Origin: Williamsia limnetica
Lineage (GTDB): Bacteria; Actinomycetota; Actinomycetes; Mycobacteriales; Mycobacteriaceae
Assembly (NCBI RefSeq): GCF_003217475.1
Contig: NZ_QJSP01000010.1
Coordinates: 62,001 to 126,000, forward strand
Reading direction: 5' to 3'
DNA: 64,000 nt
In this document: positions 1 to 64,000 of the stretch, in pieces
How positions within the stretch are numbered: the first letter of the stretch is position 1
Layout of the letters: every line of letters starts with the position of its first letter
Translations under genes and position numbers: made by a program
The notes under the pieces: generated by a model
What the model was told of the DNA's origin: nothing
Seen by the model: only the letters and a program-made list of their open reading frames with translations
Database searches by the model: none

Positions 1-827
1 CCGACGACGCCGACCTGCGCCGCCGCCTTCTCAGCTTCGTTGTCGTCGGCGCCGGCCCGACCGGCGTGGAGGTCGCAGGCCAGATCCGTGAACTGGCCAC
101 GCGCTACTACAAACTCGACGACGTCTCGGTCTACTTGGTGGAGGGCGCAGGCAACGCCCTTCCCGTCTACGGTGGTTCACTCTCCGCCTACGCCAAGAAG
201 GCCCTCGAACGCGGAGGCGTCGAGGTACTGCTCGATTCGCTGGTGACCGAGATGGATTCCGACGGCGTCACCATCAAGGTCGGCGGCGCTGCCACCCGTC
301 GTATCGCTGCGGACACGGTCGTCTGGTCGGCCGGCGTACAGGCGAGCCCGTTTGCCGCGGTGCTCGCGAAGGCCACCGGCGCTGACACCGATCGGGCGGG
401 CAGACTCCTGATCAATCAGGACCTGACCGTCGGCGGGTACGCGAACGTGTATGCGATCGGCGACATGACATCGCTGAACGGCTACCCGGGACAGAGCCCG
501 GTCGCCATGCAGCAGGCCCGTCACGCGGCTGACGTGATCAGCCGAAAGAAGCTCCCGGGCACTCCCTTCGAGTACTTCGACAAGGGCAGCATGTCGGTGA
601 TCAATCGTTTCAGTGCGGTCGTTGCGCTCAACGAACGGGTTCGCTTCGGCGGGTTCATCGCGTGGCTGACCTGGCTGGCCGTCCACCTGTTCTACCTGGT
701 GGGGTTCCGGAACCGCTTCGCCGCCATCGCCTCCTGGCTGTTCGCCTTCATCGGCAGCAATCGACCGGGGTTCGCGCAGGCGGACAAGGTGGAATCCGAG
801 GCCAGGCGCGAGCCCAAGGCCAGCTGA
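1..827 (+). CDS. ndh: Type II NADH dehydrogenase, C-terminal part (cut by window edge)
   Basis: Single-subunit NADH:quinone oxidoreductase (NDH-2) of the inner membrane face, which passes electrons from NADH through FAD to menaquinone without pumping protons. The reading frame is open from base 3, so the N-terminal FAD domain lies outside the window. Visible are the second dinucleotide-binding motif G-A-G-P-T-G at about residues 16-21 of the fragment and the FAD-contacting AIGDM near residue 151. A hydrophobic/amphipathic C-terminus (WLTWLAVHLFYLVGF) is typical of the membrane anchor of this family. It ends in TGA at 825-827, followed by a hairpin shared with the convergent next gene. The family call is firm; only the N-terminus is missing. 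Confidence 0.93.
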   Translation, partial: DDADLRRRLLSFVVVGAGPTGVEVAGQIRELATRYYKLDDVSVYLVEGAGNALPVYGGSLSAYAKKALERGGVEVLLDSLVTEMDSDGVTIKVGGAATRRIAADTVVWSAGVQASPFAAVLAKATGADTDRAGRLLINQDLTVGGYANVYAIGDMTSLNGYPGQSPVAMQQARHAADVISRKKLPGTPFEYFDKGSMSVINRFSAVVALNERVRFGGFIAWLTWLAVHLFYLVGFRNRFAAIASWLFAFIGSNRPGFAQADKVESEARREPKAS

Positions 828-844
828 CACCCATGCTCATGCGG

Positions 845-881
845 CGCGCCCGCACTCGAGTTCCCCTCGGGTGCGGGCGCG
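845..881. terminator. Bidirectional hairpin between convergent genes
   Basis: Inverted repeat CGCGCCCGCAC (845-855) and GTGCGGGCGCG (871-881), a perfect 11-bp stem. It lies between the ndh stop and the stop of the convergent RNase H/phosphatase gene. There is no strong T tract, as is common in actinobacteria. Confidence 0.7.
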
Positions 882-894
882 TTGGCGTGTGAGG

Positions 895-2022
895 TCAGAA
901 CTCGCCGAGGTGGTTTGTGTCGTTGACGAGGCGCACCGACGCGCCACCGTCGGGATAGAACTCGGCAACACTGAGCGACGCCAGATCCAGATGCATGCGA
1001 TACAGGAATGACGAGCCGACTCCCAGCGCGTCCCGGAGCATCACCTTGATCGGCGTGACATGCGAGACGACGAGTACCTCGCCGCCGGCGTAGCGATCGA
1101 CGAGTTCGGATCGTACGTCCAGTACTCGTCGCGTGACGGTGTCGAAGCTCTCGCCACCCGGCGGTGCCACGGAGGTGTCGCCCATCCAGCTGGTGTGCAG
1201 TTCGCGATCACGCTCGGTCGCCTCTCGGAACGTCAGCCCTTCCCAGCGGCCGAAGTCCGTCTCGGTGAGCCCTTCGTGGATCTGCACCGGTAAACCGAGT
1301 TCGGCGGCGGCCGCTTCTGCCGTCGCGCGGGCGCGGGACAAGGGAGAGCACACGACTGCCGCGATACCGGGACCATCGGCGTCGCGCTGAGCGCGTGCGG
1401 CCAACCGTTTCGCGGCACGCAGGGCCTGATCGCGGCCCAGCTCCGTCAGCTCCGGATTACCGCGTCCGGAATAGCGTCGTTCGATCGACAGGGGTGTCTG
1501 ACCATGCCGCAGCAGGAGCAGACGGGTGGGTTCTCCCCGCGCTCCCGTCCAGCCCGGCGAGGGCTTGACCTTCTCATCCGCGTGCGCAGCAGCTTCTTCA
1601 GCCGGACTCGGGCCCAGCCCTGCTGCAGCATCCATGGCCTCGTTCGCCAGCCGATCGGCGTGCGAGTTCTGAGCTCTGGGGATCCAGCTGAACTGCACAC
1701 TCTGGAATCGCTCGACCAGCTTCCTGGCCTGAGCCGCGAGCGGAATCATGTCGGGATGCTTGATCTTCCAGCGCCCCGACATCTGCTCGACGACGAGTTT
1801 GGAGTCCATGCGGACCAGCACGTCGTCGGCCCGGAGTTCGGCGGCGGCGGACAAGCCGGCGATCAGTCCGCGGTATTCGGCGACGTTGTTGGTCGCAATT
1901 CCGAGGGCTTCTTTGCGCTCTGCGAGCACTGCCGAGCGATCGTCGGCGAAGACTACTGCGCCGTACCCGGCCGGGCCGGGATTACCTCGCGAGCCGCCAT
2001 CGGCTTCGACGACAACTCTCAC
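895..2022 (-). CDS. Bifunctional RNase H / histidine phosphatase (Rv2228c type)
   Basis: Fusion of an N-terminal type I RNase H domain, which cleaves RNA in RNA-DNA hybrids, with a C-terminal histidine (acid) phosphatase domain of the CobC/alpha-ribazole phosphatase type. RNase H acidic residues are visible as D8 (VEADGGS), E49 (AEYRGL), D73 (RMDSKL) and D123 (HADRLANEA). The phosphatase signature LRHGQT is near residue 173, with a second catalytic histidine in VVSHVTPIK. Start GTG at 2022 overlaps the upstream TGA as GTGA, indicating translational coupling, and the N-terminus VRVVVEADGGSRGNPG fits the family. Its Mycobacterium tuberculosis counterpart is known to have both activities. The nearby cobD and cobC-like genes suggest a cobalamin role for the phosphatase half (inference). 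Confidence 0.92.
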   Translation of the reverse strand: MRVVVEADGGSRGNPGPAGYGAVVFADDRSAVLAERKEALGIATNNVAEYRGLIAGLSAAAELRADDVLVRMDSKLVVEQMSGRWKIKHPDMIPLAAQARKLVERFQSVQFSWIPRAQNSHADRLANEAMDAAAGLGPSPAEEAAAHADEKVKPSPGWTGARGEPTRLLLLRHGQTPLSIERRYSGRGNPELTELGRDQALRAAKRLAARAQRDADGPGIAAVVCSPLSRARATAEAAAAELGLPVQIHEGLTETDFGRWEGLTFREATERDRELHTSWMGDTSVAPPGGESFDTVTRRVLDVRSELVDRYAGGEVLVVSHVTPIKVMLRDALGVGSSFLYRMHLDLASLSVAEFYPDGGASVRLVNDTNHLGEF

Positions 2023-2765
2023 TTCGACGCCAGGCCGGATTCGTGGGTGCGGACCAGGATGGCACCGCACTCGTCGCAGCGGACGACCTCGTCGCTCGCG
2101 GTCGCGGTGATACGACCGATCAGGCCGCGATCCAACTCCATCCGGCATGCGCCGCAGCGGCCGGCGCGCAGCAGGCCTGCGCCCACGTGACCGTTGCCGA
2201 CCTGGCGTTCGTAGATCGCCATCAGAGCCTCGTCGGCGTTCTCGATCAACGCCGCCCTCTTGGCCTTGGCCTCGGCCTCGTCTTCGGCGATCTTCGCCAG
2301 CGCAGCATCACGTCGCGCGGTGGCGTCTTCGATCTGACGTTCGGAGTGGTTGGTCATCGCCGACGCGCGTTGTTCATCGGCGGACACCGCTTCCTGCTGC
2401 TCCATCACCTCGAGCATCTCGTCTTCGAGCATGGATCGCCGCCTGATCAGCCCGACGACCTCATGTTCCAACTCACTCAACGCTTTTGCAGGCAGGTTGC
2501 CGGCAGCGAGCTGCTGGTTGTCCTTCTGCTCACGCAACGACATCGACGTGATCTCGTTGTCCAGCCTGCGTGACTCGCGCAGCAGGTCCTCGGCTGCGAT
2601 CTGCGCACGCACTGCTTCATCGCGCTGCGTCTGCAGCTGCTCTGCGAGCGCTGCCAATTCGGCGTTCTCGGGCAACATCGCCCGCCGGTGATCGATACGC
2701 AAGAGTTCGGAATCGATGTCGGCGATGTCCAACATCAATCGTTGGGCGGCCGGGTCTGCTTTCAC
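2019..2765 (-). CDS. Coiled-coil protein with C4 zinc ribbon (Rv2229c type)
   Basis: About 248 aa. The first 190 or so residues are a long charged heptad-rich coiled coil (many E, R, Q and A). The last 50 hold a C4 zinc ribbon with CGAC and CDEC pairs about 24 residues apart. This is the conserved actinobacterial family usually named zinc ribbon domain-containing protein, COG1579-like, whose function is not settled. GTG at 2765 was chosen because it gives the usual family N-terminus (VKADPAAQRLMLDIADID) and sits behind a purine-rich GAAGAGA. The stop overlaps the start of the RNase H/phosphatase gene by four bases, and the pair is kept together in mycobacteria. Confidence 0.88.
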   Translation of the reverse strand: MKADPAAQRLMLDIADIDSELLRIDHRRAMLPENAELAALAEQLQTQRDEAVRAQIAAEDLLRESRRLDNEITSMSLREQKDNQQLAAGNLPAKALSELEHEVVGLIRRRSMLEDEMLEVMEQQEAVSADEQRASAMTNHSERQIEDATARRDAALAKIAEDEAEAKAKRAALIENADEALMAIYERQVGNGHVGAGLLRAGRCGACRMELDRGLIGRITATASDEVVRCDECGAILVRTHESGLASK

Positions 2766-2902
2766 CAGTGTCTCTTCATTCCTCTGCTGTCCGGCCCCGT
2801 GGCCGGATCGTCGCCAAGTCCGACTGTTGTCGCCAGGATGACATTGTGCAACGGTACGCGGTCTGCGCCCCCGGCCGATCATCGCGGCGCTCGCGTCGCA
2901 TG

Positions 2903-4030
2903 TCAGGACCCACGACTGGTGTGAATCGTCCAAGGGTCTGTCGGGACATCGAACACCTCGGTCCGCAAGCCGGGCACGGTCTCCGCCAGTAACCTGCTCA
3001 CCTGCGCACACCACGGGAACTCGGTGGCCCAGTGCCCGGCGTCGATCAGGGCGGGCGGTCCGACGCGCAGGTGTTCGTCCACCGGATGATGCCGGAGGTC
3101 GCCGGTGACGTAGACGTCTGCGTCCGCGGCGCGCGCGGTGTCGAGCAGCGAATCCCCCGCCCCACCGCACACCGCGACGGTCCGGACGATCTGCTGCGGA
3201 TCACCTGCAGCGCGGATTCCGACCGGCGCGTGGGGCAGTGACCGGGACACGAGGTGGGTGAAGTCCGTGAGCGTCATCGGTTCGGCGAGTTCGCCGATCC
3301 GGCCCAGTCCCTCATCGCTGTCGGCTGCGGCGAGCTCCAGGAGGTCGAACGCGGGTTCCTCGTAGGGATGCGAGCGGCGGAGAGCGGCGAGGACGTCGCG
3401 GCGCACGGCCGTGCGAGCCACCATCTCGACGCGATCTTCGGGGACCCGGGTCACTTTCCCGGTCGCTCCCACTGCCGGATTCGCACTCGTTCCCGGCAGG
3501 AACTGCCCGGTGCCGGCGGTACTCCAACAGCAGTGGCTGTAGTCCCCGATCTCACCGGCCCCGGCCTCGAACATCGCCTCGCGAACGGTCCCCACATCCG
3601 CGGACGGCACGAACACCGCCCATTTGTCCATCGGGGCAGTGGACTTGGGGTCCAGCGGCCGGACCGCAGTGAGACCGAGCAGGTCGGCCAGCGCATCGGA
3701 CACCCCCGGGTTAGCCGAGTCGGCGTTGGTGTGGGCCGTGTACAGCGCGCACCCGTTGCGGATCAATCGATGCACCAAGCGCCCCTTGGCGGTGTGGACG
3801 CCCACCGTGTCGACGCCTCGCAGCAGCAGCGGATGATGCGCCACGATGAGTGTCACGCCATCGGCGATCGCGCGGTCGACGACCTCGTCGGTGACGTCGA
3901 CGCAGCAGAGCACCCGGTCAACGGACTCGGCGGGATCGCCGCACACCAGGCCGACAGAATCCCAACTCTCCGCGAGCCGGACCGGGTAGGCGCGCTCGAG
4001 AACGTCGATCACCTCAGCGAGGTCGGTCAT
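2903..4030 (-). CDS. NIF3 / GTP cyclohydrolase I type 2-like dinuclear metal protein
   Basis: About 375 aa, the long form of the NIF3 family (Rv2230c type) with an inserted PII-like middle domain. Metal-ligand motifs are AHHPLLLRG (about residue 70), HTNADSANPG (about 105) and a C-terminal DAGHWATEF where the histidine and following acidic residue complete the dinuclear site. The family is widespread and its reaction is uncertain; names linking it to GTP cyclohydrolase are by analogy. Start ATG at 4030 overlaps the stop of the upstream cobC-like gene (TGATG), so the two are coupled. About 137 bases without a gene separate it from the zinc-ribbon gene downstream; I see nothing definite there. 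Confidence 0.9.
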   Translation of the reverse strand: MTDLAEVIDVLERAYPVRLAESWDSVGLVCGDPAESVDRVLCCVDVTDEVVDRAIADGVTLIVAHHPLLLRGVDTVGVHTAKGRLVHRLIRNGCALYTAHTNADSANPGVSDALADLLGLTAVRPLDPKSTAPMDKWAVFVPSADVGTVREAMFEAGAGEIGDYSHCCWSTAGTGQFLPGTSANPAVGATGKVTRVPEDRVEMVARTAVRRDVLAALRRSHPYEEPAFDLLELAAADSDEGLGRIGELAEPMTLTDFTHLVSRSLPHAPVGIRAAGDPQQIVRTVAVCGGAGDSLLDTARAADADVYVTGDLRHHPVDEHLRVGPPALIDAGHWATEFPWCAQVSRLLAETVPGLRTEVFDVPTDPWTIHTSRGS

Positions 4031-5103
4031 CACATCACCTTTCTCAGTGCCGTGATCAAACCGGCGACAGTGTCTTCGTCTCGGACGGCAAGTCGGAGGT
4101 GGTCTGGGCCCAACCCGACGAAGTTCGCACAACTGCGCACCGCGTAACCGTGCTCACGCAAACCGTTCTTGACTGCGGTGCCGTCGGCAACGGCGACGAT
4201 CACGAATGACCCCTGTGGCGACCCGACCACGTCGAGACCGACCGATCGCAGCGCGTCGACCATCGAGCATCGTTGGGCGGCTACGGACAACGCCTGCTCG
4301 TGCGCGTAGGTCGATGCCTGCACGCCCGCACACAGCTCGAGGGCCGCCAACTGCAGGGTCCCGAGCGGCCAGTGCGGACGCCGAGCCGACAATCGTTGCA
4401 GCAGAGCCGGATCCCCGAGCAGATACCCGGCGCGCAACCCCGCGAGCGCGAAGGTCTTGGTGATGCTGCGCAGCACCAGCAATCCGCTGCGGCGACCGCC
4501 ATCCGGAGCACCGCCCGCCAGGCTCTCCGGTTCGCCCGGAACGACGTCGGCGAACGCCTCGTCGACCACCACGACCCGGCCGGGCCGCAGCAGGGTTTCG
4601 ATGGCCGCACGCGGATGCAGCACCGACGTCGGATTCGTCGGATTGCCCAGCACCACCAAGTCCGCGCTGTCGGGAACCAGGTGGGGTTCGAGCTCCCACG
4701 GCTGCGGGAGCACCACGTGTTCGATCTCGACACCCGCCGCGCGCAGGGCCCTTTCCGGCTCGGTGAACGAGGGCTGGATCAGTGCGGCACGCCGGGGTTG
4801 GAGCTGCGGCAACAACGCGAATCCCTCGGCCGCCCCGGACAGCAGCAGCACCTCGGAGGGGTCTCGGCCATGGCGGTCTGCGATGGCGGCGACTGCTCTG
4901 CGCTGATCGTCGGCGGACGGGTAGCCGGCCAGGTCGTCGAGGCGGCTCGCGAGTACCTCCCGGACGAAGCCGGGGGTCAAACCACGAACGTTCACCGCGA
5001 AGTCGACCAAACCGGGTTCCGCGTCGACGTCGCCATGCCTTCCGAGGTCCGCCAGCGAGTCCGGTGTCCATTCCTGTCCCACGGTTGGCTTCGGTGATTT
5101 CAC
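4030..5103 (-). CDS. cobC: CobC-like PLP aminotransferase (threonine-phosphate decarboxylase / HisC fold)
   Basis: Fold-type I PLP enzyme of about 357 aa, Rv2231c type. In the CobC/CobD(Salmonella) family it makes (R)-1-amino-2-propanol phosphate from L-threonine phosphate for the cobalamin nucleotide loop. Motifs are LGNPTNPTSVLHP (asparagine near the PLP ring), VVVDEAFAD (aspartate to the pyridine nitrogen) and SITKTFALAGLRAGYLLG, whose lysine should form the Schiff base. The early DFAVNVRGLTP matches the substrate-entry region of the HisC-like fold. GTG 5103 gives VKSPKPTVGQEW; a second GTG at 5082 is possible. It heads a four-gene overlapping operon (to 895) and is divergent from ptkA. 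A histidinol-phosphate role is possible but less likely in this context. Confidence 0.85.
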   Translation of the reverse strand: MKSPKPTVGQEWTPDSLADLGRHGDVDAEPGLVDFAVNVRGLTPGFVREVLASRLDDLAGYPSADDQRRAVAAIADRHGRDPSEVLLLSGAAEGFALLPQLQPRRAALIQPSFTEPERALRAAGVEIEHVVLPQPWELEPHLVPDSADLVVLGNPTNPTSVLHPRAAIETLLRPGRVVVVDEAFADVVPGEPESLAGGAPDGGRRSGLLVLRSITKTFALAGLRAGYLLGDPALLQRLSARRPHWPLGTLQLAALELCAGVQASTYAHEQALSVAAQRCSMVDALRSVGLDVVGSPQGSFVIVAVADGTAVKNGLREHGYAVRSCANFVGLGPDHLRLAVRDEDTVAGLITALRKVM

Positions 5104-5125
5104 AGTTGTCGAGCCTACGGGCAGG

Positions 5126-5821
5126 ATGGGCCGGGTGAGTTCGCCCAACATTCCTTCCCTGCCCGACCCCGCCGACCCCGCGACCGTCCTCTTGTTCGAC
5201 CTCGACGGCACCATCACCGACTCGTTCGCCGGTATCGAGAACAGCTTCCGGCACGCTTTGGCCGTAGTCGGAGCCCCCGAGCCCGACAGTGCGCTGGTGG
5301 CGGGCATCGCAGGCCCGCCGATGGTGGACAGCTTGCGCGGCCTCCAGCTCTCCGACGCCGATGTGGACGCAGCGATGTTGGCCTACCGCGAACGTTATGT
5401 CGCGACCGGATGGCTCGAGAACTCTGTGTTCGACGGGATGGCGTCCCTGCTGGCCGACCTGGCCGCCACCGGCCGGCCCATGGCCGTGGCCACCTCGAAG
5501 AACCAGACGACGGCTCGCCGGATCCTGGAACACTTCGGCCTCGACGGTCACTTCCACTACATCGCGGGGGCGTCGGACGACGGGAGCCGGCGAACGAAAT
5601 CCGACGTCATCGAACACGCGCTGAGTTCGCTCGGGATCACCGACGTCTCGGAACGTCCGGTCGTGATGATCGGCGATCGCCACCACGACGTGCACGGGTC
5701 CGCCGATTTCGGCATCCCGGCGGTCTTCGTCACCTGGGGATATGCGCTGGACGACGAGGACACCGACGCTGCCTGGACCGTCGAATCGGTGGCGGCGCTG
5801 CGAGAGCTCGTCAATGTCTGA
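5126..5821 (+). CDS. ptkA: HAD hydrolase, PtkA-type protein tyrosine kinase
   Basis: HAD-superfamily protein of 231 aa directly upstream of ptpA, matching Rv2232 (PtkA), described in M. tuberculosis as a tyrosine kinase that phosphorylates PtpA. HAD motif I is LFDLDGTITDS with both aspartates, motif II the serine in VATSKNQ, and motif IV VMIGDRHHDVHG. The long N-terminal extension of the mycobacterial protein is absent, so the domain starts within about 25 residues. ATG 5126 is used here; GTG 5135 (VSSPNIPS) is an attractive alternative because AGGATGG lies just upstream of it. It overlaps ptpA by 8 bases. From sequence alone a phosphatase activity cannot be excluded. Confidence 0.85.
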   Translation: MGRVSSPNIPSLPDPADPATVLLFDLDGTITDSFAGIENSFRHALAVVGAPEPDSALVAGIAGPPMVDSLRGLQLSDADVDAAMLAYRERYVATGWLENSVFDGMASLLADLAATGRPMAVATSKNQTTARRILEHFGLDGHFHYIAGASDDGSRRTKSDVIEHALSSLGITDVSERPVVMIGDRHHDVHGSADFGIPAVFVTWGYALDDEDTDAAWTVESVAALRELVNV

Positions 5822-6278
5822 GCCGCTGCACGTCACGTTCGTATGCACCGGCAACATCTGCCGATCACCGATGGGGCAGAACATCTTTCGACACGCCCTC
5901 GCCGATGCCGGCCTGGCCGATCAGGTTCGCGTGAGCAGTTGCGGGACTGGTGACTGGCACGTCGGCGAGGGCGCCGACGTCCGCGCCCGAACCGAACTGA
6001 CCTCCGCCGGATACGACGACGACCACGTAGCCGCCCAGCTCGGCAGCGAACATCTGTCCGCGGATCTGCTGCTCGCCATGGACACCGGCCACCTCACGGC
6101 GCTGCGGAATGCCGGGGTTGCGGACCGTTCGGCACTCCTGCGCAGTTTTGATCCCGACGCCGACAGCGACGACGTCGCCGACCCCTATTTCGGGTCCGAC
6201 GCCGACTTCACCGATGTCCGCACACAAATCGAGGCAGCGATGCCCGGGCTACTCGACTGGGTTCGCGCCCGGCTCTAG
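5814..6278 (+). CDS. ptpA: Low-molecular-weight protein tyrosine phosphatase PtpA
   Basis: 154 aa, the full size for the family. The P-loop VCTGNICRS (C-X5-R-S) is at about residues 10-18 and the general-acid loop DVADPYFG near residue 125. The N-terminus MSEPLHVTFVCTGNICRSPM follows M. tuberculosis PtpA closely. In pathogenic mycobacteria PtpA is exported and acts on host proteins. Here, in a probably free-living relative, the conserved pairing with ptkA suggests an internal signalling role (inference). ATG 5814 overlaps the end of ptkA by 8 bases, so translation is coupled. Confidence 0.95.
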   Translation: MSEPLHVTFVCTGNICRSPMGQNIFRHALADAGLADQVRVSSCGTGDWHVGEGADVRARTELTSAGYDDDHVAAQLGSEHLSADLLLAMDTGHLTALRNAGVADRSALLRSFDPDADSDDVADPYFGSDADFTDVRTQIEAAMPGLLDWVRARL

Positions 6279-6290
6279 GCGCCCCCGACG

Positions 6291-6360
6291 ACAAACCCAC
6301 CCGTCCCAGGCAGACCCAGTTGTTGCAACAACTGGTTGTGCCGGGAGCGGGTGGGTTTGT
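6291..6360. terminator. Bidirectional hairpin with a nested perfect palindrome
   Basis: Outer arms ACAAACCCACCCG (6291-6303) and CGGGTGGGTTTGT (6348-6360) pair perfectly over 13 bp. Inside them is a perfect 20-bp palindrome, CCAGTTGTTGCAACAACTGG (6316-6335). It separates convergent ptpA and the metallopeptidase gene and ends transcription on either strand. Confidence 0.75.
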
Positions 6361-6369
6361 GATCGAGGG

Positions 6370-7413
6370 TCAGAGAATGGCCGGGGAGATGAGGCCGTGT
6401 ATGAACCGCATCTTCTCCAAGACCTTCGCGGGGAGCACGAACGGGTACAGGTCCTGATGGCCCATCGACCGGTTGATCTGATTCAGCGCCCAGGTCAGGG
6501 GTAGCCACAGATCGATGATCTGGTCGAAACCCACGTCGCCGAGGAGCACGCTGTCGAGCGTCGCCCCGCTCGGCGCCATGGCGAAGGCCGCTGCGGTGTC
6601 GAGGGTGTCACGAATGTGCAGGTAGTGGGCGAAGGTCTCCGCCCAATCCTCCGCCGGGTGCATCGTGGCGTAGGACGAGACGTAGTCGCTCTTCCAGTTG
6701 TCCGGCGGCCCCTCGCTGTAGTGGCGATCGAGCGCTGCCTGATAGTCGTCGTCCGGATTCCCGAACAACTCCTCGAAACGTGATCGATGCTCGCCGGTTC
6801 CGACCAGCACCATCTGGTAGTAGTGCCCGATCTCGTGCCGGAAGTGTCCGATGAGGGTGCGGTACGGCTCATCCATCGACACCCGCAGCTGTTCGCGATG
6901 GACGTCGTCGCCTTCGGCCAGGTCGAGCGTGACCACTCCGTCAGCGTGTCCGGTGATGACCGGATTGACCGCACTCGAGAGCAGGTCGAATGCCAGCCCC
7001 GTCTGCGGGTCGACGTCGCGGCCCCGGATCGGCAGGCCCAGCTCGTCGAGTTCGAGGATCACCCGGCGCTTGTTGGTCTCGGCGTCCCCGAAGACGGCGA
7101 TCGCATCGGTGTCTGTGTCGGCCGGGCGGGTTCGGGTCAGCCGGCACGACTCGCACAGCGCCGACGGGTCCGGTTCTCCCTCAGGCGTACTCGCACCGGG
7201 CTCGACTGGAGGGATCAACCAGTTGCACGAGATGAGGTCGAAGTTGGCGCAGCGCACCAACGTCTCACCGTCGACCTCGGTGACGGCGTTCTCATCGAGC
7301 ACGTACATGGTCCGCGCGGGAAGATGGAACCCGAGCGGACTCTTGCAATTGAGGCAAAGGGTGTTCTCGAACGACAACTTTTGGCCACACTTGCGGCAGA
7401 CCAGATCGCGCAT
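6370..7413 (-). CDS. Zinc-ribbon and HEXXH putative zinc metallopeptidase
   Basis: About 347 aa. The N-terminus carries a zinc ribbon, CRKC then CLNC (residues 5-25), and a second CESC follows a conserved cysteine-rich stretch. In the middle is FRHEIGHYY, a metallopeptidase HEXXH motif, with a downstream acidic helix (EDWAETFAHYLH) that can supply the third ligand. This layout matches the putative zinc-binding metallopeptidase family (COG4307/Peptidase_Mx type), of unknown substrate. There is no signal peptide, so it is cytoplasmic. ATG 7413 follows CGGAGAG at a good distance. It is divergent from the SURF1 gene across 192 bases. Confidence 0.82.
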   Translation of the reverse strand: MRDLVCRKCGQKLSFENTLCLNCKSPLGFHLPARTMYVLDENAVTEVDGETLVRCANFDLISCNWLIPPVEPGASTPEGEPDPSALCESCRLTRTRPADTDTDAIAVFGDAETNKRRVILELDELGLPIRGRDVDPQTGLAFDLLSSAVNPVITGHADGVVTLDLAEGDDVHREQLRVSMDEPYRTLIGHFRHEIGHYYQMVLVGTGEHRSRFEELFGNPDDDYQAALDRHYSEGPPDNWKSDYVSSYATMHPAEDWAETFAHYLHIRDTLDTAAAFAMAPSGATLDSVLLGDVGFDQIIDLWLPLTWALNQINRSMGHQDLYPFVLPAKVLEKMRFIHGLISPAIL

Positions 7414-7605
7414 CAGGACTCTCCGATCAGATGATGAGGGGTGGCGCGACAACGGTCGCCCGCCGGGGGACGGCAGATTCTCGACTGCCCCACTGCGGTC
7501 AACAATAACCATGCTCGGTTGCGCATCGGACGTCGCTACGCAACCGAGCCGCACTGGGACAGCCACCTGACAACTCCACCTCGGTGCGCTCGGTACCGTG
7601 TGGGT

Positions 7606-8526
7606 GTGCGAACCCTGCGGAACTTCCTACGTCCGGGCTGGATTGCGCTCGCCCTGGTGGTCGTGGGCTTTGCCGCCGCCTGCTTCTGGGTGCTCGCTCC
7701 CTGGCAGCTCGGTAAGAATTCGCAGAACGAACATCAGAACGACCTGATCAAGCGGGCCGAATCGGCGGAGCCGGTGCCGGTGGACGAACTGTATCGAGAT
7801 GGCCGTCCGATCACCGACGCCGAATGGAGTCGGGTCCTGCTCACCGGGACGTATCTGCCCGACAAGGAAGTAGTGGTCCGGCTGCGGTCGGTGGACGGCT
7901 CCCCCGCATACGAGGTCCTCACGCCGTTTGTCGAGACTTCGGGCAATACGTACCTGGTCAACCGCGGCTATGTGAGCCCCGTGCAGGGCACGGCACTGCC
8001 GCCCATCACACCGGCGCCGGAGCAGCAGGTCACGGTGCAAGCGCGGATCAGGGCGTCCGAGAGCACCATGCCGGGCCGCGAGCCCCGCGTCGAGGCCGGG
8101 GCGCTACAGGTCTATTCGATCGATCCCGCGTTGATCAGCCGCACGGTGGACGAACCGTTGGCCGCCGGTTATCTCCAGCTGACCGACGGACAGCCGGGCG
8201 CGCTCGGGGTGATCTCGCTCCCCCAACTCGAGACCGGCCCCTACCTGTCCTATGGGTTGCAGTGGCTGGCCTTCGGGCTGATGGCGCCGCTGGGGCTCGG
8301 ATATTTCGCGTGGTCAGAGGTCAAGCAGCGCCGGGCGAGTGCGAGCGGTACCGACGTGCCGGCCCGTAAGCCGCGGGAACGTGGCAAGCAGACCAGGGAG
8401 GCGCTCGCGGCCTCGTCGACGCACCATCAGAGTGCGGCCGCGCGTGGTGTCATCGGTTCGGGCCCGACGGGCGAGCACGGTGCGAACCAGAAGCTGACCG
8501 ACCGTTACGGCCGCGAGCGCACCTAG
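7606..8526 (+). CDS. SURF1-family cytochrome oxidase assembly protein
   Basis: About 306 aa with one N-terminal membrane helix (about residues 9-28) and one near residue 215-235, flanking an extracytoplasmic domain, as in SURF1/Shy1 proteins needed to assemble the aa3 oxidase. The start region VRTLRNFLRPGWIALALVVV and the FWVLAPWQLGKN motif are typical of the actinobacterial members (Rv2235). A polar tail of about 65 residues rich in R, S, G and A follows the last helix. GTG 7606 is preferred over GTG 7600 by family N-terminus. Its last 213 bases overlap the 3' end of cobD on the other strand. Confidence 0.88.
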   Translation: MRTLRNFLRPGWIALALVVVGFAAACFWVLAPWQLGKNSQNEHQNDLIKRAESAEPVPVDELYRDGRPITDAEWSRVLLTGTYLPDKEVVVRLRSVDGSPAYEVLTPFVETSGNTYLVNRGYVSPVQGTALPPITPAPEQQVTVQARIRASESTMPGREPRVEAGALQVYSIDPALISRTVDEPLAAGYLQLTDGQPGALGVISLPQLETGPYLSYGLQWLAFGLMAPLGLGYFAWSEVKQRRASASGTDVPARKPRERGKQTREALAASSTHHQSAAARGVIGSGPTGEHGANQKLTDRYGRERT

Positions 8527-9387
8527 CTGCACCTGGCGCGAGAGCATCGCCGCCCGGTGCACATCCTGAACGGACGGGGGACCGCCCCTGCCCAGCACGG
8601 GTCGCGAGTCCGTACCGTGCCGGTACACGGTGATCCCGCCCAGACTCACCCCGAGGACACCGGCGAACGATGCCTCCACCACGCCGGCGTTGGGGCTCGG
8701 ATGGGCGGCGGCATCGCGTCGGACGGCGGCCACCCCGGCGCGGCGATCGGGCCCGACCGCGAGTACGAGCAAGGTGGTCAACCGGGCCGGCAGGTAGTTG
8801 GCGACGTCATCGAATCGGGCGCTGGCCCAGCCGAACCGGAGGTAGCGGTCGCTTCGGTAGCCGACCATCGCGTCGAGGGTGTTGGCCATGCGATAGCCCA
8901 GCAGTCCCGGCACGCCGGCGACCGCACCCCAGAACAGGGGTGCCACGGCAGCATCGGAGGTGTTCTCCGCGACGGACTCGACGGTCGCCCGCGCCATCCC
9001 CGCGCTGTCCAGGCTTGCCGGGTCGCGCCCACACAGACTCGGGATGAGGGCACGCGCGGATTCGACCTCGTCTGCTGCCAGGGCGTCACCGAGTCGCTCA
9101 CCGACCGCTGCGAGCGAGGTGCCACCGAGGGCGATCCAGGTCGCAACCGCGGTGGACACGACGCCGCCGCGGCGGCACAGGTAACCGGTACCGATCGCGC
9201 CGCCGACGCAGATCGTGGTGAAAACCACTCCGGACCAGCGGGAGTCGCGGTACATCCGGTTTTCCAGGTACCCGGCGGCCATCCCCATCCCCGCGACGGG
9301 ATGCAGTCGCACGGGATCACCGAACCCGCGGTCCAGCAGATAACCGGCGGCCATACCTGCGGCTCGCGTCCATGCAACTGATGCCAT
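8314..9387 (-). CDS. cobD: Adenosylcobinamide-phosphate synthase CobD/CbiB
   Basis: Integral membrane enzyme of about 357 aa that attaches aminopropanol (phosphate) to adenosylcobyric acid in cobalamin synthesis. Family marks are GYLLDRGFGDPVRLHPVAGMG at the N-terminus, then VESVAENTSDAAVAPLFW and NTLDAMVGYRSDRYLRFGWASARFDDVANYLPAR in the middle, the most conserved part of CbiB. The product runs roughly 45 residues past the usual family end, with an arginine-rich tail, and this overhang is antisense to the end of the SURF1 gene. ATG 9387 gives MASVAWTRAAG. It is the Rv2236c counterpart and lies at the left edge of the 23-kb insertion. Confidence 0.9.
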   Translation of the reverse strand: MASVAWTRAAGMAAGYLLDRGFGDPVRLHPVAGMGMAAGYLENRMYRDSRWSGVVFTTICVGGAIGTGYLCRRGGVVSTAVATWIALGGTSLAAVGERLGDALAADEVESARALIPSLCGRDPASLDSAGMARATVESVAENTSDAAVAPLFWGAVAGVPGLLGYRMANTLDAMVGYRSDRYLRFGWASARFDDVANYLPARLTTLLVLAVGPDRRAGVAAVRRDAAAHPSPNAGVVEASFAGVLGVSLGGITVYRHGTDSRPVLGRGGPPSVQDVHRAAMLSRQVQLGALAAVTVGQLLVRTVLARRARTDDTTRGRTLMVRRRGRERLPGLLATFPRLTGRHVGTARTRPALLDL

Positions 9388-9553
9388 GTAGGTCAATATC
9401 TCAGACGCCGACCACCCGCTCCGACCGCCACGGGCGCGAACCATCGCCGGCCGGTGAGGGTACCCTCATTCTCGCCTGGTGCCGCTTCAACGTCGCAGCG
9501 GTGCCCGGCCCACTGCAGATGCGGGCGAACACATCGAGAACAATGGCAGGCAT

Positions 9554-10897
9554 ATGAAAACTTCCAATCTGCCCGGTGACGCCCAGTACACCGGGGACCA
9601 GCGGTTGTGGCTGTCGGGATTTCTGGCAGGGTTCGACTCGGCCGCTGCCGGGGCCAACCGCGACGATGTGTTGGCCACCGCGCTCGAGGCACTCCGCGAA
9701 CTCGACACAGTAGCTGCTCCGGAGGTCGCGCCGGCCGACGAGTCCCCCGGCGTCTCGGACAAGCCGAAACGATCGCCGTGGACCCGGAAGAATCCCTATC
9801 CCGCCAAGCTCGTAGCCAACCGGCCGTTGCGTGGCGCCCAATCGGGCAAAGACGTCCGGCACGTGGTGTTCGACCTCGGCGACAGCGCCATCGACTACGA
9901 GGCGGGCGACGGGCTGGGTATCCGCCCGGTCAACGATCCTGATCTCGTCGCAGCTCTGATCGCCCGGATCGGCGCCGATCCCGAGGAGTCGATCACCACC
10001 CGCACCGGCGAGTCGACACTGCTCGATCTGCTGACCTACGACTACGAGATCTCGCTACCGACGCGCGAGCTCATCGATCACGTGGCCGACCGCACCGGCG
10101 ACGCGGAGTTGGTGCACGTGCTCTCCACCGAGGAGCGCGAAGCGCTCGAGGGCTGGCTGTGGGGCAAAGATGTCCTCGACCTGCTCGACCTCGATCCGAA
10201 TCTCGAGATGACCGCGTCCCAACTCCTCGAGTTGTTGCGGCCGCTGGCACATCGCGTCTACTCGATCTCGTCGTCGCCCCTCACACATCAGGGCATGGTG
10301 CACCTGACGGTCGCCGCGGTCAGGCATCGTTCCGCCCAACGCGACCGACGCGGACAGTGTTCGACGTATCTCGCCGACCGGGTCGGCGCAGGCAACACCG
10401 CGGGTGTGTTCCTGTCCAAGAACCGCTCGTTCCGCCTGCCTGCGGACGATGCCGCTCCGGTCATCATGGTCGGCCCGGGCACCGGAATCGCGCCGTTCCG
10501 TTCTTTTCTCTACGAACGCAAAGCCCGCAAGGCCACCGGTACCAACTGGTTGTTCTTCGGAGATCAGTACCGTGCAACAGATTTCATGTACGAGGACGAA
10601 CTGGTGCAGTTTCAGCGCGACGGCGTCCTGCATCGCCTCGACCTCGCGTTCTCGCGCGATCAGGAACAGAAGATCTACGTGCAGGACCGGATGCGCGAGC
10701 ACGGCGAAGAGTTGTTCCGCTGGATCGAGGGCGGCGCCTACTTCTACGTGTGCGGTGACGCCGCGCAGATGGCGCGGGACGTCGATTCCGCGCTTCACGA
10801 CGTGATCGCCGAACACGGCGGCCTCGGCGAGGAAGCCGCGGAGGACTATGTGAACACTCTCAAACGCGAAAAGCGTTATCTGCGCGACGTGTACTGA
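9554..10897 (+). CDS. CysJ-like FAD/NADPH reductase without flavodoxin domain
   Basis: About 447 aa. It has the FAD-binding and NADPH-binding halves of the sulfite reductase alpha/cytochrome P450 reductase family but lacks the FMN flavodoxin domain. Motifs are RVYSISSS (FAD), GQCSTYLADR, MVGPGTGIAPFRSFLYERKA (NADPH pyrophosphate), YVCGDAAQMARDV, and a C-terminal aromatic end RYLRDVY that would stack on the flavin. The first 90 residues are unlike the family and contain a short helical LSGFLAGFDS segment. ATG 9554 follows GGCAGG. Such proteins are usually annotated as sulfite reductase flavoprotein subunits, but the electron acceptor here is unknown and no sulfite reductase haem subunit is adjacent. 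Confidence 0.82.
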   Translation: MKTSNLPGDAQYTGDQRLWLSGFLAGFDSAAAGANRDDVLATALEALRELDTVAAPEVAPADESPGVSDKPKRSPWTRKNPYPAKLVANRPLRGAQSGKDVRHVVFDLGDSAIDYEAGDGLGIRPVNDPDLVAALIARIGADPEESITTRTGESTLLDLLTYDYEISLPTRELIDHVADRTGDAELVHVLSTEEREALEGWLWGKDVLDLLDLDPNLEMTASQLLELLRPLAHRVYSISSSPLTHQGMVHLTVAAVRHRSAQRDRRGQCSTYLADRVGAGNTAGVFLSKNRSFRLPADDAAPVIMVGPGTGIAPFRSFLYERKARKATGTNWLFFGDQYRATDFMYEDELVQFQRDGVLHRLDLAFSRDQEQKIYVQDRMREHGEELFRWIEGGAYFYVCGDAAQMARDVDSALHDVIAEHGGLGEEAAEDYVNTLKREKRYLRDVY

Positions 10898-10905
10898 GTT
10901 CGCCG

Positions 10906-11763
10906 GTGGCCAGTTCACGAAAGAATCAAGGGGCACGTAAGGCTTCGCGCACCCGCGGCTCCGGCAGCGACGCCGCCGGCCCGGTGGCCGGCACCTATCC
11001 GATCGACACCGGCATCTGTGAGCTGATCCGCGACCATCTCACCGATGGCTGGATAATCACCGTCAACGGGGCTCAGAGTTCGCACATCAACTTGGCGGAC
11101 CCGGCCCAACTCGATTTCGAGTACATGCAGTGGATTGCCGAACTCGCGAAAGAGCATTGGCAATCGGATGCCCGGTTGCGTGCCCTGCATCTCGGTGCCG
11201 GAGCATGCACATTGGCCCGGTACATCGCGGCGACCTACCCCGACGCCCGGCAGGTCGCGGTCGACATCGACCAGCGGCTGACCGAACTCGTCCGTGAGTG
11301 GTTCGACCTGCCGCGGGCCCCGCTGCTGAGGCTCCGGGTCGGCGACGCCCGCGCCGTCACCGAGTCGCTGACCGATTCCACGCGTGACCTGATCATCCGC
11401 GACGTCTTCGCCGGAACCCGCACCCCCCAGGCGCTGACCACTATCGAGTTCACCCAGCAGGTCCGCAGGGTTCTCGCGCCCGGCGGCATCTACGTGATCA
11501 ATTGCGGGGACACCCGCGATCTCTCGCTGGCCCGCGCCGAAGCCGCCACCCTCGGCGCGGTCTTCGAGCAGCTGACCGTCATCGCCGATCCCGCCATGCT
11601 GAAGGGACGTCGCTACGGCAACATTGTCATCGCAGGCAGTGACGTGCCGTTCGGCGACTCCCCCACGCTCACGCGCAATCTCCTCGGTGGAGTCCCGGCT
11701 CAGGTCTGGCTCGATCCCAAGGTGCGCAGTTTCGCGGCGTCGGCCAAGGTCCTGCGGGACTGA
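10906..11763 (+). CDS. Spermidine-synthase-like class I SAM-fold protein
   Basis: 285 aa. After a basic, disordered N-terminus of about 40 residues comes a Rossmann fold like spermidine synthase: LHLGAGACTLARYIA (motif I), VDIDQRLTELVREW (acidic residue binding the ribose), VGDARAV and DLIIRDVFAG. A true spermidine synthase needs additional polyamine-pocket aspartates that I cannot confirm, so aminopropyl transfer is unproven; a methyltransferase is possible. It follows the reductase by 8 bases, so co-transcription is likely. Start GTG 10906. Confidence 0.75.
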   Translation: MASSRKNQGARKASRTRGSGSDAAGPVAGTYPIDTGICELIRDHLTDGWIITVNGAQSSHINLADPAQLDFEYMQWIAELAKEHWQSDARLRALHLGAGACTLARYIAATYPDARQVAVDIDQRLTELVREWFDLPRAPLLRLRVGDARAVTESLTDSTRDLIIRDVFAGTRTPQALTTIEFTQQVRRVLAPGGIYVINCGDTRDLSLARAEAATLGAVFEQLTVIADPAMLKGRRYGNIVIAGSDVPFGDSPTLTRNLLGGVPAQVWLDPKVRSFAASAKVLRD

Positions 11764-11785
11764 CCCCGGGCGACGACCGGGGTGA

Positions 11786-12808
11786 GTGACTAGGGTGAAA
11801 ACCGTGCTTCCCGTGATAGACCTCGCTGAGCTGGCCACCGCAGAGGGCCGGGCACGCCTTCGTGACATCACGCACGAGGTCGGGTTCTTCTACCTCGTCG
11901 GCCACGGCATCGACGAGCATCTGATCTCGCAGGTCCAGGCCGCGGCCCGGGCGTTCTTCGCGCTACCCGAGGCCGACAAGCTCTCGGTTGCCATGATCAA
12001 CAGCCCGCATTTCCGGGGATACAACAGGCTCGGCGGTGAGTTCACCAACGGTCAGGTCGACTGGCGCGAGCAGATCGACATCGGGCCCGAACGCCAACCC
12101 GTCCCCGGCGCAGACGGGTACCTGCGCCTACAGGGACCCAATCAGTGGCCCACAGCGCTCCCCGAATTGCGCACTGCGGTCAACGAATACAGTGATGCGC
12201 TCGCCGACGTCTCCCTGCGGTTGCTGCAGAACTGGGCAGCAGGTCTCGGTGCCGACCGGCACATCTTCGACAATGCGTTCGCCGAGCTCCCGGCGACCCT
12301 GATCAAACTCGTTCGCTATCCCGCCCGGCCGGAGGCCGCGGTCGCCGGCGATCAAGGCGTTGGAGCACACAAGGATTCGGGCGTCCTGACGTTGCTGCTC
12401 CTCGAACCCGGTTCGGCGGGTCTGCAGGTGGAGGCCACGGACGGCAGCTGGATCGACGCCCCACCGCGCGCGGGCGCATTCGTCGTCAATGTCGGTGAGA
12501 TGCTCGAAGTCGCCACCGGCGGCTACCTCCGGGCGACCCGCCACCGGGTGCTCACCCCGCCGGGCGCGGCCGAACGTCTGTCGATCCCGTACTTCTACAG
12601 CCCGGCCCTCGACGCGGTGATCCCCACCATCGAGCTACCGAGGGCGCTGGCGGACAAAGCCCGTGGAGTCGAACAGGACCCGGCCAATCCGCTGTTCACG
12701 ACGTACGGCGAGAACACGTGGAAGAGCCGGACCCGCGCGCACCCCGACGTGTTCGCACGGTGGTATCCGGCCGAGGCGAAAGCCCGCGCGGAGAACTCCT
12801 CAGCCTGA
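11786..12808 (+). CDS. 2-oxoglutarate/Fe(II) oxygenase, isopenicillin N synthase-like
   Basis: 340 aa non-haem iron dioxygenase of the DIOX_N plus 2OG-FeII_Oxy type. N-terminal VIDLAEL and EVGFFYLVGHGI are family hallmarks. The iron site is HKDSG (H-X-D) with the distal histidine and 2OG arginine following in TRHRVLTPPGAAERLSIPYFYSP. Related proteins include flavonol/gibberellin oxidases and bacterial oxygenases of unknown substrate. GTG codons at 11786, 11795 and 11804 are all possible; 11804 (VLPVIDLAEL) sits behind AGGG and fits the family start best. It is the third gene of a likely unit starting at 9554 and overlaps the convergent CPBP gene by 9 bases. Confidence 0.85.
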   Translation: MTRVKTVLPVIDLAELATAEGRARLRDITHEVGFFYLVGHGIDEHLISQVQAAARAFFALPEADKLSVAMINSPHFRGYNRLGGEFTNGQVDWREQIDIGPERQPVPGADGYLRLQGPNQWPTALPELRTAVNEYSDALADVSLRLLQNWAAGLGADRHIFDNAFAELPATLIKLVRYPARPEAAVAGDQGVGAHKDSGVLTLLLLEPGSAGLQVEATDGSWIDAPPRAGAFVVNVGEMLEVATGGYLRATRHRVLTPPGAAERLSIPYFYSPALDAVIPTIELPRALADKARGVEQDPANPLFTTYGENTWKSRTRAHPDVFARWYPAEAKARAENSSA

Positions 12809-13486
12809 GAGTTGCCACGCGAGTGCGGCGGCCAGCGCCCCGCTCGCGTTGACCGCCCAGTGCAGCGCCATCGGGGCGAGCAGGCTGTCGCTGCGCCGCC
12901 TGAGCCAGATGAACAGCAGCCCGGACGCGCCAGTCACCACCACCGCACCGGCGATCCCGGCGATCTGGGCCACGATCCCTGCGCCGAGCAGGTCGGTCAG
13001 ACCACTGTTCCCGGCGGTGAGCCCGGTGGACGATGCCACGTGCCACAGCCCGAACAGCCCGGCGCCGACGAGGTAGACCACCCGTACCGAGGCGACGCGG
13101 ACGAGCGAAGCGTTGAGGACGCCGCGGAACAGCAATTCTTCCGGGATCACCGTTTGCAGCGGGATGATCACCAGGGCACCCCACAACGCCACGGAGACGC
13201 TGTCGTAGCGGTCTGAGAGATACAGCGATCTGGTCAGCGGCAGCAGTGCACCGCCTATCGCCATGACCACCACCGGCACGAGGATCACCGCCGCGTATCG
13301 CACACCCCGGCGGTGCTGGCTGCGGGCGAGACCGAGTTCTTTCCAAGAGAACCCGCGTCGGCGCACGTACAGCAGCGCTACCAGGGCGCCGAGCGGTACC
13401 GCGACCGAGATCGCGTGCTCCACGGTGAAGTGGGCCAGCACGTTGATCAGCGCCAGTAGTCCGACCACCACCGCCACGTCGCGCAT
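12800..13486 (-). CDS. CPBP-family intramembrane glutamic protease (Abi/CAAX type)
   Basis: 228 aa with about seven to eight predicted membrane helices. The three conserved motifs are present: PEELLFRGVL (EEXXXR), LFGLWHV (FXXXH) and ALHWAVNASG (HXXXN/D). The family cleaves or binds membrane substrates, including prenylated proteins in eukaryotes and bacteriocin self-immunity factors in some bacteria. No bacteriocin gene is visible here, so the role is open. ATG 13486. It is convergent with the 2OG oxygenase. Confidence 0.85.
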   Translation of the reverse strand: MRDVAVVVGLLALINVLAHFTVEHAISVAVPLGALVALLYVRRRGFSWKELGLARSQHRRGVRYAAVILVPVVVMAIGGALLPLTRSLYLSDRYDSVSVALWGALVIIPLQTVIPEELLFRGVLNASLVRVASVRVVYLVGAGLFGLWHVASSTGLTAGNSGLTDLLGAGIVAQIAGIAGAVVVTGASGLLFIWLRRRSDSLLAPMALHWAVNASGALAAALAWQLSG

Positions 13487-13578
13487 CCACGAACTTTATC
13501 GGGCCGGGAGCGTGTCGGTGCCTCGCGCTAGCCTCTCGCCACAATCGATTTCTGCACCACCAGCCACAAGGGGGCACC

Positions 13579-14031
13579 ATGCGCACACAGTCCGATCCCG
13601 TCGAGTTCGCACATCGGGCGATTGCCAAGCGCTACTGGACGGTCACCGCCGTCCGTGCCGCGCAGCGGGCCGGGTTCCCGTCGTTCGCCTACACCACCGG
13701 GCTGACCTCGCTCGGCCATCCCGAGCTCATCATCTATGGTCTCGAGCCCGGCGTGGCCGGATCGATTCTCAACACGGTCGGCCACCGGATCGCGCGTGGC
13801 GGGGGCCGCCTCGTCGAGGGCGAACTCCTGTCCGGGTTCATCGACGGCGATCGGGATCTGATGGTCATCGATGCCCTGACCACCTCGGATCTGCGGGTTG
13901 CCACATCGGTGTACGGCTCGGTGTCGGCGTGGCAGCTGGTGTGGCCCGATGCTGCCGGTCAATACCCGTGGAGTGCGGGGTACGGCATCGCGAAGACCGT
14001 GCAACCGCTCGCGGGTCTGCCTGCCGCCTGA
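13579..14031 (+). CDS. DUF4262 domain protein
   Basis: 150 aa soluble protein matching DUF4262: FAYTTGLTSLGHPELIIYGLEP near residue 36 and the C-terminal FAD-free beta-rich half ending LAGLPAA. The family has no established function and is often found alone or near stress genes. ATG 13579 follows AAGGGGGCACC. It reads in the same direction as the TerD-VWA gene 47 bases further on, so they may be co-expressed. Confidence 0.8.
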   Translation: MRTQSDPVEFAHRAIAKRYWTVTAVRAAQRAGFPSFAYTTGLTSLGHPELIIYGLEPGVAGSILNTVGHRIARGGGRLVEGELLSGFIDGDRDLMVIDALTTSDLRVATSVYGSVSAWQLVWPDAAGQYPWSAGYGIAKTVQPLAGLPAA

Positions 14032-14078
14032 ATGACACATGTCGGTGTGGCTCCGGATCCCCGATAGATAATGGGGCG

Positions 14079-15341
14079 ATGGTCTCTCTTTCGCGTGGCG
14101 CCAACACCACGATCCCCACCGGTCTGCTCAGCGTCGCCGTCTCGGGCGCTGCGCCCGGTTCGGTGGACGTGATGGCGTTTCAGCTGGCGGACAATCGGAG
14201 AACTCGCACCGATGCCGACTTCATCTTCTTCAATCAGCCGAGGTCCCCTGAAGGTGGTGTGGTCCTGTCCGCAGGGACCACGTTGACTGTGGATCTCGCG
14301 CGAGTCCCCACGGACGTCGACACCATCGCGTTCGCGGTCGCCTGCGACGAGGGCTTCACCTCGACATTGGCTGCCCTGCCGGGGCTGGGTTCGACGATCA
14401 GCGGTGCCGGCGTCGATGTGGAGTTGCCGGTCAGTGGTCTGACGACCGAGCGGGCCGCGGTGCTCGGCGAGATATACCGGCGCGGCGGTCAATGGAAGGT
14501 CCGCAACGTCAGCGCAGGATGGGATCGGGGGTTCGCAGACTTGGTGCGCGAGCACGGTGTCAGCGTCGACGACGAACCAGCTCCCGCCACGGCGGGCACG
14601 GCGTCATCGGAGCCGGCAGTGAGAACTGTTGCCGGAGAAGAGAAGCTCTCCTTCGAGAAGCGACAAAAGCTCGACATGCGCAAGCGTGAGGTCCACAAGG
14701 TCCTGCTGAGCAAGAACGCGACCGGAGTACGGGCCCGGGTGATCATCGTCATCGACAAGACCGGCAGCATGACCGCCCAGTACCGGGGCAAGGTGGTGCA
14801 TCGGGTGGTCGAGCGCATGCTCGCTGTCGCAACCCAGATCGACGACGACGGTCAGCTCGAGCCGTACATGTACGCCCGAGGTTTCGCGCGGGTGCCCGAC
14901 ATCAGCGTCGAGAACGTCGAGTCGTGGACCGAGGAGTTCTTGCATCTCACCGGCACGCACCGCGGCATCGACTACGACGCGATCGGGCAGTCGAACGACG
15001 AGCTGCCGATCATGAACGAGATCCTCAGCTCCGTGGTCCCCGGCCGGCCGGTGTTGGTGCTGTTCTTCACCGACGGGGGCTTCCGAAAGAAGGGTCCGAT
15101 CGGACAGCTGATGCGGGCCGCGTCGGCGGCACCGGTCTTCTGGCAGTTCGTCGGCATCGGCAAGGCCAATTACGGTGTGCTCGAACAACTCGACGAGATG
15201 GAGGGCCGCACCGTCGACAACGCCGGATTCTTCGCTCTCGACGACATCGACAAGGTATCCGACGACGAACTGTACAAGCGGCTGCTCTCCGAGTTCCCGG
15301 ACTGGCTCGCCGCGGCCACACGCGCCAACATCCTCCCCTGA
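14079..15341 (+). CDS. TerD-like domain fused to von Willebrand A domain
   Basis: 420 aa. Residues 1-165 are a TerD/CABP stress domain (MVSLSRGANTTIP, then DADFIFFNQP with Ca-binding aspartates, and VACDEGF). A linker of about 40 residues rich in A, P and E follows. From about residue 210 there is a VWA domain with MIDAS-like IIVIDKTGSMT (D-X-T-X-S) and a later LFFTDGG aspartate. This is the TerD plus TerF-like fusion seen in actinobacterial Ter stress modules linked to tellurite and metal resistance, where metal-dependent protein assembly is proposed. Other ter genes are not in the window. ATG 14079; the frame is open far upstream without a plausible start. Confidence 0.87.
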   Translation: MVSLSRGANTTIPTGLLSVAVSGAAPGSVDVMAFQLADNRRTRTDADFIFFNQPRSPEGGVVLSAGTTLTVDLARVPTDVDTIAFAVACDEGFTSTLAALPGLGSTISGAGVDVELPVSGLTTERAAVLGEIYRRGGQWKVRNVSAGWDRGFADLVREHGVSVDDEPAPATAGTASSEPAVRTVAGEEKLSFEKRQKLDMRKREVHKVLLSKNATGVRARVIIVIDKTGSMTAQYRGKVVHRVVERMLAVATQIDDDGQLEPYMYARGFARVPDISVENVESWTEEFLHLTGTHRGIDYDAIGQSNDELPIMNEILSSVVPGRPVLVLFFTDGGFRKKGPIGQLMRAASAAPVFWQFVGIGKANYGVLEQLDEMEGRTVDNAGFFALDDIDKVSDDELYKRLLSEFPDWLAAATRANILP

Positions 15342-15410
15342 CCCCGATTTTGGGGCCTTTTGGCGAACAAACGCCCAGGTGGGCTTCGCCAAAAGGCCCC
15401 AAGATCGGGG
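15342..15410. terminator. Long bidirectional terminator hairpin
   Basis: Arms at 15342-15367 and 15385-15410, each 26 bases, pair with a single T/C difference (a G-T wobble in RNA). The loop is 17 bases. Runs of T on one strand and A on the other make it a terminator for both the TerD-VWA gene and the convergent ABC permease. Confidence 0.85.
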
Positions 15411-15417
15411 TTTCGGG

Positions 15418-16200
15418 TCAGGCGCGGGAGGCCTTGCCCATAGCTCGGACACCGACTGCGAGTCCGCCGCATGCCATCAGGGCTGCAGCGAGCACACCGC
15501 TCATCACCGTCTGGACGTCGAAGTCCCCGACGAACAGGACTCGTTCGGCTTCGACGACGTAGTGCAGCGGGTTGATGTCGACGAGGAACTGCATCCACCG
15601 CGGTGCATCACCGAGCGGCAGCATCGTGCCGGACAGGATCAGCAGCGGGAACATCAGCGTTTGCTGAACGGTCCAGAACACCCAATCCTGTTCGCGGACG
15701 GCCAATGCCAGGCTGTAGGACAACGCACCGAGGCCGATCCCGAACACTCCGAGGATGACGATCCCGATCGCCGCGCCACCGAGATCGATGTCGAAGCCCA
15801 ACGGTAACCCGATGAGCAAAATTATCACCGCTTGCGCCGCCAACGGCACCATTTCCTTCAGCGCCCGACCGAGCAACAGGGAACTGCGGCGCAGCGGCGT
15901 GACCAACATCCGTTCATGCGACCCGGTATGCATCTCGTCAAGCAGGTTCGCACCCGTCATCGAGGTCCCGAAGATCGCGATCATGGCAAGCACGCCGGGG
16001 ATGAACCAGTTCCATACATTGCCTGAATCACCGGCACCAGGGACATCTTTGAGCAGTGGACCGAACAGCGCCAGCAGGATCAGCGGTTGGACGAGCGAGA
16101 ATATGACGGTGAACGGATCACGGATGGTGGGCCGCAGTTCGCGGACCATGACTATGGAGCTGTCTCGAACAATGGTGGTCAGCATGGGGTTTTCCTTCAC
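15418..16200 (-). CDS. ABC-2 type exporter permease (DrrB-like)
   Basis: 260 aa with six predicted membrane helices and the ABC2 membrane family layout: the MVRELRPTIRDPFTVIFSLVQP amphipathic entry, GTSMTGANLLDEMHTGSHERMLVTPLRRSSLLLGR intracellular loop, and LSGTMLPLGDAPRWMQFLVDINPLHYVVEAER near the end. It should pair with the upstream ATPase to export a hydrophobic drug or lipid. ATG 16200; an internal ATG at 16185 is possible. It lies 55 bases after the ATPase gene in one operon. Confidence 0.9.
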   Translation of the reverse strand: MKENPMLTTIVRDSSIVMVRELRPTIRDPFTVIFSLVQPLILLALFGPLLKDVPGAGDSGNVWNWFIPGVLAMIAIFGTSMTGANLLDEMHTGSHERMLVTPLRRSSLLLGRALKEMVPLAAQAVIILLIGLPLGFDIDLGGAAIGIVILGVFGIGLGALSYSLALAVREQDWVFWTVQQTLMFPLLILSGTMLPLGDAPRWMQFLVDINPLHYVVEAERVLFVGDFDVQTVMSGVLAAALMACGGLAVGVRAMGKASRA

Positions 16201-16213
16201 TCTCGTGGGTTTG

Positions 16214-16255
16214 GTCTCGGGGGGTGCGATCTCGGGGGTGTGATCTCGAAGGACT
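16214..16255 (-). repeat. Short imperfect tandem repeat between ATPase and permease genes
   Basis: The gap between the two transporter genes holds a TCTCG-led unit at 16201, 16215, 16230 and 16244, so the period is 14-15 bases and the later copies decay. It is GC-rich and non-coding and may arise from slippage. Its effect on permease translation is unknown. Confidence 0.45.
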
Positions 16256-17245
16256 TCAGGCCGCCGCGGTTTCGCGCAGACTGCGACCGGTGAGGGTGAG
16301 GAAGACGTCGTCGAGGGTCGGGCGCGACGAGCGCGCCGCAGTGACGGTGATACCTCGTTCGGCGGCCGCCGTGATCAGGCGCGGCAACATGACATCGGCG
16401 CCGGCGACCTGCAGATCCACCAAAGTGCCGGTGACCTCTGCTCCGTGGACATTTTCGAGACCTGCGACCAGACGCACCAGTTCGTCGGCGTCGGAGACCG
16501 AGCCGACGGACAGTTCGACACGATCGCCTGCCAGGTTGTCCTTCAACGCAGCCGCGGAGTCGTCCGCGATCACGGTGCCCTTGTCGATCACCACCACGCG
16601 TTCGGCCATCGCGTCGGCCTCGTCGAGATAGTGGGTGGTGAGGACGATCGTCGCGCCCGTCTCGGCGCGCAACCGCTGGATATGGGCCCACAGGTTGGCC
16701 CGGCTCTGCGGGTCCATGCCCGTGGTCGGTTCGTCGAGAAAGATCACCGTTGGCCGGTGCACGATGCCCAGCGCGATGTCGAGGCGACGACGTTGCCCAC
16801 CGGAGAGGGTGCTGACCTTGCGGCTCTCCATCCCCGTCAGATCGAGCGCTGCGATGAGTTCGTCCGCGCGACGCGAACTTTCGGACTTCTTGATGCCGTA
16901 GCACAGACCCTGGGTCACCAATTCCTCACGGACGCGCTGGTTGTTCCCTCCGCCGTTGCCCTGGCCGACGTAGCCGATCTTGCGCCGGACTGCATCAGGA
17001 TCCTCTGCGATGTTGTGGCCGGCCAGCCACGCTGACCCTGAGGTGGGCCGGAGCAGCGTGGTGATCATCCGCAGCGTCGTCGACTTACCGGCGCCGTTCG
17101 GTCCGAGGAAGGCCACCAGCTCCCCTTCCGCCACCGCGAGGTCGATGCCCTTGACGGCCTCGACGGTGTTCTTGCCTTGCTTGAAGGTCTTGGTCAGCCC
17201 CGCTACCTCGATGGCCGGTGCGGTGCTGCTGGATGTAATCGTCAT
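16256..17245 (-). CDS. ABC exporter ATPase (DrrA-like)
   Basis: 329 aa. The nucleotide-binding domain has Walker A GPNGAGKST (about residue 43), a glycine/asparagine-rich Q-loop region GQGNGGGNNQRVREEL, signature LSGGQRRRL, Walker B VIFLDEPTTGMDP and the H-loop TTHYLDEAD. A C-terminal extension of about 90 residues ends TLDDVFLTLTGRSLRE, as in DrrA drug-resistance ATPases. It energises the permease encoded next. ATG 17245 is preceded by GGAGGG. The WYL regulator reads divergently 97 bases away and is the obvious candidate regulator. Confidence 0.93.
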   Translation of the reverse strand: MTITSSSTAPAIEVAGLTKTFKQGKNTVEAVKGIDLAVAEGELVAFLGPNGAGKSTTLRMITTLLRPTSGSAWLAGHNIAEDPDAVRRKIGYVGQGNGGGNNQRVREELVTQGLCYGIKKSESSRRADELIAALDLTGMESRKVSTLSGGQRRRLDIALGIVHRPTVIFLDEPTTGMDPQSRANLWAHIQRLRAETGATIVLTTHYLDEADAMAERVVVIDKGTVIADDSAAALKDNLAGDRVELSVGSVSDADELVRLVAGLENVHGAEVTGTLVDLQVAGADVMLPRLITAAAERGITVTAARSSRPTLDDVFLTLTGRSLRETAAA

Positions 17246-17342
17246 GATTTCCCTCCGATGTGGTGCCCGTGAAATGCGTCGACATGAAGCTATGACGGAT
17301 CGAGGACAGAAACGGTCCTCAATCTCTGGCATTGTTGAAAAC

Positions 17343-18311
17343 ATGTTGGACACCTCAGCGCGACTGCTTCGGCTCCTGAGCCTGCTGCAAACCCGTAAAG
17401 ACTGGTCAGGCGCAGATCTGGCGGAGCGACTGGACATCACCACTCGAACGGTGCGCCGAGACATCGACCGATTACGCGAGCTCGGTTACCCGGTCGAGGC
17501 CAGTGTCGGCGTCGGTGGCGGGTACCAGCTGGGCGCAGGCGCCGAGATGCCGCCGCTGCTGCTCGACGACCAGGAAGTACTGGCCGTGGCGCTCGGGCTG
17601 GGCGCGGGCGCCACCGGCTCGGTGGCCGGACTCGACGAGGCGTCGGTCCGGGCCATGTCGAAACTCCGCCAGGTGATGCCGTCGCGGCTGCGGCACCGGC
17701 TCGACTCACTCCAGGTCGATGCCACCCCGACCCGGGCACCGATCTCACAGGTCGAGGCTGCCGTGCTGTCCGACGTCGCGGCGGTATGTCACCGCCACGA
17801 ACGCCTTCGCTTCGACTACCTGGCCCGCGACGGCGCTGCGAGTCGCCGGGAGGTCGAACCATATCGATTGGTACGCAGTGGTTTACGGTGGTATCTGCTC
17901 GCGTGGGATCTCAGCCGGGACGACTGGCGGTCGTTTCGCGTCGACCGGTTGACCCCGAAGATCCCGACCGGCCCTCGGTTCGTCCCACGAGATCTGCCCG
18001 AAGGCGGTGCTGCCGCGTACATTGCCCGGAGCTTGGGGTCGGTGTACCGGCAGGCCACGGCGCGCGTCGAGATCCACAGCCCGCTCGAGCGGGTCGCCGA
18101 GATGGTCGACGCGGATTGGGGTGTGGTCGAGACCGGTGACGCGAACAGTTGCGAGGTGTCACTGTTCGGACAATCCGTGAGCGCAATAGCGCGGTGGCTC
18201 TACGCGTTCGACGCCGACTTCACCGTGATCAGCCCCGTCGAGCTCCGCGAGGAGTGCACCGGTTTGGCCGACCATCACCTGCAGATCGCCGACCGCTACC
18301 GCAACGCCTGA
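17343..18311 (+). CDS. HTH plus WYL-domain transcriptional regulator
   Basis: 322 aa. An N-terminal winged helix (SARLLRLLSLLQTRKDWSGADLAERLDITTRTVRRDIDRL) precedes a WYL domain with RSGLRWYLLAWDLSRDDWRSFRVDRL, then a WCX tail. WYL proteins sense ligands, in several cases nucleotides or single-stranded DNA, and act as repressors or activators. Being divergent from the DrrAB-like exporter it probably controls that operon (inference). ATG 17343 (MLDTSARLL) has little Shine-Dalgarno upstream, suggesting leaderless or weakly led translation. Confidence 0.88.
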   Translation: MLDTSARLLRLLSLLQTRKDWSGADLAERLDITTRTVRRDIDRLRELGYPVEASVGVGGGYQLGAGAEMPPLLLDDQEVLAVALGLGAGATGSVAGLDEASVRAMSKLRQVMPSRLRHRLDSLQVDATPTRAPISQVEAAVLSDVAAVCHRHERLRFDYLARDGAASRREVEPYRLVRSGLRWYLLAWDLSRDDWRSFRVDRLTPKIPTGPRFVPRDLPEGGAAAYIARSLGSVYRQATARVEIHSPLERVAEMVDADWGVVETGDANSCEVSLFGQSVSAIARWLYAFDADFTVISPVELREECTGLADHHLQIADRYRNA

Positions 18312-18324
18312 CCATACGCAAGGG

Positions 18325-18930
18325 TCAGACGAGGTGCTCTCGCTGCGCCACGGACTGCCGGGCCACCCGTGCGAAGACGTCCAGACGGAAATCGGTGTCG
18401 AGGTATCCGGCGGTGTGGACCAGGTCGGAGTCTCGCAGTCGGTCATGGACCTGGTCTCCGGTCTGCGGGTACTCCTCGACCGGCCATCGCCAGTGAACCG
18501 CTATCAGCTCGCCGTCGTCGGTCAAGGCAGCCGACGCATGTGCGATGACCGCGTCGAGTTGCGCGTGGTCGAGATAGTAGAGGACCTCGCTGAGGACTAT
18601 CAGGTCGAAAGAACCCGGCGGCCAGTCGGCGACGAAGTCACGGGTTTCGGCAATGGCTTGCCCACCTGCAGTTTTCAACCGCTCGGCCGCGATCTGGACC
18701 GCCTTGTCGCTGAGGTCGACAGCGAGCAGCTGCTCGCATCGGCTTGCCAACTGCTCACTGAGTACGCCTATCGAACAGCCCGCCTCGAACGCCCTGCGAT
18801 ATCGGGGTGCCGAGAGCGCCGCCATGGTCACCTGATATTTGCGCTGCTCGTACCAGCGGCTGGTGAAACCCCAGGGATCGTCGCTGTCGCGATACATCTC
18901 ATGAAAGTAACTCTCCTCCATGGGTGTCAC
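18325..18930 (-). CDS. NodS-like SAM-dependent methyltransferase
   Basis: 201 aa class I methyltransferase of the NodS type. Motif I is FEAGCSIGVLSEQLA (about residue 46), the acidic SAM ligand is in LLAVDLSDKAVQIAAERL, and DLIVLSEVLYYLD is the motif following. NodS N-methylates the deacetylated sugar of rhizobial Nod factors; here the neighbouring PIG-L deacetylase makes a similar N-methylation of a freed amine plausible (inference). Start GTG 18930 overlaps the PIG-L stop as GTGA. It is the last gene of the catalase-led operon. Confidence 0.85.
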   Translation of the reverse strand: MTPMEESYFHEMYRDSDDPWGFTSRWYEQRKYQVTMAALSAPRYRRAFEAGCSIGVLSEQLASRCEQLLAVDLSDKAVQIAAERLKTAGGQAIAETRDFVADWPPGSFDLIVLSEVLYYLDHAQLDAVIAHASAALTDDGELIAVHWRWPVEEYPQTGDQVHDRLRDSDLVHTAGYLDTDFRLDVFARVARQSVAQREHLV

Positions 18931-19697
18931 CGCACGAACACGTATTCGTCGCGACGCAGCAGCCGTTCGAGCACGTGTGGCGGCAGTACGACCTGATCGG
19001 CATCGGCCTCGGACAAGGGATGTATCTGGGAGGAGAACGCTTGCACTGCCGCCTTCTTCGTTGCCAATGCCGCATCGTCGAGACCGTGCGCCCGCAGTGC
19101 GTCCCAGGCGATCGTCTCCTCGCCCGGAATCGCCCAGTGCCACATCCATATCGGATACTGCCACAGCATCATCCCGCGCTCGGCGGTGATCCGCGACGCG
19201 CATCGGCCCACCGCTTCATGATCAGGATGGCCGTCGTCTTCCCAGACCGACAACACACCTGTGACCGTGTCGGTTCGCTCATCGAGAACAGCTTCGACGA
19301 TGCGTGTCATCGCGGCATCCGCAGTGGAGAGCGCACCGTCGGGGAGCCCGCCCCAGACCGAACGTTCCAAACCCAGGATGTCGGTGGCCGCGTCCAGCTC
19401 CGCGCGCCTGATCGCCGCCAGATCGTGCGGTGAGTGGGTCGGCGATCCGGGATGCGACCCAGAGCCATCGGACAGGCACACGGTGACCACGTCGACGCCG
19501 GCAGCCGCGGCGGCGATCATCACGCCTGCCGCACCGAGGATCTCATCGTCCGGGTGCGCCGCGAGCACCACCAGGCGTTCGACGTCGATCTCGAGCCTCG
19601 GGAGATCACCGCAGACTGAAAACCACTGCTGCCATTGTGTTTCGTCGGTTCCGCGGTCAGCCACGGGTGACGCCTCGAATCGTTCCGTACTCGTCAT
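18927..19697 (-). CDS. PIG-L family deacetylase
   Basis: 256 aa zinc hydrolase of the PIG-L/MshB fold, which removes acetyl groups from GlcNAc-like or similar substrates. The zinc motif VLAAHPDDEILGAAG (H-P-D-D) is near residue 45 and the second ligand motif GHPDHEAVG near residue 152. It has a C-terminal part ending LPPHVLERLLRRDEYVFVR. Some relatives are a single polypeptide with the methyltransferase that follows here as a separate, four-base-overlapping gene. It is not placed like mshB of mycothiol synthesis, so the substrate is open. Start ATG 19697 overlaps the previous stop as ATGA. Confidence 0.87.
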   Translation of the reverse strand: MTSTERFEASPVADRGTDETQWQQWFSVCGDLPRLEIDVERLVVLAAHPDDEILGAAGVMIAAAAAGVDVVTVCLSDGSGSHPGSPTHSPHDLAAIRRAELDAATDILGLERSVWGGLPDGALSTADAAMTRIVEAVLDERTDTVTGVLSVWEDDGHPDHEAVGRCASRITAERGMMLWQYPIWMWHWAIPGEETIAWDALRAHGLDDAALATKKAAVQAFSSQIHPLSEADADQVVLPPHVLERLLRRDEYVFVR

Positions 19698-20659
19698 GAT
19701 CGGTCTCCGAAGAAGTCGGGCGTGTCGCCCGCCACGAGTCGGCCCAGCGCCATCAGATCGTTGTCGGCGTGGGACTGCCTGATGTACACCGCGAGGTCGG
19801 CAACCGCCTGCGCGTGTTCTCCAGAGTGCACGAGAGGCGCCGGTCCCAGCGCCCTGTTCACCCGGTCGATCACCGCCGTCGCGATCTGTTCGATCGCCCA
19901 CCGCACGCGCAACGCCCGGCGCCGCGCCGCAGCCTCCTCGCGTGGAGCCTTGTCGATGGCGTCGGCGGCGTAGACCAGCTGCGACCAGCCGTCGGCCAGC
20001 AGAGCGTCGACGGCGCCGAGGTGCATCATGAGGATGTCGTCGCCCCCGGTGCGGGCCCTGTTGTACAGCGCGTCAGCGACCTTCGCCGCGCCACCGAGCC
20101 AGCACGCGGCGACCCCGACACCTCCGTGCCAGAATCCCGCACGCGCCAGGTAGTCCCCCGGTTCACCGACCGGCCGCGCAGCCACGTTCTCGAATTCGAC
20201 TGCTTCGGTGTCGGTTCCGGACATGCCCGCAGACCGCCAACCGCCCGATTGCGGATGGATCCCGTGCTGAGCCAGATCCACCGAGAAGAGTCGGCGTCGG
20301 TCACCGTCGCGGGCGGTCACCAGTGCGTGTGTGCAGCCGACCGCTCCCGAGCACCATGGCTTGGTGCCGTGCAGCCTCCACCGATTGCCGTCCCGGTGGG
20401 CTGTGACGACGTGAGTCGGCGGCTCTGCCGCCCACACACCCCACAACTCGCCCTGCCCGGCCCTGCACCCGGTGATCTCAACCAGAATTGCATCGGCGTC
20501 CAGGTGGGCCTCGACCATCCGTCCGACGCTGATGTCGGATCGCGTGAGCTCGGCCAAGGTACGGAAGCGGGTCGCGGTGTCGCCGGAACCCGGTAGAGGG
20601 GCGACGATGTCGTCTGAATCGACGATCTGCAAGGCCCGGTACGCCGCCGATGGCGTCAC
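19694..20659 (-). CDS. Short acyl-CoA dehydrogenase-like protein
   Basis: About 321 aa, shorter than the roughly 380 of ordinary acyl-CoA dehydrogenases. The middle domain is recognisable (GELWGVWAAEPP, RWRLHGTKPWCSGA, SGTDTEAVEFENVAA), followed by a helical C-terminal part, but the N-terminal helical domain is abbreviated. No typical catalytic-glutamate motif of the family (YEGT or YGGTNE) is visible at the end. It may be a flavoprotein with another role, such as oxidation of an amine or sugar. GTG 20659 overlaps the glycosyltransferase stop as GTGA, and its own stop overlaps the PIG-L start. Confidence 0.75.
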   Translation of the reverse strand: MTPSAAYRALQIVDSDDIVAPLPGSGDTATRFRTLAELTRSDISVGRMVEAHLDADAILVEITGCRAGQGELWGVWAAEPPTHVVTAHRDGNRWRLHGTKPWCSGAVGCTHALVTARDGDRRRLFSVDLAQHGIHPQSGGWRSAGMSGTDTEAVEFENVAARPVGEPGDYLARAGFWHGGVGVAACWLGGAAKVADALYNRARTGGDDILMMHLGAVDALLADGWSQLVYAADAIDKAPREEAAARRRALRVRWAIEQIATAVIDRVNRALGPAPLVHSGEHAQAVADLAVYIRQSHADNDLMALGRLVAGDTPDFFGDRS

Positions 20660-21342
20660 GATGCCTCCTCGCCCGCGAGTCCACGCAGGTGGTCTGCGAA
20701 CCCGCCCGACAGACGTCCGTGCGGCCGGGTCGAGGTGATCACCGGTGCGCGTGCACTCCACTCGATGGGCACCCCGGCGACCCGCAACCTGTTGACGAGG
20801 TCGACGTCTTCGTCGTGGTCGACCAGTGCGAAGCCACCGACACCGAAGTACACGTCCGCCCACAATCCGAGATTGGCGCCGTGGACGTGGCGGTGTCCGT
20901 CAGTCGCCTGATACGCAGCGGAAAAACGGTCGGCCACCTCGGCGGGCCAGCGCGCCCAGTCGTCGCCGACCACGGTGCCGACATACGCATCAGCACCTCC
21001 GGCGACAGCCTCGATTTGCGCAGTGAGCCAATGTATGGGGACCACCGAGTCTGCATCGGTGGTCGCAAACCACGTTTCGTCGGTCCACCTACTCGACTCG
21101 AAACCAACTTTTCGGGCCTGTCCGACCGATCGGCCAGTCGCCACCACTGCAGTCGTCGGCGGCATCACGCACGCGGCGGTGCCATCTGAGCAGTCATCGA
21201 GCACCACGATCACCTCAGCGGGGATGGCGGTTTCCGCGACAGCGGCACTGATCGAATCGAGGCACGAGGGCAATAGTGCCTGCTCATTGTGAGCAGGCAC
21301 CACCACGACGATCTTGTCAGGTCTTCGACCCTTCTCCGTCAA
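20656..21342 (-). CDS. Family 2 glycosyltransferase
   Basis: 228 aa GT-A fold enzyme without membrane helices. The N-terminal nucleotide-sugar site is VVVVPAHNEQALLPSCLDSI and VIVVLDDCSDGT, the metal-binding DXD is ATTDADSVVP, and an acceptor-side HDEDVDLVNRL follows. It would transfer a sugar from an NDP-sugar to an unknown acceptor in the cytoplasm. The start TTG at 21342 overlaps the HAD gene stop as TTGA and lies six bases after GAGGA, so the weak start codon appears to be reached by coupling. Confidence 0.87.
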   Translation of the reverse strand: MTEKGRRPDKIVVVVPAHNEQALLPSCLDSISAAVAETAIPAEVIVVLDDCSDGTAACVMPPTTAVVATGRSVGQARKVGFESSRWTDETWFATTDADSVVPIHWLTAQIEAVAGGADAYVGTVVGDDWARWPAEVADRFSAAYQATDGHRHVHGANLGLWADVYFGVGGFALVDHDEDVDLVNRLRVAGVPIEWSARAPVITSTRPHGRLSGGFADHLRGLAGEEAS

Positions 21343-22052
21343 CTCGGTCCTCGTCCGGGCCGACCGATCAGGCTCTCCACTGTCGCGTCGAGATCGTGTG
21401 CGAGATGAAGACTGTCCTGGAATACGCGCTTGGCACCGGCGCCACGCAACGCATCACCACTGATCCCACCGGTCAGTACTGCCACCGACCGGGCACCGGC
21501 CTTCGTGGCTGCGATCGAGTCCCAGGTCGCGTCGCCCACCATGATGGCGTTCGCAGGCTGGACGCCGGCGCGCTCGATGGCGATTTTCACCACTGTCGCA
21601 TCAGGTTTGGCGGTGTCGACATCCTCTCCGGACGTCACAGCGTCGACATGCTCCTCCACGTCGAGCAGGTCTCGGAGCAACGCCAGTTCCGCCTCAGGCG
21701 CCGACGTCGCCAAGACCGTGACGAATCCCAGTTCCTTCGACCGTCGCACGACCTCCCGCGCACCGGGAAGCAATGCGAGCGTGTCCCCGCGTGCCAGGTA
21801 GGCCTCCTTGTGCTTCGATGACGCCGAGTCCGCGAGGTCGGAGCGACCTGGGGCGTTGTCGTCCACCCCCGCGATCTGCAGGAGTTCGTCGATCAGGATC
21901 GATCCGTCCATTCCGATCCGTCGGTGAATCTCCCACAGGGGCACCGTCAGTCCCACTCCGGACAGGGCGTCGCGCCACGCGATCACGTGGGCATATACCG
22001 AATCGACAAGTGTGCCATCAATATCGAAGAGAATTGCGACCCGATCGCTCAC
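21339..22052 (-). CDS. HAD-superfamily phosphatase (phosphoglycolate phosphatase-like)
   Basis: 237 aa HAD subfamily IA enzyme. Motif I is ILFDIDGTLVDS, motif II the serine in VLATSAPE, the lysine is in DTAKPD, and motif IV is IMVGDATWDS. The cap resembles that of beta-phosphoglucomutase and phosphoglycolate phosphatase relatives, so a sugar phosphate is a likely substrate (inference). GTG 22052 begins only two bases after the catalase stop, behind AGGAGAAGG, and its stop overlaps the glycosyltransferase start. It therefore belongs to the same transcript as the catalase. Confidence 0.85.
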   Translation of the reverse strand: MSDRVAILFDIDGTLVDSVYAHVIAWRDALSGVGLTVPLWEIHRRIGMDGSILIDELLQIAGVDDNAPGRSDLADSASSKHKEAYLARGDTLALLPGAREVVRRSKELGFVTVLATSAPEAELALLRDLLDVEEHVDAVTSGEDVDTAKPDATVVKIAIERAGVQPANAIMVGDATWDSIAATKAGARSVAVLTGGISGDALRGAGAKRVFQDSLHLAHDLDATVESLIGRPGRGPS

Positions 22053-22054
22053 GC

Positions 22055-23572
22055 CTATGCCTTCTCCTGCATGCCGCTGCGTGCCGGGTTCCCCTGATCC
22101 GCAGCCTTCGGATCGGTCTCGTCGGCTTTGGCGCGCACCCCTTCTTGGATCTTCTTGCCGAGGTCGGCATCGACACGGTTCCAATACTCGAAGGCCCGCC
22201 CGAGTACCGGTTCACTCACACCGTTGAGCAGGTGCCCGACGATGTTGTCGACCAGCCGCTCTCGCTCGCCGTCGTCGAGCACTTCCCGCACGAGGGTGCC
22301 CGCCTGACCGAAGTCGTCGTCCTCGGGATGATCGACATAGGCACTCCGGACGATCTGACCGTCGGCAGCCCAGCCAGGGTCCACCTGGAAGGCCTGCGTC
22401 GCGGCAGGACCACCCTTGGAGTTCGGTGCGTACACCGGATCGGAGACGGCCTGTACTCGCATCGCACCGTCTTTCGAGTACGAATGTACCGGCGACTTCG
22501 ACGCGTTCACCGGGATCTGCTTGTAGTTGACGCCGATGCGGTAGCGATGGGCGTCGGAGTACGCGAATCCGCGAGCCAGAAGCATCCGGTCCGGGCTCAA
22601 TCCGATTCCGGGAACGAGGTTGTTCGGCTCGAACGCCAACTGCTCGATCTGGGTGTGATGGTCGGTCGGGTTCTCGTTGAGCGTCATCTTGCCGACCTCG
22701 ATGAGTGGGTAGTCGCCGTGCGGCCAGACCTTGGTCAGGTCAAAGGGATTGAACCGATACGCAGCCGCGTCGTCGAACGGCATCAACTGCACCTTCATGG
22801 TCCAGGACGGGAACTCACCCTTGTCGATGTGCTCGAACAGATCACGCGTGTGGTAATCGGTGTCGGCCGAGGCCATCTGGTCTGCTTCGTCCTGCGTGAA
22901 GAACTGGTGTCCCTGATCGGTGATGAAGTGGTACTTCACCCAGTGTTTGACGCCCTCGGCATTGACCCACAGATAGGTGTGCGAGCTGTAGCCGTTCATG
23001 TGCCGCCAGGTGCGCGGGATGCCGCGATCACCCATCAACCAGGTGACCTGGTGCGCAGACTCCGGCGACAGACTCCAGAAGTCCCATTGCATGTCGTGAT
23101 CGCGAAGATTGTTGTCCGCGCGTCGTTTCTGCGATCGGATGAAGTGCTGGAACTTCAGTGGGTCCTTGATGAAGAAGACCGGCGTGTTGTTGCCGACCAT
23201 GTCGTACACGCCTTCGGTGGTGTAGAACTTCAGCGCGAAGCCGCGCGGGTCACGCCAGGTGTCGGGGCTGCCGCGCTCGCCTGCCACGGTGGAAAATCTC
23301 GCCGCCATCTCGGTGGTGGTTCCCGGCTGGAACACCGCGGCGCTGGTGTAACCGGATACATCGCCGGTCACCTCGAACGAACCGAAGGCTCCGCTGCCCT
23401 TGGCGTGCGGCTGACGCTCCGGGATCCGCTCGCGGTTGAACTGGGCCATCTGCTCGATCAGGTAGTGGTCGTGCAGCACAATGGGTCCGCCGGCGCCCAC
23501 CGTCAGCGAATGCTCATCACTCGATACAGGCGCTCCGGCGTCCGTGGTGGTGTAAATCTGCTCATCTGGCAT
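22055..23572 (-). CDS. katA: Monofunctional haem catalase
   Basis: 505 aa small-subunit catalase that disproportionates hydrogen peroxide. The distal histidine lies in [16 protein letters not shown] (about residue 56), the distal asparagine in [11 protein letters not shown], and the proximal tyrosine region is [14 protein letters not shown]. The C-terminus is of the short (clade 3-like) type without a flavodoxin-like domain. ATG 23572 is preceded by GGAGG. No peroxide regulator is adjacent. The next gene starts two bases after its stop, and five more genes follow with 4-base overlaps, which is unusual for a catalase. Confidence 0.95.
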
Positions 23573-23677
23573 ATCGGCCTCCGACCGTCGTCGTCCAGGT
23601 GGGACCGCCGGTCGAAGCAAGTGGGCCGACGGTCTCGCGGGCGTACCGGCAATGCACCTTCAGGGCTCGTCAGGCAC

Positions 23678-23699
23678 AGCCGCCACTCGTGAGGTGGCT
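23678..23699 (-). terminator. Possible weak terminator after the potassium channel gene
   Basis: AGCCGCC (23678-23684) and GGTGGCT (23693-23699) form a seven-base stem with one G-T pair. It lies between the channel stop (23737) and the catalase start (23572). No T tract follows. Confidence 0.35.
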
Positions 23700-23736
23700 T
23701 ACCCCCAGACGGGTGAGTCGAAACCGCGCGCGACCA

Positions 23737-24543
23737 CTACGTTGCGCGGCCGTCGACGGCAGGGACCGCAGAATCGTCCGAACTCGCCGAGACGCCCGGC
23801 TCGCGCGCGAGGTCAGCGCGCAATTCCCTGATCTCTGAATGCAGCGCGTTGATCTGTTTGCGGGTCGCCACCATGTTCGCCTCGTCTTCTTCGTTCACTC
23901 GCTCGACGATCCAGGTCGCGATGGTCGCGGTGACCACGCCGATGAGGCTGATCCCCCCGATCATCAACCCGACAGCGATGAACCTACCGGTCAGTGTCGT
24001 CGGCGAATAGTCGCCGTACCCGATGGTGGTGATGGTCGTGATCGACCACCACAGCGCATCCCCGAAGGTTCGGATCGTCGCGTCGGCCTGGTCGCGTTCG
24101 GTGTCGAGGATCGCCAGCGAGGCAACGAAGATCAGGACGACGACGGTCACCACCGTGAACATCAACACTCGTCCACGGATGGCCCGTCCGGTCACGCGAT
24201 GTAGCACCGCCAGCACCGCGAGCAATCTCAGCAGCCGCAGCGGACGCAGGACCGGCAGCGCGACGATCAGCAACTCCGGCAGATGCCGGATGAACCACCG
24301 CGGCCTGTTGTCCGACAAGACCAACCGGATCACGTAGTCGACGACGAACACCGCCCAGGAAGCCCAGATCGTGATGTCGAGCAGTCGGCCGTTGAGGCCT
24401 ACCGGTTCGTCGAGCACCTCGACGGCGTAGGCCGCGATGAACAGGACGCCGACGGCCGCCAGCGGCCACTCGGTGAGCGCGATCCATCGCTCCTGGGTCA
24501 TCGCCGGCCGCGTGTGCGAGACACGATCGGTGTCGGTGCTCAT
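23737..24543 (-). CDS. Voltage-gated-type potassium channel
   Basis: 268 aa. It has six predicted membrane helices: four in the first 135 residues, including the basic S4-like HLPELLIVALPVLRPLRLLRLLAVL, then the pore domain with selectivity filter TTITTIGYGDYSP between two further helices. The C-terminus is a charged helical tail (NEEDEANMVATRKQINALHSEI) likely to form a coiled coil of the tetramer. There is no RCK domain. ATG 24543 follows GAGGGG. It should carry potassium across the cytoplasmic membrane. Confidence 0.9.
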   Translation of the reverse strand: MSTDTDRVSHTRPAMTQERWIALTEWPLAAVGVLFIAAYAVEVLDEPVGLNGRLLDITIWASWAVFVVDYVIRLVLSDNRPRWFIRHLPELLIVALPVLRPLRLLRLLAVLAVLHRVTGRAIRGRVLMFTVVTVVVLIFVASLAILDTERDQADATIRTFGDALWWSITTITTIGYGDYSPTTLTGRFIAVGLMIGGISLIGVVTATIATWIVERVNEEDEANMVATRKQINALHSEIRELRADLAREPGVSASSDDSAVPAVDGRAT

Positions 24544-24629
24544 CGTCTTCCCCTCGGTTGTCGATGCGTCAGTACACCGCAGCCCAGGGCTCATCTGGCG
24601 GTGATCGGTGAACTCAGACACCCGGACAG

Positions 24630-24668
24630 CACTGTGCCGCGGATCCGGTGGGGATCCACGGCACAGTG
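24630..24668 (-). terminator. Terminator of dctA
   Basis: Arms at 24630-24646 and 24652-24668 (17 bases each, starting CACTGTGCCG) pair with one mismatch around a five-base loop, ten bases beyond the dctA stop. Confidence 0.8.
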
Positions 24669-24678
24669 GAGCGTTCGG

Positions 24679-26073
24679 TCAGACCGTGGCGACTGGTTTC
24701 TTGTCGTCGACCTCGACCTTGTCCCACCGGTCGTCTCCGTCATCGACCATCGACAGTTCGTCGAACGGGTCGTTGCCGGCGAGAACGCCGTTGACCTTGT
24801 CCATGTCGACTGTCTTGGTCCACGAACCGACCAGCATGGTGGCAACAGCATTGCCCGAGAAGTTGGTGACCGCGCGGGCCTCGGACATGAACCGGTCGAT
24901 TCCGACGATCAGTCCGACGCCCTCGAGCAGTTCCGGTCGGTGGCTCTGCAGGCCGCCGGCGAGGGTCGCGAGTCCGGCACCGCTGACGCCGGCCGCTCCC
25001 TTGGAGGCGACGATCATGAACACCAGCAGGGAGATCTGCTCGCTCAGCGAGAGCGGGTCGCCCATCGCCTCGGCGACGAACAGCGAGGCCATGGTCAGGT
25101 AGATCGCGGTGCCGTCGAGGTTGAACGAGTAACCGGTCGGGACAACAACTCCGACGGTGGTGCGCTCGACGCCGAGGTGCTCCATCTTTGCGATCAGTCG
25201 TGGCAGGGCCGACTCGGACGACGAGGTGGCGAAGATCAGCAGGTATTCGCGGGCCAGGTAGCGGACCAGCTTGAAGATCGAGATTCCCGAGACGATGCGC
25301 AGCAGGAGCCCGAGGATCACGAAGACGAAGATCGCGCAGGTCACGTAGAAGCCGAGCATCAGCGTCAACAGTTCGGTGATCGCACTCCAGCCGGTCTGCC
25401 CGACCACGTTGGCGATGGCACCGAACGCACCGATCGGGGCCAGCCACAGGATCATACCGAGGACCTTGAACACGACCTTCTGGATCAGCTCGATCGCCCG
25501 CAGGATCGGGTCACCGCTCTTGGTGGGCAGGGCCTGGATGGCGAAGCCGACGAGCAGCGCGATGAAGAGGGTCTGCAGCACGCTGCCCTCGGTCAGTGCG
25601 GACAACATCGAGGTGGGGATGATCCCCTGCAGGAAGTCGAGGGTGCCGCCGGCCTCGTGGGCCTTGTCTGCCAGGTCCTCGCCGGTGCCCATCTTTGACG
25701 GATCGATCGTGAGTCCGCTGCCCGGGGTGAGCAGGTTGCCCACCACGAGTCCGATGGCGAGCGCGACCGTCGACATCAGCAAGAAGTAGCCGAAGGCGAG
25801 TCCCCCCACCTTGCCGACCGTCGCGGCCGCCCGCACCGACCCGATCCCGAGCACGATGGTGCAGAAGATCACCGGGCTGATCATCATCTTGATCAGGCTC
25901 ACGAACATGGTGCCGAGCACACCGAGGTCCTCGCCCACACCAGGCGCCACCAGGCCGACGATCACACCGGCGACGACCGCGATGATCACCGCGATGTAGA
26001 GCCAGTGCGTGCGGTCACGCTTCTTTGGAGCCGGCGGCTGCGCGGCTGTCGAACGGTCTGCTGCTGTAGTCAT
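24679..26073 (-). CDS. dctA: C4-dicarboxylate / proton (sodium) symporter DctA
   Basis: 464 aa DAACS-family carrier for succinate, fumarate and malate. It has eight predicted membrane helices with the two re-entrant loops: HP1 serine-rich ATSSSESALPRLIAKME, the VVVPTGYSFNLDGTAIYLTMASLFVAE segment of TM7, and HP2 SKGAAGVSGAGLATLA. Substrate-binding ARAVTNFSGNAVAT is in TM8. The C-terminal 45 residues are acidic and soluble. ATG 26073 follows GGAAG. It is divergent from a CitA/DcuS-type sensor kinase, the usual arrangement for dicarboxylate control. Confidence 0.93.
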   Translation of the reverse strand: MTTAADRSTAAQPPAPKKRDRTHWLYIAVIIAVVAGVIVGLVAPGVGEDLGVLGTMFVSLIKMMISPVIFCTIVLGIGSVRAAATVGKVGGLAFGYFLLMSTVALAIGLVVGNLLTPGSGLTIDPSKMGTGEDLADKAHEAGGTLDFLQGIIPTSMLSALTEGSVLQTLFIALLVGFAIQALPTKSGDPILRAIELIQKVVFKVLGMILWLAPIGAFGAIANVVGQTGWSAITELLTLMLGFYVTCAIFVFVILGLLLRIVSGISIFKLVRYLAREYLLIFATSSSESALPRLIAKMEHLGVERTTVGVVVPTGYSFNLDGTAIYLTMASLFVAEAMGDPLSLSEQISLLVFMIVASKGAAGVSGAGLATLAGGLQSHRPELLEGVGLIVGIDRFMSEARAVTNFSGNAVATMLVGSWTKTVDMDKVNGVLAGNDPFDELSMVDDGDDRWDKVEVDDKKPVATV

Positions 26074-26178
26074 GATCGACTTCCTTTGTGAATGCGGAAG
26101 GAACGGGTCTGAAAGAATGGTGATACCCAGAGTGAGCCAGGTCACGCTTAAGTTCATTTCGTTCAGACGGAGTTGTTC
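26074..26178. promoter_or_regulatory. Divergent promoter region dctA / sensor kinase
   Basis: This 105-base gap holds the control sequences of both dctA (leftward) and the sensor kinase (rightward). The Shine-Dalgarno GGAG at 26169-26172 belongs to the kinase. The AT-richer stretch around 26145-26165 is the likely promoter core, and the response regulator at 27741 is the expected binder (inference). Confidence 0.5.
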
Positions 26179-27744
26179 ATGACGAAGTTGGTGCCGCGCT
26201 CACTGGCGGGTCAGGCGTTCGTGCTGCAGCTCGTCGTGGTCGCGGTGATCGTGATCGCCGGCAGCACCCTGGCCCTGCTCGATGCCCGTCGTGATGGCGA
26301 TTCCGCTGCCAGGCAGCAGGTGGTCGGGATTGCCAGCGCCCTGGCCCAATCGCCCTCGACCGCCGCCGCGATCGAATCAGGCGCCGCCACGCCGGTTCTG
26401 CAACCGGTCACCGAGGACGTCCGGGAAGACACCGGCGTCGCCTTCATCACCATCATGGCGCCCGACCGCACCCGCTTCACCCACACGAACCCGACCCTCA
26501 TCGGGCAGGACTACCTCGGCACCATCGAACCGGCGTTGCAGGGCGAGACATTCACGGAGGTCTACACCGGAACTCTCGGACCGTCTGTCCGCGCGGTGGC
26601 GCCGGTCCGCTCGTCGTCCGGTGAGATCATCGGCCTGGTGTCCGCCGGTATCACGCAGCAGACACTCGCCCAGCGCTGGCGCGACGAACTCCCGCAGATC
26701 ATCCTCATCGCCCTCGCAGCGTTGGGCGTCTCATTGATCGGCATCTGGGCGATCCGGCGCAGAGTGCTCCGGCAGACCCACGGGCTCGGGCCGACGGAAC
26801 TGCAGGTGATGTACGAGCATCACGACGCCATCCTGCACTCTGTGTCCGAAGGCCTGATCGTTCTCGACCGTCGCGGGGTCGCGTTGGCGAACGACGAGGC
26901 CCGCCGGCTCCTGTCACTACCCGACGGCGACATCGACAAGGACGTCTTGCCGCCCTTCCTGCGCTCTTTCTCCCCCGGCGCACGCGACGAGGTACACGTG
27001 ACCGGCGACCGCGTGCTGGTGGTCAACCGGTCGCACGTTCCCGGCGAGCGTTCTCCCGACACCGAAGTGGTCACGATCCGTGATCGCACCGAGTTGCAGG
27101 GAGCACTCGGCGAGCTCGATTCGATGAAGGTGTTCGCCGAATCTCTTCGCTCGCAAGCCCATGAATCCGCCAACCGCCTGCACACGATCGTCACCCTGGT
27201 CGAGATGGGCCGCGGCGACGAGGCCGTGAAGTTCGCGACCACCGAACTGGAACTGTCCCAACGGCTCGTCGACCGTATGTCGGAGGCAGTGGGCGAACCT
27301 GCCTTGGCCGCTCTGCTGCTCGGCAAGAGTTCGCAGGCCGACGAGCGCGGTATCAATCTGACCATCACCGATGACACCGAACTGTCTGCCGATGCCGAAG
27401 ATGTGCCGCTCTCGGGGCAAGAGCTGATCACCGTGGTCGGCAACCTGATCGACAACGCCCTCGATGCCTGCGACCGCGACGACCCCTGGGTGGAAGTGAC
27501 TGTGCGACAAGAAAAAGACGAGCTGTTGATCCAGGTCGCCGACAGCGGCCACGGAATGGACCCCGACGAGTTCGCCCGGGCCATGCAACGCGGATACTCG
27601 ACGAAGTCCGGAGGTGAGCAGGGTCGACGGGGGCTGGGCCTGGCGCTCGTCGCACAGGTGGTAAATCGTCATCACGGCACGCTCACCGCCGAGATGACCT
27701 ACGGTTCGGTCGTGACCGTGAGAGTTGGTAAGGAGCACCGGTGA
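26179..27744 (+). CDS. CitA/DcuS-family sensor histidine kinase
   Basis: 521 aa. An N-terminal helix (about 10-32) and a second near residue 172-190 flank an extracytoplasmic PAS-like (sCache) domain with RFTHTNPTLIGQDYLGT, the dicarboxylate/citrate sensor type. A cytoplasmic PAS follows, then the phosphoacceptor helix LRSQAHESANRLHTIVTL. The ATPase domain has N-box VVGNLIDNALDAC, G1 DSGHGMD and G2 RRGLGLALV. ATG 26179 was chosen over TTG 26173 because GGAG lies six bases before it. It should sense external dicarboxylates and phosphorylate the regulator encoded next. Confidence 0.92.
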   Translation: MTKLVPRSLAGQAFVLQLVVVAVIVIAGSTLALLDARRDGDSAARQQVVGIASALAQSPSTAAAIESGAATPVLQPVTEDVREDTGVAFITIMAPDRTRFTHTNPTLIGQDYLGTIEPALQGETFTEVYTGTLGPSVRAVAPVRSSSGEIIGLVSAGITQQTLAQRWRDELPQIILIALAALGVSLIGIWAIRRRVLRQTHGLGPTELQVMYEHHDAILHSVSEGLIVLDRRGVALANDEARRLLSLPDGDIDKDVLPPFLRSFSPGARDEVHVTGDRVLVVNRSHVPGERSPDTEVVTIRDRTELQGALGELDSMKVFAESLRSQAHESANRLHTIVTLVEMGRGDEAVKFATTELELSQRLVDRMSEAVGEPALAALLLGKSSQADERGINLTITDDTELSADAEDVPLSGQELITVVGNLIDNALDACDRDDPWVEVTVRQEKDELLIQVADSGHGMDPDEFARAMQRGYSTKSGGEQGRRGLGLALVAQVVNRHHGTLTAEMTYGSVVTVRVGKEHR

Positions 27745-28433
27745 TCAACGTTCTCATCGTCGAAGACGAACCATTGATCGCCGAGGCGCACCATACCTAT
27801 CTCGGAAGGATCGCCGGTTTCACCGCGGTCGCTACCGTCAATACCGCCCGGGAAGCGATGCGCGTTGCCGCAGGCGCGGCAGCGAGCGACGCCCCCGTCG
27901 ACCTGGTGCTGCTCGACATCGGACTTCCCGACGCGAGCGGTATCGATCTGGCGTCCGCGCTGTCAGGGCTTCGGCCCGCGCCGGACATCATCGCCATCAC
28001 CTCCGAGCGCGACCTCGAGGTGGTTCGGGCCGCAGTCGCCAACGGGGCACTGGCCTATCTGCTCAAACCGTTCACCTTCGCGGCGTTCCGCGACCGACTC
28101 GAGCGCTACCAGCGATACCGGGAGGCGCTTCCCGCCGGGACAGATGCGGCCAGCCAGGCCGAGGTCGACCGCGCCTTCGCCGAATTACGTACCGGCACAG
28201 ATCGATCCGCTGCACCCAAAGGCGCTGCACCGGCAACCACCGATGAAATCGCACGTGTGGTCCGCGACGCCGTCGACGGCATCACCGCTGCCGATGCAGC
28301 AAAGGTAGTCGGTGTGTCGCGGGTGACCGCCTGGCGCTATCTCGAACGCCTCGCCGACGACGGAACACTGCTGCGCCACACCGACTACGGCAACGCCGGA
28401 CGACCCAAGATCCGCTATCAGTGGCGCCGCTGA
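27741..28433 (+). CDS. CitB/DcuR-family response regulator
   Basis: 230 aa. The receiver domain has the acidic pair VEDEP, the phosphoacceptor in DLVLLDIGLPDASG (about residue 57), the threonine in IAITSERD and the lysine in YLLKPF. A C-terminal helix-turn-helix follows (TAADAAKVVGVSRVTAWRYLERLADDG). Start GTG 27741 overlaps the kinase stop as GTGA. It probably activates dctA when phosphorylated. Confidence 0.92.
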   Translation: MINVLIVEDEPLIAEAHHTYLGRIAGFTAVATVNTAREAMRVAAGAAASDAPVDLVLLDIGLPDASGIDLASALSGLRPAPDIIAITSERDLEVVRAAVANGALAYLLKPFTFAAFRDRLERYQRYREALPAGTDAASQAEVDRAFAELRTGTDRSAAPKGAAPATTDEIARVVRDAVDGITAADAAKVVGVSRVTAWRYLERLADDGTLLRHTDYGNAGRPKIRYQWRR

Positions 28434-28470
28434 GCGGGTTCGCCCCGAGATCGTCCGATTCTGAGGGGTC

Positions 28471-28523
28471 GAAGGGCAGTATGCCCTCGGTGAGTGCTCA
28501 CGGGGACGATCCTGGCGACTATT
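28471..28523. repeat. Intergenic repeat copy 1 with small hairpin
   Basis: Copy 1 of a repeated segment also found at 29188-29242. From 28481 to 28523 it matches the other copy at 36 of 43 aligned bases by eye, including CGGGGACGAT and GACTATT. A hairpin AGGGCA-GTA-TGCCCT (28473-28487) sits at its left end. The Excalibur gene stop codon (28519-28521) lies within it. Confidence 0.6.
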
Positions 28524-29043
28524 TGTCGCAGGCGATGCCGTCTCGGTCACGGTCGAGGCTGGTGCTGTAACCAGGTTCGCCTTTGTAGATCGGTGCCACC
28601 CCGGCCGCCTTTGCCTCAGTGCAGTTCGAGAATGACGCCGACGGTAGATCAGGCTCAGGCGCCGGCGGAACATAAACGGGTGTGGACGTCTGCGGAACCA
28701 GTGGGATAGGTGTTTGGGTCGCGGTACCCGGTTCGTCGCGGGTAGGCGGGACCTCGACGATCGACGTGACCACTGACGTCACGACAGTCGTCGAGGTCGG
28801 CGTCTTCATGGTTGTCGACGTCGGCGTTGGCGCCGTGGTCGTCGCAATGGTCGACGTCTCGACGACAGCCTTCGGCTCCTCCTTCTCTTCCGATCCCGGT
28901 GCCACGAGGCCGATGATGATCAGCAACGCCACGCACCCGGCGACCACCCAGGGCCATTTTCGCTTCTTCTTCGGTGGCTGCGGGTATGGCGATCCCGAAG
29001 ACGGCCGGTCCCAGCTTTCGGGCATGGAGAATTGCTGCGTCAT
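28519..29043 (-). CDS. Membrane-anchored Excalibur (calcium-binding) domain protein
   Basis: 174 aa. A short proline-rich cytoplasmic N-terminus is followed by one membrane helix (KWPWVVAGCVALLIIIGLVAPG, about 33-52). Next is a threonine-, valine- and proline-rich extracellular linker of about 85 residues. The C-terminus is an Excalibur domain with FSNCTEAKAAGVAPI and DRDRDGIACDK, resembling a single Ca-binding loop. Such proteins are surface-exposed and often lie near nucleases or wall proteins. ATG 29043 (MTQQFSMPES) has no clear Shine-Dalgarno. Confidence 0.85.
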   Translation of the reverse strand: MTQQFSMPESWDRPSSGSPYPQPPKKKRKWPWVVAGCVALLIIIGLVAPGSEEKEEPKAVVETSTIATTTAPTPTSTTMKTPTSTTVVTSVVTSIVEVPPTRDEPGTATQTPIPLVPQTSTPVYVPPAPEPDLPSASFSNCTEAKAAGVAPIYKGEPGYSTSLDRDRDGIACDK

Positions 29044-29432
29044 GGGTAAGGAGAACCTTTCACGAGGTAACGAAAATCGCCTGCCACCAGCGAGATTCAC
29101 CACCGGATGCGAGATTCACACACCTATAGCGCCAGGTGGTCGCAGCGTTACACATTCTCGTCACCAAATTCGTCCCCTGGTAGGGGCGCCGAGGGAAATG
29201 CGCCCTCGGCCAGGCCTCTCGGGGACGATACTGGTGACTATTCGGCATCGAAGAAACTCGCGCCGACATCCTCGTTGCCAGCGGCACTGAATCCCGGCCG
29301 CGTACAGACACTCCTCGATGACGCACGACACCAGTGCTACATCGCCAATTCTCGTAACTCCGATGTTCAGGTGTCGGCGACAATTGGCGGTGTTTATAAG
29401 GCCACTTCGATAGCGCCGGTTATATTCAGTCG
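29044..29432. other. 389-base gap with a repeat copy and a leaderless promoter
   Basis: No convincing gene. It contains the second repeat copy (29188-29242), a small hairpin CCCCTGGTAGGGG just before it, and an AT-richer end. The box TATATT at 29421-29426 is seven bases before the GTG of the next gene, placing transcription start at or next to that codon. Confidence 0.55.
29188..29242. repeat. Intergenic repeat copy 2 with hairpin
   Basis: Copy 2 of the segment at 28471-28523. Its left end also folds, but with different arms: GCCGAGGG (29188-29195) and CCCTCGGC (29203-29210). The right part keeps CGGGGACGAT and GACTATT. The two copies flank the Excalibur gene. Confidence 0.6.
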
Positions 29433-29642
29433 GTGTCGACTACGAACTCATCCACCAACGACTCGCTGCGCAGAAACCTCATCTGGTTGGCGACCATCAT
29501 CGCCGTCCTGCTGACGGCAATGGCGATCTACGACATCGCCAACGGCGAGCGCAATGTCAGCGTATGGCTGTCCATCGTGTGCTGGCCGATCGTGGCCATC
29601 CTCAATGGCGTGCAGCTGTACCGGTTGAACCGCCGGCCCTGA
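29433..29642 (+). CDS. Small two-helix membrane protein
   Basis: 69 aa, not recognised. After a serine/threonine/asparagine-rich start there are two predicted membrane helices (about 16-33 and 44-61) joined by a short NGERNVSV turn, ending in basic RLNRRP. GTG 29433 is probably leaderless because TATATT ends seven bases upstream. It is convergent with the first glycine-rich gene, with three bases between the stops. Confidence 0.65.
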   Translation: MSTTNSSTNDSLRRNLIWLATIIAVLLTAMAIYDIANGERNVSVWLSIVCWPIVAILNGVQLYRLNRRP

Positions 29643-29645
29643 CGG

Positions 29646-30647
29646 TTAGCTGCTACCGAACAATCCGCTGACGATGTCGCTGCTGCCGCCCGATCCGGGA
29701 GCTGTGGCACCGCCCCACCTGAGCTGAACGTAACCATCGGTGTTCTCGCCCGATCCGACGGAGTACTCGACGTTGGCCCCGGTGGCCACCGCGTACGAGG
29801 CACCACCGCCACCGCCGCCACCCGGGTCGCCCCCGACAACACTGGCGCCGTGGCCTTTGCCACCGCCGTTGTAACCGCCGCCCGCACCACCACCGCCACC
29901 ACCGGCCACTATGGTTCCGCCTGCGTCCGAACCTTTTTCACCGTTCTTGCTGCCGTTGCAACCCCGCCCCGGGTGCTCGCCCCCGCATCCACCGTGACCT
30001 CCGACGCCGATCAGATCGTCGACGCCGTCGCCGTTGACTCCTCGACCACCGGGATTGCCTCCGGCGCCGCCGGCACCACCTTTGGAGTTCGAGCTCCAGT
30101 CACCTCCCCCACCGCCACCACCACCGGCGACGACCAGATAGGGGCCATCGTCGACGCGCGCCGCTCCGCACGCTCTACCGGTGCCTTTGACGGCTGTTGA
30201 CCCGCCGCCGCCCGCTCCGGAGTAGGCACTCGACACTCCGGGAGACGTCCCGTGCTCACCGCCATGCCCATCACCGAAGCCACCGCTGTCGCGACCGGAT
30301 TGGCCGACCGTGATGGCCAATTCAGTGTTCGGTACAACGGTGAAGGTGCCCGTGACGAGCCCACCGGCGCCACCCCGTCCGGTGTGCCGAAAGGTCCCAC
30401 CGGCACCGCCGACCGCAGTGATGTCGATGGCAGTCACATCGGCGGGCACACAGAAGTATTCGGTTTTGTGAACGTAGCCGAACCGCTGCGCACCTGGTGC
30501 CGCCTGGGCTGGGACTGCGCCCGCGGCGAGGACGCCGAGACTCGTGGTCACGGCGATACTCGCCGCTACGCTCAGTTTCCGAAGCTTGTTGTGTTCATTC
30601 GTCGGTCGCGTCCTCCGCGGCGCCGGAGACGGATGGATGTCAGCCAT
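29646..30647 (-). CDS. Secreted glycine-rich protein, copy 2 of a tandem pair
   Basis: 333 aa. A basic N-terminus and a signal peptide (KLSVAASIAVTTSLGVLAAGAVPAQA) should be cleaved after AQA. The mature chain begins with a beta-like domain (TEYFCVPADVTAIDITAVGGAGG) and continues as long glycine runs with VTVGQ-, AYSGAGGGGSTAV- and YLVVAGGGGG-type strands. This resembles Gly_rich domains of the ALK/LTK receptor type. Four spaced cysteines are shared with the neighbour. It ends APGSGGSSDIVSGLFGSS. Start ATG 30647, behind GGAGCAG, is three bases after the stop of the upstream paralogue, so the two form an operon. Function unknown; probably cell-surface. Confidence 0.8.
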   Translation of the reverse strand: MADIHPSPAPRRTRPTNEHNKLRKLSVAASIAVTTSLGVLAAGAVPAQAAPGAQRFGYVHKTEYFCVPADVTAIDITAVGGAGGTFRHTGRGGAGGLVTGTFTVVPNTELAITVGQSGRDSGGFGDGHGGEHGTSPGVSSAYSGAGGGGSTAVKGTGRACGAARVDDGPYLVVAGGGGGGGGDWSSNSKGGAGGAGGNPGGRGVNGDGVDDLIGVGGHGGCGGEHPGRGCNGSKNGEKGSDAGGTIVAGGGGGGAGGGYNGGGKGHGASVVGGDPGGGGGGGASYAVATGANVEYSVGSGENTDGYVQLRWGGATAPGSGGSSDIVSGLFGSS

Positions 30648-30649
30648 GA

Positions 30650-31648
30650 TCAGCTGCTCCCGAACATTCCATCGAAGATGACGCTGCTGCCGCCGGATCC
30701 CGGGGCGGTTGCGCCGTCACCCCAGCTGAGCCGCACGAATCCGTCGGAGTTCCTGCGGGGGTTGACCTGTGGGCTGAAGAAGACATTTGTGCCCGTCGGC
30801 GCCGCGTACGAGGCGCCCCCGCCGCCACCCCCGGCAGGCCCACCACTGAGACCGTCGGCGTGACCCCGGCCGCCACCGTTGAATCCGCCGCCGCCACCAC
30901 CGCCACCGGCGCCGCCTTCGGGATTCTCTGCGCCGTCGGTCCCACGCCCACCGTCTTTGGACTCGTTGCAGCCGTTTCCGGGTGCGCGTCCTCCGCAGCC
31001 GCCGTCCCCACCTGCTTCACCCTTGTGTCCGGCAGACCCCACCCGGCCTGCGTCGCCGCCATGCCCACCTTCTCGACCGCCGGTGTTGTCGCTGTTGCCC
31101 CCGGCGCCTCCGCCACCGCCGGCCACAACCAGGTATGTCGCCCCATCGGCGTCACGCACTCCGCACGCATGCGTCGTGGATTTGACTGCCGTCGACCCAC
31201 CGCCGCCGCCGCCCGAATAAGCACCCGACAGGCCGTCGGCCGTGCCGTGCCGCCCACCTCTGCCGTCCCCATATCCTCCGTCGTCATGGCCCCATTGACC
31301 AACGGTCACTGCCAGTTCCGTGCCGGGCACGACCGGGAAGGTCCCGACCACGCGAGCTCCGTCCCCGCCGATTCCGCCATTGTCCAGTGTGGTTCCGGCG
31401 CCGCCCACTGCTTCGATCGTCATCGTGGTGACCCCTGTGGGCACACAGAAGTACTCGACCGAGCGGGTCATATGGAACCGTTCCGATCCCGACGGCGCAG
31501 CCGACGCGGTGCCTGTAGCAAACGTTGCGGTCGCCGCGACGCAGGCCGCGGTTGCTCCGATGGCCATCAACCGGAAGGCGGAGAGGCCCGGCGGCGGAAT
31601 TTTACGTACGAGGTCGCATCGATGTTGTTGCTTGACGGTGTTTTTCAC
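30650..31648 (-). CDS. Secreted glycine-rich protein, copy 1 of a tandem pair
   Basis: About 332 aa paralogue of the next gene. It has a signal peptide (FRLMAIGATAACVAATATFATGTASA) and the same order of parts: VEYFCVPTGVTTMTIEAVGGAG, AVTVGQWG, AYSGGGGGGSTAVKS, CGVRDADG, YLVVAGGGGG, GGDGGCGGRAPGNGCNESK, and the end APGSGGSSVIFDGMFGSS. GTG 31648 is chosen because GGGGAAG precedes it; a TTG at 31660 would add four residues. Cysteines are conserved between the copies, suggesting disulfides outside the cell. A tandem duplication that has since diverged mainly in the glycine tracts. Confidence 0.8.
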   Translation of the reverse strand: MKNTVKQQHRCDLVRKIPPPGLSAFRLMAIGATAACVAATATFATGTASAAPSGSERFHMTRSVEYFCVPTGVTTMTIEAVGGAGTTLDNGGIGGDGARVVGTFPVVPGTELAVTVGQWGHDDGGYGDGRGGRHGTADGLSGAYSGGGGGGSTAVKSTTHACGVRDADGATYLVVAGGGGGAGGNSDNTGGREGGHGGDAGRVGSAGHKGEAGGDGGCGGRAPGNGCNESKDGGRGTDGAENPEGGAGGGGGGGGFNGGGRGHADGLSGGPAGGGGGGASYAAPTGTNVFFSPQVNPRRNSDGFVRLSWGDGATAPGSGGSSVIFDGMFGSS

Positions 31649-31758
31649 GATCTTCCCCAATCAGGTGCCGCCAGAGTCTGTCCCACCCATATCGAAATTA
31701 GCGTACTAAGTAGACTTATGGTGGAGGTATCGGGGAAATTGTCTAGAATCGGTCGGAC

Positions 31759-32391
31759 ATGAGTGAGCGGCGAAAACGAGGTTCCCTGAACCCGCAGCAG
31801 GTCGTCGAGGCGGCCCTCGAGGTCGCCGATGAAGGTGGCGTCGACGCCCTGACGATCCGCGCGGTGGCCGAACGCCTCGGAGCCTCACCGATGGCCATCT
31901 ACCGCCACGTCGACGATCGCGAGGATCTGCTCGTCCGGATGCTCGAGTCCGTTGCGGCCGACTTCCCGGTCGTGATCGACGCACCCACCCCCCTGGAGCG
32001 GATCACCAGGCGGTTTCTCGGCCAACACGATCTCCTGGCTCCCCGGCCGTGGGTGTTGCACATACTCGTCCGTGGAGATCTCGTCCCACCCAACTCGTTC
32101 GCGGCGCTCGACGCGACCATCGGCGACCTTCTCGAACTCGGATTCTCTGCGTCAGAGGCGATCACGCGGCTGGGTATGCTCTGGCACTTCGTACTAGGCG
32201 AGCTTCTCGACCGCCATCCCCAACTGGTGGGCCCGCGCCCGACACAGCGAGAGCGGGCTTTGATGAACATGAATGTGGACGAGTTACCGAACTACGCACA
32301 TGTACTGGCCGAACTCGACCCCGGCGATGGACCGATGAACTGCCCGATCCGAACCACCTTGCCGATCGTGTTCGCTGCCATCTGCGCTTGA
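31759..32391 (+). CDS. TetR-family regulator
   Basis: 210 aa. The N-terminal helix-turn-helix is VVEAALEVADEGGVDALTIRAVAERLGASPMAIYRHVDDREDLL, and the C-terminal ligand domain is of the TetR_C type. It starts at ATG 31759 and is divergent from the glycine-rich operon with 110 bases between, so that operon is its most likely target (inference). The gap contains AT-rich TTAGCGTACTAAGTAGACTT with a TACT-A-AGTA dyad that could be an operator. Confidence 0.85.
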   Translation: MSERRKRGSLNPQQVVEAALEVADEGGVDALTIRAVAERLGASPMAIYRHVDDREDLLVRMLESVAADFPVVIDAPTPLERITRRFLGQHDLLAPRPWVLHILVRGDLVPPNSFAALDATIGDLLELGFSASEAITRLGMLWHFVLGELLDRHPQLVGPRPTQRERALMNMNVDELPNYAHVLAELDPGDGPMNCPIRTTLPIVFAAICA

Positions 32392-32439
32392 TACCCATCG
32401 TGCCCAGCGTTCGCCCACTCCCAATGATTCAATGATCGC

Positions 32440-32808
32440 GTGAACGAGGAGGAGCCCGCCGCGCGACCGTGGTGGGAGTGGCCGGCGCAGTGGTTCCGGG
32501 ACGACTCGTTCTGGCGCGACGTCGCCGCGCGCTCATTGGCCACCTTGGTGGCCGGCGGTCTGGCGTATCTGTTCGCACTCGGATCCGGGTACATCAGCAG
32601 ACCTGAGACCGCCGAACTCATTCGCGGCCTTCTGATCGCGCTGATACCGCTGGTGATCGTCTACGTCGCGTATCTGGCCTTCCGCCACGTCCTCGGCAAG
32701 CTTGCGCCCCGACCGCGAGTCGTCGTCGCAGTCGCGCTCGTCCCGGTGCTGGGATTGGTTGCGTGGCTCCTGAGCGACGCCGTCATATCGATCGTCGCAG
32801 GACTGTAG
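32440..32808 (+). CDS. Small membrane protein, unknown
   Basis: 122 aa, not recognised. The N-terminus is tryptophan-rich and acidic (EEEPAARPWWEWPAQWFRDDSFW). Three predicted membrane helices follow: about 33-50, 62-80 and 94-118. GTG 32440 is the start. It lies between the TetR gene and tRNA-Val at the right edge of the accessory segment. Confidence 0.6.
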   Translation: MNEEEPAARPWWEWPAQWFRDDSFWRDVAARSLATLVAGGLAYLFALGSGYISRPETAELIRGLLIALIPLVIVYVAYLAFRHVLGKLAPRPRVVVAVALVPVLGLVAWLLSDAVISIVAGL

Positions 32809-32816
32809 AAATACGG

Positions 32817-32888
32817 TGCGCGCAGAGGGATTTGAACCCCCGACCGCTGGTGTGTAAGACCAGAGCTCTACCGCTGAGCTATACGCGC
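32817..32888 (-). tRNA. tRNA-Val (anticodon TAC)
   Basis: 72-base cloverleaf on the minus strand. The acceptor GCGCGTA pairs with TGCGCGC (one G-T), the D arm is GCTC-AGCGGTA-GAGC, the anticodon arm CTGGT-CTTACAC-ACCAG with TAC, and the T loop TTCAAAT. CCA is not encoded. It marks the right boundary of the 23-kb insertion in the conserved backbone. Confidence 0.95.
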
Positions 32889-32894
32889 ATGGGG

Positions 32895-32956
32895 CGGCTG
32901 GACGAAGGCGAGTTCGCCAGCCGCGGCGGCGAGAGAAAACGTTAGGACTCGCCGCC
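32895..32956 (-). terminator. Two hairpins downstream of ahpE
   Basis: GGCGGCGAG (32925-32933) pairs with CTCGCCGCC (32948-32956), a nine-base perfect stem following the ahpE stop. A second stem, CGGCTGG/CCAGCCG (32895-32923), lies between it and tRNA-Val. Confidence 0.7.
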
Positions 32957-32986
32957 CGTCCGACCGCCCGAAGGCGTCAGACACCT

Positions 32987-33469
32987 TCAAGAATCTAGCG
33001 CGGCCAGAGCTTTCTCCCAAAGCGACTGGTCACGGACCTGCCCGGCGCCCATCATCTCGGAAAAGGTGATGATGCCGTTCTTGTCGATGACGAAGGTACC
33101 TCGGTTGGCGTAGCCCTTGTCGTCGTTGAAGACGCCGTAGTTCTGCGCCACCTCGCCGTGCGGCCAGAAGTCGGCGAGGATCGGGAAGAGATAACCCTGC
33201 GCCGACGACCACACCTTGTGGGTCGGCGAGCTGCCGACCGACACCGCAACGAACTCGGAGTGCTCATTGGAGAAATCGGGTAGGCGGTCGCGCACCATGC
33301 TCAGCTCGCCCTCGCAGGTCCCGGTGAATGCCATCGGGAAGAACACGAGCAGCACATTCTTCTTGCCCCGGAACTCCGAGAGCGTGAGAGGTTGATTGTT
33401 CTGGTCACGCAACGTGAAGTCGGGAGCTTCCGTACCCACCGGAAGCTCCCGTCCAAGCGAAGTGGTCAT
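32987..33469 (-). CDS. ahpE: One-cysteine peroxiredoxin AhpE
   Basis: 160 aa thiol peroxidase reducing peroxides and peroxynitrite. The N-terminus GTEAPDFTLRDQNNQPLTLSEFRGKKNVLLVFFPMAFTGTCEGEL holds the peroxidatic cysteine in TGTCEGE. There is no resolving cysteine in the usual C-terminal position, so mycothiol/mycoredoxin is the likely reductant, as shown for M. tuberculosis AhpE. Start ATG 33469 overlaps the DUF3052 stop as ATGA. Confidence 0.94.
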   Translation of the reverse strand: MTTSLGRELPVGTEAPDFTLRDQNNQPLTLSEFRGKKNVLLVFFPMAFTGTCEGELSMVRDRLPDFSNEHSEFVAVSVGSSPTHKVWSSAQGYLFPILADFWPHGEVAQNYGVFNDDKGYANRGTFVIDKNGIITFSEMMGAGQVRDQSLWEKALAALDS

Positions 33470-33888
33470 GCCTTTTTGCCGGCACGCGTCTTCGGTTGCA
33501 CCAACCGAGATCCCAGCCAGTCCCCGAAACTGACCGCGCTGGTTTGGGTGAGCCCGGCAGTGGGGGCCGCCTCGGCGACCTCGCTGGGGTCCACGTAACC
33601 GTCACTTCCGGTCTTGGGAGAAAGCACCCATACAAAGCCGTCGTCGGCGAGCGGGGTGATGGCGTCCATCAGAGCGTCCACGAGATCGCCGTCACCGTCG
33701 CGCCACCAGAGCACAACCATGTCGATGACCTCATCGGTGTCCTCGTCCACCATTTCGGCGTCGATCACATCCTCGATGTCGGCACGCAGGTCGTCATCGG
33801 TGTCCTCGTCCCACCCCAGCTCCTGCACGATCATGCCCGCGCTCACACCTAGCTTTTGGACGCGATCACCATCTGAAGCGGCAACCAA
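33466..33888 (-). CDS. DUF3052 protein (Rv2239c type)
   Basis: 140 aa acidic soluble protein of the actinobacterial DUF3052 family, always next to ahpE in mycobacteria. Typical stretches are QELGWDEDTDDDLRADIEDVID, VVLWWRDGDGDLVDALMDA and FVWVLSPKTGSDGYVDPSEVAEAAPTAGL. The start is TTG 33888 behind a textbook AGGAGGT seven bases away. Function unknown. It is translationally coupled to ahpE by a 4-base overlap. Confidence 0.9.
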   Translation of the reverse strand: MVAASDGDRVQKLGVSAGMIVQELGWDEDTDDDLRADIEDVIDAEMVDEDTDEVIDMVVLWWRDGDGDLVDALMDAITPLADDGFVWVLSPKTGSDGYVDPSEVAEAAPTAGLTQTSAVSFGDWLGSRLVQPKTRAGKKA

Positions 33889-33995
33889 CGCGACGACCTC
33901 CTGTCAAAGAAATTATGCGAACACTGTTCGTGCCCGCTTTGATCACTCAAGCGAACAGGGTAAACCCCCAAGTTGCAAGCTGAATGCCGGATTTT

Positions 33996-34529
33996 TCAAG
34001 GGGCAAGTTTTCCGCACGCTTCCACGGCCTTGTTCCTGGCGTCGATCCACCGGTCGGCCGGGTCGTTCAAACCGGACCGCAACTCCCCGCGAACCGCGGC
34101 GATGAGCTCGGTGTTTCTGGTCAAGAAAGTACGAACCAACGCCTCGACGGGGGCTTCGATTCCGGGCACCAGTTTGGCGGAAATGGCCTGCTCACCGGCC
34201 GTCAGCTGGTCGATCACCACCTGCCCGCCGTCGCCGATGGCCGAATACGATTGCAACTCATTGAGTTTGGTAACGAACTGGTTGTAACTGTTGAGCATGG
34301 TCACCACAGTCGTCGTGAACTGCGAGCACAGCGCGAGGGTGAGCGTGCGCGCCGCCTGGGCCGCCCGCGACGACTCGGCGATGCGGGATTGTTCCGCCGT
34401 CACCGACACATCGCTCTGATACGCACTCACCTGACCGGCGTCCACCGTGCTCGAGCCGTCGATGGTCGTGGCGCAGCCGGTGAACAACAGCCCGCACACG
34501 GCGGCCGCACCCACCCACTTCCAGTTCAC
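33996..34529 (-). CDS. Putative lipoprotein
   Basis: 177 aa. The start VNWKWVGAAAVCGLLFTGCATT looks like a lipoprotein signal with cysteine at residue 19; phenylalanine at -3 is atypical. The mature part is helical (AGEQAISAKLVPGIEAPVEALVRTFL) with two further cysteines that could pair. Related proteins sit beside ahpE and aceE in mycolic-acid actinobacteria, function unknown. GTG 34529 is the start. Confidence 0.7.
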   Translation of the reverse strand: MNWKWVGAAAVCGLLFTGCATTIDGSSTVDAGQVSAYQSDVSVTAEQSRIAESSRAAQAARTLTLALCSQFTTTVVTMLNSYNQFVTKLNELQSYSAIGDGGQVVIDQLTAGEQAISAKLVPGIEAPVEALVRTFLTRNTELIAAVRGELRSGLNDPADRWIDARNKAVEACGKLAP

Positions 34530-34745
34530 ATGCCGATCTTGCACGAAATGTACGTAAACCCTCGTGCGAAACGCCCGTGGGTAGGGTGACTTTGCCGTGC
34601 TCGTCCCCGTTTGGGAGGTTGCCGATGCCAAGACACATCACTTACGGCACGATTGGGGTAACGCCGACACCACACCCCGGTTCCGGCGCAATTTCGGTTA
34701 CGGCAGCCACCGCTGCCGAGTGACTCGAGGAGAAAGAGCAGCGCA

Positions 34746-37517
34746 GTGACTGACAGCACGCAAGCATCCAAGAATCAGCCGCGGGTCCGGGTGATCCGTG
34801 AAGGGGTGGCCTCCTACCTCCCCGACATCGATCCGGACGAAACGAACGAGTGGCTCGAATCGTTCGATGGGCTCCTCGAGAATGCCGGTCCCGGCCGGGC
34901 TCGCTATCTCATGCTGCGTCTGCTCGAACGTGCCGGCGAAAAACGTGTGTCGATACCTGCGTTGACCTCTACCGATTACGTCAACACCATCCCCACCGAG
35001 AGCGAACCCTGGTTCCCCGGTGACGAAGAAGTCGAACGCCGCTTTCGCGCGTTCATCCGTTGGAACGCCGCGATCATGGTGCACCGCGCACAGCGGCCCG
35101 GCGTCGGCGTCGGCGGACACATCTCCACCTATGCATCCTCGGCCGCGCTGTACGAGGTCGGCTTCAACCACTTTTTCCGCGGCCAGGAGCATGCGGGTGG
35201 CGGCGATCAGATCTTCATCCAGGGGCACGCCTCCCCCGGCATCTACGCGCGTGCCTACCTCGAGGGCCGCATCGACGAGAAGCGGATGGACGGGTTCCGG
35301 CAGGAACACTCCCACGCCGGTGAGGGCGGCGGCCTGCCGTCGTATCCGCACCCCCGGCTGATGCCCGACTTCTGGCAGTTCCCGACCGTGTCCATGGGCC
35401 TGGGTCCGATGAATGCGATCTATCAGGCCCGGTTCAACCACTACCTCGACGACCGCGGCATCAAGGACACCAGCGACCAGCACGTGTGGGCGTTCCTCGG
35501 GGACGGCGAGATGGACGAGCCGGAGTCACGCGGTCTGGCGCACGTCGCCGCGACCGAGGGCCTCGACAATCTCACGTTCGTCGTCAACTGCAACCTGCAG
35601 CGCCTCGACGGTCCGGTGCGCGGCAACGGCAAGATCATCCAGGAACTCGAGTCGTTCTTCCGCGGCGCGGGTTGGAACGTCATCAAGGTCGTCTGGGGTC
35701 GCGAGTGGGATTCGCTGCTCCACAAGGATCGCGACGGCGCTCTGGTGAACCTGATGAACAGCACCCCCGACGGCGACTTCCAGACCTACAAAGCCAATGA
35801 CGGCGCCTACGTCCGCGACCACTTCTTCGGCCGCGACCCGCGTACCAAGGAACTCGTCAAAGACCTCAGCGACGACGAGATCTGGAATCTCAAGCGCGGC
35901 GGCCACGACTACAAGAAGGTGCATGCGGCCTACGCCTCAGCACTGGCGCACAAGGGCCAGCCGACGGTGATCCTGGCGCACACCATCAAGGGCTACACGC
36001 TCGGCAAGCACTTCGAGGGCCGCAACGCCACGCACCAGATGAAGAAGCTGACCCTGGACGATCTGAAGGACTTCCGCGACAGCACGCGCATCCCGATCAG
36101 CGACGCCGAGCTCGAGAAGGATCCTTATCTGCCGCCGTATTACCACCCCGGCAACGATGCCCCCGAAATCCAGTACATGCTCGATCGCCGGAAGACGCTC
36201 GGAGGTTTCCTGCCCGCTCGCCGGACCAAGAGCAAGGTCCTCAAGCCGGACACCGCGCCTGCGTTGAAACTGGCCGCCAAGGGTTCGGGCAAGCAGCAGG
36301 TCGCCACCACCATGGCCGTCGTCCGCATCTTCAAGGAGTTGATGCGCGACAAGGAGATCGGTAAGCGGCTCGTGCCGATCATCCCCGACGAAGCCCGCAC
36401 CTTCGGTATGGACTCGTGGTTCCCGTCGCTCAAGATCTACAACCGCAACGGGCAGCTCTACACCTCCGTCGACGCCGAGCTGATGCTCGCGTACAAGGAG
36501 AGCTCGGTCGGCCAGATCCTGCACGAGGGCATCAACGAGGCCGGATCGACTGCTTCGTTCACCGCTGTCGGCACCTCGTACGCCACGCACGACGAGCCGA
36601 TGATCCCGCTGTACATCTTCTATTCGATGTTCGGTTTCCAGCGCACGGGCGATGGACTGTGGGCGGCGGCCGACCAGATGGCTCGGGGATTCGTCCTCGG
36701 CGCCACCGCCGGGCGCACCACACTCACCGGTGAAGGCCTGCAGCACGCAGACGGACATTCGCTGCTTCTCGCGGCGTCGAACCCGGCTGTGGTGGCGTAC
36801 GACCCCGCGTTCGGATACGAGCTCGGGCACATCATCGCCGACGGCCTACGCCGGATGTACGGGGAAGACCCCGAGAACATCTACTACTACATAACCATCT
36901 ACAACGAGCCGATCAGCCAGCCGGCGCAGCCCGACAACCTCGACGTGGCCGGTGTCCTCAAGGGTCTGTACCGGTACTCGGACGCCCCCGAGGGCAAGGA
37001 GTATCCGGCGAACATCCTGGTGTCGGGCATCACGATGGCAAGCGCCCTCAAGGCCCAGGAGCTGCTCGCCGAGGACTGGAACGTGGGTGCGTCGATCTAC
37101 TCGGTGACATCGTGGAACGAGCTCTCCCGCGACGGCATCGAGTTCGAGAAGGCGTCGCTGCGTGAACCGGGCCGCGATCATCCGCAGCCGTACCTGACCG
37201 AGACACTCGCCGACGTCGAGGGGCCCTTCGTGGCGGCGACCGATTTCATGCGCGGGGTACCGGAGCTGATCCGGGCCTGGGTGCCGGGCACCTACCTCAC
37301 CCTGGGCACCGACGGCTTCGGATTCTCCGATACCCGTCCTGCCGCGCGCCGGTACTTCAACGTCGATGGCGAGTCCATCGCGGTTGGCGTCCTGTCGGCG
37401 CTGGCCCGCGATGGTCACATCGACATCAAGGTCGCGGCCGATGCGGCGGCGAAATATCAGATAGACGACGTGTTGGCCGCACCCAAGCAGACCAGCGACC
37501 CGGGCCCCGGCGCATAA
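34746..37517 (+). CDS. aceE: Pyruvate dehydrogenase E1 (homodimeric)
   Basis: 923 aa thiamine-diphosphate enzyme that decarboxylates pyruvate and acetylates lipoyl E2. The homodimeric type runs from TDYVNTIP through [22 protein letters not shown], ThDP/Mg site [12 protein letters not shown]...[19 protein letters not shown], and [16 protein letters not shown] to the C-terminal domain. Full length. GTG 34746 is preceded by AGGAGAAAG. No E2 or E3 gene is adjacent. Upstream 34530-34745 holds its promoter region. It ends at a hairpin before mabR. Confidence 0.96.
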
Positions 37518-37534
37518 CGCTTGAACCCCGCGTC

Positions 37535-37602
37535 TGCCACCCACCCGTTCTCGCGTGGTCCCTCGGATATTTCCGGCGGGCCATCCGACAACGGGTGGGT
37601 GG
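37535..37602 (+). terminator. Terminator of aceE
   Basis: GCCACCCACCCGTT (37535-37548) pairs perfectly with AACGGGTGGGTGGC (37589-37602). An inner CGGAT/ATCCG stem (37563-37567 and 37582-37586) nests within. The core CCACCCG/CGGGTGG is shared with the hairpin after ptpA. Confidence 0.75.
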
Positions 37603-37663
37603 CTGCTTGTGCAGGGCACCGAGAATCTCCCACGCCAGGTCAGCTCTGGCATAGATTGAACCA

Positions 37664-38968
37664 ATGAATGAGTCACGCGGGGCAGAGTCGTCCGCGGGCG
37701 ACCTCTTCGGGCCACGTGGTGCGCACGTGCCGGCACCGGCCAATGTCCATGACGCGCTGCCCGACACGTTGCTGCGCCGGGTCAAGCAGTACAGCGGTCG
37801 GCTCGCGACCGAGGCCGTGCATTCGATGGAGGAGCAACTCCCCTACTTCTCCGACCTCGAAGCCGGCCAGCGCGCCAGTGTGCAGCTCGTGGTGCAGACG
37901 GCCGTCGTCAGCTTCGTCGAGTGGCTGCAGGACCCCGATGGCAACGTCAAGTTCACGGTCCAGGCCTTTCAGGTCGTACCTCAGGATCTCGCGCGGCGCA
38001 TCAGCCTGTTGCAGACGGTCGAGATGGTCCGCGTGGCCATGGAGTTCTTCGAGAAGTGGCTCCCTCTGCTCGCCCGCAACGACGCTCAATTACGGGCTCT
38101 GACCGAGGCGGTACTGCGGTACGGCCGTGAGATCGGATTCGCCGCCGCCTCGATCTACGCGTCGGCGGCCGAATCACGGGGTGCATGGGATTCGCGTCTG
38201 GAAGCCCTGGTCGTGGACGCGGTGGTCCGCGGCGACACCGGCCCGACCCTGCTGTCCCGCGCGGCGGCCCTGAACTGGGACGCCGAGGTCACCGCGACCG
38301 TGCTCGTCGGCATGCCCCCGCCCGAACGCAACGTGTCGGTGCCGCTGGCGGTGCACAACACCGCCCGACAGCACGATCGCGCGGCGCTCTCGGTGGTCCA
38401 GGGCAGCCTGCTCGTCGCGATCGTGAGCGGCCCCGTGTCCCTGGACGAGCCATTCATCATCGATCTGCTCAACCTTTTCGCCGATGGCCCGGTCGTCATC
38501 GGACCGACGACGCCGAATCTCGGCATGGCGCACACGAGCGCGATCGACGCCATGGCCGGGGTCGAGGCGGTCGCCGGGTGGCCGAGCGCTCCGCGGCCTG
38601 TCCATTCCTGGGAACTGCTGCCCGAGCGCGCCCTGCTCGGCGATCAAGCTGCGATGACGACGCTCAACGACGTCTTGATCAAGCCGCTCGAGAAGGGCGG
38701 CGACACGTTGACCACCACGCTCGACGCCTACCTCGATTCCGGAGGGTCGGTGGAGTCGTGCGCTCGCGAGCTCTTCGTCCACCCCAATACTGTTAGATAT
38801 CGACTAAAGCGGATTTCGGACATCACGGGCCGCGACCCGATGAATCCGCGAGATGCCTACGTCCTGAGGATCGCGACGACGGTAGGAAGACTGACACGAG
38901 TAAGACACGACATGCGCACAGTTTTCACAACAGTCACTCGTGCAACAGGCTCCGACGGCGACAGGTGA
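37664..38968 (+). CDS. mabR: PucR/CdaR-type regulator MabR of the FAS-II operon
   Basis: 434 aa. The C-terminal PucR helix-turn-helix is SVESCARELFVHPNTVRYRLKRISDITGRDP, preceded by a long helical sensory region (GGDEF-like CdaR module). It is positioned like Rv2242, described in M. tuberculosis as the mycolic acid biosynthesis regulator that controls fabD-acpM-kas-accD6. It is upstream of fabD across 157 bases. ATG 37664. Confidence 0.88.
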   Translation: MNESRGAESSAGDLFGPRGAHVPAPANVHDALPDTLLRRVKQYSGRLATEAVHSMEEQLPYFSDLEAGQRASVQLVVQTAVVSFVEWLQDPDGNVKFTVQAFQVVPQDLARRISLLQTVEMVRVAMEFFEKWLPLLARNDAQLRALTEAVLRYGREIGFAAASIYASAAESRGAWDSRLEALVVDAVVRGDTGPTLLSRAAALNWDAEVTATVLVGMPPPERNVSVPLAVHNTARQHDRAALSVVQGSLLVAIVSGPVSLDEPFIIDLLNLFADGPVVIGPTTPNLGMAHTSAIDAMAGVEAVAGWPSAPRPVHSWELLPERALLGDQAAMTTLNDVLIKPLEKGGDTLTTTLDAYLDSGGSVESCARELFVHPNTVRYRLKRISDITGRDPMNPRDAYVLRIATTVGRLTRVRHDMRTVFTTVTRATGSDGDR

Positions 38969-39125
38969 CAGTTGTGCATCAATTCACACTGGGGTAACGG
39001 ATATCGGTGCGGTGACGATGCAGCCACACTGTCGTGCAATTTTGTGGGAACCCTACAAAGGCATCGCTTGAGGTTTAACCCGTACAACACCCTCACCGAC
39101 GCTCAATAAGGTGTTCTCTTGTCAG
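38969..39125 (+). promoter_or_regulatory. FAS-II operon promoter region with inverted repeat
   Basis: This gap holds the fabD promoter. TTTGTGGG (39041-39048) and CCCTACAAA (39051-39059) form an imperfect inverted repeat with one mismatch in the core and a tight spacer, a plausible MabR operator (inference). A Shine-Dalgarno-like AAGGTG lies at 39108-39113. Confidence 0.5.
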
Positions 39126-40034
39126 GTGCTCTCCTTGCTTGCGCCCGGACAGGGCTCCCAGACCGTCGGCATGCTCATCCCTTGGCTTGAGCTACCCGGC
39201 GCCCGCGACCAGGTTTCGACCTGGTCGAAACTGACACAGCTCGACATCGAGCGCCTCGGGACGACCGCGACGGCGGACGAGATCACCGACACGGCTGTGA
39301 CCCAGCCATTGGTCGTCGTCTCCGCGCTGCTCGCCTACGACGAGTTGGCCAAGCGCTCGCCCCTTCCCGCCGACACGCTCATCGCGGGGCATTCGGTAGG
39401 CGAACTCGCAGCAGCCGCGATCGCCGGTGTGCTGACCGCTGACGAAGCCGTATCGCTGGCCGCGGTCCGCGGTGCAGAGATGGCCAAGGCGTGCGCTCTC
39501 GAGCCCACCACCATGGCAGCCGTGCTCGGTGGGGACGAAGCCGCGGTGCTGGCCCGTCTCGCAGAACTCGACCTCGTGCCGGCCAACCGCAACGCCGCAG
39601 GACAGATCGTGGCCGCCGGCTCCGTCGAGGCCATCGACGAACTGATCGCCAACCCACCGGAGAAGGCCCGCATCCGCAAGCTCGCGGTCGCAGGTGCCTT
39701 CCACACCGAGTACATGGCGCCCGCACAGGCCGCCGTGGCCGAGGCCGCATCCGGCATCACCCCGCAGCAGCCCACCAAGACGCTGCTGTCGAACTCCGAC
39801 GGCCGACCGGTCACCTCCGGCCGCGACGCGCTCGACAAGCTCGTCGCCCAGGTCACCAGCCCGGTGCGCTGGGATCTGTGCTCGCAGGTCATGCGGGAGA
39901 ATGACACCACCGGCCTGATCGAACTGCCACCTGCCGGTACGCTCACCGGCATTGCCAAGCGCGAACTGAAGGGAACCCCCACCCGCGCGCTGAAGACCCC
40001 CGACGATCTCGAGGGCATCACCGAACTTGGATAG
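39126..40034 (+). CDS. fabD: Malonyl-CoA:ACP transacylase
   Basis: About 302 aa. It loads malonyl groups from CoA onto AcpM for fatty acid elongation. Active-site serine is in GHSVGELAAAA (about residue 86), the catalytic histidine in GAFHTEYM, and the glutamine in LLAPGQGSQ. GTG 39126 gives VLSLLAPGQGSQ, matching the known family start; GTG 39111 would add five residues. First gene of the FAS-II operon. Confidence 0.95.
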   Translation: MLSLLAPGQGSQTVGMLIPWLELPGARDQVSTWSKLTQLDIERLGTTATADEITDTAVTQPLVVVSALLAYDELAKRSPLPADTLIAGHSVGELAAAAIAGVLTADEAVSLAAVRGAEMAKACALEPTTMAAVLGGDEAAVLARLAELDLVPANRNAAGQIVAAGSVEAIDELIANPPEKARIRKLAVAGAFHTEYMAPAQAAVAEAASGITPQQPTKTLLSNSDGRPVTSGRDALDKLVAQVTSPVRWDLCSQVMRENDTTGLIELPPAGTLTGIAKRELKGTPTRALKTPDDLEGITELG

Positions 40035-40035
40035 C

Positions 40036-40061
40036 GATGTCGACGCGCCTGCGTCGACATC
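40036..40061 (+). other. Perfect hairpin between fabD and acpM
   Basis: GATGTCGACGC (40036-40046), loop GCCT, GCGTCGACATC (40051-40061). It starts two bases after the fabD stop and has no T tract. It may limit read-through or protect mRNA ends, helping set a higher acpM level relative to fabD (inference). Confidence 0.65.
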
Positions 40062-40174
40062 CCCGGAAAGGTGCACCGGCCGCGTCACCATCTGGTCTGC
40101 ACCCGTCCAAAGCGGCGCGCAAGCGTCGCGATTCCGGAAGTCACTCGATACATGAACAAGAAGGGAGCCACATA

Positions 40175-40483
40175 GTGGCCGCCGCCCAGGAAGAAATCAT
40201 TGCCGGACTCGCTGAGATCATCGAGGAGGTCACCGGCATTGAACCCTCTGAGGTGACTGTAGAGAAGTCGTTCGTCGACGACCTGGACATCGACTCGCTG
40301 TCGATGGTCGAGATCGCGGTGCAGACCGAAGACAAGTACGGCGTGAAGATCCCCGATGAGGATCTCGCCGGACTGCGCACCGTCGGTGACGCCGTGTCCT
40401 ACATCCAGAAGCTCGAAGCCGAAAACTCCGAGGCCGCTGACGCGATCCGCGCCAAGCTGGACTCCGACAAGACCGGTGAGTGA
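40175..40483 (+). CDS. acpM: Meromycolate acyl carrier protein AcpM
   Basis: 102 aa, acidic. The phosphopantetheine serine is in DDLDIDSLSMVEIAVQTEDKYGVKIPDEDLAGL (DSL motif). The C-terminal tail is longer than in E. coli ACP, as in mycobacterial AcpM. GTG 40175 follows AAGAAGGGAG. It carries the growing meromycolate chain on its 4'-phosphopantetheine. Confidence 0.95.
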   Translation: MAAAQEEIIAGLAEIIEEVTGIEPSEVTVEKSFVDDLDIDSLSMVEIAVQTEDKYGVKIPDEDLAGLRTVGDAVSYIQKLEAENSEAADAIRAKLDSDKTGE

Positions 40484-40489
40484 CCAGTA

Positions 40490-41755
40490 GTGACTAACTC
40501 TCTTCGCGATTACTCCACCCTCGGCGGGAATTTCCCGAACGTCGTCGTGACCTCCATGGTCGCCACCACGTCAATCGGCGAAGACCTCGATTCCACGTGG
40601 AAAGGTCTTCTCGCCGGAGAGAGTGGCATCAAGACGCTCACCGATGACTGGGTCGAGGAGTTCGATCTCCCGGTCCGGTTCGGTGGGCGTTTGGTCAACG
40701 ATCCCTCGACGGAGGTCACCCGGGTTCAGGCCCGGCGCATGAGCTACGTCGAGCGGATCGCCTACGTCATGGGCAAACGCCTGTGGGCGCAGGCAGACGA
40801 GCCCGAGGTCGACAAAGAACGCCTCGCGGTCGTCATCGGTACCGGTCTGGGTGGCGGTGATGCGCTGATCGACGCGTACAACGTCATGCACACCACCGGC
40901 AACTACCGCAAGGTGTCGCCGCTGGCGGTACCGATGACCATGCCCAACGGGCCGGCCGCAGTCGTCGGTCTGGAGATCGGCGCGAGGGCCGGGGTCATCA
41001 CCCCGGTCTCCGCTTGTTCGTCGGGTTCGGAGGCGATCGCACACGCATGGCGACAGATCGTCATGGGTGACGCCGACATGGTCGTCACCGGTGGCGTCGA
41101 AGGCCACATCGACTCGGTGCCGATCGCCAGCTTCGCCATGATGCGTGCGATGAGCACGCGCAACGAAGATCCCGCGGCAGCCTCACGTCCGTTCGACAAG
41201 GACCGTGACGGCTTCGTCATGGGTGAGGCAGCCGCGCTGATGGTCATCGAACGCGAAGACCACGCCAGAGCCCGAGGTGCGCACATCCACGCACGCCTCC
41301 TCGGGAGCGGAATCACCTCGGACGGATTCCACCTGGTCGCGCCGGATCCTGAGGGAACCGGAGCGGCGCGCGCGATGACCCGGGCCCTGCAGACCGCAGG
41401 TCTGGGCAAATCCGACATCAAGCATGTGAACGCACATGCCACTGCGACGTCGGTCGGCGACACCGCCGAAGCCCTGGCCATCAACATCGCCGTCGGTAAT
41501 CACGCGGCGGTGTACGCACCGAAGTCCGCCCTCGGGCACTCCATCGGTGCGGTGGGCGCGCTGGAATCGGTCCTGACCATCAAGGCCATCGAAGAAGGGG
41601 TCATCCCCCCGACGCTGAACCTCGACAATCAGGACCCGGAAGTTGACCTTGACGTGGTTCACGGAGAACCGCGTTACGGCCAGATCGACTACGCCATCAA
41701 CAACTCGTTCGGATTCGGTGGGCACAACGTTGCGCTCGCCTTTGGGCGCTACTGA
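40490..41755 (+). CDS. kasA: Beta-ketoacyl-ACP synthase (KasA type)
   Basis: 421 aa condensing enzyme elongating long-chain acyl-AcpM. The catalytic cysteine is in [10 protein letters not shown], the two histidines in [14 protein letters not shown] and [11 protein letters not shown], and the C-terminal glycine-rich [15 protein letters not shown]. Start GTG 40490, six bases after the acpM stop. Only one KAS gene occurs here; mycobacteria have kasA and kasB in tandem. Confidence 0.94.
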
Positions 41756-41802
41756 TCCCGTCGCCTCCCCTGGCGCTTGAAGATCTACCTTTAGGAGATT
41801 CC

Positions 41803-43254
41803 ATGACCACCATGGCCCCGATCACCAAGCACGAAGAGTCCATCGATCCCCGAGATCCCTTGCTGCGGTTGACCAACTTCTTCGACGAAGCGTCGATGTC
41901 GTTGCTCCACCCCCGCGACAAGTCGGGCGTGCAGGCCGCTGTCGGCCGCGTCAACGGTGTCCGCACCGTCGCCTACTGCACCGACGGCACCGTGATGGGC
42001 GGGGCCATGGGGATCGTGGGCTGCAAGCACATCGTCAACGCCATCGACACCGCCATCGCCGAACAGGCACCGGTCGTCGGTATCTGGCATTCCGGCGGTG
42101 CCCGACTCGCTGAGGGCGTCGAGGCGCTCCACGCGGTCGGCGAGGTGTTCGAGGCCATGGTGCGTGCCTCCGGCTACATCCCCCAGATTTCCGTCGTCGT
42201 CGGCTTCGCCGCCGGCGGCGCCGCATACGGACCGGCACTGACCGACATCGTGATCATGGCCCCGGCCGGTCGCGTGTTCGTCACCGGCCCCGACGTGGTC
42301 AAGAGTGTCACCGGCGAGGTCGTCGACATGGAGTCGCTCGGCGGCCCGTTGACGCACGGCAAGAAGTCCGGTGTCTCGCACATCACCGCAGACTCCGAGC
42401 CCGACGCCTACTGGCGGGCCCGGCGCCTGATCGGCACCTTCGGACAGCAGGGCCACTTCAGCAGGCAGAAGGCCGAGGCCGGCGACACCGACCTGCGCGC
42501 CCTCATGCCCGAGTCGAACCGCCGCGCCTACGACGTGCACCCCATCGTGCGGGCCCTCCTCGACACCGACGTCGCTGCCGACGGTGAAACCGAGATCTCG
42601 AGTTTCGAAGAGCTGCAAGCAAAATGGGCTCCGAACATCACCATCGGATTCGGCCGGTTGTCCGGTCGCAGTGTCGGCGTCATCGCCAACAACCCGCTGC
42701 GCATGGGCGGCTGCCTCAACTCCGAGAGTGCCGAAAAAGCCGCACGTTTCGTGCGGTTGTGCGACGCATTCGGCATCCCACTCATCGTCATGACCGACGT
42801 CCCGGGTTACCTGCCGGGTGTGGGACAGGAATGGGACGGCGTGGTCCGCCGCGGCGCAAAACTCCTGCACGCCTTCGCCGAGTGCTCGGTCCCCCGCGTC
42901 ACCCTGGTCACCCGCAAGATCTACGGCGGCGCCTACATCGCGATGAACTCGCGCGCACTCGGTGCCACCGCGGTATTCGCATGGCCCGGCTCAGAGGTCG
43001 CCGTCATGGGCGCCAAGGCCGCTGTCGGCATCCTGCACAAGAAGGCACTTGCCGCTGCACCCGACGACGAGCGTGAAGCACTGCACGAACGCCTCGCCGT
43101 CGAACACGAAGCCATCGCCGGCGGCGTCGGCCGCGCCCAGTCGATCGGTGTTGTCGACGAGATCATCGACCCGGCAAAGACCCGCAGCATCGTCGCCGAA
43201 GCACTCGCTTCGGCACCAGCAAGGCGGGGCCGCCACAAGAACATACCGTTGTGA
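41803..43254 (+). CDS. accD6: Acetyl/propionyl-CoA carboxylase carboxyltransferase AccD6
   Basis: 483 aa beta subunit making malonyl-CoA with a biotinylated alpha subunit encoded elsewhere. Oxyanion-hole glycines are seen in SGGARLAEGVEAL and IYGGAYIAMNSRALGAT, with YGPALTDIVIM and DVPGYLPGVGQEW, typical of the actinobacterial CT family. ATG 41803 follows TAGGAGA. It ends the FAS-II operon at a strong terminator. Confidence 0.94.
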   Translation: MTTMAPITKHEESIDPRDPLLRLTNFFDEASMSLLHPRDKSGVQAAVGRVNGVRTVAYCTDGTVMGGAMGIVGCKHIVNAIDTAIAEQAPVVGIWHSGGARLAEGVEALHAVGEVFEAMVRASGYIPQISVVVGFAAGGAAYGPALTDIVIMAPAGRVFVTGPDVVKSVTGEVVDMESLGGPLTHGKKSGVSHITADSEPDAYWRARRLIGTFGQQGHFSRQKAEAGDTDLRALMPESNRRAYDVHPIVRALLDTDVAADGETEISSFEELQAKWAPNITIGFGRLSGRSVGVIANNPLRMGGCLNSESAEKAARFVRLCDAFGIPLIVMTDVPGYLPGVGQEWDGVVRRGAKLLHAFAECSVPRVTLVTRKIYGGAYIAMNSRALGATAVFAWPGSEVAVMGAKAAVGILHKKALAAAPDDEREALHERLAVEHEAIAGGVGRAQSIGVVDEIIDPAKTRSIVAEALASAPARRGRHKNIPL

Positions 43255-43270
43255 TTTTCGTGTAGCCATA

Positions 43271-43309
43271 CGAAACCGGCCCGGACTCATTGAGTCCGGG
43301 CCGGTTTCG
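43271..43309. terminator. Strong terminator of the FAS-II operon
   Basis: Perfect 19-base arms, 43271-43289 and 43291-43309, around a single central base, followed by TTTGTCT. It also serves the convergent DUF3145 gene. Confidence 0.92.
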
Positions 43310-43323
43310 TTTGTCTATCGAAA

Positions 43324-43842
43324 TCAGCCGACGCGCTGATGCAGCCAGGTGACCTCGGCGCCATCGCCGCCCATGCGGAAGTCTTCGAGCGCTTCGTCCC
43401 ACGCGGTGCCCAACGCGGCGTCGAGCGCTCCCGCGAGTTCTGCGCCGTTGGAGTGCGCTTCCATCAAAGCCCGCAACTGCATTTCGGCGATGATCACATC
43501 TCCGTTGGCGCTCATCGAACCTCGCCACAACCCCAGCCCCGGCACATAGCAGAAGCGTTCGCCGTCGACACCATCGCTGGCGTTCTCGGTCACCTCGAAA
43601 CGCAGGGTCGACCATTCGCGCAGGGCATTGGCCAGACGGGCTCCGGTACCGACAGGGCCGACCCAGTCGACCGTGGCACGTTGCAACCCCGGCCCTGCAT
43701 CCTGCGCGGACCATTTCAGGTTCGCGCGAGCATCTAGGGTCGACGAAAGAGCCCACTCGACATGTGGGCACAACGCGACAGGTGCGGAGTGTATGAACAC
43801 CACACCTGCTGTCACGTCCGCAAACTGGTTAAGGTTGCGCAC
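43324..43842 (-). CDS. DUF3145 domain protein
   Basis: 172 aa soluble protein of the actinobacterial DUF3145 family, function unknown. Recognisable parts are VFIHSAPVALCPHVEWAL, RFEVTENASDGVDGERFCYVPGLGLWRGSMSANGD and MEAHSNGAELAGALDAALGTAWDEALEDFRMGG. GTG 43842 follows GGAGGTGGAAA. It is regularly found downstream of FAS-II genes in this order, in the opposite orientation. Confidence 0.87.
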   Translation of the reverse strand: MRNLNQFADVTAGVVFIHSAPVALCPHVEWALSSTLDARANLKWSAQDAGPGLQRATVDWVGPVGTGARLANALREWSTLRFEVTENASDGVDGERFCYVPGLGLWRGSMSANGDVIIAEMQLRALMEAHSNGAELAGALDAALGTAWDEALEDFRMGGDGAEVTWLHQRVG

Positions 43843-43966
43843 TTTCCACCTCCGGTTTCGACGAGGAACGTCTTCCCCAACGGCCTGGCGAAACCAACGG
43901 CAGATATCACACTCTTGTTGTTTATTGTGCCTTAAGTGACCCGTGTTGCGCTAGTGGAGGCTGATT

Positions 43967-44773
43967 TCAATGTGACAACGCACTGACCACCGCGTTGTTG
44001 AAGTCGCTCCACAGGGGCTTCGCCCAGGGTCCGAAAGGCCGATCCGTGAGCACCACGCACGCCGCAGTCAGCGCGGGATCCACCCACAGAAACGTTCCGG
44101 ATTGGCCGAAGTGGCCGAATGTCTGCGGGCTGTTCTGCGACCCCGTCCAGTGTGGGCTCTTGTGGGCCCGCAGCTCGTAGCCGAGTCCCCAGTCGCAGGG
44201 GCGATGCTTTCCGTACCCGGGCACGAAGCCGTCGAGACCAGGAAACTGCAGCGACGTCGCCTCCGACAGCACCTCCCCGGACACGAGCACCGGAGACAGC
44301 ATCTCCCGCGCGAACACACTGAGATCGGCCACCGTCGACTCCGCACCGTGTCCCGCGGAACCCTGCAGCGACGTCCCAGTCATCTCCAGCGGCTCGCAGA
44401 TGGCTTGAGTCAGGTAGTCGCCGAAATCGATGCCGGTCTCCGCCGCGATGAGATCGGCCAGGACCTCGAACCCGGCACTGGAGTAGATCCGCTGCTCCCC
44501 CACACCCGCGTCCACATCAGGTCCGGAGAAGCTCAACCCGGAGGCATGTGCCAGCAGATGTCGAACAGTGGCACCCGGTGGGCCCGCCGGCTGGTCGAGT
44601 GCGATGGCACCTTCCTCGACGGCGACGAGTGCAGCGTGCGCCGTGAGCAGCTTGGTGACCGACGCAAGCGAAAACACGCGTTCCTGGTCGCCGAATTGTT
44701 CCGTCACATCCGTGTCGGAAACGATCGCCGCGGACACATTGTCCGCCGGCCAGTTCTCTAGTTCTTTCAACAC
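43967..44773 (-). CDS. Serine beta-lactamase-like hydrolase
   Basis: 268 aa beta-lactamase/class C-type fold (esterase EstB, penicillin-binding relatives). The SXXK tetrad is SVTK near residue 39, the second tyrosine lies in IYSSAGFEVLADL (Y-S-S rather than Y-S-N), and a HFGQSG motif is near the end. No signal peptide is present, so it is probably cytoplasmic and more likely an esterase or peptidase than an antibiotic-resistance enzyme. GTG 44773. Confidence 0.85.
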   Translation of the reverse strand: MLKELENWPADNVSAAIVSDTDVTEQFGDQERVFSLASVTKLLTAHAALVAVEEGAIALDQPAGPPGATVRHLLAHASGLSFSGPDVDAGVGEQRIYSSAGFEVLADLIAAETGIDFGDYLTQAICEPLEMTGTSLQGSAGHGAESTVADLSVFAREMLSPVLVSGEVLSEATSLQFPGLDGFVPGYGKHRPCDWGLGYELRAHKSPHWTGSQNSPQTFGHFGQSGTFLWVDPALTAACVVLTDRPFGPWAKPLWSDFNNAVVSALSH

Positions 44774-44841
44774 CGGTTCATCGCATCACGGGCGACACCG
44801 ACGGAGCAAACACGGCTTGTCGACCGCGAGCACAGACAGCA

Positions 44842-44873
44842 AAGCCGGCGAGCACCCAATTGCTCGCCGGCTT
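44842..44873 (-). terminator. Terminator of the NDMA-dependent alcohol dehydrogenase gene
   Basis: AAGCCGGCGAGCA (44842-44854) and TGCTCGCCGGCTT (44861-44873) pair perfectly over 13 bases with a six-base loop, about 30 bases after the stop. Confidence 0.85.
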
Positions 44874-44904
44874 CGCTGGGACACCGATAGATCAGTCGAT
44901 CGGC

Positions 44905-46035
44905 TCAGTGATCTTCGTCGGTGAAACGGATGACTCCCCGAATGTTCTTGCCGTCCAGCATGTCCTGGTACCCCTCGTTGATCTGATCGAGGCGGTACTG
45001 ACGGGTGACCATGTCGTCGAGGTTCAGCTTGCCCATCTTGTACAGCGACAGCAGCTGCGGGATGTCGAGCTTGGGGCTCGCACCCCCGAAGATCGTTCCC
45101 TGCAGGTTCTTCTGCAGCAGCGTGAGCATTGCAAGGTTCAGCGTCACGTCGGACTCCATCATGCTGCCCATGCCGGTCAGCACACAGGTTCCGGCCTTGG
45201 CCGTGATGCCCATCCACAGATCGACATCCTTGCCGTGGACCTCGCCGACGGTGACGATCACCTTCTTGGCCATCTGCCCCTCGGTCAGCTCCGCGATGGT
45301 CATCGCCGCTTCTTCGACACTGGCAAACGCGTGGGTCGCACCGAACTTCAACGCCTGCTCGCGCTTCCACTCGATGGGATCGATGGCGAAGATGTAGCGG
45401 GCACCCGAGATCACGGTGCCCTGGAGCGCTGAGATGCCGACCCCGCCGATACCGACGATCGCGACGTCTTCACCCGGCTGCACCTTCGCACTGTGCGTTG
45501 CCGAACCGAATCCGGTCGGAACACCGCAGCCGACCAGGCAGGCGACCTCGAAGGGAATGGATGGATCGATCTTCACCACCGACGTCTCGTGCACCACCAT
45601 GTACGGAGCGAAGGTGCCGAGAAGGGTCATCGGGTAGACGTTCTCGCCGGCGGCAGTGTGGACGCGGAAAGTGTGGTCCGACACCGCTTCACCCTGCAAG
45701 AGCATCGCGCCCATGTCGCACAGGTTGCTCAGACCGGATCGACACGAGGGGCACTTGCCACACGATGGGATGAACGAGAGCACGACGTGGTCGCCGACCT
45801 CGAAGTCCGTGACACCCTCGCCGAGTTCCTCGACGATGCCCGCGCCTTCATGGCCACCGAGCACCGGGAAGCCGGCCATCGGGATACCACCGGTCATCAG
45901 GTGATGGTCGGAGTGACACATCCCGGCGGCTTCCATCCGGATCTTGACCTCGCCCTTGCGCGGGTCACCGATCTCGATCTCCTCGACCGCCCACTTCTCG
46001 TTGAAATTCCGGAGCAAAGCGCCTTTAGTCTTCAT
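44905..46035 (-). CDS. NDMA-dependent alcohol dehydrogenase (AdhE1/AdhD type)
   Basis: 376 aa zinc alcohol dehydrogenase in which NAD(P) is bound tightly and re-oxidised by a carrier (assayed with nitroso-dimethylaniline). The catalytic zinc site is MCHSDHHLMTG and GGHEGAGIVEELG, the structural zinc four-cysteine loop SCGKCPSCRSGLSNLC, and the Rossmann AIVGIGGVG. The Rv0162c/Rv3086 family. ATG 46035. Related enzymes oxidise alcohols and long-chain or formaldehyde-like substrates. Its upstream 184 bases hold two dyads. Confidence 0.92.
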   Translation of the reverse strand: MKTKGALLRNFNEKWAVEEIEIGDPRKGEVKIRMEAAGMCHSDHHLMTGGIPMAGFPVLGGHEGAGIVEELGEGVTDFEVGDHVVLSFIPSCGKCPSCRSGLSNLCDMGAMLLQGEAVSDHTFRVHTAAGENVYPMTLLGTFAPYMVVHETSVVKIDPSIPFEVACLVGCGVPTGFGSATHSAKVQPGEDVAIVGIGGVGISALQGTVISGARYIFAIDPIEWKREQALKFGATHAFASVEEAAMTIAELTEGQMAKKVIVTVGEVHGKDVDLWMGITAKAGTCVLTGMGSMMESDVTLNLAMLTLLQKNLQGTIFGGASPKLDIPQLLSLYKMGKLNLDDMVTRQYRLDQINEGYQDMLDGKNIRGVIRFTDEDH

Positions 46036-46116
46036 CGAAACCCTCCACTCGCGGCACGTGAGTCACGCACCGACAACCTGCGTCGCCGGCGAACAGCTCA
46101 CCGGGATTTTGAGTTC

Positions 46117-46160
46117 GCAGTGACATCAGTCACTGCTCCCCAGAATTGTAACGTGTTTCA
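46117..46160 (-). promoter_or_regulatory. Candidate operators upstream of the alcohol dehydrogenase
   Basis: GCAGTGAC-ATCA-GTCACTGC (46117-46136) is an eight-base perfect dyad. Next to it TGTAACGTGTTTCA (46147-46160) fits the published KstR consensus T-N2-AAC-N2-GTT-N2-A exactly. Both are about 80-125 bases upstream of the start. Binding is inference. Confidence 0.5.
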
Positions 46161-46219
46161 GTTTCAACTCCAACGGTCGGACCGTGTCGACACGCGAGCG
46201 CTGCTCCACGGACAATCGA

Positions 46220-47188
46220 TCAGACGGGACAACGGCCCCGTTTCTGCTGCGGCGCAGCGAAGGTGTCGAGGGCGACCCTGCGGTGCAAGCGCACCAACTT
46301 CTCGTACTGGAGGCGGTTGTAAGCCAACGGAGCCAACAACATCCGATCCGGCAGGACCCGCCATATCGTTTGGAGCGTCGCCACGTACAGGGCGAACTCG
46401 GCGTCGTGTCGCCGGGTGAGCCGGTACCCCGTCATCGCTTGCACCCGCGGGTTCATTGCTTTCGACGAGCACACCTGGATGACGTGTCCGGCCACCGGTC
46501 GCACCATCCACCACAGCGGGGTCAGTGCCGTACGGGCGGCCGCCGGCAGCATCAGCGTCGGCAACGGCAATCGATTCAGGCCGGCGAACTGATCGACGAG
46601 GAAGGGCGTCGACGCCAAGCGGGTCTCGACCATACGGTCGTAGTACGCCTCTGCATCGGCGAGGGTGTCGGGCAGCTTCCCTGCCTTGCTCTCCAGTTCG
46701 AGGTCGGCGAAACTCTCCCGAACCATCTCATAGGCCGCCTCCTGTTCGCCGCGGCGCATCTCGGTGCCGGTGCAGAAGGTGAATGTGTTGAGCACGAGCA
46801 TCATTCCGCTGACCGCGATCCACTTCCAATTCTCCGGATCGAGTGCGCTGTAGCGGACGTCGCCGTAGTCGCCGGTGCCGCGACCTCGCACATCGCGGTG
46901 CCGCATCTTGAGCCATCGCGCTTCGTCGGCCCGATCGGCCGCATCGCCCCACACCGCCAACAGAGCCGAGAACCCGCTACGCACTGCCCGATCGGCGAAG
47001 TTCTCCGCGAAGCGCCCCGTACGGTCGACAGCCGCCGCGACGGGCGGCAGGGCCACCTGGTCAAAGGCCGCGCCGCCGAAGACCCCGGCGAGCACACTTC
47101 CCGTGTGTTTACGGAACTCGGCGATGACTTCGGGGCGGACATCGCTCGCCCGCCGGGCGCTCTCGCGCGATGCGGCCTGCGTGACCAT
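46220..47188 (-). CDS. DUF2236 / MpaB-type oxygenase family protein
   Basis: 322 aa, largely helical. It belongs to the DUF2236 (ER-bound oxygenase MpaB, latex-clearing-protein-related) family. Known members include haem enzymes and have a proposed oxygenase role. Typical stretches are RKHTGSVLAGVFGGAAFDQVALPPVAAAV and ALYVATLQTIWRVLPDRMLLAPLAYNRLQYEK. Histidines for haem are present but I cannot assign the axial pair. ATG 47188 follows GAGAGGT. It sits between fadD5 and the alcohol dehydrogenase on the same strand. Confidence 0.8.
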   Translation of the reverse strand: MVTQAASRESARRASDVRPEVIAEFRKHTGSVLAGVFGGAAFDQVALPPVAAAVDRTGRFAENFADRAVRSGFSALLAVWGDAADRADEARWLKMRHRDVRGRGTGDYGDVRYSALDPENWKWIAVSGMMLVLNTFTFCTGTEMRRGEQEAAYEMVRESFADLELESKAGKLPDTLADAEAYYDRMVETRLASTPFLVDQFAGLNRLPLPTLMLPAAARTALTPLWWMVRPVAGHVIQVCSSKAMNPRVQAMTGYRLTRRHDAEFALYVATLQTIWRVLPDRMLLAPLAYNRLQYEKLVRLHRRVALDTFAAPQQKRGRCPV

Positions 47189-47247
47189 GGTGACCTCTCG
47201 ATCGGCCGGTAGAGACAGGCCCTGATTCTATCGATCGATCGACGACC

Positions 47248-47275
47248 TTGGAACGAATTCGCGAATCGGTTCCAA
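47248..47275. promoter_or_regulatory. 28-base near-perfect dyad between fadD5 and the DUF2236 gene
   Basis: Ends TTGGAAC and GTTCCAA pair, and the centre ATTCGCGAAT is self-complementary, with only the two bases on each side between them unmatched. It can be a terminator of fadD5 or an operator for the DUF2236 gene, 60 bases upstream of its start. Confidence 0.55.
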
Positions 47276-47289
47276 ACCGGCGGGGGAGG

Positions 47290-48894
47290 TCAGTGCTGCA
47301 GGCCGGCGTCTTTGCCGCCGTACTCCTTGCGCAGTGCCGGCTTGACCACCTTGCCGGACGCGTTGCGGGGCAATTCATCGATGACGATCATCTCCTTGGG
47401 CTGCTTGAACCGTGCGAGATGGTCATTCAGGAACTCGATCAACGCCTCGAACGTCAACTCCTCGCCGGGGGCGAGGACGACGATGGCCACCGGCACCTCA
47501 CCCCACCGGTCGTCCGCCTTCCCGACCACTGCGGCCTCGACGATCTTCGGATGCGAGAAGAGCGCATTCTCGACCTCGGCGCAGTAGATGTTCTCACCGC
47601 CGGAGATGATCATGTCCTTCTTGCGGTCGACGACGTACACAAAGCCCTCGTCGTCCATCCGCACCAGGTCGCCGGAGTGGAACCAGCCGCCCGCGAAGGC
47701 ATCGGCGGTGCCCTGAGGGTTCTGCCAGTAACCCTCCATCATGTTGGGTCCGCGGTAGACGATCTCGCCGATGTCGCCGGGCTTGACGTCGTTCATCTCG
47801 GCGTCGACGACTCGCGCCTGCACCGAGGGGATCACCTGGCCGACCGAGCCCAGCTTGCGGAGTGCGTCTTTACCCTCGAGAACGCACGTGATGGGTGACA
47901 TCTCGGTCTGCCCGAAGACCGCGACGTTGATCGCGTCGGGGAACGTCTCGGCCATGGCATGCAGGACGGTGTCGGACGCCGGTGCGGCGCCCCAGGAGAT
48001 GACCCGGAGTTTGACGTCGCGCGGCTTGGCCTTCTGAACCGCGCACACCACCTGCCACTGGGCGGGCACGAGGAAGATCGACGTGATGCCCTCGGCCTCC
48101 AGCACATTCAGCAACGCTTCGGGGTCGAAGGCGCCGAGCGGATGGATGACCGTCGGAACCCCGAGGTAGAACAGCGGCGCCATCGCGCCCATCGCGGCGA
48201 TGTGGAACATCGGTGCGACGCACGATCCCACATCGTCGTTCCGGATCTGTAGCGCGGAGATACAGGTGACCGCCTGAGCCTGCATGTTGGTATGGGACAG
48301 CATGGATCCCTTGGGATTTCCGGTGGTCCCCGAGGTGTACATGATCAACGCGATCGAGTTCTCGGGCACGTCGATCGGGGGAAGGTCGGACGCGTCCTCG
48401 GCGATGAGGGTGTCGTAATCGAGCGCGTCATCGACATCGGATGCGCCGACGATGATCAGGTTCTCGACCCCGTCGGTGCTCTTGCGAACCGCATCCGCGA
48501 GCGGTGCCAGCAGAGATTCGGTGACGATCACCTTCGCGCCGCTGTCCTTGACGAGGAAACCGACCTCGGGCGGCGTCATCCTGATGTTGACCGGTACCGC
48601 GATCGCGCCGATCAGATTGGCACCAAAGATCACCTCGACGTATTCGCTGCGGTTGAGCATCAGGACCAACACCCGATCGCCGAAGCGCACACCGCGGCGG
48701 TACAGCGCCGCGGCGAACGCGGTGGATCGATCGTTGAGCTGCGACCACGAGGTCTCGTTACCCATGAATCGCAACGCCGTGGCGTCCGGCTTCATCGTCG
48801 CGTGCCGACGGATGTGGGTGTTCCAGTTGTTCCGGCGTGACCGGAACGGCTCGTCGAGGAGGGGATCGGACTGGGTCAGCGTGGTACTCGTCAT
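47290..48894 (-). CDS. fadD5: Fatty acid-CoA ligase FadD5
   Basis: 534 aa ANL-superfamily enzyme activating fatty acids to acyl-CoA via acyl-AMP. Motifs: P-loop IMYTSGTTGNPKGS, A5 region VFGQTEMSPITCVLEG, A8 GDLVRMDDEGFVYVVDRKKDMIISGGENIY, and the catalytic lysine in LPRNASGKVVKPALR. The N-terminus RRNNWNTHIRRHATMKPDATALRFMGN corresponds to FadD5 (Rv0166) of the mce1 locus. ATG 48894. The enoyl-CoA hydratase gene ahead of it on the same strand is 56 bases away. Confidence 0.9.
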   Translation of the reverse strand: MTSTTLTQSDPLLDEPFRSRRNNWNTHIRRHATMKPDATALRFMGNETSWSQLNDRSTAFAAALYRRGVRFGDRVLVLMLNRSEYVEVIFGANLIGAIAVPVNIRMTPPEVGFLVKDSGAKVIVTESLLAPLADAVRKSTDGVENLIIVGASDVDDALDYDTLIAEDASDLPPIDVPENSIALIMYTSGTTGNPKGSMLSHTNMQAQAVTCISALQIRNDDVGSCVAPMFHIAAMGAMAPLFYLGVPTVIHPLGAFDPEALLNVLEAEGITSIFLVPAQWQVVCAVQKAKPRDVKLRVISWGAAPASDTVLHAMAETFPDAINVAVFGQTEMSPITCVLEGKDALRKLGSVGQVIPSVQARVVDAEMNDVKPGDIGEIVYRGPNMMEGYWQNPQGTADAFAGGWFHSGDLVRMDDEGFVYVVDRKKDMIISGGENIYCAEVENALFSHPKIVEAAVVGKADDRWGEVPVAIVVLAPGEELTFEALIEFLNDHLARFKQPKEMIVIDELPRNASGKVVKPALRKEYGGKDAGLQH

Positions 48895-48950
48895 GGTGCG
48901 CTTCCTTGTTGTCGACCACCTGCATTTGCAGGCGCCGGTGGTGAGTCGGT

Positions 48951-49766
48951 CTACCGGGGTACGGGTGTCGGTTCAGCCGCTTTTCCGCGAGCGAATGCCG
49001 CGATCAGCGCAGCGAACTCAGGTGATTGCAACAACTCGATCTGGCCTTTCCTCTCCAGCTCCAGCGCGAGGTCGAAGCCTGCCAAGGTCTGAGCGTCGAG
49101 GGCCTTCTTGGTGATCTTCAGAGCCCGGGGCGAGGCGCCGAGCAATTTGTCGACGACGCGATCGACCCTGGCGTCCAACTGATCTGCGTCGACGACCGCG
49201 GTCACCAGACCGTCGGCGTATGCCTGGGCCGCAGGCAACCGCTCGCCGAGGAGCGCCATTTCGTTTGCGCGCGCCCGGCCGACTGCGGCCGCGACCGTTG
49301 CGGTGGCAGCGCCATCCGGCATCAGCCCGATGTTGACGAACGCCAGCAGGAAGTAGGCATCGGCGGATGCGTAGATCAGGTCGGACGCAAACGCGATCGA
49401 CGCGCCGATCCCTACCGCGGCGCCGCCCACCGCCGCGACCACGGGCACTTCGAGCGCCCGGATTGCCCGGACGACGCGGCACCCGGTTTCGATCGTCTTG
49501 GTCGCCCGATCCCCGGCCTCGGCGTCCGATCGCGGCGCGGGCGCGGTGGCCATGTCGACGATGTCGGCGCCGGTGCAGAAGTCTCTGCCTCCCCCACCGA
49601 TCACGACCACCCGGATGGCATCGTCACCCGCCCATTCACCGAGCAGTTCGATGAAGGCCTCGCTGGTCGCCGCGTCCATGGCGTTCTTGCGGTGCGGACG
49701 GTCGATGAGGACTCGGGCGACGCCCCTGTCGTCGATCGTCGCGATGAGACCATTGCGCGCTTGCAT
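48951..49766 (-). CDS. Enoyl-CoA hydratase/isomerase
   Basis: 271 aa crotonase-fold enzyme. The oxyanion hole is formed by GGGGRDFCTGADIVDM and VVAAVGGAAVGIGASIAFASDLIYASADA; the second catalytic acidic position of true hydratases, usually glutamate, is here in NIGLMPDGAAT (aspartate), so the exact reaction (hydratase, isomerase or other) is open. ATG 49766 follows GAGGG. First gene of the unit with fadD5, divergent from the double TetR regulator. Confidence 0.86.
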   Translation of the reverse strand: MQARNGLIATIDDRGVARVLIDRPHRKNAMDAATSEAFIELLGEWAGDDAIRVVVIGGGGRDFCTGADIVDMATAPAPRSDAEAGDRATKTIETGCRVVRAIRALEVPVVAAVGGAAVGIGASIAFASDLIYASADAYFLLAFVNIGLMPDGAATATVAAAVGRARANEMALLGERLPAAQAYADGLVTAVVDADQLDARVDRVVDKLLGASPRALKITKKALDAQTLAGFDLALELERKGQIELLQSPEFAALIAAFARGKAAEPTPVPR

Positions 49767-49940
49767 GTATGCCACCCTCGGCTCAGATCTGGCTATTGCG
49801 ACACAGATCACGTGAATCCACATTAACTTGTCAGATTCGGACGTCGCGCGTCAAGTGCTCACCGAACGCTCGCTCGGCAGAGCGCGCCGGCATTGTCGAC
49901 CAGGCTGCGAGACGCAGCGCACTGCCGCTAACATGGACAA
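49767..49940. promoter_or_regulatory. Divergent promoter region echA / double TetR
   Basis: 174 bases. TAACAT at 49929-49934 ends seven bases before the ATG of the regulator, suggesting a leaderless mRNA. Copies of CAGATC near 49780 and 49804 may be regulator half-sites (inference). Confidence 0.45.
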
Positions 49941-51224
49941 ATGGCATCTGCCGAGGGGCGCACACATGGCGGCCACACGACCACCAGCGCGCCGCCGAAA
50001 ACTCGCCAGCGCCCGAAAGACCGGCGTGAGCAGATCATCAAGGCCGCGGCCGAGTCGTTCAGCGAACAAGGATATTTCGCGACCGGGGTCGACCAGATCG
50101 CCGGACAGGTCGGCATCAGCGGACCTGCCCTTTACCGCCACTTTCCGAACAAGTACGCCCTGTTCTCCGAGACGGTTCGTTCCCTCGGCGGCGGACTCGA
50201 ACGTGCGGTGGCCGACGTCCCTGAACTCGCCGATGATCCAGAGCAAGAGCTCCGCACCCTGATCACCGAACTCACCCGCACCACCATCGAGAACCGCTCC
50301 CGGGGCGCGCTCTACCGATGGGAAGCGCGTTATCTCAACACCGAAGACCGGCGCGCCCTCGGCGAGCTGGTGACCCGGATGCACGATCGGTTCGCGGCGC
50401 CACTCGGGCGCCTGCGACCCGAACTGACCGAGCCCCGGCCCACCGCCGGCGGACGCCTCGACAACGACGCGAAATACCTGGCGGGCTCGATCCTCAGTGT
50501 CATCGGCTCGATCACCACCCACCGCGCGTCGCTGCCACGCAAGAGGATCGAGGCTGTCATCCTCGGCACGAGCCTGACGGTCGCGTACACGCGTCTACCG
50601 GCGACAGCCGACTCACCCGCCACCGAGGTCGCCACGGGAACCGTTGGCTTGCAGATGGCCTCGAAGCGCGAGGCACTGCTCACCGAGGCGATCCGGCTGA
50701 TGCGCGGCCGCGGCTTCCACGACGTGACGATGGAAGAGATCGGTGCGGCCGTCGGGATGAACCAATCCGGTGTCTATCGACACTTCGACACCAAGGTCGC
50801 GATGCTGACCGCGGCTTTTGCGCGCGCCAGTGAACGGATCACCGCGAGCATCCACGACTCGCTGGCCGAGTCGGCGACCCCCCGGGAGGCCTTGGACAAC
50901 CTGGTCACCAGATATGTCGAGTTGTCGTTCGCCAACAGCGATCTGCTCAACCTCTACCTGTCGGAACTCGGCAGCTTGCCGGAGTCCTTGCGGGTCGACC
51001 TGCGCGATCAGCAACGTCGCAACGTGGAGGAATGGGCTCAGCTGGTCGTGCAGGTACGTCCGGGAATGAACTCGGTGGAAGCCCGATACCTGGTGCATGC
51101 TGCATCGAATGCCGTACTGGATCTGGGTAACTGGGAGCGCTACGACCCGAGGCCGTCGACGCGCGATCGCATCCAGGCGGTCATGTCGGTGATCCTGCTC
51201 GGCGAGGACGCCCTGGTCAGATGA
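49941..51224 (+). CDS. Tandem double-TetR regulator
   Basis: 427 aa holding two complete TetR units. The first helix-turn-helix is at about residues 30-78 (GYFATGVDQIAGQVGISGPALYRHFPNKYALF) and the second at about 240-288 (GFHDVTMEEIGAAVGMNQSGVYRHFDTKVAMLT), each followed by its own helical ligand-binding half. A single TetR is about 200 aa and works as a dimer; this fusion could be a covalent pseudo-dimer. It is divergent from echA-fadD5, its likely target, and overlaps the Mce-associated gene by 8 bases at the 3' end. ATG 49941. Confidence 0.9.
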   Translation: MASAEGRTHGGHTTTSAPPKTRQRPKDRREQIIKAAAESFSEQGYFATGVDQIAGQVGISGPALYRHFPNKYALFSETVRSLGGGLERAVADVPELADDPEQELRTLITELTRTTIENRSRGALYRWEARYLNTEDRRALGELVTRMHDRFAAPLGRLRPELTEPRPTAGGRLDNDAKYLAGSILSVIGSITTHRASLPRKRIEAVILGTSLTVAYTRLPATADSPATEVATGTVGLQMASKREALLTEAIRLMRGRGFHDVTMEEIGAAVGMNQSGVYRHFDTKVAMLTAAFARASERITASIHDSLAESATPREALDNLVTRYVELSFANSDLLNLYLSELGSLPESLRVDLRDQQRRNVEEWAQLVVQVRPGMNSVEARYLVHAASNAVLDLGNWERYDPRPSTRDRIQAVMSVILLGEDALVR

Positions 51225-52113
51225 CCTCGAAATCCGAGATGAGCCAGCGGTCGCCCTCGCGCGTCAGGGTTATCTTCACCCTCGACTGATAGGGGATCCC
51301 GCCCGGGAGCTCGCGGGCCGTCTGCGGTGACGTGATCGTCTGATCGAGGGCCACGATCAGGACCGCCTCGGTCGACGAGATCGACACCACCCCGGCATCT
51401 TTGACGAGCGCGGTGGCAACCGCCTGCGCGTTCGCAGAACCTTCGCGCGCTTGCCGCGAACCTTCGATGAAATCTGTGGCGAACTCGGGGGTCGAGATGT
51501 CGGTGATCCGCGAATCGAGTGCGCCGAAGTCCGCCGAGTCGTAGGTCATGAGATCACCGGCGTACTGCTTCGCGCTCTCGACCGCGCCAGGACGCAACTG
51601 ATTGATCTGATCCGCGGCGTTCGCGCGGTCGTTCGCCTCCCGATAGAGATAGGCGAAAACACCCGCCGCCACCAGTGCCGCCACGAGTAACACCGACAAC
51701 GCGGGAACCACCCATCGCGAGCGCGTTCTGACCGGATCGACGTACTCGGGTGGCGCCGCGACGGCGTCGGTTTCTCCGACCGGTGTCTGCGATGCGCCGG
51801 CGTCTGCCCCAGGTGCCCGCTTCCACCAGGGCGACTCACGCCGCCGCGCCCGCGCGGCTTCTTTCGCACGCTTGGCCTGAGCCGCGGCGCGCATCTTGTC
51901 GCGATTTCGGCGATTCGCCTCCAAGAACTCCTCTGCATCGAACGGCGATGGCTCCGCGATCGACTTCTTTCCGCCCTCCTCCGGCGAGGGCGCAGCTGCC
52001 GGAGGGTCGAGCGCGAGCTCGGTCTCGTGTTCATCTTGGCTGGTGGAGGCGGCGCCGGCCGGTGTTGCGTCGTCACCGTCGCCGGTTCGCGCCACCTTCG
52101 CTTTCGGACTCAT
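51217..52113 (-). CDS. Mce-associated membrane protein
   Basis: 298 aa. The first 130 residues are cytoplasmic, charged and low-complexity (acidic, then lysine/arginine/alanine-rich). One membrane helix follows at about 136-156 (WVVPALSVLLVAALVAAGVFAYLY). The extracytoplasmic domain of about 140 residues (LMTYDSADFGALDSRITDISTPEF, EAVLIVALDQTITSP, DRWLISDFEVI) matches Mce-associated proteins of the Rv0177/Rv1973 type, which help MCE lipid transporters. No yrbE or mce gene lies in the window. ATG 52113. Confidence 0.87.
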   Translation of the reverse strand: MSPKAKVARTGDGDDATPAGAASTSQDEHETELALDPPAAAPSPEEGGKKSIAEPSPFDAEEFLEANRRNRDKMRAAAQAKRAKEAARARRRESPWWKRAPGADAGASQTPVGETDAVAAPPEYVDPVRTRSRWVVPALSVLLVAALVAAGVFAYLYREANDRANAADQINQLRPGAVESAKQYAGDLMTYDSADFGALDSRITDISTPEFATDFIEGSRQAREGSANAQAVATALVKDAGVVSISSTEAVLIVALDQTITSPQTARELPGGIPYQSRVKITLTREGDRWLISDFEVI

Positions 52114-52192
52114 GACAGCCAATGTAGGCCCTGTGCCCGAGGCCACACCTGTCGCATCTACCGAGCACGCTGTTAGCCACCTCAAGAATCCC

Positions 52193-52208
52193 ATCACATA
52201 TATGTGAT
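52193..52208. promoter_or_regulatory. Perfect 16-base palindrome upstream of fadE
   Basis: ATCACATATATGTGAT is a perfect palindrome, 49 bases before the acyl-CoA dehydrogenase ATG and 80 bases upstream of the divergent Mce-associated gene. Its AT content is well above the surroundings, as expected for an operator of a GntR, TetR or CRP-like protein. Confidence 0.65.
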
Positions 52209-52256
52209 CTGATACCGTCGGCAACGAGCCGCACACTCTTATCTAGGAGCACTGTC

Positions 52257-53396
52257 ATGACAACCTTCACTCCCGAGCAGGCCGATTTCGCCAAGTCGGT
52301 CGCCGACTTCTGTCAGCGCGAGGCCGGATCCCGCGAGCAGCGCGACGCCCTCACCGCAGGAGGTGCAGAACTACACTCGGTCGAGCTGTACAAGAAGATG
52401 GCCGAACTGGGCTGGGCCGGAATCCTGGTTCCCGAGGAGTTCGGTGGCGCCGGTGCCGGAAACGTCGAGATGTGCATCCTGCTCGAAGAGGCAATGCGGG
52501 GCAACGCACCCATCGGCGGCATCGGCCCGACCCTGATCGCCGCAGGGGCCTACCAGAAGTTCGCCGACGATCAGCTCAAGAAAGAGGTCCTCGGTGACGT
52601 CGTGGCCGGCGAATCACTGTCCATATCCATGTCGGAACCCGAAGCCGGTTCCGACGTCGCCGCCCTGACCTGCCGGGCCGAGAAAGTCGACGGCGGCTGG
52701 GTCATCAACGGACAGAAGACCTGGTGCTCCAACGCCCACTTCGCCAAGAGCATCCTGCTCGTGGCCCGCACCGACCGATCCGGCAAGAAGCACGAAGGGC
52801 TGACGTTCTTCCACATCCCGGCCGGCACTGAAGGGCTGTCGATCAACGGGATCGACACCCTCGGTGGTCGCGAGGTGAACGACCTGTTCTTCGAGAACGT
52901 CAGGGTCCCCGACAGTGCCGTGGTCGGCGAGGTGGGCAACGGATGGATGCAGCTGATGAGCGGACTGAACACCGAACGTCTCATCCTGGCCGCGATGCAA
53001 CTCGGAGTCGCCGAACGATCTTTCTCGAACACCCTTGAATTCGTCACCGAGCGCAAGCAATTCGGCAAGCCGATCGGAACCTTCCAGTCGCTGCGGCATC
53101 GGCTGGCAGATCACGCCACCGAGATCGAGTGCACCAAGCTCCTCGTCTACAGCGTCGCCCAGAAGTCCGACGACAACCCGACGAAGATGCTGCCGCGCGA
53201 GGCGTCGATGGCCAAGCTCAAGGCCACCGAGGTGTCGAAGGCGATGACCATCGACGGCATGCAGATGATGGGCGGATACGGCTACGCCACCGAGTTCGAT
53301 GCGGAGCGTCTGATGCGGGGTGCGATCATCTCTACCGTGTATGGCGGAACAAACGAGATCCAGCGCGACATCATCGGCAAGACCTACGGTTTGTAG
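52257..53396 (+). CDS. Acyl-CoA dehydrogenase (FadE type)
   Basis: 379 aa FAD enzyme. Full-length three-domain layout with SMSEPEAGSDVAAL and VINGQKTWCSNAHF in the middle domain and ERKQFGKPIGTFQSLRH. The C-terminal VYGGTNEIQRDIIGK has glycine where medium-chain enzymes have glutamate, but NTERLILAAMQLG has a glutamate at the position used by long-chain and isovaleryl-type enzymes. ATG 52257 follows TAGGAG. It is followed closely by the GntR regulator gene. Confidence 0.93.
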   Translation: MTTFTPEQADFAKSVADFCQREAGSREQRDALTAGGAELHSVELYKKMAELGWAGILVPEEFGGAGAGNVEMCILLEEAMRGNAPIGGIGPTLIAAGAYQKFADDQLKKEVLGDVVAGESLSISMSEPEAGSDVAALTCRAEKVDGGWVINGQKTWCSNAHFAKSILLVARTDRSGKKHEGLTFFHIPAGTEGLSINGIDTLGGREVNDLFFENVRVPDSAVVGEVGNGWMQLMSGLNTERLILAAMQLGVAERSFSNTLEFVTERKQFGKPIGTFQSLRHRLADHATEIECTKLLVYSVAQKSDDNPTKMLPREASMAKLKATEVSKAMTIDGMQMMGGYGYATEFDAERLMRGAIISTVYGGTNEIQRDIIGKTYGL

Positions 53397-53423
53397 ACCT
53401 TGACGTCCCTACCCCGATCGGCG

Positions 53424-54098
53424 ATGCGCCGGCGACCTCAGCTGTCCGAGGAGGTCGCCGGTCTTCTGCGTAACCGCATCATGTCCGGCGCCATCCGGCC
53501 GGGAGAGTTCATCAGGATGGATGAGACCGCCGTCGAGTTGGAGGTCAGCGTCACGCCGGTCCGCGAGGCACTGCTGACGCTGCGCGGTGAGGGCATGGTC
53601 AACCTCGCCCCCCATCGTGGGTACGTGGTCGCCGACCTCAGCCGTCAGGACGTTCGCGACATCTTCTGGCTCCAGGGCGTCATGGCCGTCGAGCTGGCGA
53701 TCCGCATCGCCGACGTCATCACCCCCGCCCAGTTGGACCAACTGACCGAACTCAACGAACAGTTACACGCCGTGCTGGCCACGGGGCGGGCCGCGGACAT
53801 CACCACGGCCGAGTTCGAGTTCCACCGGGTCCACAACCGCATTGCCACCGACGGCAAACTGGCCTGGTTCCTGCTGAACGCCACCCGATACACCCCCCAC
53901 GACCTGTATGCCAACGATCCGCGGTGGGGACAGGTCGCCTACGACAGTCACGTCAAGCTCATCGATGCCTATCGTCGCGGAGACCGGGACGAGGTCATCG
54001 AGCAGACGCGACGACAGTTCACCGACGGCGCGCAGCGGTTGATGGCACACCTCGAGGGCATCGGTTTGTGGGCCGATGCCGACGGTGCACCGGAGTGA
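53424..54098 (+). CDS. GntR-family regulator with FCD domain
   Basis: About 224 aa. The N-terminal winged helix is LRNRIMSGAIRPGEFIRMDETAVELEVSVTPVREALLTLRGEGMVNLAPHRGYVV, and the FCD sensory domain has metal ligands in FEFHRVHNRI and YDSHVKLIDAY. FCD regulators usually bind an organic acid or acyl ligand. ATG 53424 was chosen; a TTG at 53400, four bases after the fadE stop, would add eight residues. Co-transcribed with fadE and a candidate binder of the palindrome upstream of it. Confidence 0.87.
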   Translation: MRRRPQLSEEVAGLLRNRIMSGAIRPGEFIRMDETAVELEVSVTPVREALLTLRGEGMVNLAPHRGYVVADLSRQDVRDIFWLQGVMAVELAIRIADVITPAQLDQLTELNEQLHAVLATGRAADITTAEFEFHRVHNRIATDGKLAWFLLNATRYTPHDLYANDPRWGQVAYDSHVKLIDAYRRGDRDEVIEQTRRQFTDGAQRLMAHLEGIGLWADADGAPE

Positions 54099-54182
54099 GC
54101 GCTTTTCACTGATCAGCGATGTCCGACACAAGATCGTGAACTCGGATACCGCCGGACGTCCGATTTATCTATCGTCGTTGCT

Positions 54183-57005
54183 ATGCCTGACGTCTCGGTG
54201 CGAGTTCTCGGCGCGCTCACAGTGATCCGGGACGGGGAACCCGTTGCGTTGGGTGGCCCGCTCCCCCGGGCCCTGTTGGCCAGATTGATCATGGCCCGCG
54301 GCCAGATGGTGCCCGACGCGACACTGATCGACGATTTGTGGCGCGGCAAGCCACCCCGGTCGGCGCAATTGACCTTGCAGGGGTACGTGGCGACGCTCCG
54401 CAAGGCACTCGAACCCGAGCGCGGCCGGTCAGCGCCGCAGATCCTGGTACGTCAGGGCACCGGCTACGCCCTGGCCGTCGATCGCCGGCATGTCGACGCG
54501 GGCAGGTTCGAGACGCTGGCTGCCTCCGGCCGCGATCAGATCACCACGGGTGACTCGGAGGGCGCTCGCCGAACGCTGACCGAGGCCCTCGAGTTGTGGT
54601 GGGGCCCCGCCTACGCGGATGCAGCGAACTGGGATTTCGCGGCCATCGAGGCGACCAGACTCGAGCGTCTGCGCGCCGATGTCGTCGAGGACCAGCTCGC
54701 AGCACGATCGGACTGCGGCGAGTTCACCGCCGCCATCGCCGAACTCGAGGCCATCACCACCGCCGATCCTCTCCGCGAGAGGGCCTGGGAGCTCCTGGCA
54801 CTGGCGCACTATCGTGCGGGCAACCAAGGCGATGCCCTCGCGACCCTGCGATCGGCGCGCGATCGAATCGCCGACGAACTCGGTGCCGACCCTCGTCAGA
54901 CTCTGCTGGATCTGCAAGATGCGATCCTGCGTCAGGATCCGACCCTTCTGCCCGGTACCGCAACCGCCGCCGGTGCGCCCGCGCCGAGATTCAACCCCGA
55001 GCGCCCCACCGGGAACATCCCGTTGGCGCTGACATCGCTCGTGGGCCGCGAAGCGCAGATCGACGAGATCGACGAGTTGCTGTCCGGCTGTCGCATGGTC
55101 ACGCTCACCGGGCCGGGAGGGATGGGGAAAACCCGGGCTGCCCTCGAAGTCGCTCGTGCCCGCAAAGACGCGGACGGCCCCTGGCTGGTCGAGCTGGCCG
55201 GCGCGCACAATGCCGCAGCCGCCCTCGACACGGTGGTCTCGGCGCTCGGACTCACCATCAACGGGGGCATCCCGGTGTTGACGTCCCTGCTCCACGACCG
55301 GAACTTCGTGCTCGTGCTCGACAACTGCGAGCACCTCCTCGATGAAGTGGCGGCGCTGGCCACCGCGATTCTGGCGACGTGCCCGAAGATTCGTATCCTC
55401 GCAACCAGCCGCGAGGCCGTCGGAGTGGCCGGCGAGACGCTCTTCGAGATGCCACCGCTAGCGGATTCGGCGCAGTTGTTTCTCGAACGCGCGGGGTCAG
55501 CAGCCGCAGACGCCGAACCAGAGGACATCGAAAAGCTTTGCATTGCGCTTGATCACATACCCCTGGCCATCGAGCTCGCCGCCGGACAATCGTCGACGCT
55601 GTCCGTCCGCCAGATCATCGACATGCTCGACGACCGGTTCGAGGTGTTACGTGGCGGGCCCCGCACCAACGCCCGTCACGCCTCTATGCAGGCGGCCATC
55701 GACGGGTCGTATCAGTCGCTGACGGACAGCCAACAGCGACTGTTCTGCGATCTCGCGGTGTTCCAGGGCGGCTTCGACCTCGATGCGGCACGGCAGGTCA
55801 CCGCGCGCCGCGGACTGATCACCGAGCTGGGCACACTGATCGACAAGTCGATGCTCAAATCGATCGGTGGCGATCCCCGACGCTATCTCATGCTCGAAAC
55901 CCTGCGCAGCTACGCTGCAGCACAACAGGACTCGCAGCGGATGGAGGGACTGCGGACTGCTCACACCCGGTGGGTCGTCGGCATGGCAACCGAGGCCTAT
56001 CTCGGCCTCCGAGGCCCGCAGTGTCTGGCGTGGACCCGCAAGCTCGATGCCGACATGGCCAATATCCGCGCTGCACTCGATCGGGTCGATCCGCACTCCG
56101 AGACATACCTCGAGATCGTCGGGAACGTCTACTGGTTCTGGTACCGCCGCGGTTTCGCCGATGAGGGTATGCGGATGCTCGCGCCTGCCCTCACGGCGCC
56201 GCCCGAGGTACCCATCGCCACCCGGGTTCGAGCCGTTGCGGGCAGTGCCATCACCAGCTATCTCGGCGCAGATCTGCCTGCACTGTTCGCCGCCCTCACC
56301 CGGCTCGGTGAGATGTACGGTGAGTTCGACATCGACGCCGCCGACCCCGTCGTACACATCGCCCGCGGCGATGCCGCGGTCACGCTCGCCTTTTTCGAAG
56401 CCGGCGCAGGACTTGTCGATGCGGCCCGCCAACACGCACACGACTCCCTCGAGATCGCTCGCCGATACAACTCGCCGTGGACTGCGGCGGAGTCGCTGAT
56501 GTCACTGGGAACAGCAGACTTCCGATCCGGCGACCACGAGTCGGCCGCCAGACACTTCGAATCCGCAGTCGAGGTCGCACGCAACTGCGGATACGACTGG
56601 TGCGCAGCATCGATCCTCTGGATCCATGCGAAAAGTGATTTGGCACAGGGAAAATGGGGAGGGCTGGCCGAGAACAAACTGGCGCGGATGGTTGGCTACT
56701 GCGAGCGTGCCTACGATCTGACGTCGTGGATGGTCGCTCTGTTCACCCTGTCGTACGCCCTCTTCCGCCGCGGTGAGCACAGGCCTGCCGCCCAGCTGAT
56801 GGGCGTGGTCGATGGTATGACCGACCTGACCGGGTACTCGCCCGAGAAGATGGATGTGGTCGAGCTGGCCGCATTCGGTGCGACCATGCGCAGCGAGATC
56901 GACCCCGCAATCCTCGCCGAGGAAGGTGATGCGGGCAGGGCGCTGTCCCGCGACGAGGTCCGCGAGCTGGTCACCGAATGGGCAGGATCCACCGACGTCC
57001 GTTGA
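54183..57005 (+). CDS. SARP/AfsR-type regulator with BTAD and NB-ARC domains
   Basis: 940 aa. The N-terminal OmpR-like DNA-binding domain (VRVLGALTVIRDGEPVALGGPLPRALLARLIMARGQMV) and BTAD domain (about 95-240) are followed by an NB-ARC ATPase with Walker A GPGGMGKTRAALEVA (about residue 313) and LVLDNCEHLLDEVA. A long helical TPR-like C-terminus ends it. SARPs activate secondary metabolite or catabolic genes. ATG 54183. It is upstream of the amine-oxidase-like gene on the same strand, separated by 151 bases in which I see nothing definite. Confidence 0.9.
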   Translation: MPDVSVRVLGALTVIRDGEPVALGGPLPRALLARLIMARGQMVPDATLIDDLWRGKPPRSAQLTLQGYVATLRKALEPERGRSAPQILVRQGTGYALAVDRRHVDAGRFETLAASGRDQITTGDSEGARRTLTEALELWWGPAYADAANWDFAAIEATRLERLRADVVEDQLAARSDCGEFTAAIAELEAITTADPLRERAWELLALAHYRAGNQGDALATLRSARDRIADELGADPRQTLLDLQDAILRQDPTLLPGTATAAGAPAPRFNPERPTGNIPLALTSLVGREAQIDEIDELLSGCRMVTLTGPGGMGKTRAALEVARARKDADGPWLVELAGAHNAAAALDTVVSALGLTINGGIPVLTSLLHDRNFVLVLDNCEHLLDEVAALATAILATCPKIRILATSREAVGVAGETLFEMPPLADSAQLFLERAGSAAADAEPEDIEKLCIALDHIPLAIELAAGQSSTLSVRQIIDMLDDRFEVLRGGPRTNARHASMQAAIDGSYQSLTDSQQRLFCDLAVFQGGFDLDAARQVTARRGLITELGTLIDKSMLKSIGGDPRRYLMLETLRSYAAAQQDSQRMEGLRTAHTRWVVGMATEAYLGLRGPQCLAWTRKLDADMANIRAALDRVDPHSETYLEIVGNVYWFWYRRGFADEGMRMLAPALTAPPEVPIATRVRAVAGSAITSYLGADLPALFAALTRLGEMYGEFDIDAADPVVHIARGDAAVTLAFFEAGAGLVDAARQHAHDSLEIARRYNSPWTAAESLMSLGTADFRSGDHESAARHFESAVEVARNCGYDWCAASILWIHAKSDLAQGKWGGLAENKLARMVGYCERAYDLTSWMVALFTLSYALFRRGEHRPAAQLMGVVDGMTDLTGYSPEKMDVVELAAFGATMRSEIDPAILAEEGDAGRALSRDEVRELVTEWAGSTDVR

Positions 57006-57156
57006 GCCGGCTCCCGCCCGGCCGACCCGCGTTCGAGTGGACAACCACCTCCAGCCGTTCCATTCTGTTCAGGTAGTGACCCGATGGTGGTCCTCGAAGG
57101 ACAACAAGGGTGGGGATGTCGATGGGTACATCACAGACAGAGTGGGATCTGTCTCG

Positions 57157-58296
57157 ATGACCGTTCACCGGGCGGACGTCGCGATCGTCGGCGCCGGACT
57201 CATGGGGTCTTGTGCCGCTTGGCAATTGGCCTCGCGGGGGCTGTCCGTTGCCGTCCTCGAGGCCTACGAGGTCGGACATGATCACGGCAGCTCTCACGGT
57301 CGCTCGCGCAGCTTCCGGCGGGCCTACGCCGATCCGCTGTATGCGGCGATGACCGGGCTCGCCCTCGAGCAATGGCAACGACTGCAAGATGAATCCGGCA
57401 CCCATTTGTTGACCGGCACCGGCGGCATCGATCACGGTCCGGACTACGACGTGGAAACCCTGTCGTCCCTGATGGCGGCGCATGGTGTACCGAACGAACT
57501 GCTCTCCGCACGCGAGGCCGGGACACGCTGGCCGGGAATGCGGTTCGAGACCGATGCGATATTCCACGCCTGTGCCGGCGTCTTCGATCCGGAGAGCACC
57601 ATCGTGGCTGCGACATCACTGGCCGCGGCCGCAGGAGCCACCATCCTGCCGACGACGAGGGTCATCGACGCCAACATGATGCCCACCGGGGACGTCGCCC
57701 TGCACAGCGCCGGCGGCGATCAGATCATCGCCCAGTTCGCGGTCCTGACCACGGGTGCGTGGCTCCCCGACTTCTCGTCCGCCGTAGCCGAGTTCGCAGG
57801 CAACTCGGAGCCTGTCTTGCCGCCTCTGACGATCCGGCAGCAACAGACCTTCCACTTCGCCCTGCGACCGGGCGAGCACGCGCTCCCGACCTTCGTCCAC
57901 AAGAACGGCAGGCAGATGTACGGCATGCCGTCGGGCACCGACGTCGCGGTGCCCGCCATGAAGGTCGGCTGCTTCCACGACGGCGACGTCACCACCACCG
58001 AGGTCCGCGACCAACACATCACCGACGAACAGCGCCAGTCGGTCGTCGAGTACGTCCGCGACTGGATGCCCGCCCTGGACCCCACGCCTCTCGCCGAATC
58101 GAGCGGCCTGATCACGATGACACCTGATGGTGACTTCATTCTCGACCGCAACGGCCCGCTGGTGGTCGCGGCGACGTGTTCAGGTCACGGGGCCAAGTTC
58201 GCACCGCTCATCGGCAGCATGATCGCCGACCTGGTCACCGGAGCCGCCCAACCCACGCCCAGGTTCCAGCTGGATCGGGGCGCGTCAGCTCACTGA
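57157..58296 (+). CDS. N-methyl-amino-acid oxidase-like flavoprotein (SolA / sarcosine oxidase family)
   Basis: About 379 aa DAO-family flavoprotein. The FAD site is DVAIVGAGLMGSCAAWQLASRG and the sequence HDHGSSHGRSRSFRRAY follows the monomeric sarcosine oxidase/SolA pattern. The C-terminus is DFILDRNGPLVVAATCSGHGAKFAP. The cysteine that binds FAD covalently in sarcosine oxidase and SolA is a glycine here (ESSGLITMT), so the flavin is probably not covalently attached. The substrate is not predictable. ATG 57157. Confidence 0.85.
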   Translation: MTVHRADVAIVGAGLMGSCAAWQLASRGLSVAVLEAYEVGHDHGSSHGRSRSFRRAYADPLYAAMTGLALEQWQRLQDESGTHLLTGTGGIDHGPDYDVETLSSLMAAHGVPNELLSAREAGTRWPGMRFETDAIFHACAGVFDPESTIVAATSLAAAAGATILPTTRVIDANMMPTGDVALHSAGGDQIIAQFAVLTTGAWLPDFSSAVAEFAGNSEPVLPPLTIRQQQTFHFALRPGEHALPTFVHKNGRQMYGMPSGTDVAVPAMKVGCFHDGDVTTTEVRDQHITDEQRQSVVEYVRDWMPALDPTPLAESSGLITMTPDGDFILDRNGPLVVAATCSGHGAKFAPLIGSMIADLVTGAAQPTPRFQLDRGASAH

Positions 58297-58383
58297 AGTC
58301 GAAGGACCTGCCACATCCTCCGACACGTGCCAGACCCTTCGACTGCAACCGGAGGACCTCACCACACCCGGAGGAAGTGTCGT

Positions 58384-60351
58384 CTATGTTCGGCGTGCGG
58401 CAGCCAACTCCTTCAGATATGTCGAGACCGGTCCAGCGGTGATCAGGCCGCTGCCTGCGCCGGCGTACTCATCTGCTGCCGGCACCAGTGCCGTGCGCGC
58501 GCGCGCTATCCACTCCTGATCCCCGACGGCAACGGCGGCCCGCGCGATCAGGCACCACAAGAGCTCGAGCAGGTGGTCGTGCGGCGGCTCCCGTACATCG
58601 TGCAACGCCGTGGCCGCGTCGGAGTGACGCTCCTGTGCCAGCAGCACCAGCGGTCTGACCCACGGCTCGTACGGACCCCAGTCGAGGTGATCATCGACGG
58701 GCGCCGACAGGTGGTGGTGCATACGCAGTGCGAGGAGGGCCAGCGGTAGTAGTCCGCACTCCAGCCCAGGCATCCCCGCGCCGTCGAGTCCCCGGGCCGC
58801 CGCTCGATACGCCGCCTCCACATCGGCCGCTGGCGCGCCCGTGAGTGCGCTCCGCAGCGCTCGGTACCAGGTGGTGAACACGCCGACGAGGGGCGACTCG
58901 TAGCGTTCGGCGAGGGCATCCGCCGCCGCTGCGTGTGCGTCGGCAGTGCCCAGGTCACCGACCGCGCTCGACGCCTGCATGCTGACCAGGTGGCCGAGCA
59001 CCTCGGAAGTGATCAACCCATGCCTCGACGCCACCCTGATGAGTTCGTCACCGATTGCCGCGCGCTCCCGGGAGCACCCGGCCCGCGAAAAGGTCTGCAT
59101 GAAGACACCATTGAGCGCGAACACGAGGAGAACGGGATCGTCGAGACGGCGGGCGATCGTTTCGGCATCCCGTGCAGCAGCCGGCGCGCGGGGCCCCGGG
59201 TCGCCGCGGGATTCGAGGGCGATCGTTGCCAGGAGTCGGGCCCGGGTCACGGCGTCCGCGTCGGTCGGCAGTGCAGAGAGAGTGCGCTGCGCCGCCGCCA
59301 CGATCGACGCTGCCAACTCGGCATCGTCAGAGCGCGACCAGATCGCCGGGACGTCGTAGGCACCGATCACCCGGGCCGTCAGCTCGACGTCGCCGACCTC
59401 TTCCGCCGCGACGATCGTGGCCCACCGCTGATGTCGTGCGATTTCCAATCCGCTGCCACCGGAGACCGCCAGACTCCGGAGCAGGTCGACCGTCGATCGC
59501 AACCTTGCCTGCGATCGAGCGCCGACAGTGCGGTGATAGGCCGCAGCTGTCTGCTCCCACAGACCAGCGGCGGGATCGGTCGTCATGGAGTGGGCTCGAA
59601 GGTGTGGTGCCTGCTGGAGGATGTCTGCCTCGAGGATCCGGGCCGCGGGGCCGGGCTCGATACCCAACTGGTCGATCAGCAGAGTGCGGGCACGGCGCAG
59701 TACGGCGAGCGCGTCGCCTTGGCGGCCCGAACGATACAGAGCCCTCGCCAGCAGCTGCCAGCCCTGTTCACGCCAGGGATGTTCGGCGACGTGGGCGTCC
59801 AGATCTGCGACGGCCTGGGCGTCGTGACCGAGGTCGATCCGCGCCTGACCGAGCAATTCCACTGCGTGCAGACGCAATTCGGTGAGGCGCCCGCGTTCGC
59901 TGCGCGCCCAGGTCTCGTCGGTGAAATCCGAGTACGCCGGTCCCCGCCACCAGCGCAGGGCCTCGGTGAGCGCTGCGAGGTTGGCATCGGGGGTTTGATC
60001 CCGCGCGCTGTGCACCACCTTCTCGAAACGCTCGGCGTCGATCGTGTCGGGGTCGACTCGCAACGCATAACCGGCACCGACCGTGACAAGGATCTGCGCC
60101 GGCCTTCGCGGCGGTCGATCCGGTTCGAGGCCGCGCCGAAGTGCGCTGACGAAGGTCCGGATCGCACCGACCGCATCACCGGGCGGGTCCTCCCAGAGGT
60201 CATCGACGAGCATCGAGACCGGCACCACGCGGCCTCGGGCGACCAGCAATCTCGCCAAGACCGCGCGGTGCCGCGGGCCTTTCAAGGCGATGGGGACCTG
60301 CTGCGCGTCCCATGCACTGACCGGTCCGAGGACTCCGAACTCGATGCGCAC
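58384..60351 (-). CDS. SARP-type BTAD regulator
   Basis: 655 aa. The N-terminal OmpR-like domain (VPIALKGPRHRAVLARLLVARGRVVPVSMLVDDLWEDPPGDAVGAIRTFVSALRRGLEPDRP) and BTAD (about 95-245) precede a helical C-terminal region of about 390 residues without a visible Walker A. It is a SARP with a tetratricopeptide-like tail and no NB-ARC module. It is divergent from the alpha/beta hydrolase gene 98 bases away, its most likely target. GTG 60351. Confidence 0.88.
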   Translation of the reverse strand: MRIEFGVLGPVSAWDAQQVPIALKGPRHRAVLARLLVARGRVVPVSMLVDDLWEDPPGDAVGAIRTFVSALRRGLEPDRPPRRPAQILVTVGAGYALRVDPDTIDAERFEKVVHSARDQTPDANLAALTEALRWWRGPAYSDFTDETWARSERGRLTELRLHAVELLGQARIDLGHDAQAVADLDAHVAEHPWREQGWQLLARALYRSGRQGDALAVLRRARTLLIDQLGIEPGPAARILEADILQQAPHLRAHSMTTDPAAGLWEQTAAAYHRTVGARSQARLRSTVDLLRSLAVSGGSGLEIARHQRWATIVAAEEVGDVELTARVIGAYDVPAIWSRSDDAELAASIVAAAQRTLSALPTDADAVTRARLLATIALESRGDPGPRAPAAARDAETIARRLDDPVLLVFALNGVFMQTFSRAGCSRERAAIGDELIRVASRHGLITSEVLGHLVSMQASSAVGDLGTADAHAAAADALAERYESPLVGVFTTWYRALRSALTGAPAADVEAAYRAAARGLDGAGMPGLECGLLPLALLALRMHHHLSAPVDDHLDWGPYEPWVRPLVLLAQERHSDAATALHDVREPPHDHLLELLWCLIARAAVAVGDQEWIARARTALVPAADEYAGAGSGLITAGPVSTYLKELAAARRT

Positions 60352-60449
60352 AGCACCAGCGTAGAGGTGTCGACCTCGGCGCTCATCGAATGCTCATCGC
60401 TTCGTCGCAGTGTGTATCGGTCCACGAAATCTCGAGAAAGAGACTGCAG

Positions 60450-61343
60450 ATGAACCCGGTCATCACCGATGTCGATTACCACCAGATCACCGTGCGGGAC
60501 GGCACGACGTTGAACGTCGCTGTCGGCGGTTCGGGTAGCCCCGTCGTCCTGCTGCACGGGTTCCCGCAAACCCATCTCATGTGGCGGCACGTCGCCGCCG
60601 ACCTCGCCGCCGAACACACCGTCATCTGCCCAGATCTGCGCGGCTACGGCAGCAGCGACAAACCCGACGAACGCGATGCCGGCACCTATTCGAAACGAAC
60701 GATGGCGGCGGACATCGTCCAAATCGCCGAGTCGTTGGGACACAGTCAGTTTGCGTTGGTCGGCCACGATCGAGGAGCACTCGTCGCCTTCCGCGCGGGG
60801 CTCGACCATCCCGAGAGAATCACCCACCTGGCATGCCTTGATGTGTTGCCCACCCTCGACATGTGGGATGTCATGCACGGGGCCTCGGCAGCCGTCGGAT
60901 TCCATCTGTACCTGATGGCTCAACCGCCCGGACTGGCCGAATCCATGATCGCCACCAGCGCCGACGCGTTTTTCGGCTACTTCCTCGACGCCTGGACGAA
61001 GAATCCGGACGCGATCCCGTCCGACGTCCGCACCGAGTACCTACGAGCCAGCGCGAACGCGGTGCCGTCGATCGTCGCCGACTACCGTGCGACCGCAGGG
61101 ATCGACATCGAGCACGACCAGGTCGACCTGGCGGCGGGCAATCAGCTGCAGATGCCGGTCACGGTGATCCAGCAGGATTGGGGCGCGGCGCTCGGTTACG
61201 ACGCTGCAGCGGTGTGGAAAGCCTGGGCTCTTGATCTGCGGCACCACACCACAGACAGTGGACACTTCATGGCCGAAGAAGCACCTGCGGAGATCGTCAG
61301 CCGGATCCGGGAATTGTTGACGCGCGCAGGGCGAACGACGTGA
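60450..61343 (+). CDS. Alpha/beta hydrolase, haloacetate dehalogenase/epoxide hydrolase-like
   Basis: 297 aa. Nucleophile aspartate is in LVGHDRGALVAF, the oxyanion region in VVLLHGFPQTHLMW, DLRGYGSSDKP follows, and the catalytic histidine is in DSGHFMAEEAP. The family includes haloacetate and fluoroacetate dehalogenases and epoxide hydrolases. In fluoroacetate dehalogenases a second arginine follows four residues after the nucleophile (D-R-G-X-R); here it is leucine, so halide-carboxylate binding may differ. ATG 60450 follows GAGAAAGAGA. Divergent from a SARP regulator. Confidence 0.86.
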   Translation: MNPVITDVDYHQITVRDGTTLNVAVGGSGSPVVLLHGFPQTHLMWRHVAADLAAEHTVICPDLRGYGSSDKPDERDAGTYSKRTMAADIVQIAESLGHSQFALVGHDRGALVAFRAGLDHPERITHLACLDVLPTLDMWDVMHGASAAVGFHLYLMAQPPGLAESMIATSADAFFGYFLDAWTKNPDAIPSDVRTEYLRASANAVPSIVADYRATAGIDIEHDQVDLAAGNQLQMPVTVIQQDWGAALGYDAAAVWKAWALDLRHHTTDSGHFMAEEAPAEIVSRIRELLTRAGRTT

Positions 61344-61344
61344 G

Positions 61345-61418
61345 TGGGGCGGGCGGGGCTCGAACCCGCGACCAATGGATTATGAGTCCACGGCTCTAAC
61401 CAACTGAGCTACCGCCCC
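61345..61418 (-). tRNA. tRNA-Met (anticodon CAT)
   Basis: 74-base cloverleaf. The acceptor GGGGCGG pairs with CCGCCCC, the D arm is GCTCAGTTGGTTAGAGC, the anticodon loop CTCATAA gives CAT, and the T arm is GCGGG-TTCGAGC-CCCGC. CCA is not encoded. A CAT anticodon can also be tRNA-Ile2 (lysidine) but this sequence looks like elongator Met. Confidence 0.9.
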
Positions 61419-61486
61419 AGTCATGGCGACGCCGCCACAAACCTCGATGATGCTACCGAGCCGCGCTGGTGGCTGCGAAACCGGCC

Positions 61487-62653
61487 CTACACCGGTTTGG
61501 CGAGCGCATCTCCCGGCGGCGTGTCCCCGCCTGCCTTGTCTGCCCCGCCTGCCTTTTCGACGCTGTCGTCGGCCGGCGATGCGTCGTCCTTGGGCGGGGC
61601 GTCACTGAGCAACACGTCCGCCCACCGGGTCGCGGGATCCATGTCGATGAGCAACGCCTTGCACATCAACGTCAGCGGGATGGCGAGGATGGCTCCGAGC
61701 GGACCGAGCACCCACGCCCAGAACACCAGTGACAGGAACGTCAGGGTCACCGACAATCCGACGGCGTCGCCGACGAACTTCGGCTGGATGATGGATTGGA
61801 TCACCACGTTGATCACGGAGTAGATGACGATCACCCACAGCATCAACACCCAGCCACCGTCGAGCAAGGCCAGCAGCGCCGGCGGCACCAGACCGATGAC
61901 GAATCCGATGTTGGGGATGTAGTTGGTGATGAACGCCAGCAGTCCCCAGAGGAACGGCAGGGGTATCCCCATCGCCCACAGCACGCCGACATCGAGAACC
62001 GCGACGATCAGACCGAAGATCGTCGAGACGATCAGGTAGGTCCGGGTCCCGGACGCGAAGCTCTGGAACGCGCTGACCACGTCCGGTCGCATGTCGCCGA
62101 GAATTGTCATGCGTTTGTCGTAGGTGATCGCATCCACCGTCATGAACAGCAGCAGCACCAGGACGAACAGGAGATTCGAGAAGACACCCAGCGCACTGCC
62201 GACGATGTCGCTCACGATGGAGATGACCTTTGACGAATCGACATTCGACAACAACTTGTGGATCTGGTCGGATCCGATCCCGTGGTCGGCCAAGGTTTGC
62301 TGGAAGTCGTTGACGATGTTGTCGAACTTGTCGCTGTACTGCGGGAGGATCGTCGACAATCGCGCCACCGAGTACACCAACGAGACGACGAGGATCAGCA
62401 GGATCCCCCAGACCGCCAGCAGCGTCGTCAGCAGTGCCAGCCAGCCAGGAAAACCTTTGCGACGCAGTAAGCCCGGGAGCGGATGGACCGCCACCGTGAG
62501 CATCAAGGCAAGAAATGTCGGACCGACGACCCCGGAGAAGCTCTTGATCCCGGCGATCGTCACGACCAACGCGGCGATCGCCAGCAGGACGATGACCCCG
62601 CGCGGCATACTCCACTGCGGAATCGGTGGCGGCGACGCTGTCTCAGACCTCAA
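61487..62653 (-). CDS. AI-2E-family transporter (PerM/YdiK type)
   Basis: 388 aa with about eight predicted membrane helices in the characteristic layout: two or three N-terminal helices, a soluble helical region (TILPQYSDKFDNIVNDFQQTLADHGIG), then five further helices with GIPLPFLWGLLAFITNYIPNIGFVIGLVPPALLALL and VINVVIQSIIQPKFVGDAVGLS. A C-terminal tail of about 45 residues rich in D, A, K and G is cytoplasmic. TTG 62653 is the start behind GGAGGGG. Substrate unknown; family names for autoinducer-2 are by analogy only. Confidence 0.9.
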   Translation of the reverse strand: MRSETASPPPIPQWSMPRGVIVLLAIAALVVTIAGIKSFSGVVGPTFLALMLTVAVHPLPGLLRRKGFPGWLALLTTLLAVWGILLILVVSLVYSVARLSTILPQYSDKFDNIVNDFQQTLADHGIGSDQIHKLLSNVDSSKVISIVSDIVGSALGVFSNLLFVLVLLLFMTVDAITYDKRMTILGDMRPDVVSAFQSFASGTRTYLIVSTIFGLIVAVLDVGVLWAMGIPLPFLWGLLAFITNYIPNIGFVIGLVPPALLALLDGGWVLMLWVIVIYSVINVVIQSIIQPKFVGDAVGLSVTLTFLSLVFWAWVLGPLGAILAIPLTLMCKALLIDMDPATRWADVLLSDAPPKDDASPADDSVEKAGGADKAGGDTPPGDALAKPV

Positions 62654-62834
62654 CTGATTCCCCTCCGGAAGCTACGTGTTGAACCTAGAAGAGCCCGCGG
62701 TCGGGTGCCTCATCCACCGCGGATGAGTTCGTGACCTCAGGAGAACCATAAGCGAGTTCGGGGTCGGCCACCCGACGTTCGGTGCACGCGCCCGGCGCAG
62801 CCCGTCGGATGTGTACGCGGGGGCCAATAGCAGA

Positions 62835-62868
62835 AACGGCACCTTCCACAGTGCTGGAAAGTGCCGTT
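62835..62868 (-). terminator. Hairpin after tRNA-Asn
   Basis: AACGGCACCTTCCA (62835-62848) and TGGAAAGTGCCGTT (62855-62868) pair with one mismatch, in the direction downstream of the tRNA-Asn gene. Confidence 0.75.
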
Positions 62869-62884
62869 ACGCTGGTGATATCTG

Positions 62885-62957
62885 CTCCCCCAACTGGACT
62901 CGAACCAGTAACCGTCCGATTAACAGTCGGAAGCTCTGCCAATTGAGCTATGGGGGA
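62885..62957 (-). tRNA. tRNA-Asn (anticodon GTT)
   Basis: 73-base cloverleaf on the minus strand. The acceptor TCCCCCA pairs with TGGGGGA, the anticodon arm CCGAC-TGTTAAT-CGGAC... carries GTT, and the T loop TTCGAGT is normal. CCA is not encoded. A tRNA-Asn is also near dnaG in mycobacteria. Confidence 0.95.
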
Positions 62958-63147
62958 ATATCTGACCCTGGGGCCGGTGAATGACTTTAGCGCATAGGGG
63001 CCCTCTCATGCCAAATCGCCCTGGTGGGCAGCGCACGAGCAGGCCAGATTCCGCGGTTCCGGTTTCGATCAGGCAGGATGGGGAAACCACATTTGCGGGC
63101 GCCACGTCGGTGCCCGCTCCGCACAGCAACTGGAGGCCTGAGTCCCT

Positions 63148-63393
63148 ATGGTTCGATTCCTCGCCGCCCTCGGCGTCGGCTATGTCCTCGGGGCCAAGGC
63201 CGGGCGCAAGCGCTACGAGCAGATCAACCGCGCCTACCGGACCGTCGCCGCATCCCCCGCCACCAAGAAGGCCGTGGACGTCGGACGGCAGAAGCTGTCC
63301 GAAAAACTCAGCACCCAGCCGAAGCTGACCGAGCTCCGAGAGATCGACGACGCCACCACGGTGTTGGGTCCCGAGGAGAGCCGCAACAACTGA
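63148..63393 (+). CDS. Small YtxH-like protein
   Basis: 81 aa. A short N-terminal helix MVRFLAALGVGYVLGAKAGRKRYEQI is followed by a basic and then charged helical tail (TELREIDDATTVLGPEESRNN). The GYVLGAKAGRKRYEQI motif is common in small actinobacterial proteins of the YtxH-like type, function unknown. ATG 63148 is 12 bases after GGAGG. It is convergent with dnaG with five bases between the stops. Confidence 0.7.
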   Translation: MVRFLAALGVGYVLGAKAGRKRYEQINRAYRTVAASPATKKAVDVGRQKLSEKLSTQPKLTELREIDDATTVLGPEESRNN

Positions 63394-63398
63394 TCGAG

Positions 63399-64000
63399 CT
63401 AGCCGGTGTTCTCGTCCGGGCCGACGGCCAGTTCGAGAAGGCTGCGCCGATAGGCCTCGAGTGCCACCAGATCGCCGAACAACGCGTTGTAGGCATCGGG
63501 GTCGTCCCCGGGGGACATCCGCCGCAGCTTCGATTTGAGGTCTGCGATCTGAGAGCCCACCCAGACTTCCTGCAGCCGGGCCAGGACGCTACCGATGTAT
63601 CTCGGAATCATATACTCCGACACCGACATCGGCTCGACCGCGAGTTCGGTCATCAGAGACTCGAGCACCGCGCCTTCGACCAACTGGCCGACACTGTCGA
63701 CCCACTGCGCTCCGCCGTGGGAGGCGCCGGTACCGCCTGCAGTGGCGATCGCCTCACGTATCACCTGATAGGCGGGCTCGGTGAAGCACTCCGGTGGCAG
63801 CGAATCGAACACGGTGCCGGCGATGGCCGGATACTGCAACGCGGCTTTGAGCGCCTCGCGCTGCGGCCACAGCCTCGGGTCGGAGGGACGAGGTCGCACC
63901 ACCGTCGGAGTCTTGGAATCAGGGTCGACGACAGCGGCTGCAGGCTCCACCGACTGCACCCGCCGGTCCCGTGACTTCGACGTGTCCGGACCGCCGGAGC
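63399..64000 (-). CDS. dnaG: DNA primase DnaG, C-terminal part (cut by window edge)
   Basis: The frame is open to the window edge, so the N-terminal zinc-binding and TOPRIM primase parts lie outside. What is seen, about 200 residues, is the C-terminal DnaB-helicase-binding region: LWPQREALKAALQYPAIAGTVFDSLPPECFTEPAYQVIREAIATAGG, VGQLVEGAVLESLMTELAVEPM, and ARLQEVWVGSQIADLKSKLRRMSP. It ends AVGPDENTG at 63399. DnaG makes RNA primers for replication. The neighbouring tRNA-Asn agrees with the M. tuberculosis arrangement. Confidence 0.88.
   Translation of the reverse strand, partial: SGGPDTSKSRDRRVQSVEPAAAVVDPDSKTPTVVRPRPSDPRLWPQREALKAALQYPAIAGTVFDSLPPECFTEPAYQVIREAIATAGGTGASHGGAQWVDSVGQLVEGAVLESLMTELAVEPMSVSEYMIPRYIGSVLARLQEVWVGSQIADLKSKLRRMSPGDDPDAYNALFGDLVALEAYRRSLLELAVGPDENTG

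What the first reader, a model, noticed from the sequence alone, without database searches (positions are those of the whole stretch)
18325..23572. Catalase-led six-gene operon of HAD, GT2, short ACAD, PIG-L and NodS-like enzymes
On the minus strand katA (22055-23572) is followed after only two bases by a HAD phosphatase gene. Then come a GT2 glycosyltransferase, a short acyl-CoA dehydrogenase-like protein, a PIG-L deacetylase and a NodS-like methyltransferase. The last four junctions overlap by four bases (TTGA, GTGA, ATGA, GTGA), so all six are probably made from one transcript. The activities suggest adding a sugar, oxidising, deacetylating and N-methylating a glycan or amine. A catalase as first gene suggests production or use under peroxide stress. 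I know no described pathway with this gene set; the sugar product is inference.
Basis: partly seen in the sequence, partly recalled or inferred. Interest (0 to 1): 0.75.

Follow-up and report, generated by a model that had tools for sequence, protein, structure and literature searches.

The report
Stress-linked amino-sugar gene cassette behind catalase
Four enzyme genes that look able to build and N-methylate an amino sugar travel together through several bacterial phyla, here sit behind a catalase gene, and probably make an unknown protective compound for stressed or dried cells.

Summary
In detail: six minus-strand genes at 18325-23572, a 2-base gap, then four 4-base overlaps. They are two units. 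katA-HAD occurs in 9 of 9 Williamsia genomes; GT2-ACAD-PIG-L-NodS in 5 of 9. In the other four, with syntenic flanks, exactly those four genes are missing.

The four-gene cassette is widespread: complete in 59 of 73 loci, with versions in Actinomycetota, Pseudomonadota, Deinococcota and a cyanobacterium. It recurs beside stress genes: catalase in 7 of 36 genera (0.39 expected), trehalose genes, Ku, sigma factors. Rubrobacter-type clusters carry a NodB-like deacetylase where others have PIG-L (18 of 18 loci). The methyltransferase's nearest characterised relative is NodS.

Best reading: a stress cassette that adds an N-acetyl sugar, deacetylates it, N-methylates the amine and oxidises it with a flavoenzyme. 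The sugar-amine chemistry is well supported; the flavin step, acceptor and product are inferred. I found no description of it beyond one Acinetobacter expression table listing what looks like this operon, falling together with otsAB and a catalase (PMC5660220).

The parts
22055..23572 (-). katA, small catalase (505 aa), first gene; host part
   Evidence: PF00199 602 bits; homologue in all 9 Williamsia genomes G000-G008, behind the same channel gene in 8 of 9
21339..22052 (-). HAD-IA phosphatase (237 aa), 2 bases after katA; host part
   Evidence: PF00702/PF13419; the hits shown are below all NCBIfam equivalog cut-offs (25 of 38 families shown); follows katA in L035-L038 and L177-L180
20656..21342 (-). 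GT2 glycosyltransferase (228 aa), cassette gene 1, TTG start overlapping the HAD stop
   Evidence: PF00535; D96-x-D98 and E178-D179 invariant in a 23-row alignment
19694..20659 (-). ACAD-fold flavoprotein (321 aa), cassette gene 2; probable flavin monooxygenase or oxidase
   Evidence: PF02770 only; SfnB model matched by 19 of 24 members at E up to 0.1; DszC, methanesulfinate monooxygenase and nitrososynthase among PDB hits
18927..19697 (-). PIG-L (LmbE) N-deacetylase (256 aa), cassette gene 3
   Evidence: PF02585 93 bits; HPDDE and D-x-H-x-DH residues invariant in 23 rows; best PDB relative diacetylchitobiose deacetylase
18325..18930 (-). NodS-like SAM methyltransferase (201 aa from GTG; ATG at 18921 possible), cassette gene 4
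   Evidence: PF05401 62 bits; NodS 3ofj second in PDB at 112 bits, next characterised enzyme 56 bits
23699..23725 (-). Candidate general-stress (SigF/SigB type) promoter GGTTT-N16-GGGTAA, about 126 bases before the katA ATG
   Evidence: Only match to GGTTT-N15-17-GGGTA in 64 kb, both strands; conserved in 4 of 5 cassette-bearing Williamsia loci, absent in L038. Consensus recalled, not from a call
18325..21342 (-). Four-gene cassette GT2-ACAD-PIG-L-NodS, absent as a block in G005-G008

Best explanation
The operon is a host katA-HAD pair joined to a widespread four-gene biosynthetic cassette. Proposed path: GT2 puts an N-acetylated amino sugar on an acceptor; PIG-L removes the acetyl group; the NodS-like enzyme N-methylates the freed amine; the ACAD-fold flavoprotein oxidises the molecule with O2, most likely at the amine. 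The product would be a small N-methylated amino-sugar glycoside, or a modified surface sugar, made under stress together with trehalose, catalase and DNA-repair functions. Where a phosphatase is present (HAD here, OtsB in Comamonas and Legionella lytica) it may dephosphorylate a glycosyl-phosphate intermediate. Catalase would remove peroxide from stress or from uncoupled flavin turnover. Shown by sequence: the genes, their co-conservation, the block presence/absence, the deacetylase swap, the stress neighbourhoods. Inferred: every catalytic step, the order of steps, the acceptor and the product.
For: Unit: four functions together in 59 of 73 loci, 55 on one strand; exact four-gene absence between syntenic flanks in 4 Williamsia genomes; protein distances correlate, Mantel r 0.66-0.77 over 26 genera (shared ancestry also contributes). 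Sugar-amine chemistry: PIG-L in 48 loci, NodB-type CE4 in 18, both in none, neither in 7; CE4 is directly upstream of the ACAD-like gene in 17 of 17 loci where both were called, overlapping it by 4 bases in 8; one representative scanned is PF01522; best PDB relatives of both types are GlcNAc/chitin-type deacetylases; NodS is the nearest characterised methyltransferase; in Rhizobium one protein carries GT2, NodS and CE4 domains. Flavin step: SfnB matched by 19 of 24 members, DszC by 6, at E up to 0.1; the Rubrobacter indicoceani operon contains a reductase closest to dioxygenase ferredoxin-NAD+ reductases. Stress: catalase within 12 kb in at least one genome of 7 of 36 genera, 0.39 expected and P 7e-8 under random placement; catalase overlaps the ACAD-like gene by 4 bases in L104; catalase on the same strand beside the core or its GT genes in Sulfitobacter and Novosphingobium; otsA-core-otsB in Comamonas; otsB-GH65-core in Legionella lytica; Ku/LigD near it in Bradyrhizobium; SpoIIE phosphatase and sigma factor in the same run as the core in L108. 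Regulation: PMC5660220 Table 2 lists ACICU_02432-02435 (glycosyltransferase, SAM methyltransferase, LmbE, acyl-CoA dehydrogenase-related) as one operon, down 31-62 fold along with otsA, otsB and a catalase (matched to the cassette by product order, not by sequence; the paper counts 33 genes down more than 10-fold).
Against: No enzyme of the cassette is assayed anywhere I found. GT2 gives no clue to donor or acceptor (best PDB hits are a GT2 of unnamed specificity and ArnC-type enzymes). SfnB/DszC scores are far below equivalog cut-offs, canonical acyl-CoA dehydrogenases are equally good PDB hits, and the profile fit to the genome's own ACADs is good (98.5%). 29 of 36 genera have no catalase within 12 kb of the gene, nor do the 18 Rubrobacter-type loci, which were outside the 36-genus count; adding 12 such genera with an assumed two catalases each gives 0.56 expected, P 1.1e-6. 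The SigF-like pattern is upstream in only 6 of 53 genera. 14 of 73 loci lack part of the set, several by contig ends, some with ample DNA around (L112, L113, L138).
Confidence: 0.55

Rival explanations
1. Surface-glycan or glycolipid tailoring: the cassette modifies a polysaccharide or lipid-linked sugar (Nod-factor-like decoration) rather than making a free protectant.
For: Extra glycosyltransferases and a WcbI polysaccharide enzyme in the L104 operon; extra GT genes in Novosphingobium and Sphingobium; Rhizobium GT2/NodS/CE4 fusion beside GTs and an ABC transporter gene; NodB and NodS precedents (recalled).
Against: The window cassette holds no flippase, polymerase or exporter (neighbourhoods of other loci were not searched for these); GT2 of the window is short (228 aa); direct operon linkage to trehalose enzymes.
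Confidence: 0.25
2. The ACAD-like protein is a true acyl-CoA or acyl-carrier dehydrogenase and the product is an acylated sugar whose fatty chain is desaturated.
For: ACAD fold; PF02770 in 24 of 24 and PF00441 in 5 of 24 members at E up to 1; good profile match to the genome's own ACADs.
Against: No acyltransferase or acyl-CoA ligase in the window cassette; the usual catalytic glutamate is not at the aligned position (tentative); SfnB/DszC-like hits; oxygenase-type reductase in Rubrobacter.
Confidence: 0.12
3. A mycothiol- or bacillithiol-like redox cofactor pathway (GT, phosphatase, PIG-L, then further steps).
For: GT + phosphatase + PIG-L order resembles MshA, phosphatase, MshB (recalled); stress context.
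Against: BshB1 61 of 182.5 bits, BshB2 54 of 195, Mca 35 of 277, and no MshB model among the three NCBIfam hits; no cysteine ligase in the window cassette; the PIG-L slot can hold CE4.
Confidence: 0.05
4. No joint pathway: stress genes gathered by common regulation only, each acting alone.
For: General-stress islands collect unrelated genes; neighbours vary.
Against: The four functions stay together across phyla, with overlaps, PIG-L/NodS fusions (L049, L053, L098, L103) and a deacetylase replacement.
Confidence: 0.03

Closest known systems
Nod-factor core: NodC (GT2), NodB (CE4 deacetylase), NodS (N-methyltransferase)
   Same: Same three kinds of step as recalled for Nod factors: GT2, N-deacetylation of GlcNAc, N-methylation of the freed amine; NodS is the nearest characterised methyltransferase; the Rubrobacter form uses a NodB-like CE4 enzyme
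   Different: NodS equivalog cut-off not met (68.5 of 300); no NodC model among the 8 NCBIfam hits of GT2; PIG-L instead of NodB here; added flavoenzyme; stress, not symbiosis, context
SfnB / DszC / nitrososynthase (3mxl, DnmZ) class of ACAD-fold flavin monooxygenases
   Same: Among the best NCBIfam and PDB matches of the ACAD-like protein; DszC residues S163 and W205 (numbering checked) align with invariant S104 and W141
   Different: Shorter (321 aa against about 400), far below cut-offs, catalytic histidines not placed; S and W may be flavin-pocket residues common to the whole fold
Mycothiol and compatible-solute pathways (MshA-MshB, OtsA-OtsB)
   Same: GT, phosphatase, PIG-L order (recalled for mycothiol); trehalose genes in one run with the core in Comamonas and Legionella lytica
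   Different: BshB and Mca cut-offs not met, MshB not hit; N-methyltransferase and flavoenzyme have no counterpart
ACICU_02432-02435 operon of Acinetobacter baumannii (PMC5660220)
   Same: Same four products in one operon, falling together with otsAB and a catalase
   Different: Listed in a table; no function proposed in the section read; identity with the cassette rests on product names and order

Membership tests
NodS N-methyltransferase | Pfam NodS domain PF05401 | tested here: met
   62.2 bits, cut-off 24
NodS N-methyltransferase | NCBIfam equivalog NF041650 | tested here: not met
   68.5 bits, cut-off 300
Nod-factor pathway | NodC-type processive GT2 | tested here: not met
   No NodC model among the 8 NCBIfam matches at E up to 0.001
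Nod-factor pathway | NodB-type CE4 deacetylase in the cluster | tested here: not met
   PIG-L in the window; CE4 only in the 18 Rubrobacter-type loci of 73
Nod-factor pathway | NodA acyltransferase | not tested
   No search made
PIG-L / LmbE deacetylase | PF02585 and zinc/catalytic motifs | tested here: met
   93 bits; H48, D50, D51, H157, D159, H160 invariant in 23 rows; the roles of these residues are recalled
BshB / Mca / MshB | NCBIfam equivalog cut-offs | tested here: not met
   BshB1 61 of 182.5, BshB2 54 of 195, Mca 35 of 277; MshB not among the hits
Acyl-CoA dehydrogenase | C-terminal domain PF00441 | tested here: not met
   Not among 95 matches in own genome; 5 of 24 relatives match at E up to 1
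Acyl-CoA dehydrogenase | Catalytic glutamate | tested here: inconclusive
   Not Glu at the aligned position, but the alignment there is uncertain
SfnB/DszC-type monooxygenase | NCBIfam equivalog | tested here: not met
   SfnB 16.2 of 430.9 bits in the window protein
SfnB/DszC-type monooxygenase | Electron-supplying reductase partner | tested here: inconclusive
   In the Rubrobacter-type operon, not in the window operon
SfnB/DszC-type monooxygenase | Fold and active-site histidines | tested here: inconclusive
   Structure prediction never ran; sequence alignment to DszC covers only part of the protein
Catalase | PF00199 and PF06628 | tested here: met
   602 and 67 bits

The most novel reading that the evidence does not exclude
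A previously unknown class of bacterial stress protectant, found from Actinomycetota to Deinococcus: an N-methylated, N-oxygenated (hydroxylamine or nitrone) amino-sugar glycoside, perhaps built on trehalose or its phosphate, acting as a radical scavenger or glass-former in dried cells. It is made by a cassette in which PIG-L and NodB-type deacetylases are interchangeable and which is also carried on plasmids.
Probability: 0.18. Interest if true: 0.92.

Novelty: new variant of a known kind. Interest (0 to 1): 0.74.

Why it matters
A four-gene biosynthetic cassette, with versions in Deinococcus and Rubrobacter (known for resisting radiation and drying; recalled), Acinetobacter and many soil actinomycetes, has no product assigned in anything I could find. 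Its enzymes predict a concrete, testable chemistry (deacetylate and N-methylate an amino sugar, then oxidise). It would extend Nod-factor-like logic outside symbiosis and give a ready handle on how such bacteria survive drying and peroxide.

Tried and rejected
Chance adjacency: rejected by 59 of 73 co-occurrence. 'Catalase is an obligate member': rejected, because katA-HAD exists without the cassette in G005-G008 and 29 of 36 genera and the 18 Rubrobacter-type loci have the cassette gene without a catalase near. 'Fatty-acid dehydrogenase by default': weakened. Phage carriage: a pattern scan of IMG/VR found no relative. Sigma-70 promoters: none found in 17200-24800. The first expectation for the catalase count (0.30, P 1.5e-8) used one genome per genus and was replaced by 0.39, P 7e-8. 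A profile comparison with PF08028-type proteins failed, because only one reference sequence was recovered. A first profile comparison used antisense frames by mistake and was discarded. The first gene-calling threshold was too strict and was replaced. CE4 loci: 17 of family f32 plus one of f23; 18 of 24 such genomes were fetched. Papers: PMC5660220 section 8 read and passages; PMC13130816, PMC10653896, PMC12647597, PMC12029717 passages only, in which I could not identify the cassette. 'Undescribed' rests on paper searches of an open-access library, of whose hits only the listed part was seen (20 of 317, 14 of 15, 20 of 27).
Full report
What is there. It carries six minus-strand genes in the order katA, HAD, GT2, ACAD-like, PIG-L, NodS-like. 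A convergent gene, by eye a WYL-type regulator, ends 13 bases past the last stop, so the unit ends there. Pfam confirms the classes.

Two parts, not one. Nine Williamsia genomes were compared (G000-G008). Five have the ACAD-like gene, always next to katA and HAD. In the four others, katA (86% identical) is behind the same channel gene and followed by HAD and then directly by the regulator gene that in the window follows NodS; the flanks are syntenic. Exactly the four genes are missing. In G004 the six genes are together next to a contig end without the window's flanks. So katA-HAD is a host pair and the other four are a cassette gained or lost as a block; which of the two happened is not decided here.

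The cassette is widespread. 28 of 61 genomes (own genome included; my count of matches better than 1e-15) and 49 of 396 genomes of the phylum at E 1e-20 have the ACAD-like protein. Named plasmid records carry versions in Acinetobacter, Cupriavidus, Pandoraea, Comamonas and Kitasatospora, Deinococcus radiodurans, Rubrobacter, Sulfitobacter, Bradyrhizobium, Roseomonas, Sphingobium, Komagataeibacter, Legionella lytica, Paracoccus and Novosphingobium, and by profile a Nostoc plasmid. Not all are complete: no GT2 match near it in D. radiodurans and Roseomonas; only NodS-like and GT2 in Deinococcus proteolyticus and Paraburkholderia; in Cupriavidus no PIG-L between ACAD and NodS, but one beside the catalase. 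Distances of the four proteins correlate (r 0.66-0.77, 26 genera); shared species history also contributes to that.

Chemistry. PIG-L keeps its HPDDE and D-x-H-x-DH residues invariant, and its best solved relatives are diacetylchitobiose deacetylases, then BshB, glycopeptide and MshB deacetylases. In 18 of 18 Rubrobacter-type loci there is no PIG-L match; instead a CE4 gene (one representative scanned: PF01522) lies upstream of the ACAD-like gene, directly adjacent in 17 of 17 loci where both were called and overlapping it by 4 bases in 8. Its two histidines are invariant and its aspartate pair nearly so, and its best solved relatives are chitin/xylan-type and peptidoglycan GlcNAc deacetylases. 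PIG-L and CE4 occur together in none of the 73 loci. Two unrelated deacetylases in one operon slot is strong evidence that the step is removal of an N-acetyl group from a sugar. The methyltransferase's nearest characterised solved relative is NodS (3ofj, 112 bits; next characterised enzyme 56 bits); the top hit 4isc, named only Methyltransferase, looks like a family member (216 bits). NodS N-methylates a deacetylated GlcNAc in Nod factors (recalled). A Rhizobium protein fuses GT2, NodS and CE4 domains.

The flavoprotein. The window protein hits only the ACAD middle domain and is not among 95 PF00441 matches in its genome. PDB hits mix acyl-CoA dehydrogenases with DszC, methanesulfinate monooxygenase, nitrososynthase and DnmZ. 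In NCBIfam, SfnB is matched by 19 of 24 members and DszC by 6, far below the cut-offs. DszC S163 and W205 align with the invariant S104 and W141, but these may be common to the fold, and DszC H92 aligns with a variable position. The Rubrobacter operon contains a reductase closest to dioxygenase ferredoxin-NAD+ reductases. The usual acyl-CoA dehydrogenase glutamate is not at the aligned place, but that alignment end is uncertain, and the overall fit to canonical ACADs is good (98.5%). I prefer an oxygenase or oxidase, at less than even odds for N-oxygenation. A structure could not be predicted.

Stress link. Catalase lies within 12 kb of the ACAD-like gene in at least one genome of 7 of 36 genera (49 genomes), within 4.3 kb in six of the seven. 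Random placement gives 0.39, P 7e-8. The 24 Rubrobacter-type genomes were left out of this count; their 18 fetched loci, some short, show none, and adding 12 such genera with an assumed two catalases each gives 0.56, P 1.1e-6. Not every genome of a positive genus has it (G036 and G416 do not). The catalases differ: about 500 aa in Williamsia and L039, about 690-770 aa in L051, L054, L092, L095 and L104; in L104 the large catalase overlaps the ACAD-like gene by 4 bases. Outside Actinomycetota, catalase is near the core in Acinetobacter, Cupriavidus, Sulfitobacter, Paracoccus and Novosphingobium plasmids, and not in the Pandoraea, Comamonas, Bradyrhizobium, Roseomonas, Sphingobium, Komagataeibacter and Legionella lytica stretches seen. 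The HAD homologue is near in 4 of 36 genera (27 have one). Trehalose genes enclose or lead the core in Comamonas and Legionella lytica; trehalose or glucan genes are nearby in Acinetobacter, Cupriavidus and Paracoccus. In L108 the core runs into a SpoIIE phosphatase and a sigma factor. Ku/LigD lie near in Bradyrhizobium and Ku in Novosphingobium.

Regulation. Upstream of katA is GGTTT-N16-GGGTAA, the only such match in the 64 kb, conserved in 4 of 5 cassette-bearing Williamsia loci and not in L038. It fits the actinobacterial SigF/SigB consensus as I recall it. Across genera the looser pattern precedes the operon in 6 of 53, against 35 of 1334 for all called genes, a modest excess. In PMC5660220 (section 8 read) four genes with the same products and order are one operon and fall 31-62 fold, with otsA, otsB and a catalase, in colistin-dependent A. 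baumannii mutants; that set is part of 33 genes down more than 10-fold.

Verdict. The anatomy and the stress association are solid; the amino-sugar deacetylation and N-methylation steps are well supported; the flavin step, acceptor and product are inference. No description of the pathway was found in nine paper searches of an open-access library, of which I saw the listings; that does not exclude one in subscription journals.

Noticed in passing
L163 3187-5526 (Deinococcus radiodurans plasmid): The ACAD-like protein is 779 aa; only its C-terminal half matches Pfam ACAD domains, the first 400 or so residues match nothing at E up to 1e-5.
   Followed up: partly
L165 7414-10416 (Rhizobium leguminosarum plasmid pSK03): One 1000-residue protein with GT2, NodS-like and CE4 domains beside glycosyltransferases and an ABC transporter gene; no ACAD-like match in the stretch.
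   Followed up: partly
L094 (G154:C13:200290-201446): The catalase next to the cassette appears in two overlapping pieces, while other genomes of the genus have whole copies.
   Followed up: no
L104 2207-10475: An expanded operon with a WcbI polysaccharide enzyme and several glycosyltransferases behind the PIG-L/NodS fusion; related genes in L043 and L112.
   Followed up: partly
window 24679-28433: A gene that reads as a DctA-type C4-dicarboxylate carrier beside a divergent sensor kinase and response regulator pair; synteny kept in Williamsia. Names from reading the translations.
   Followed up: no
own genome G000: 95 acyl-CoA dehydrogenase C-terminal domain matches in one 6.35-Mb genome.
   Followed up: no
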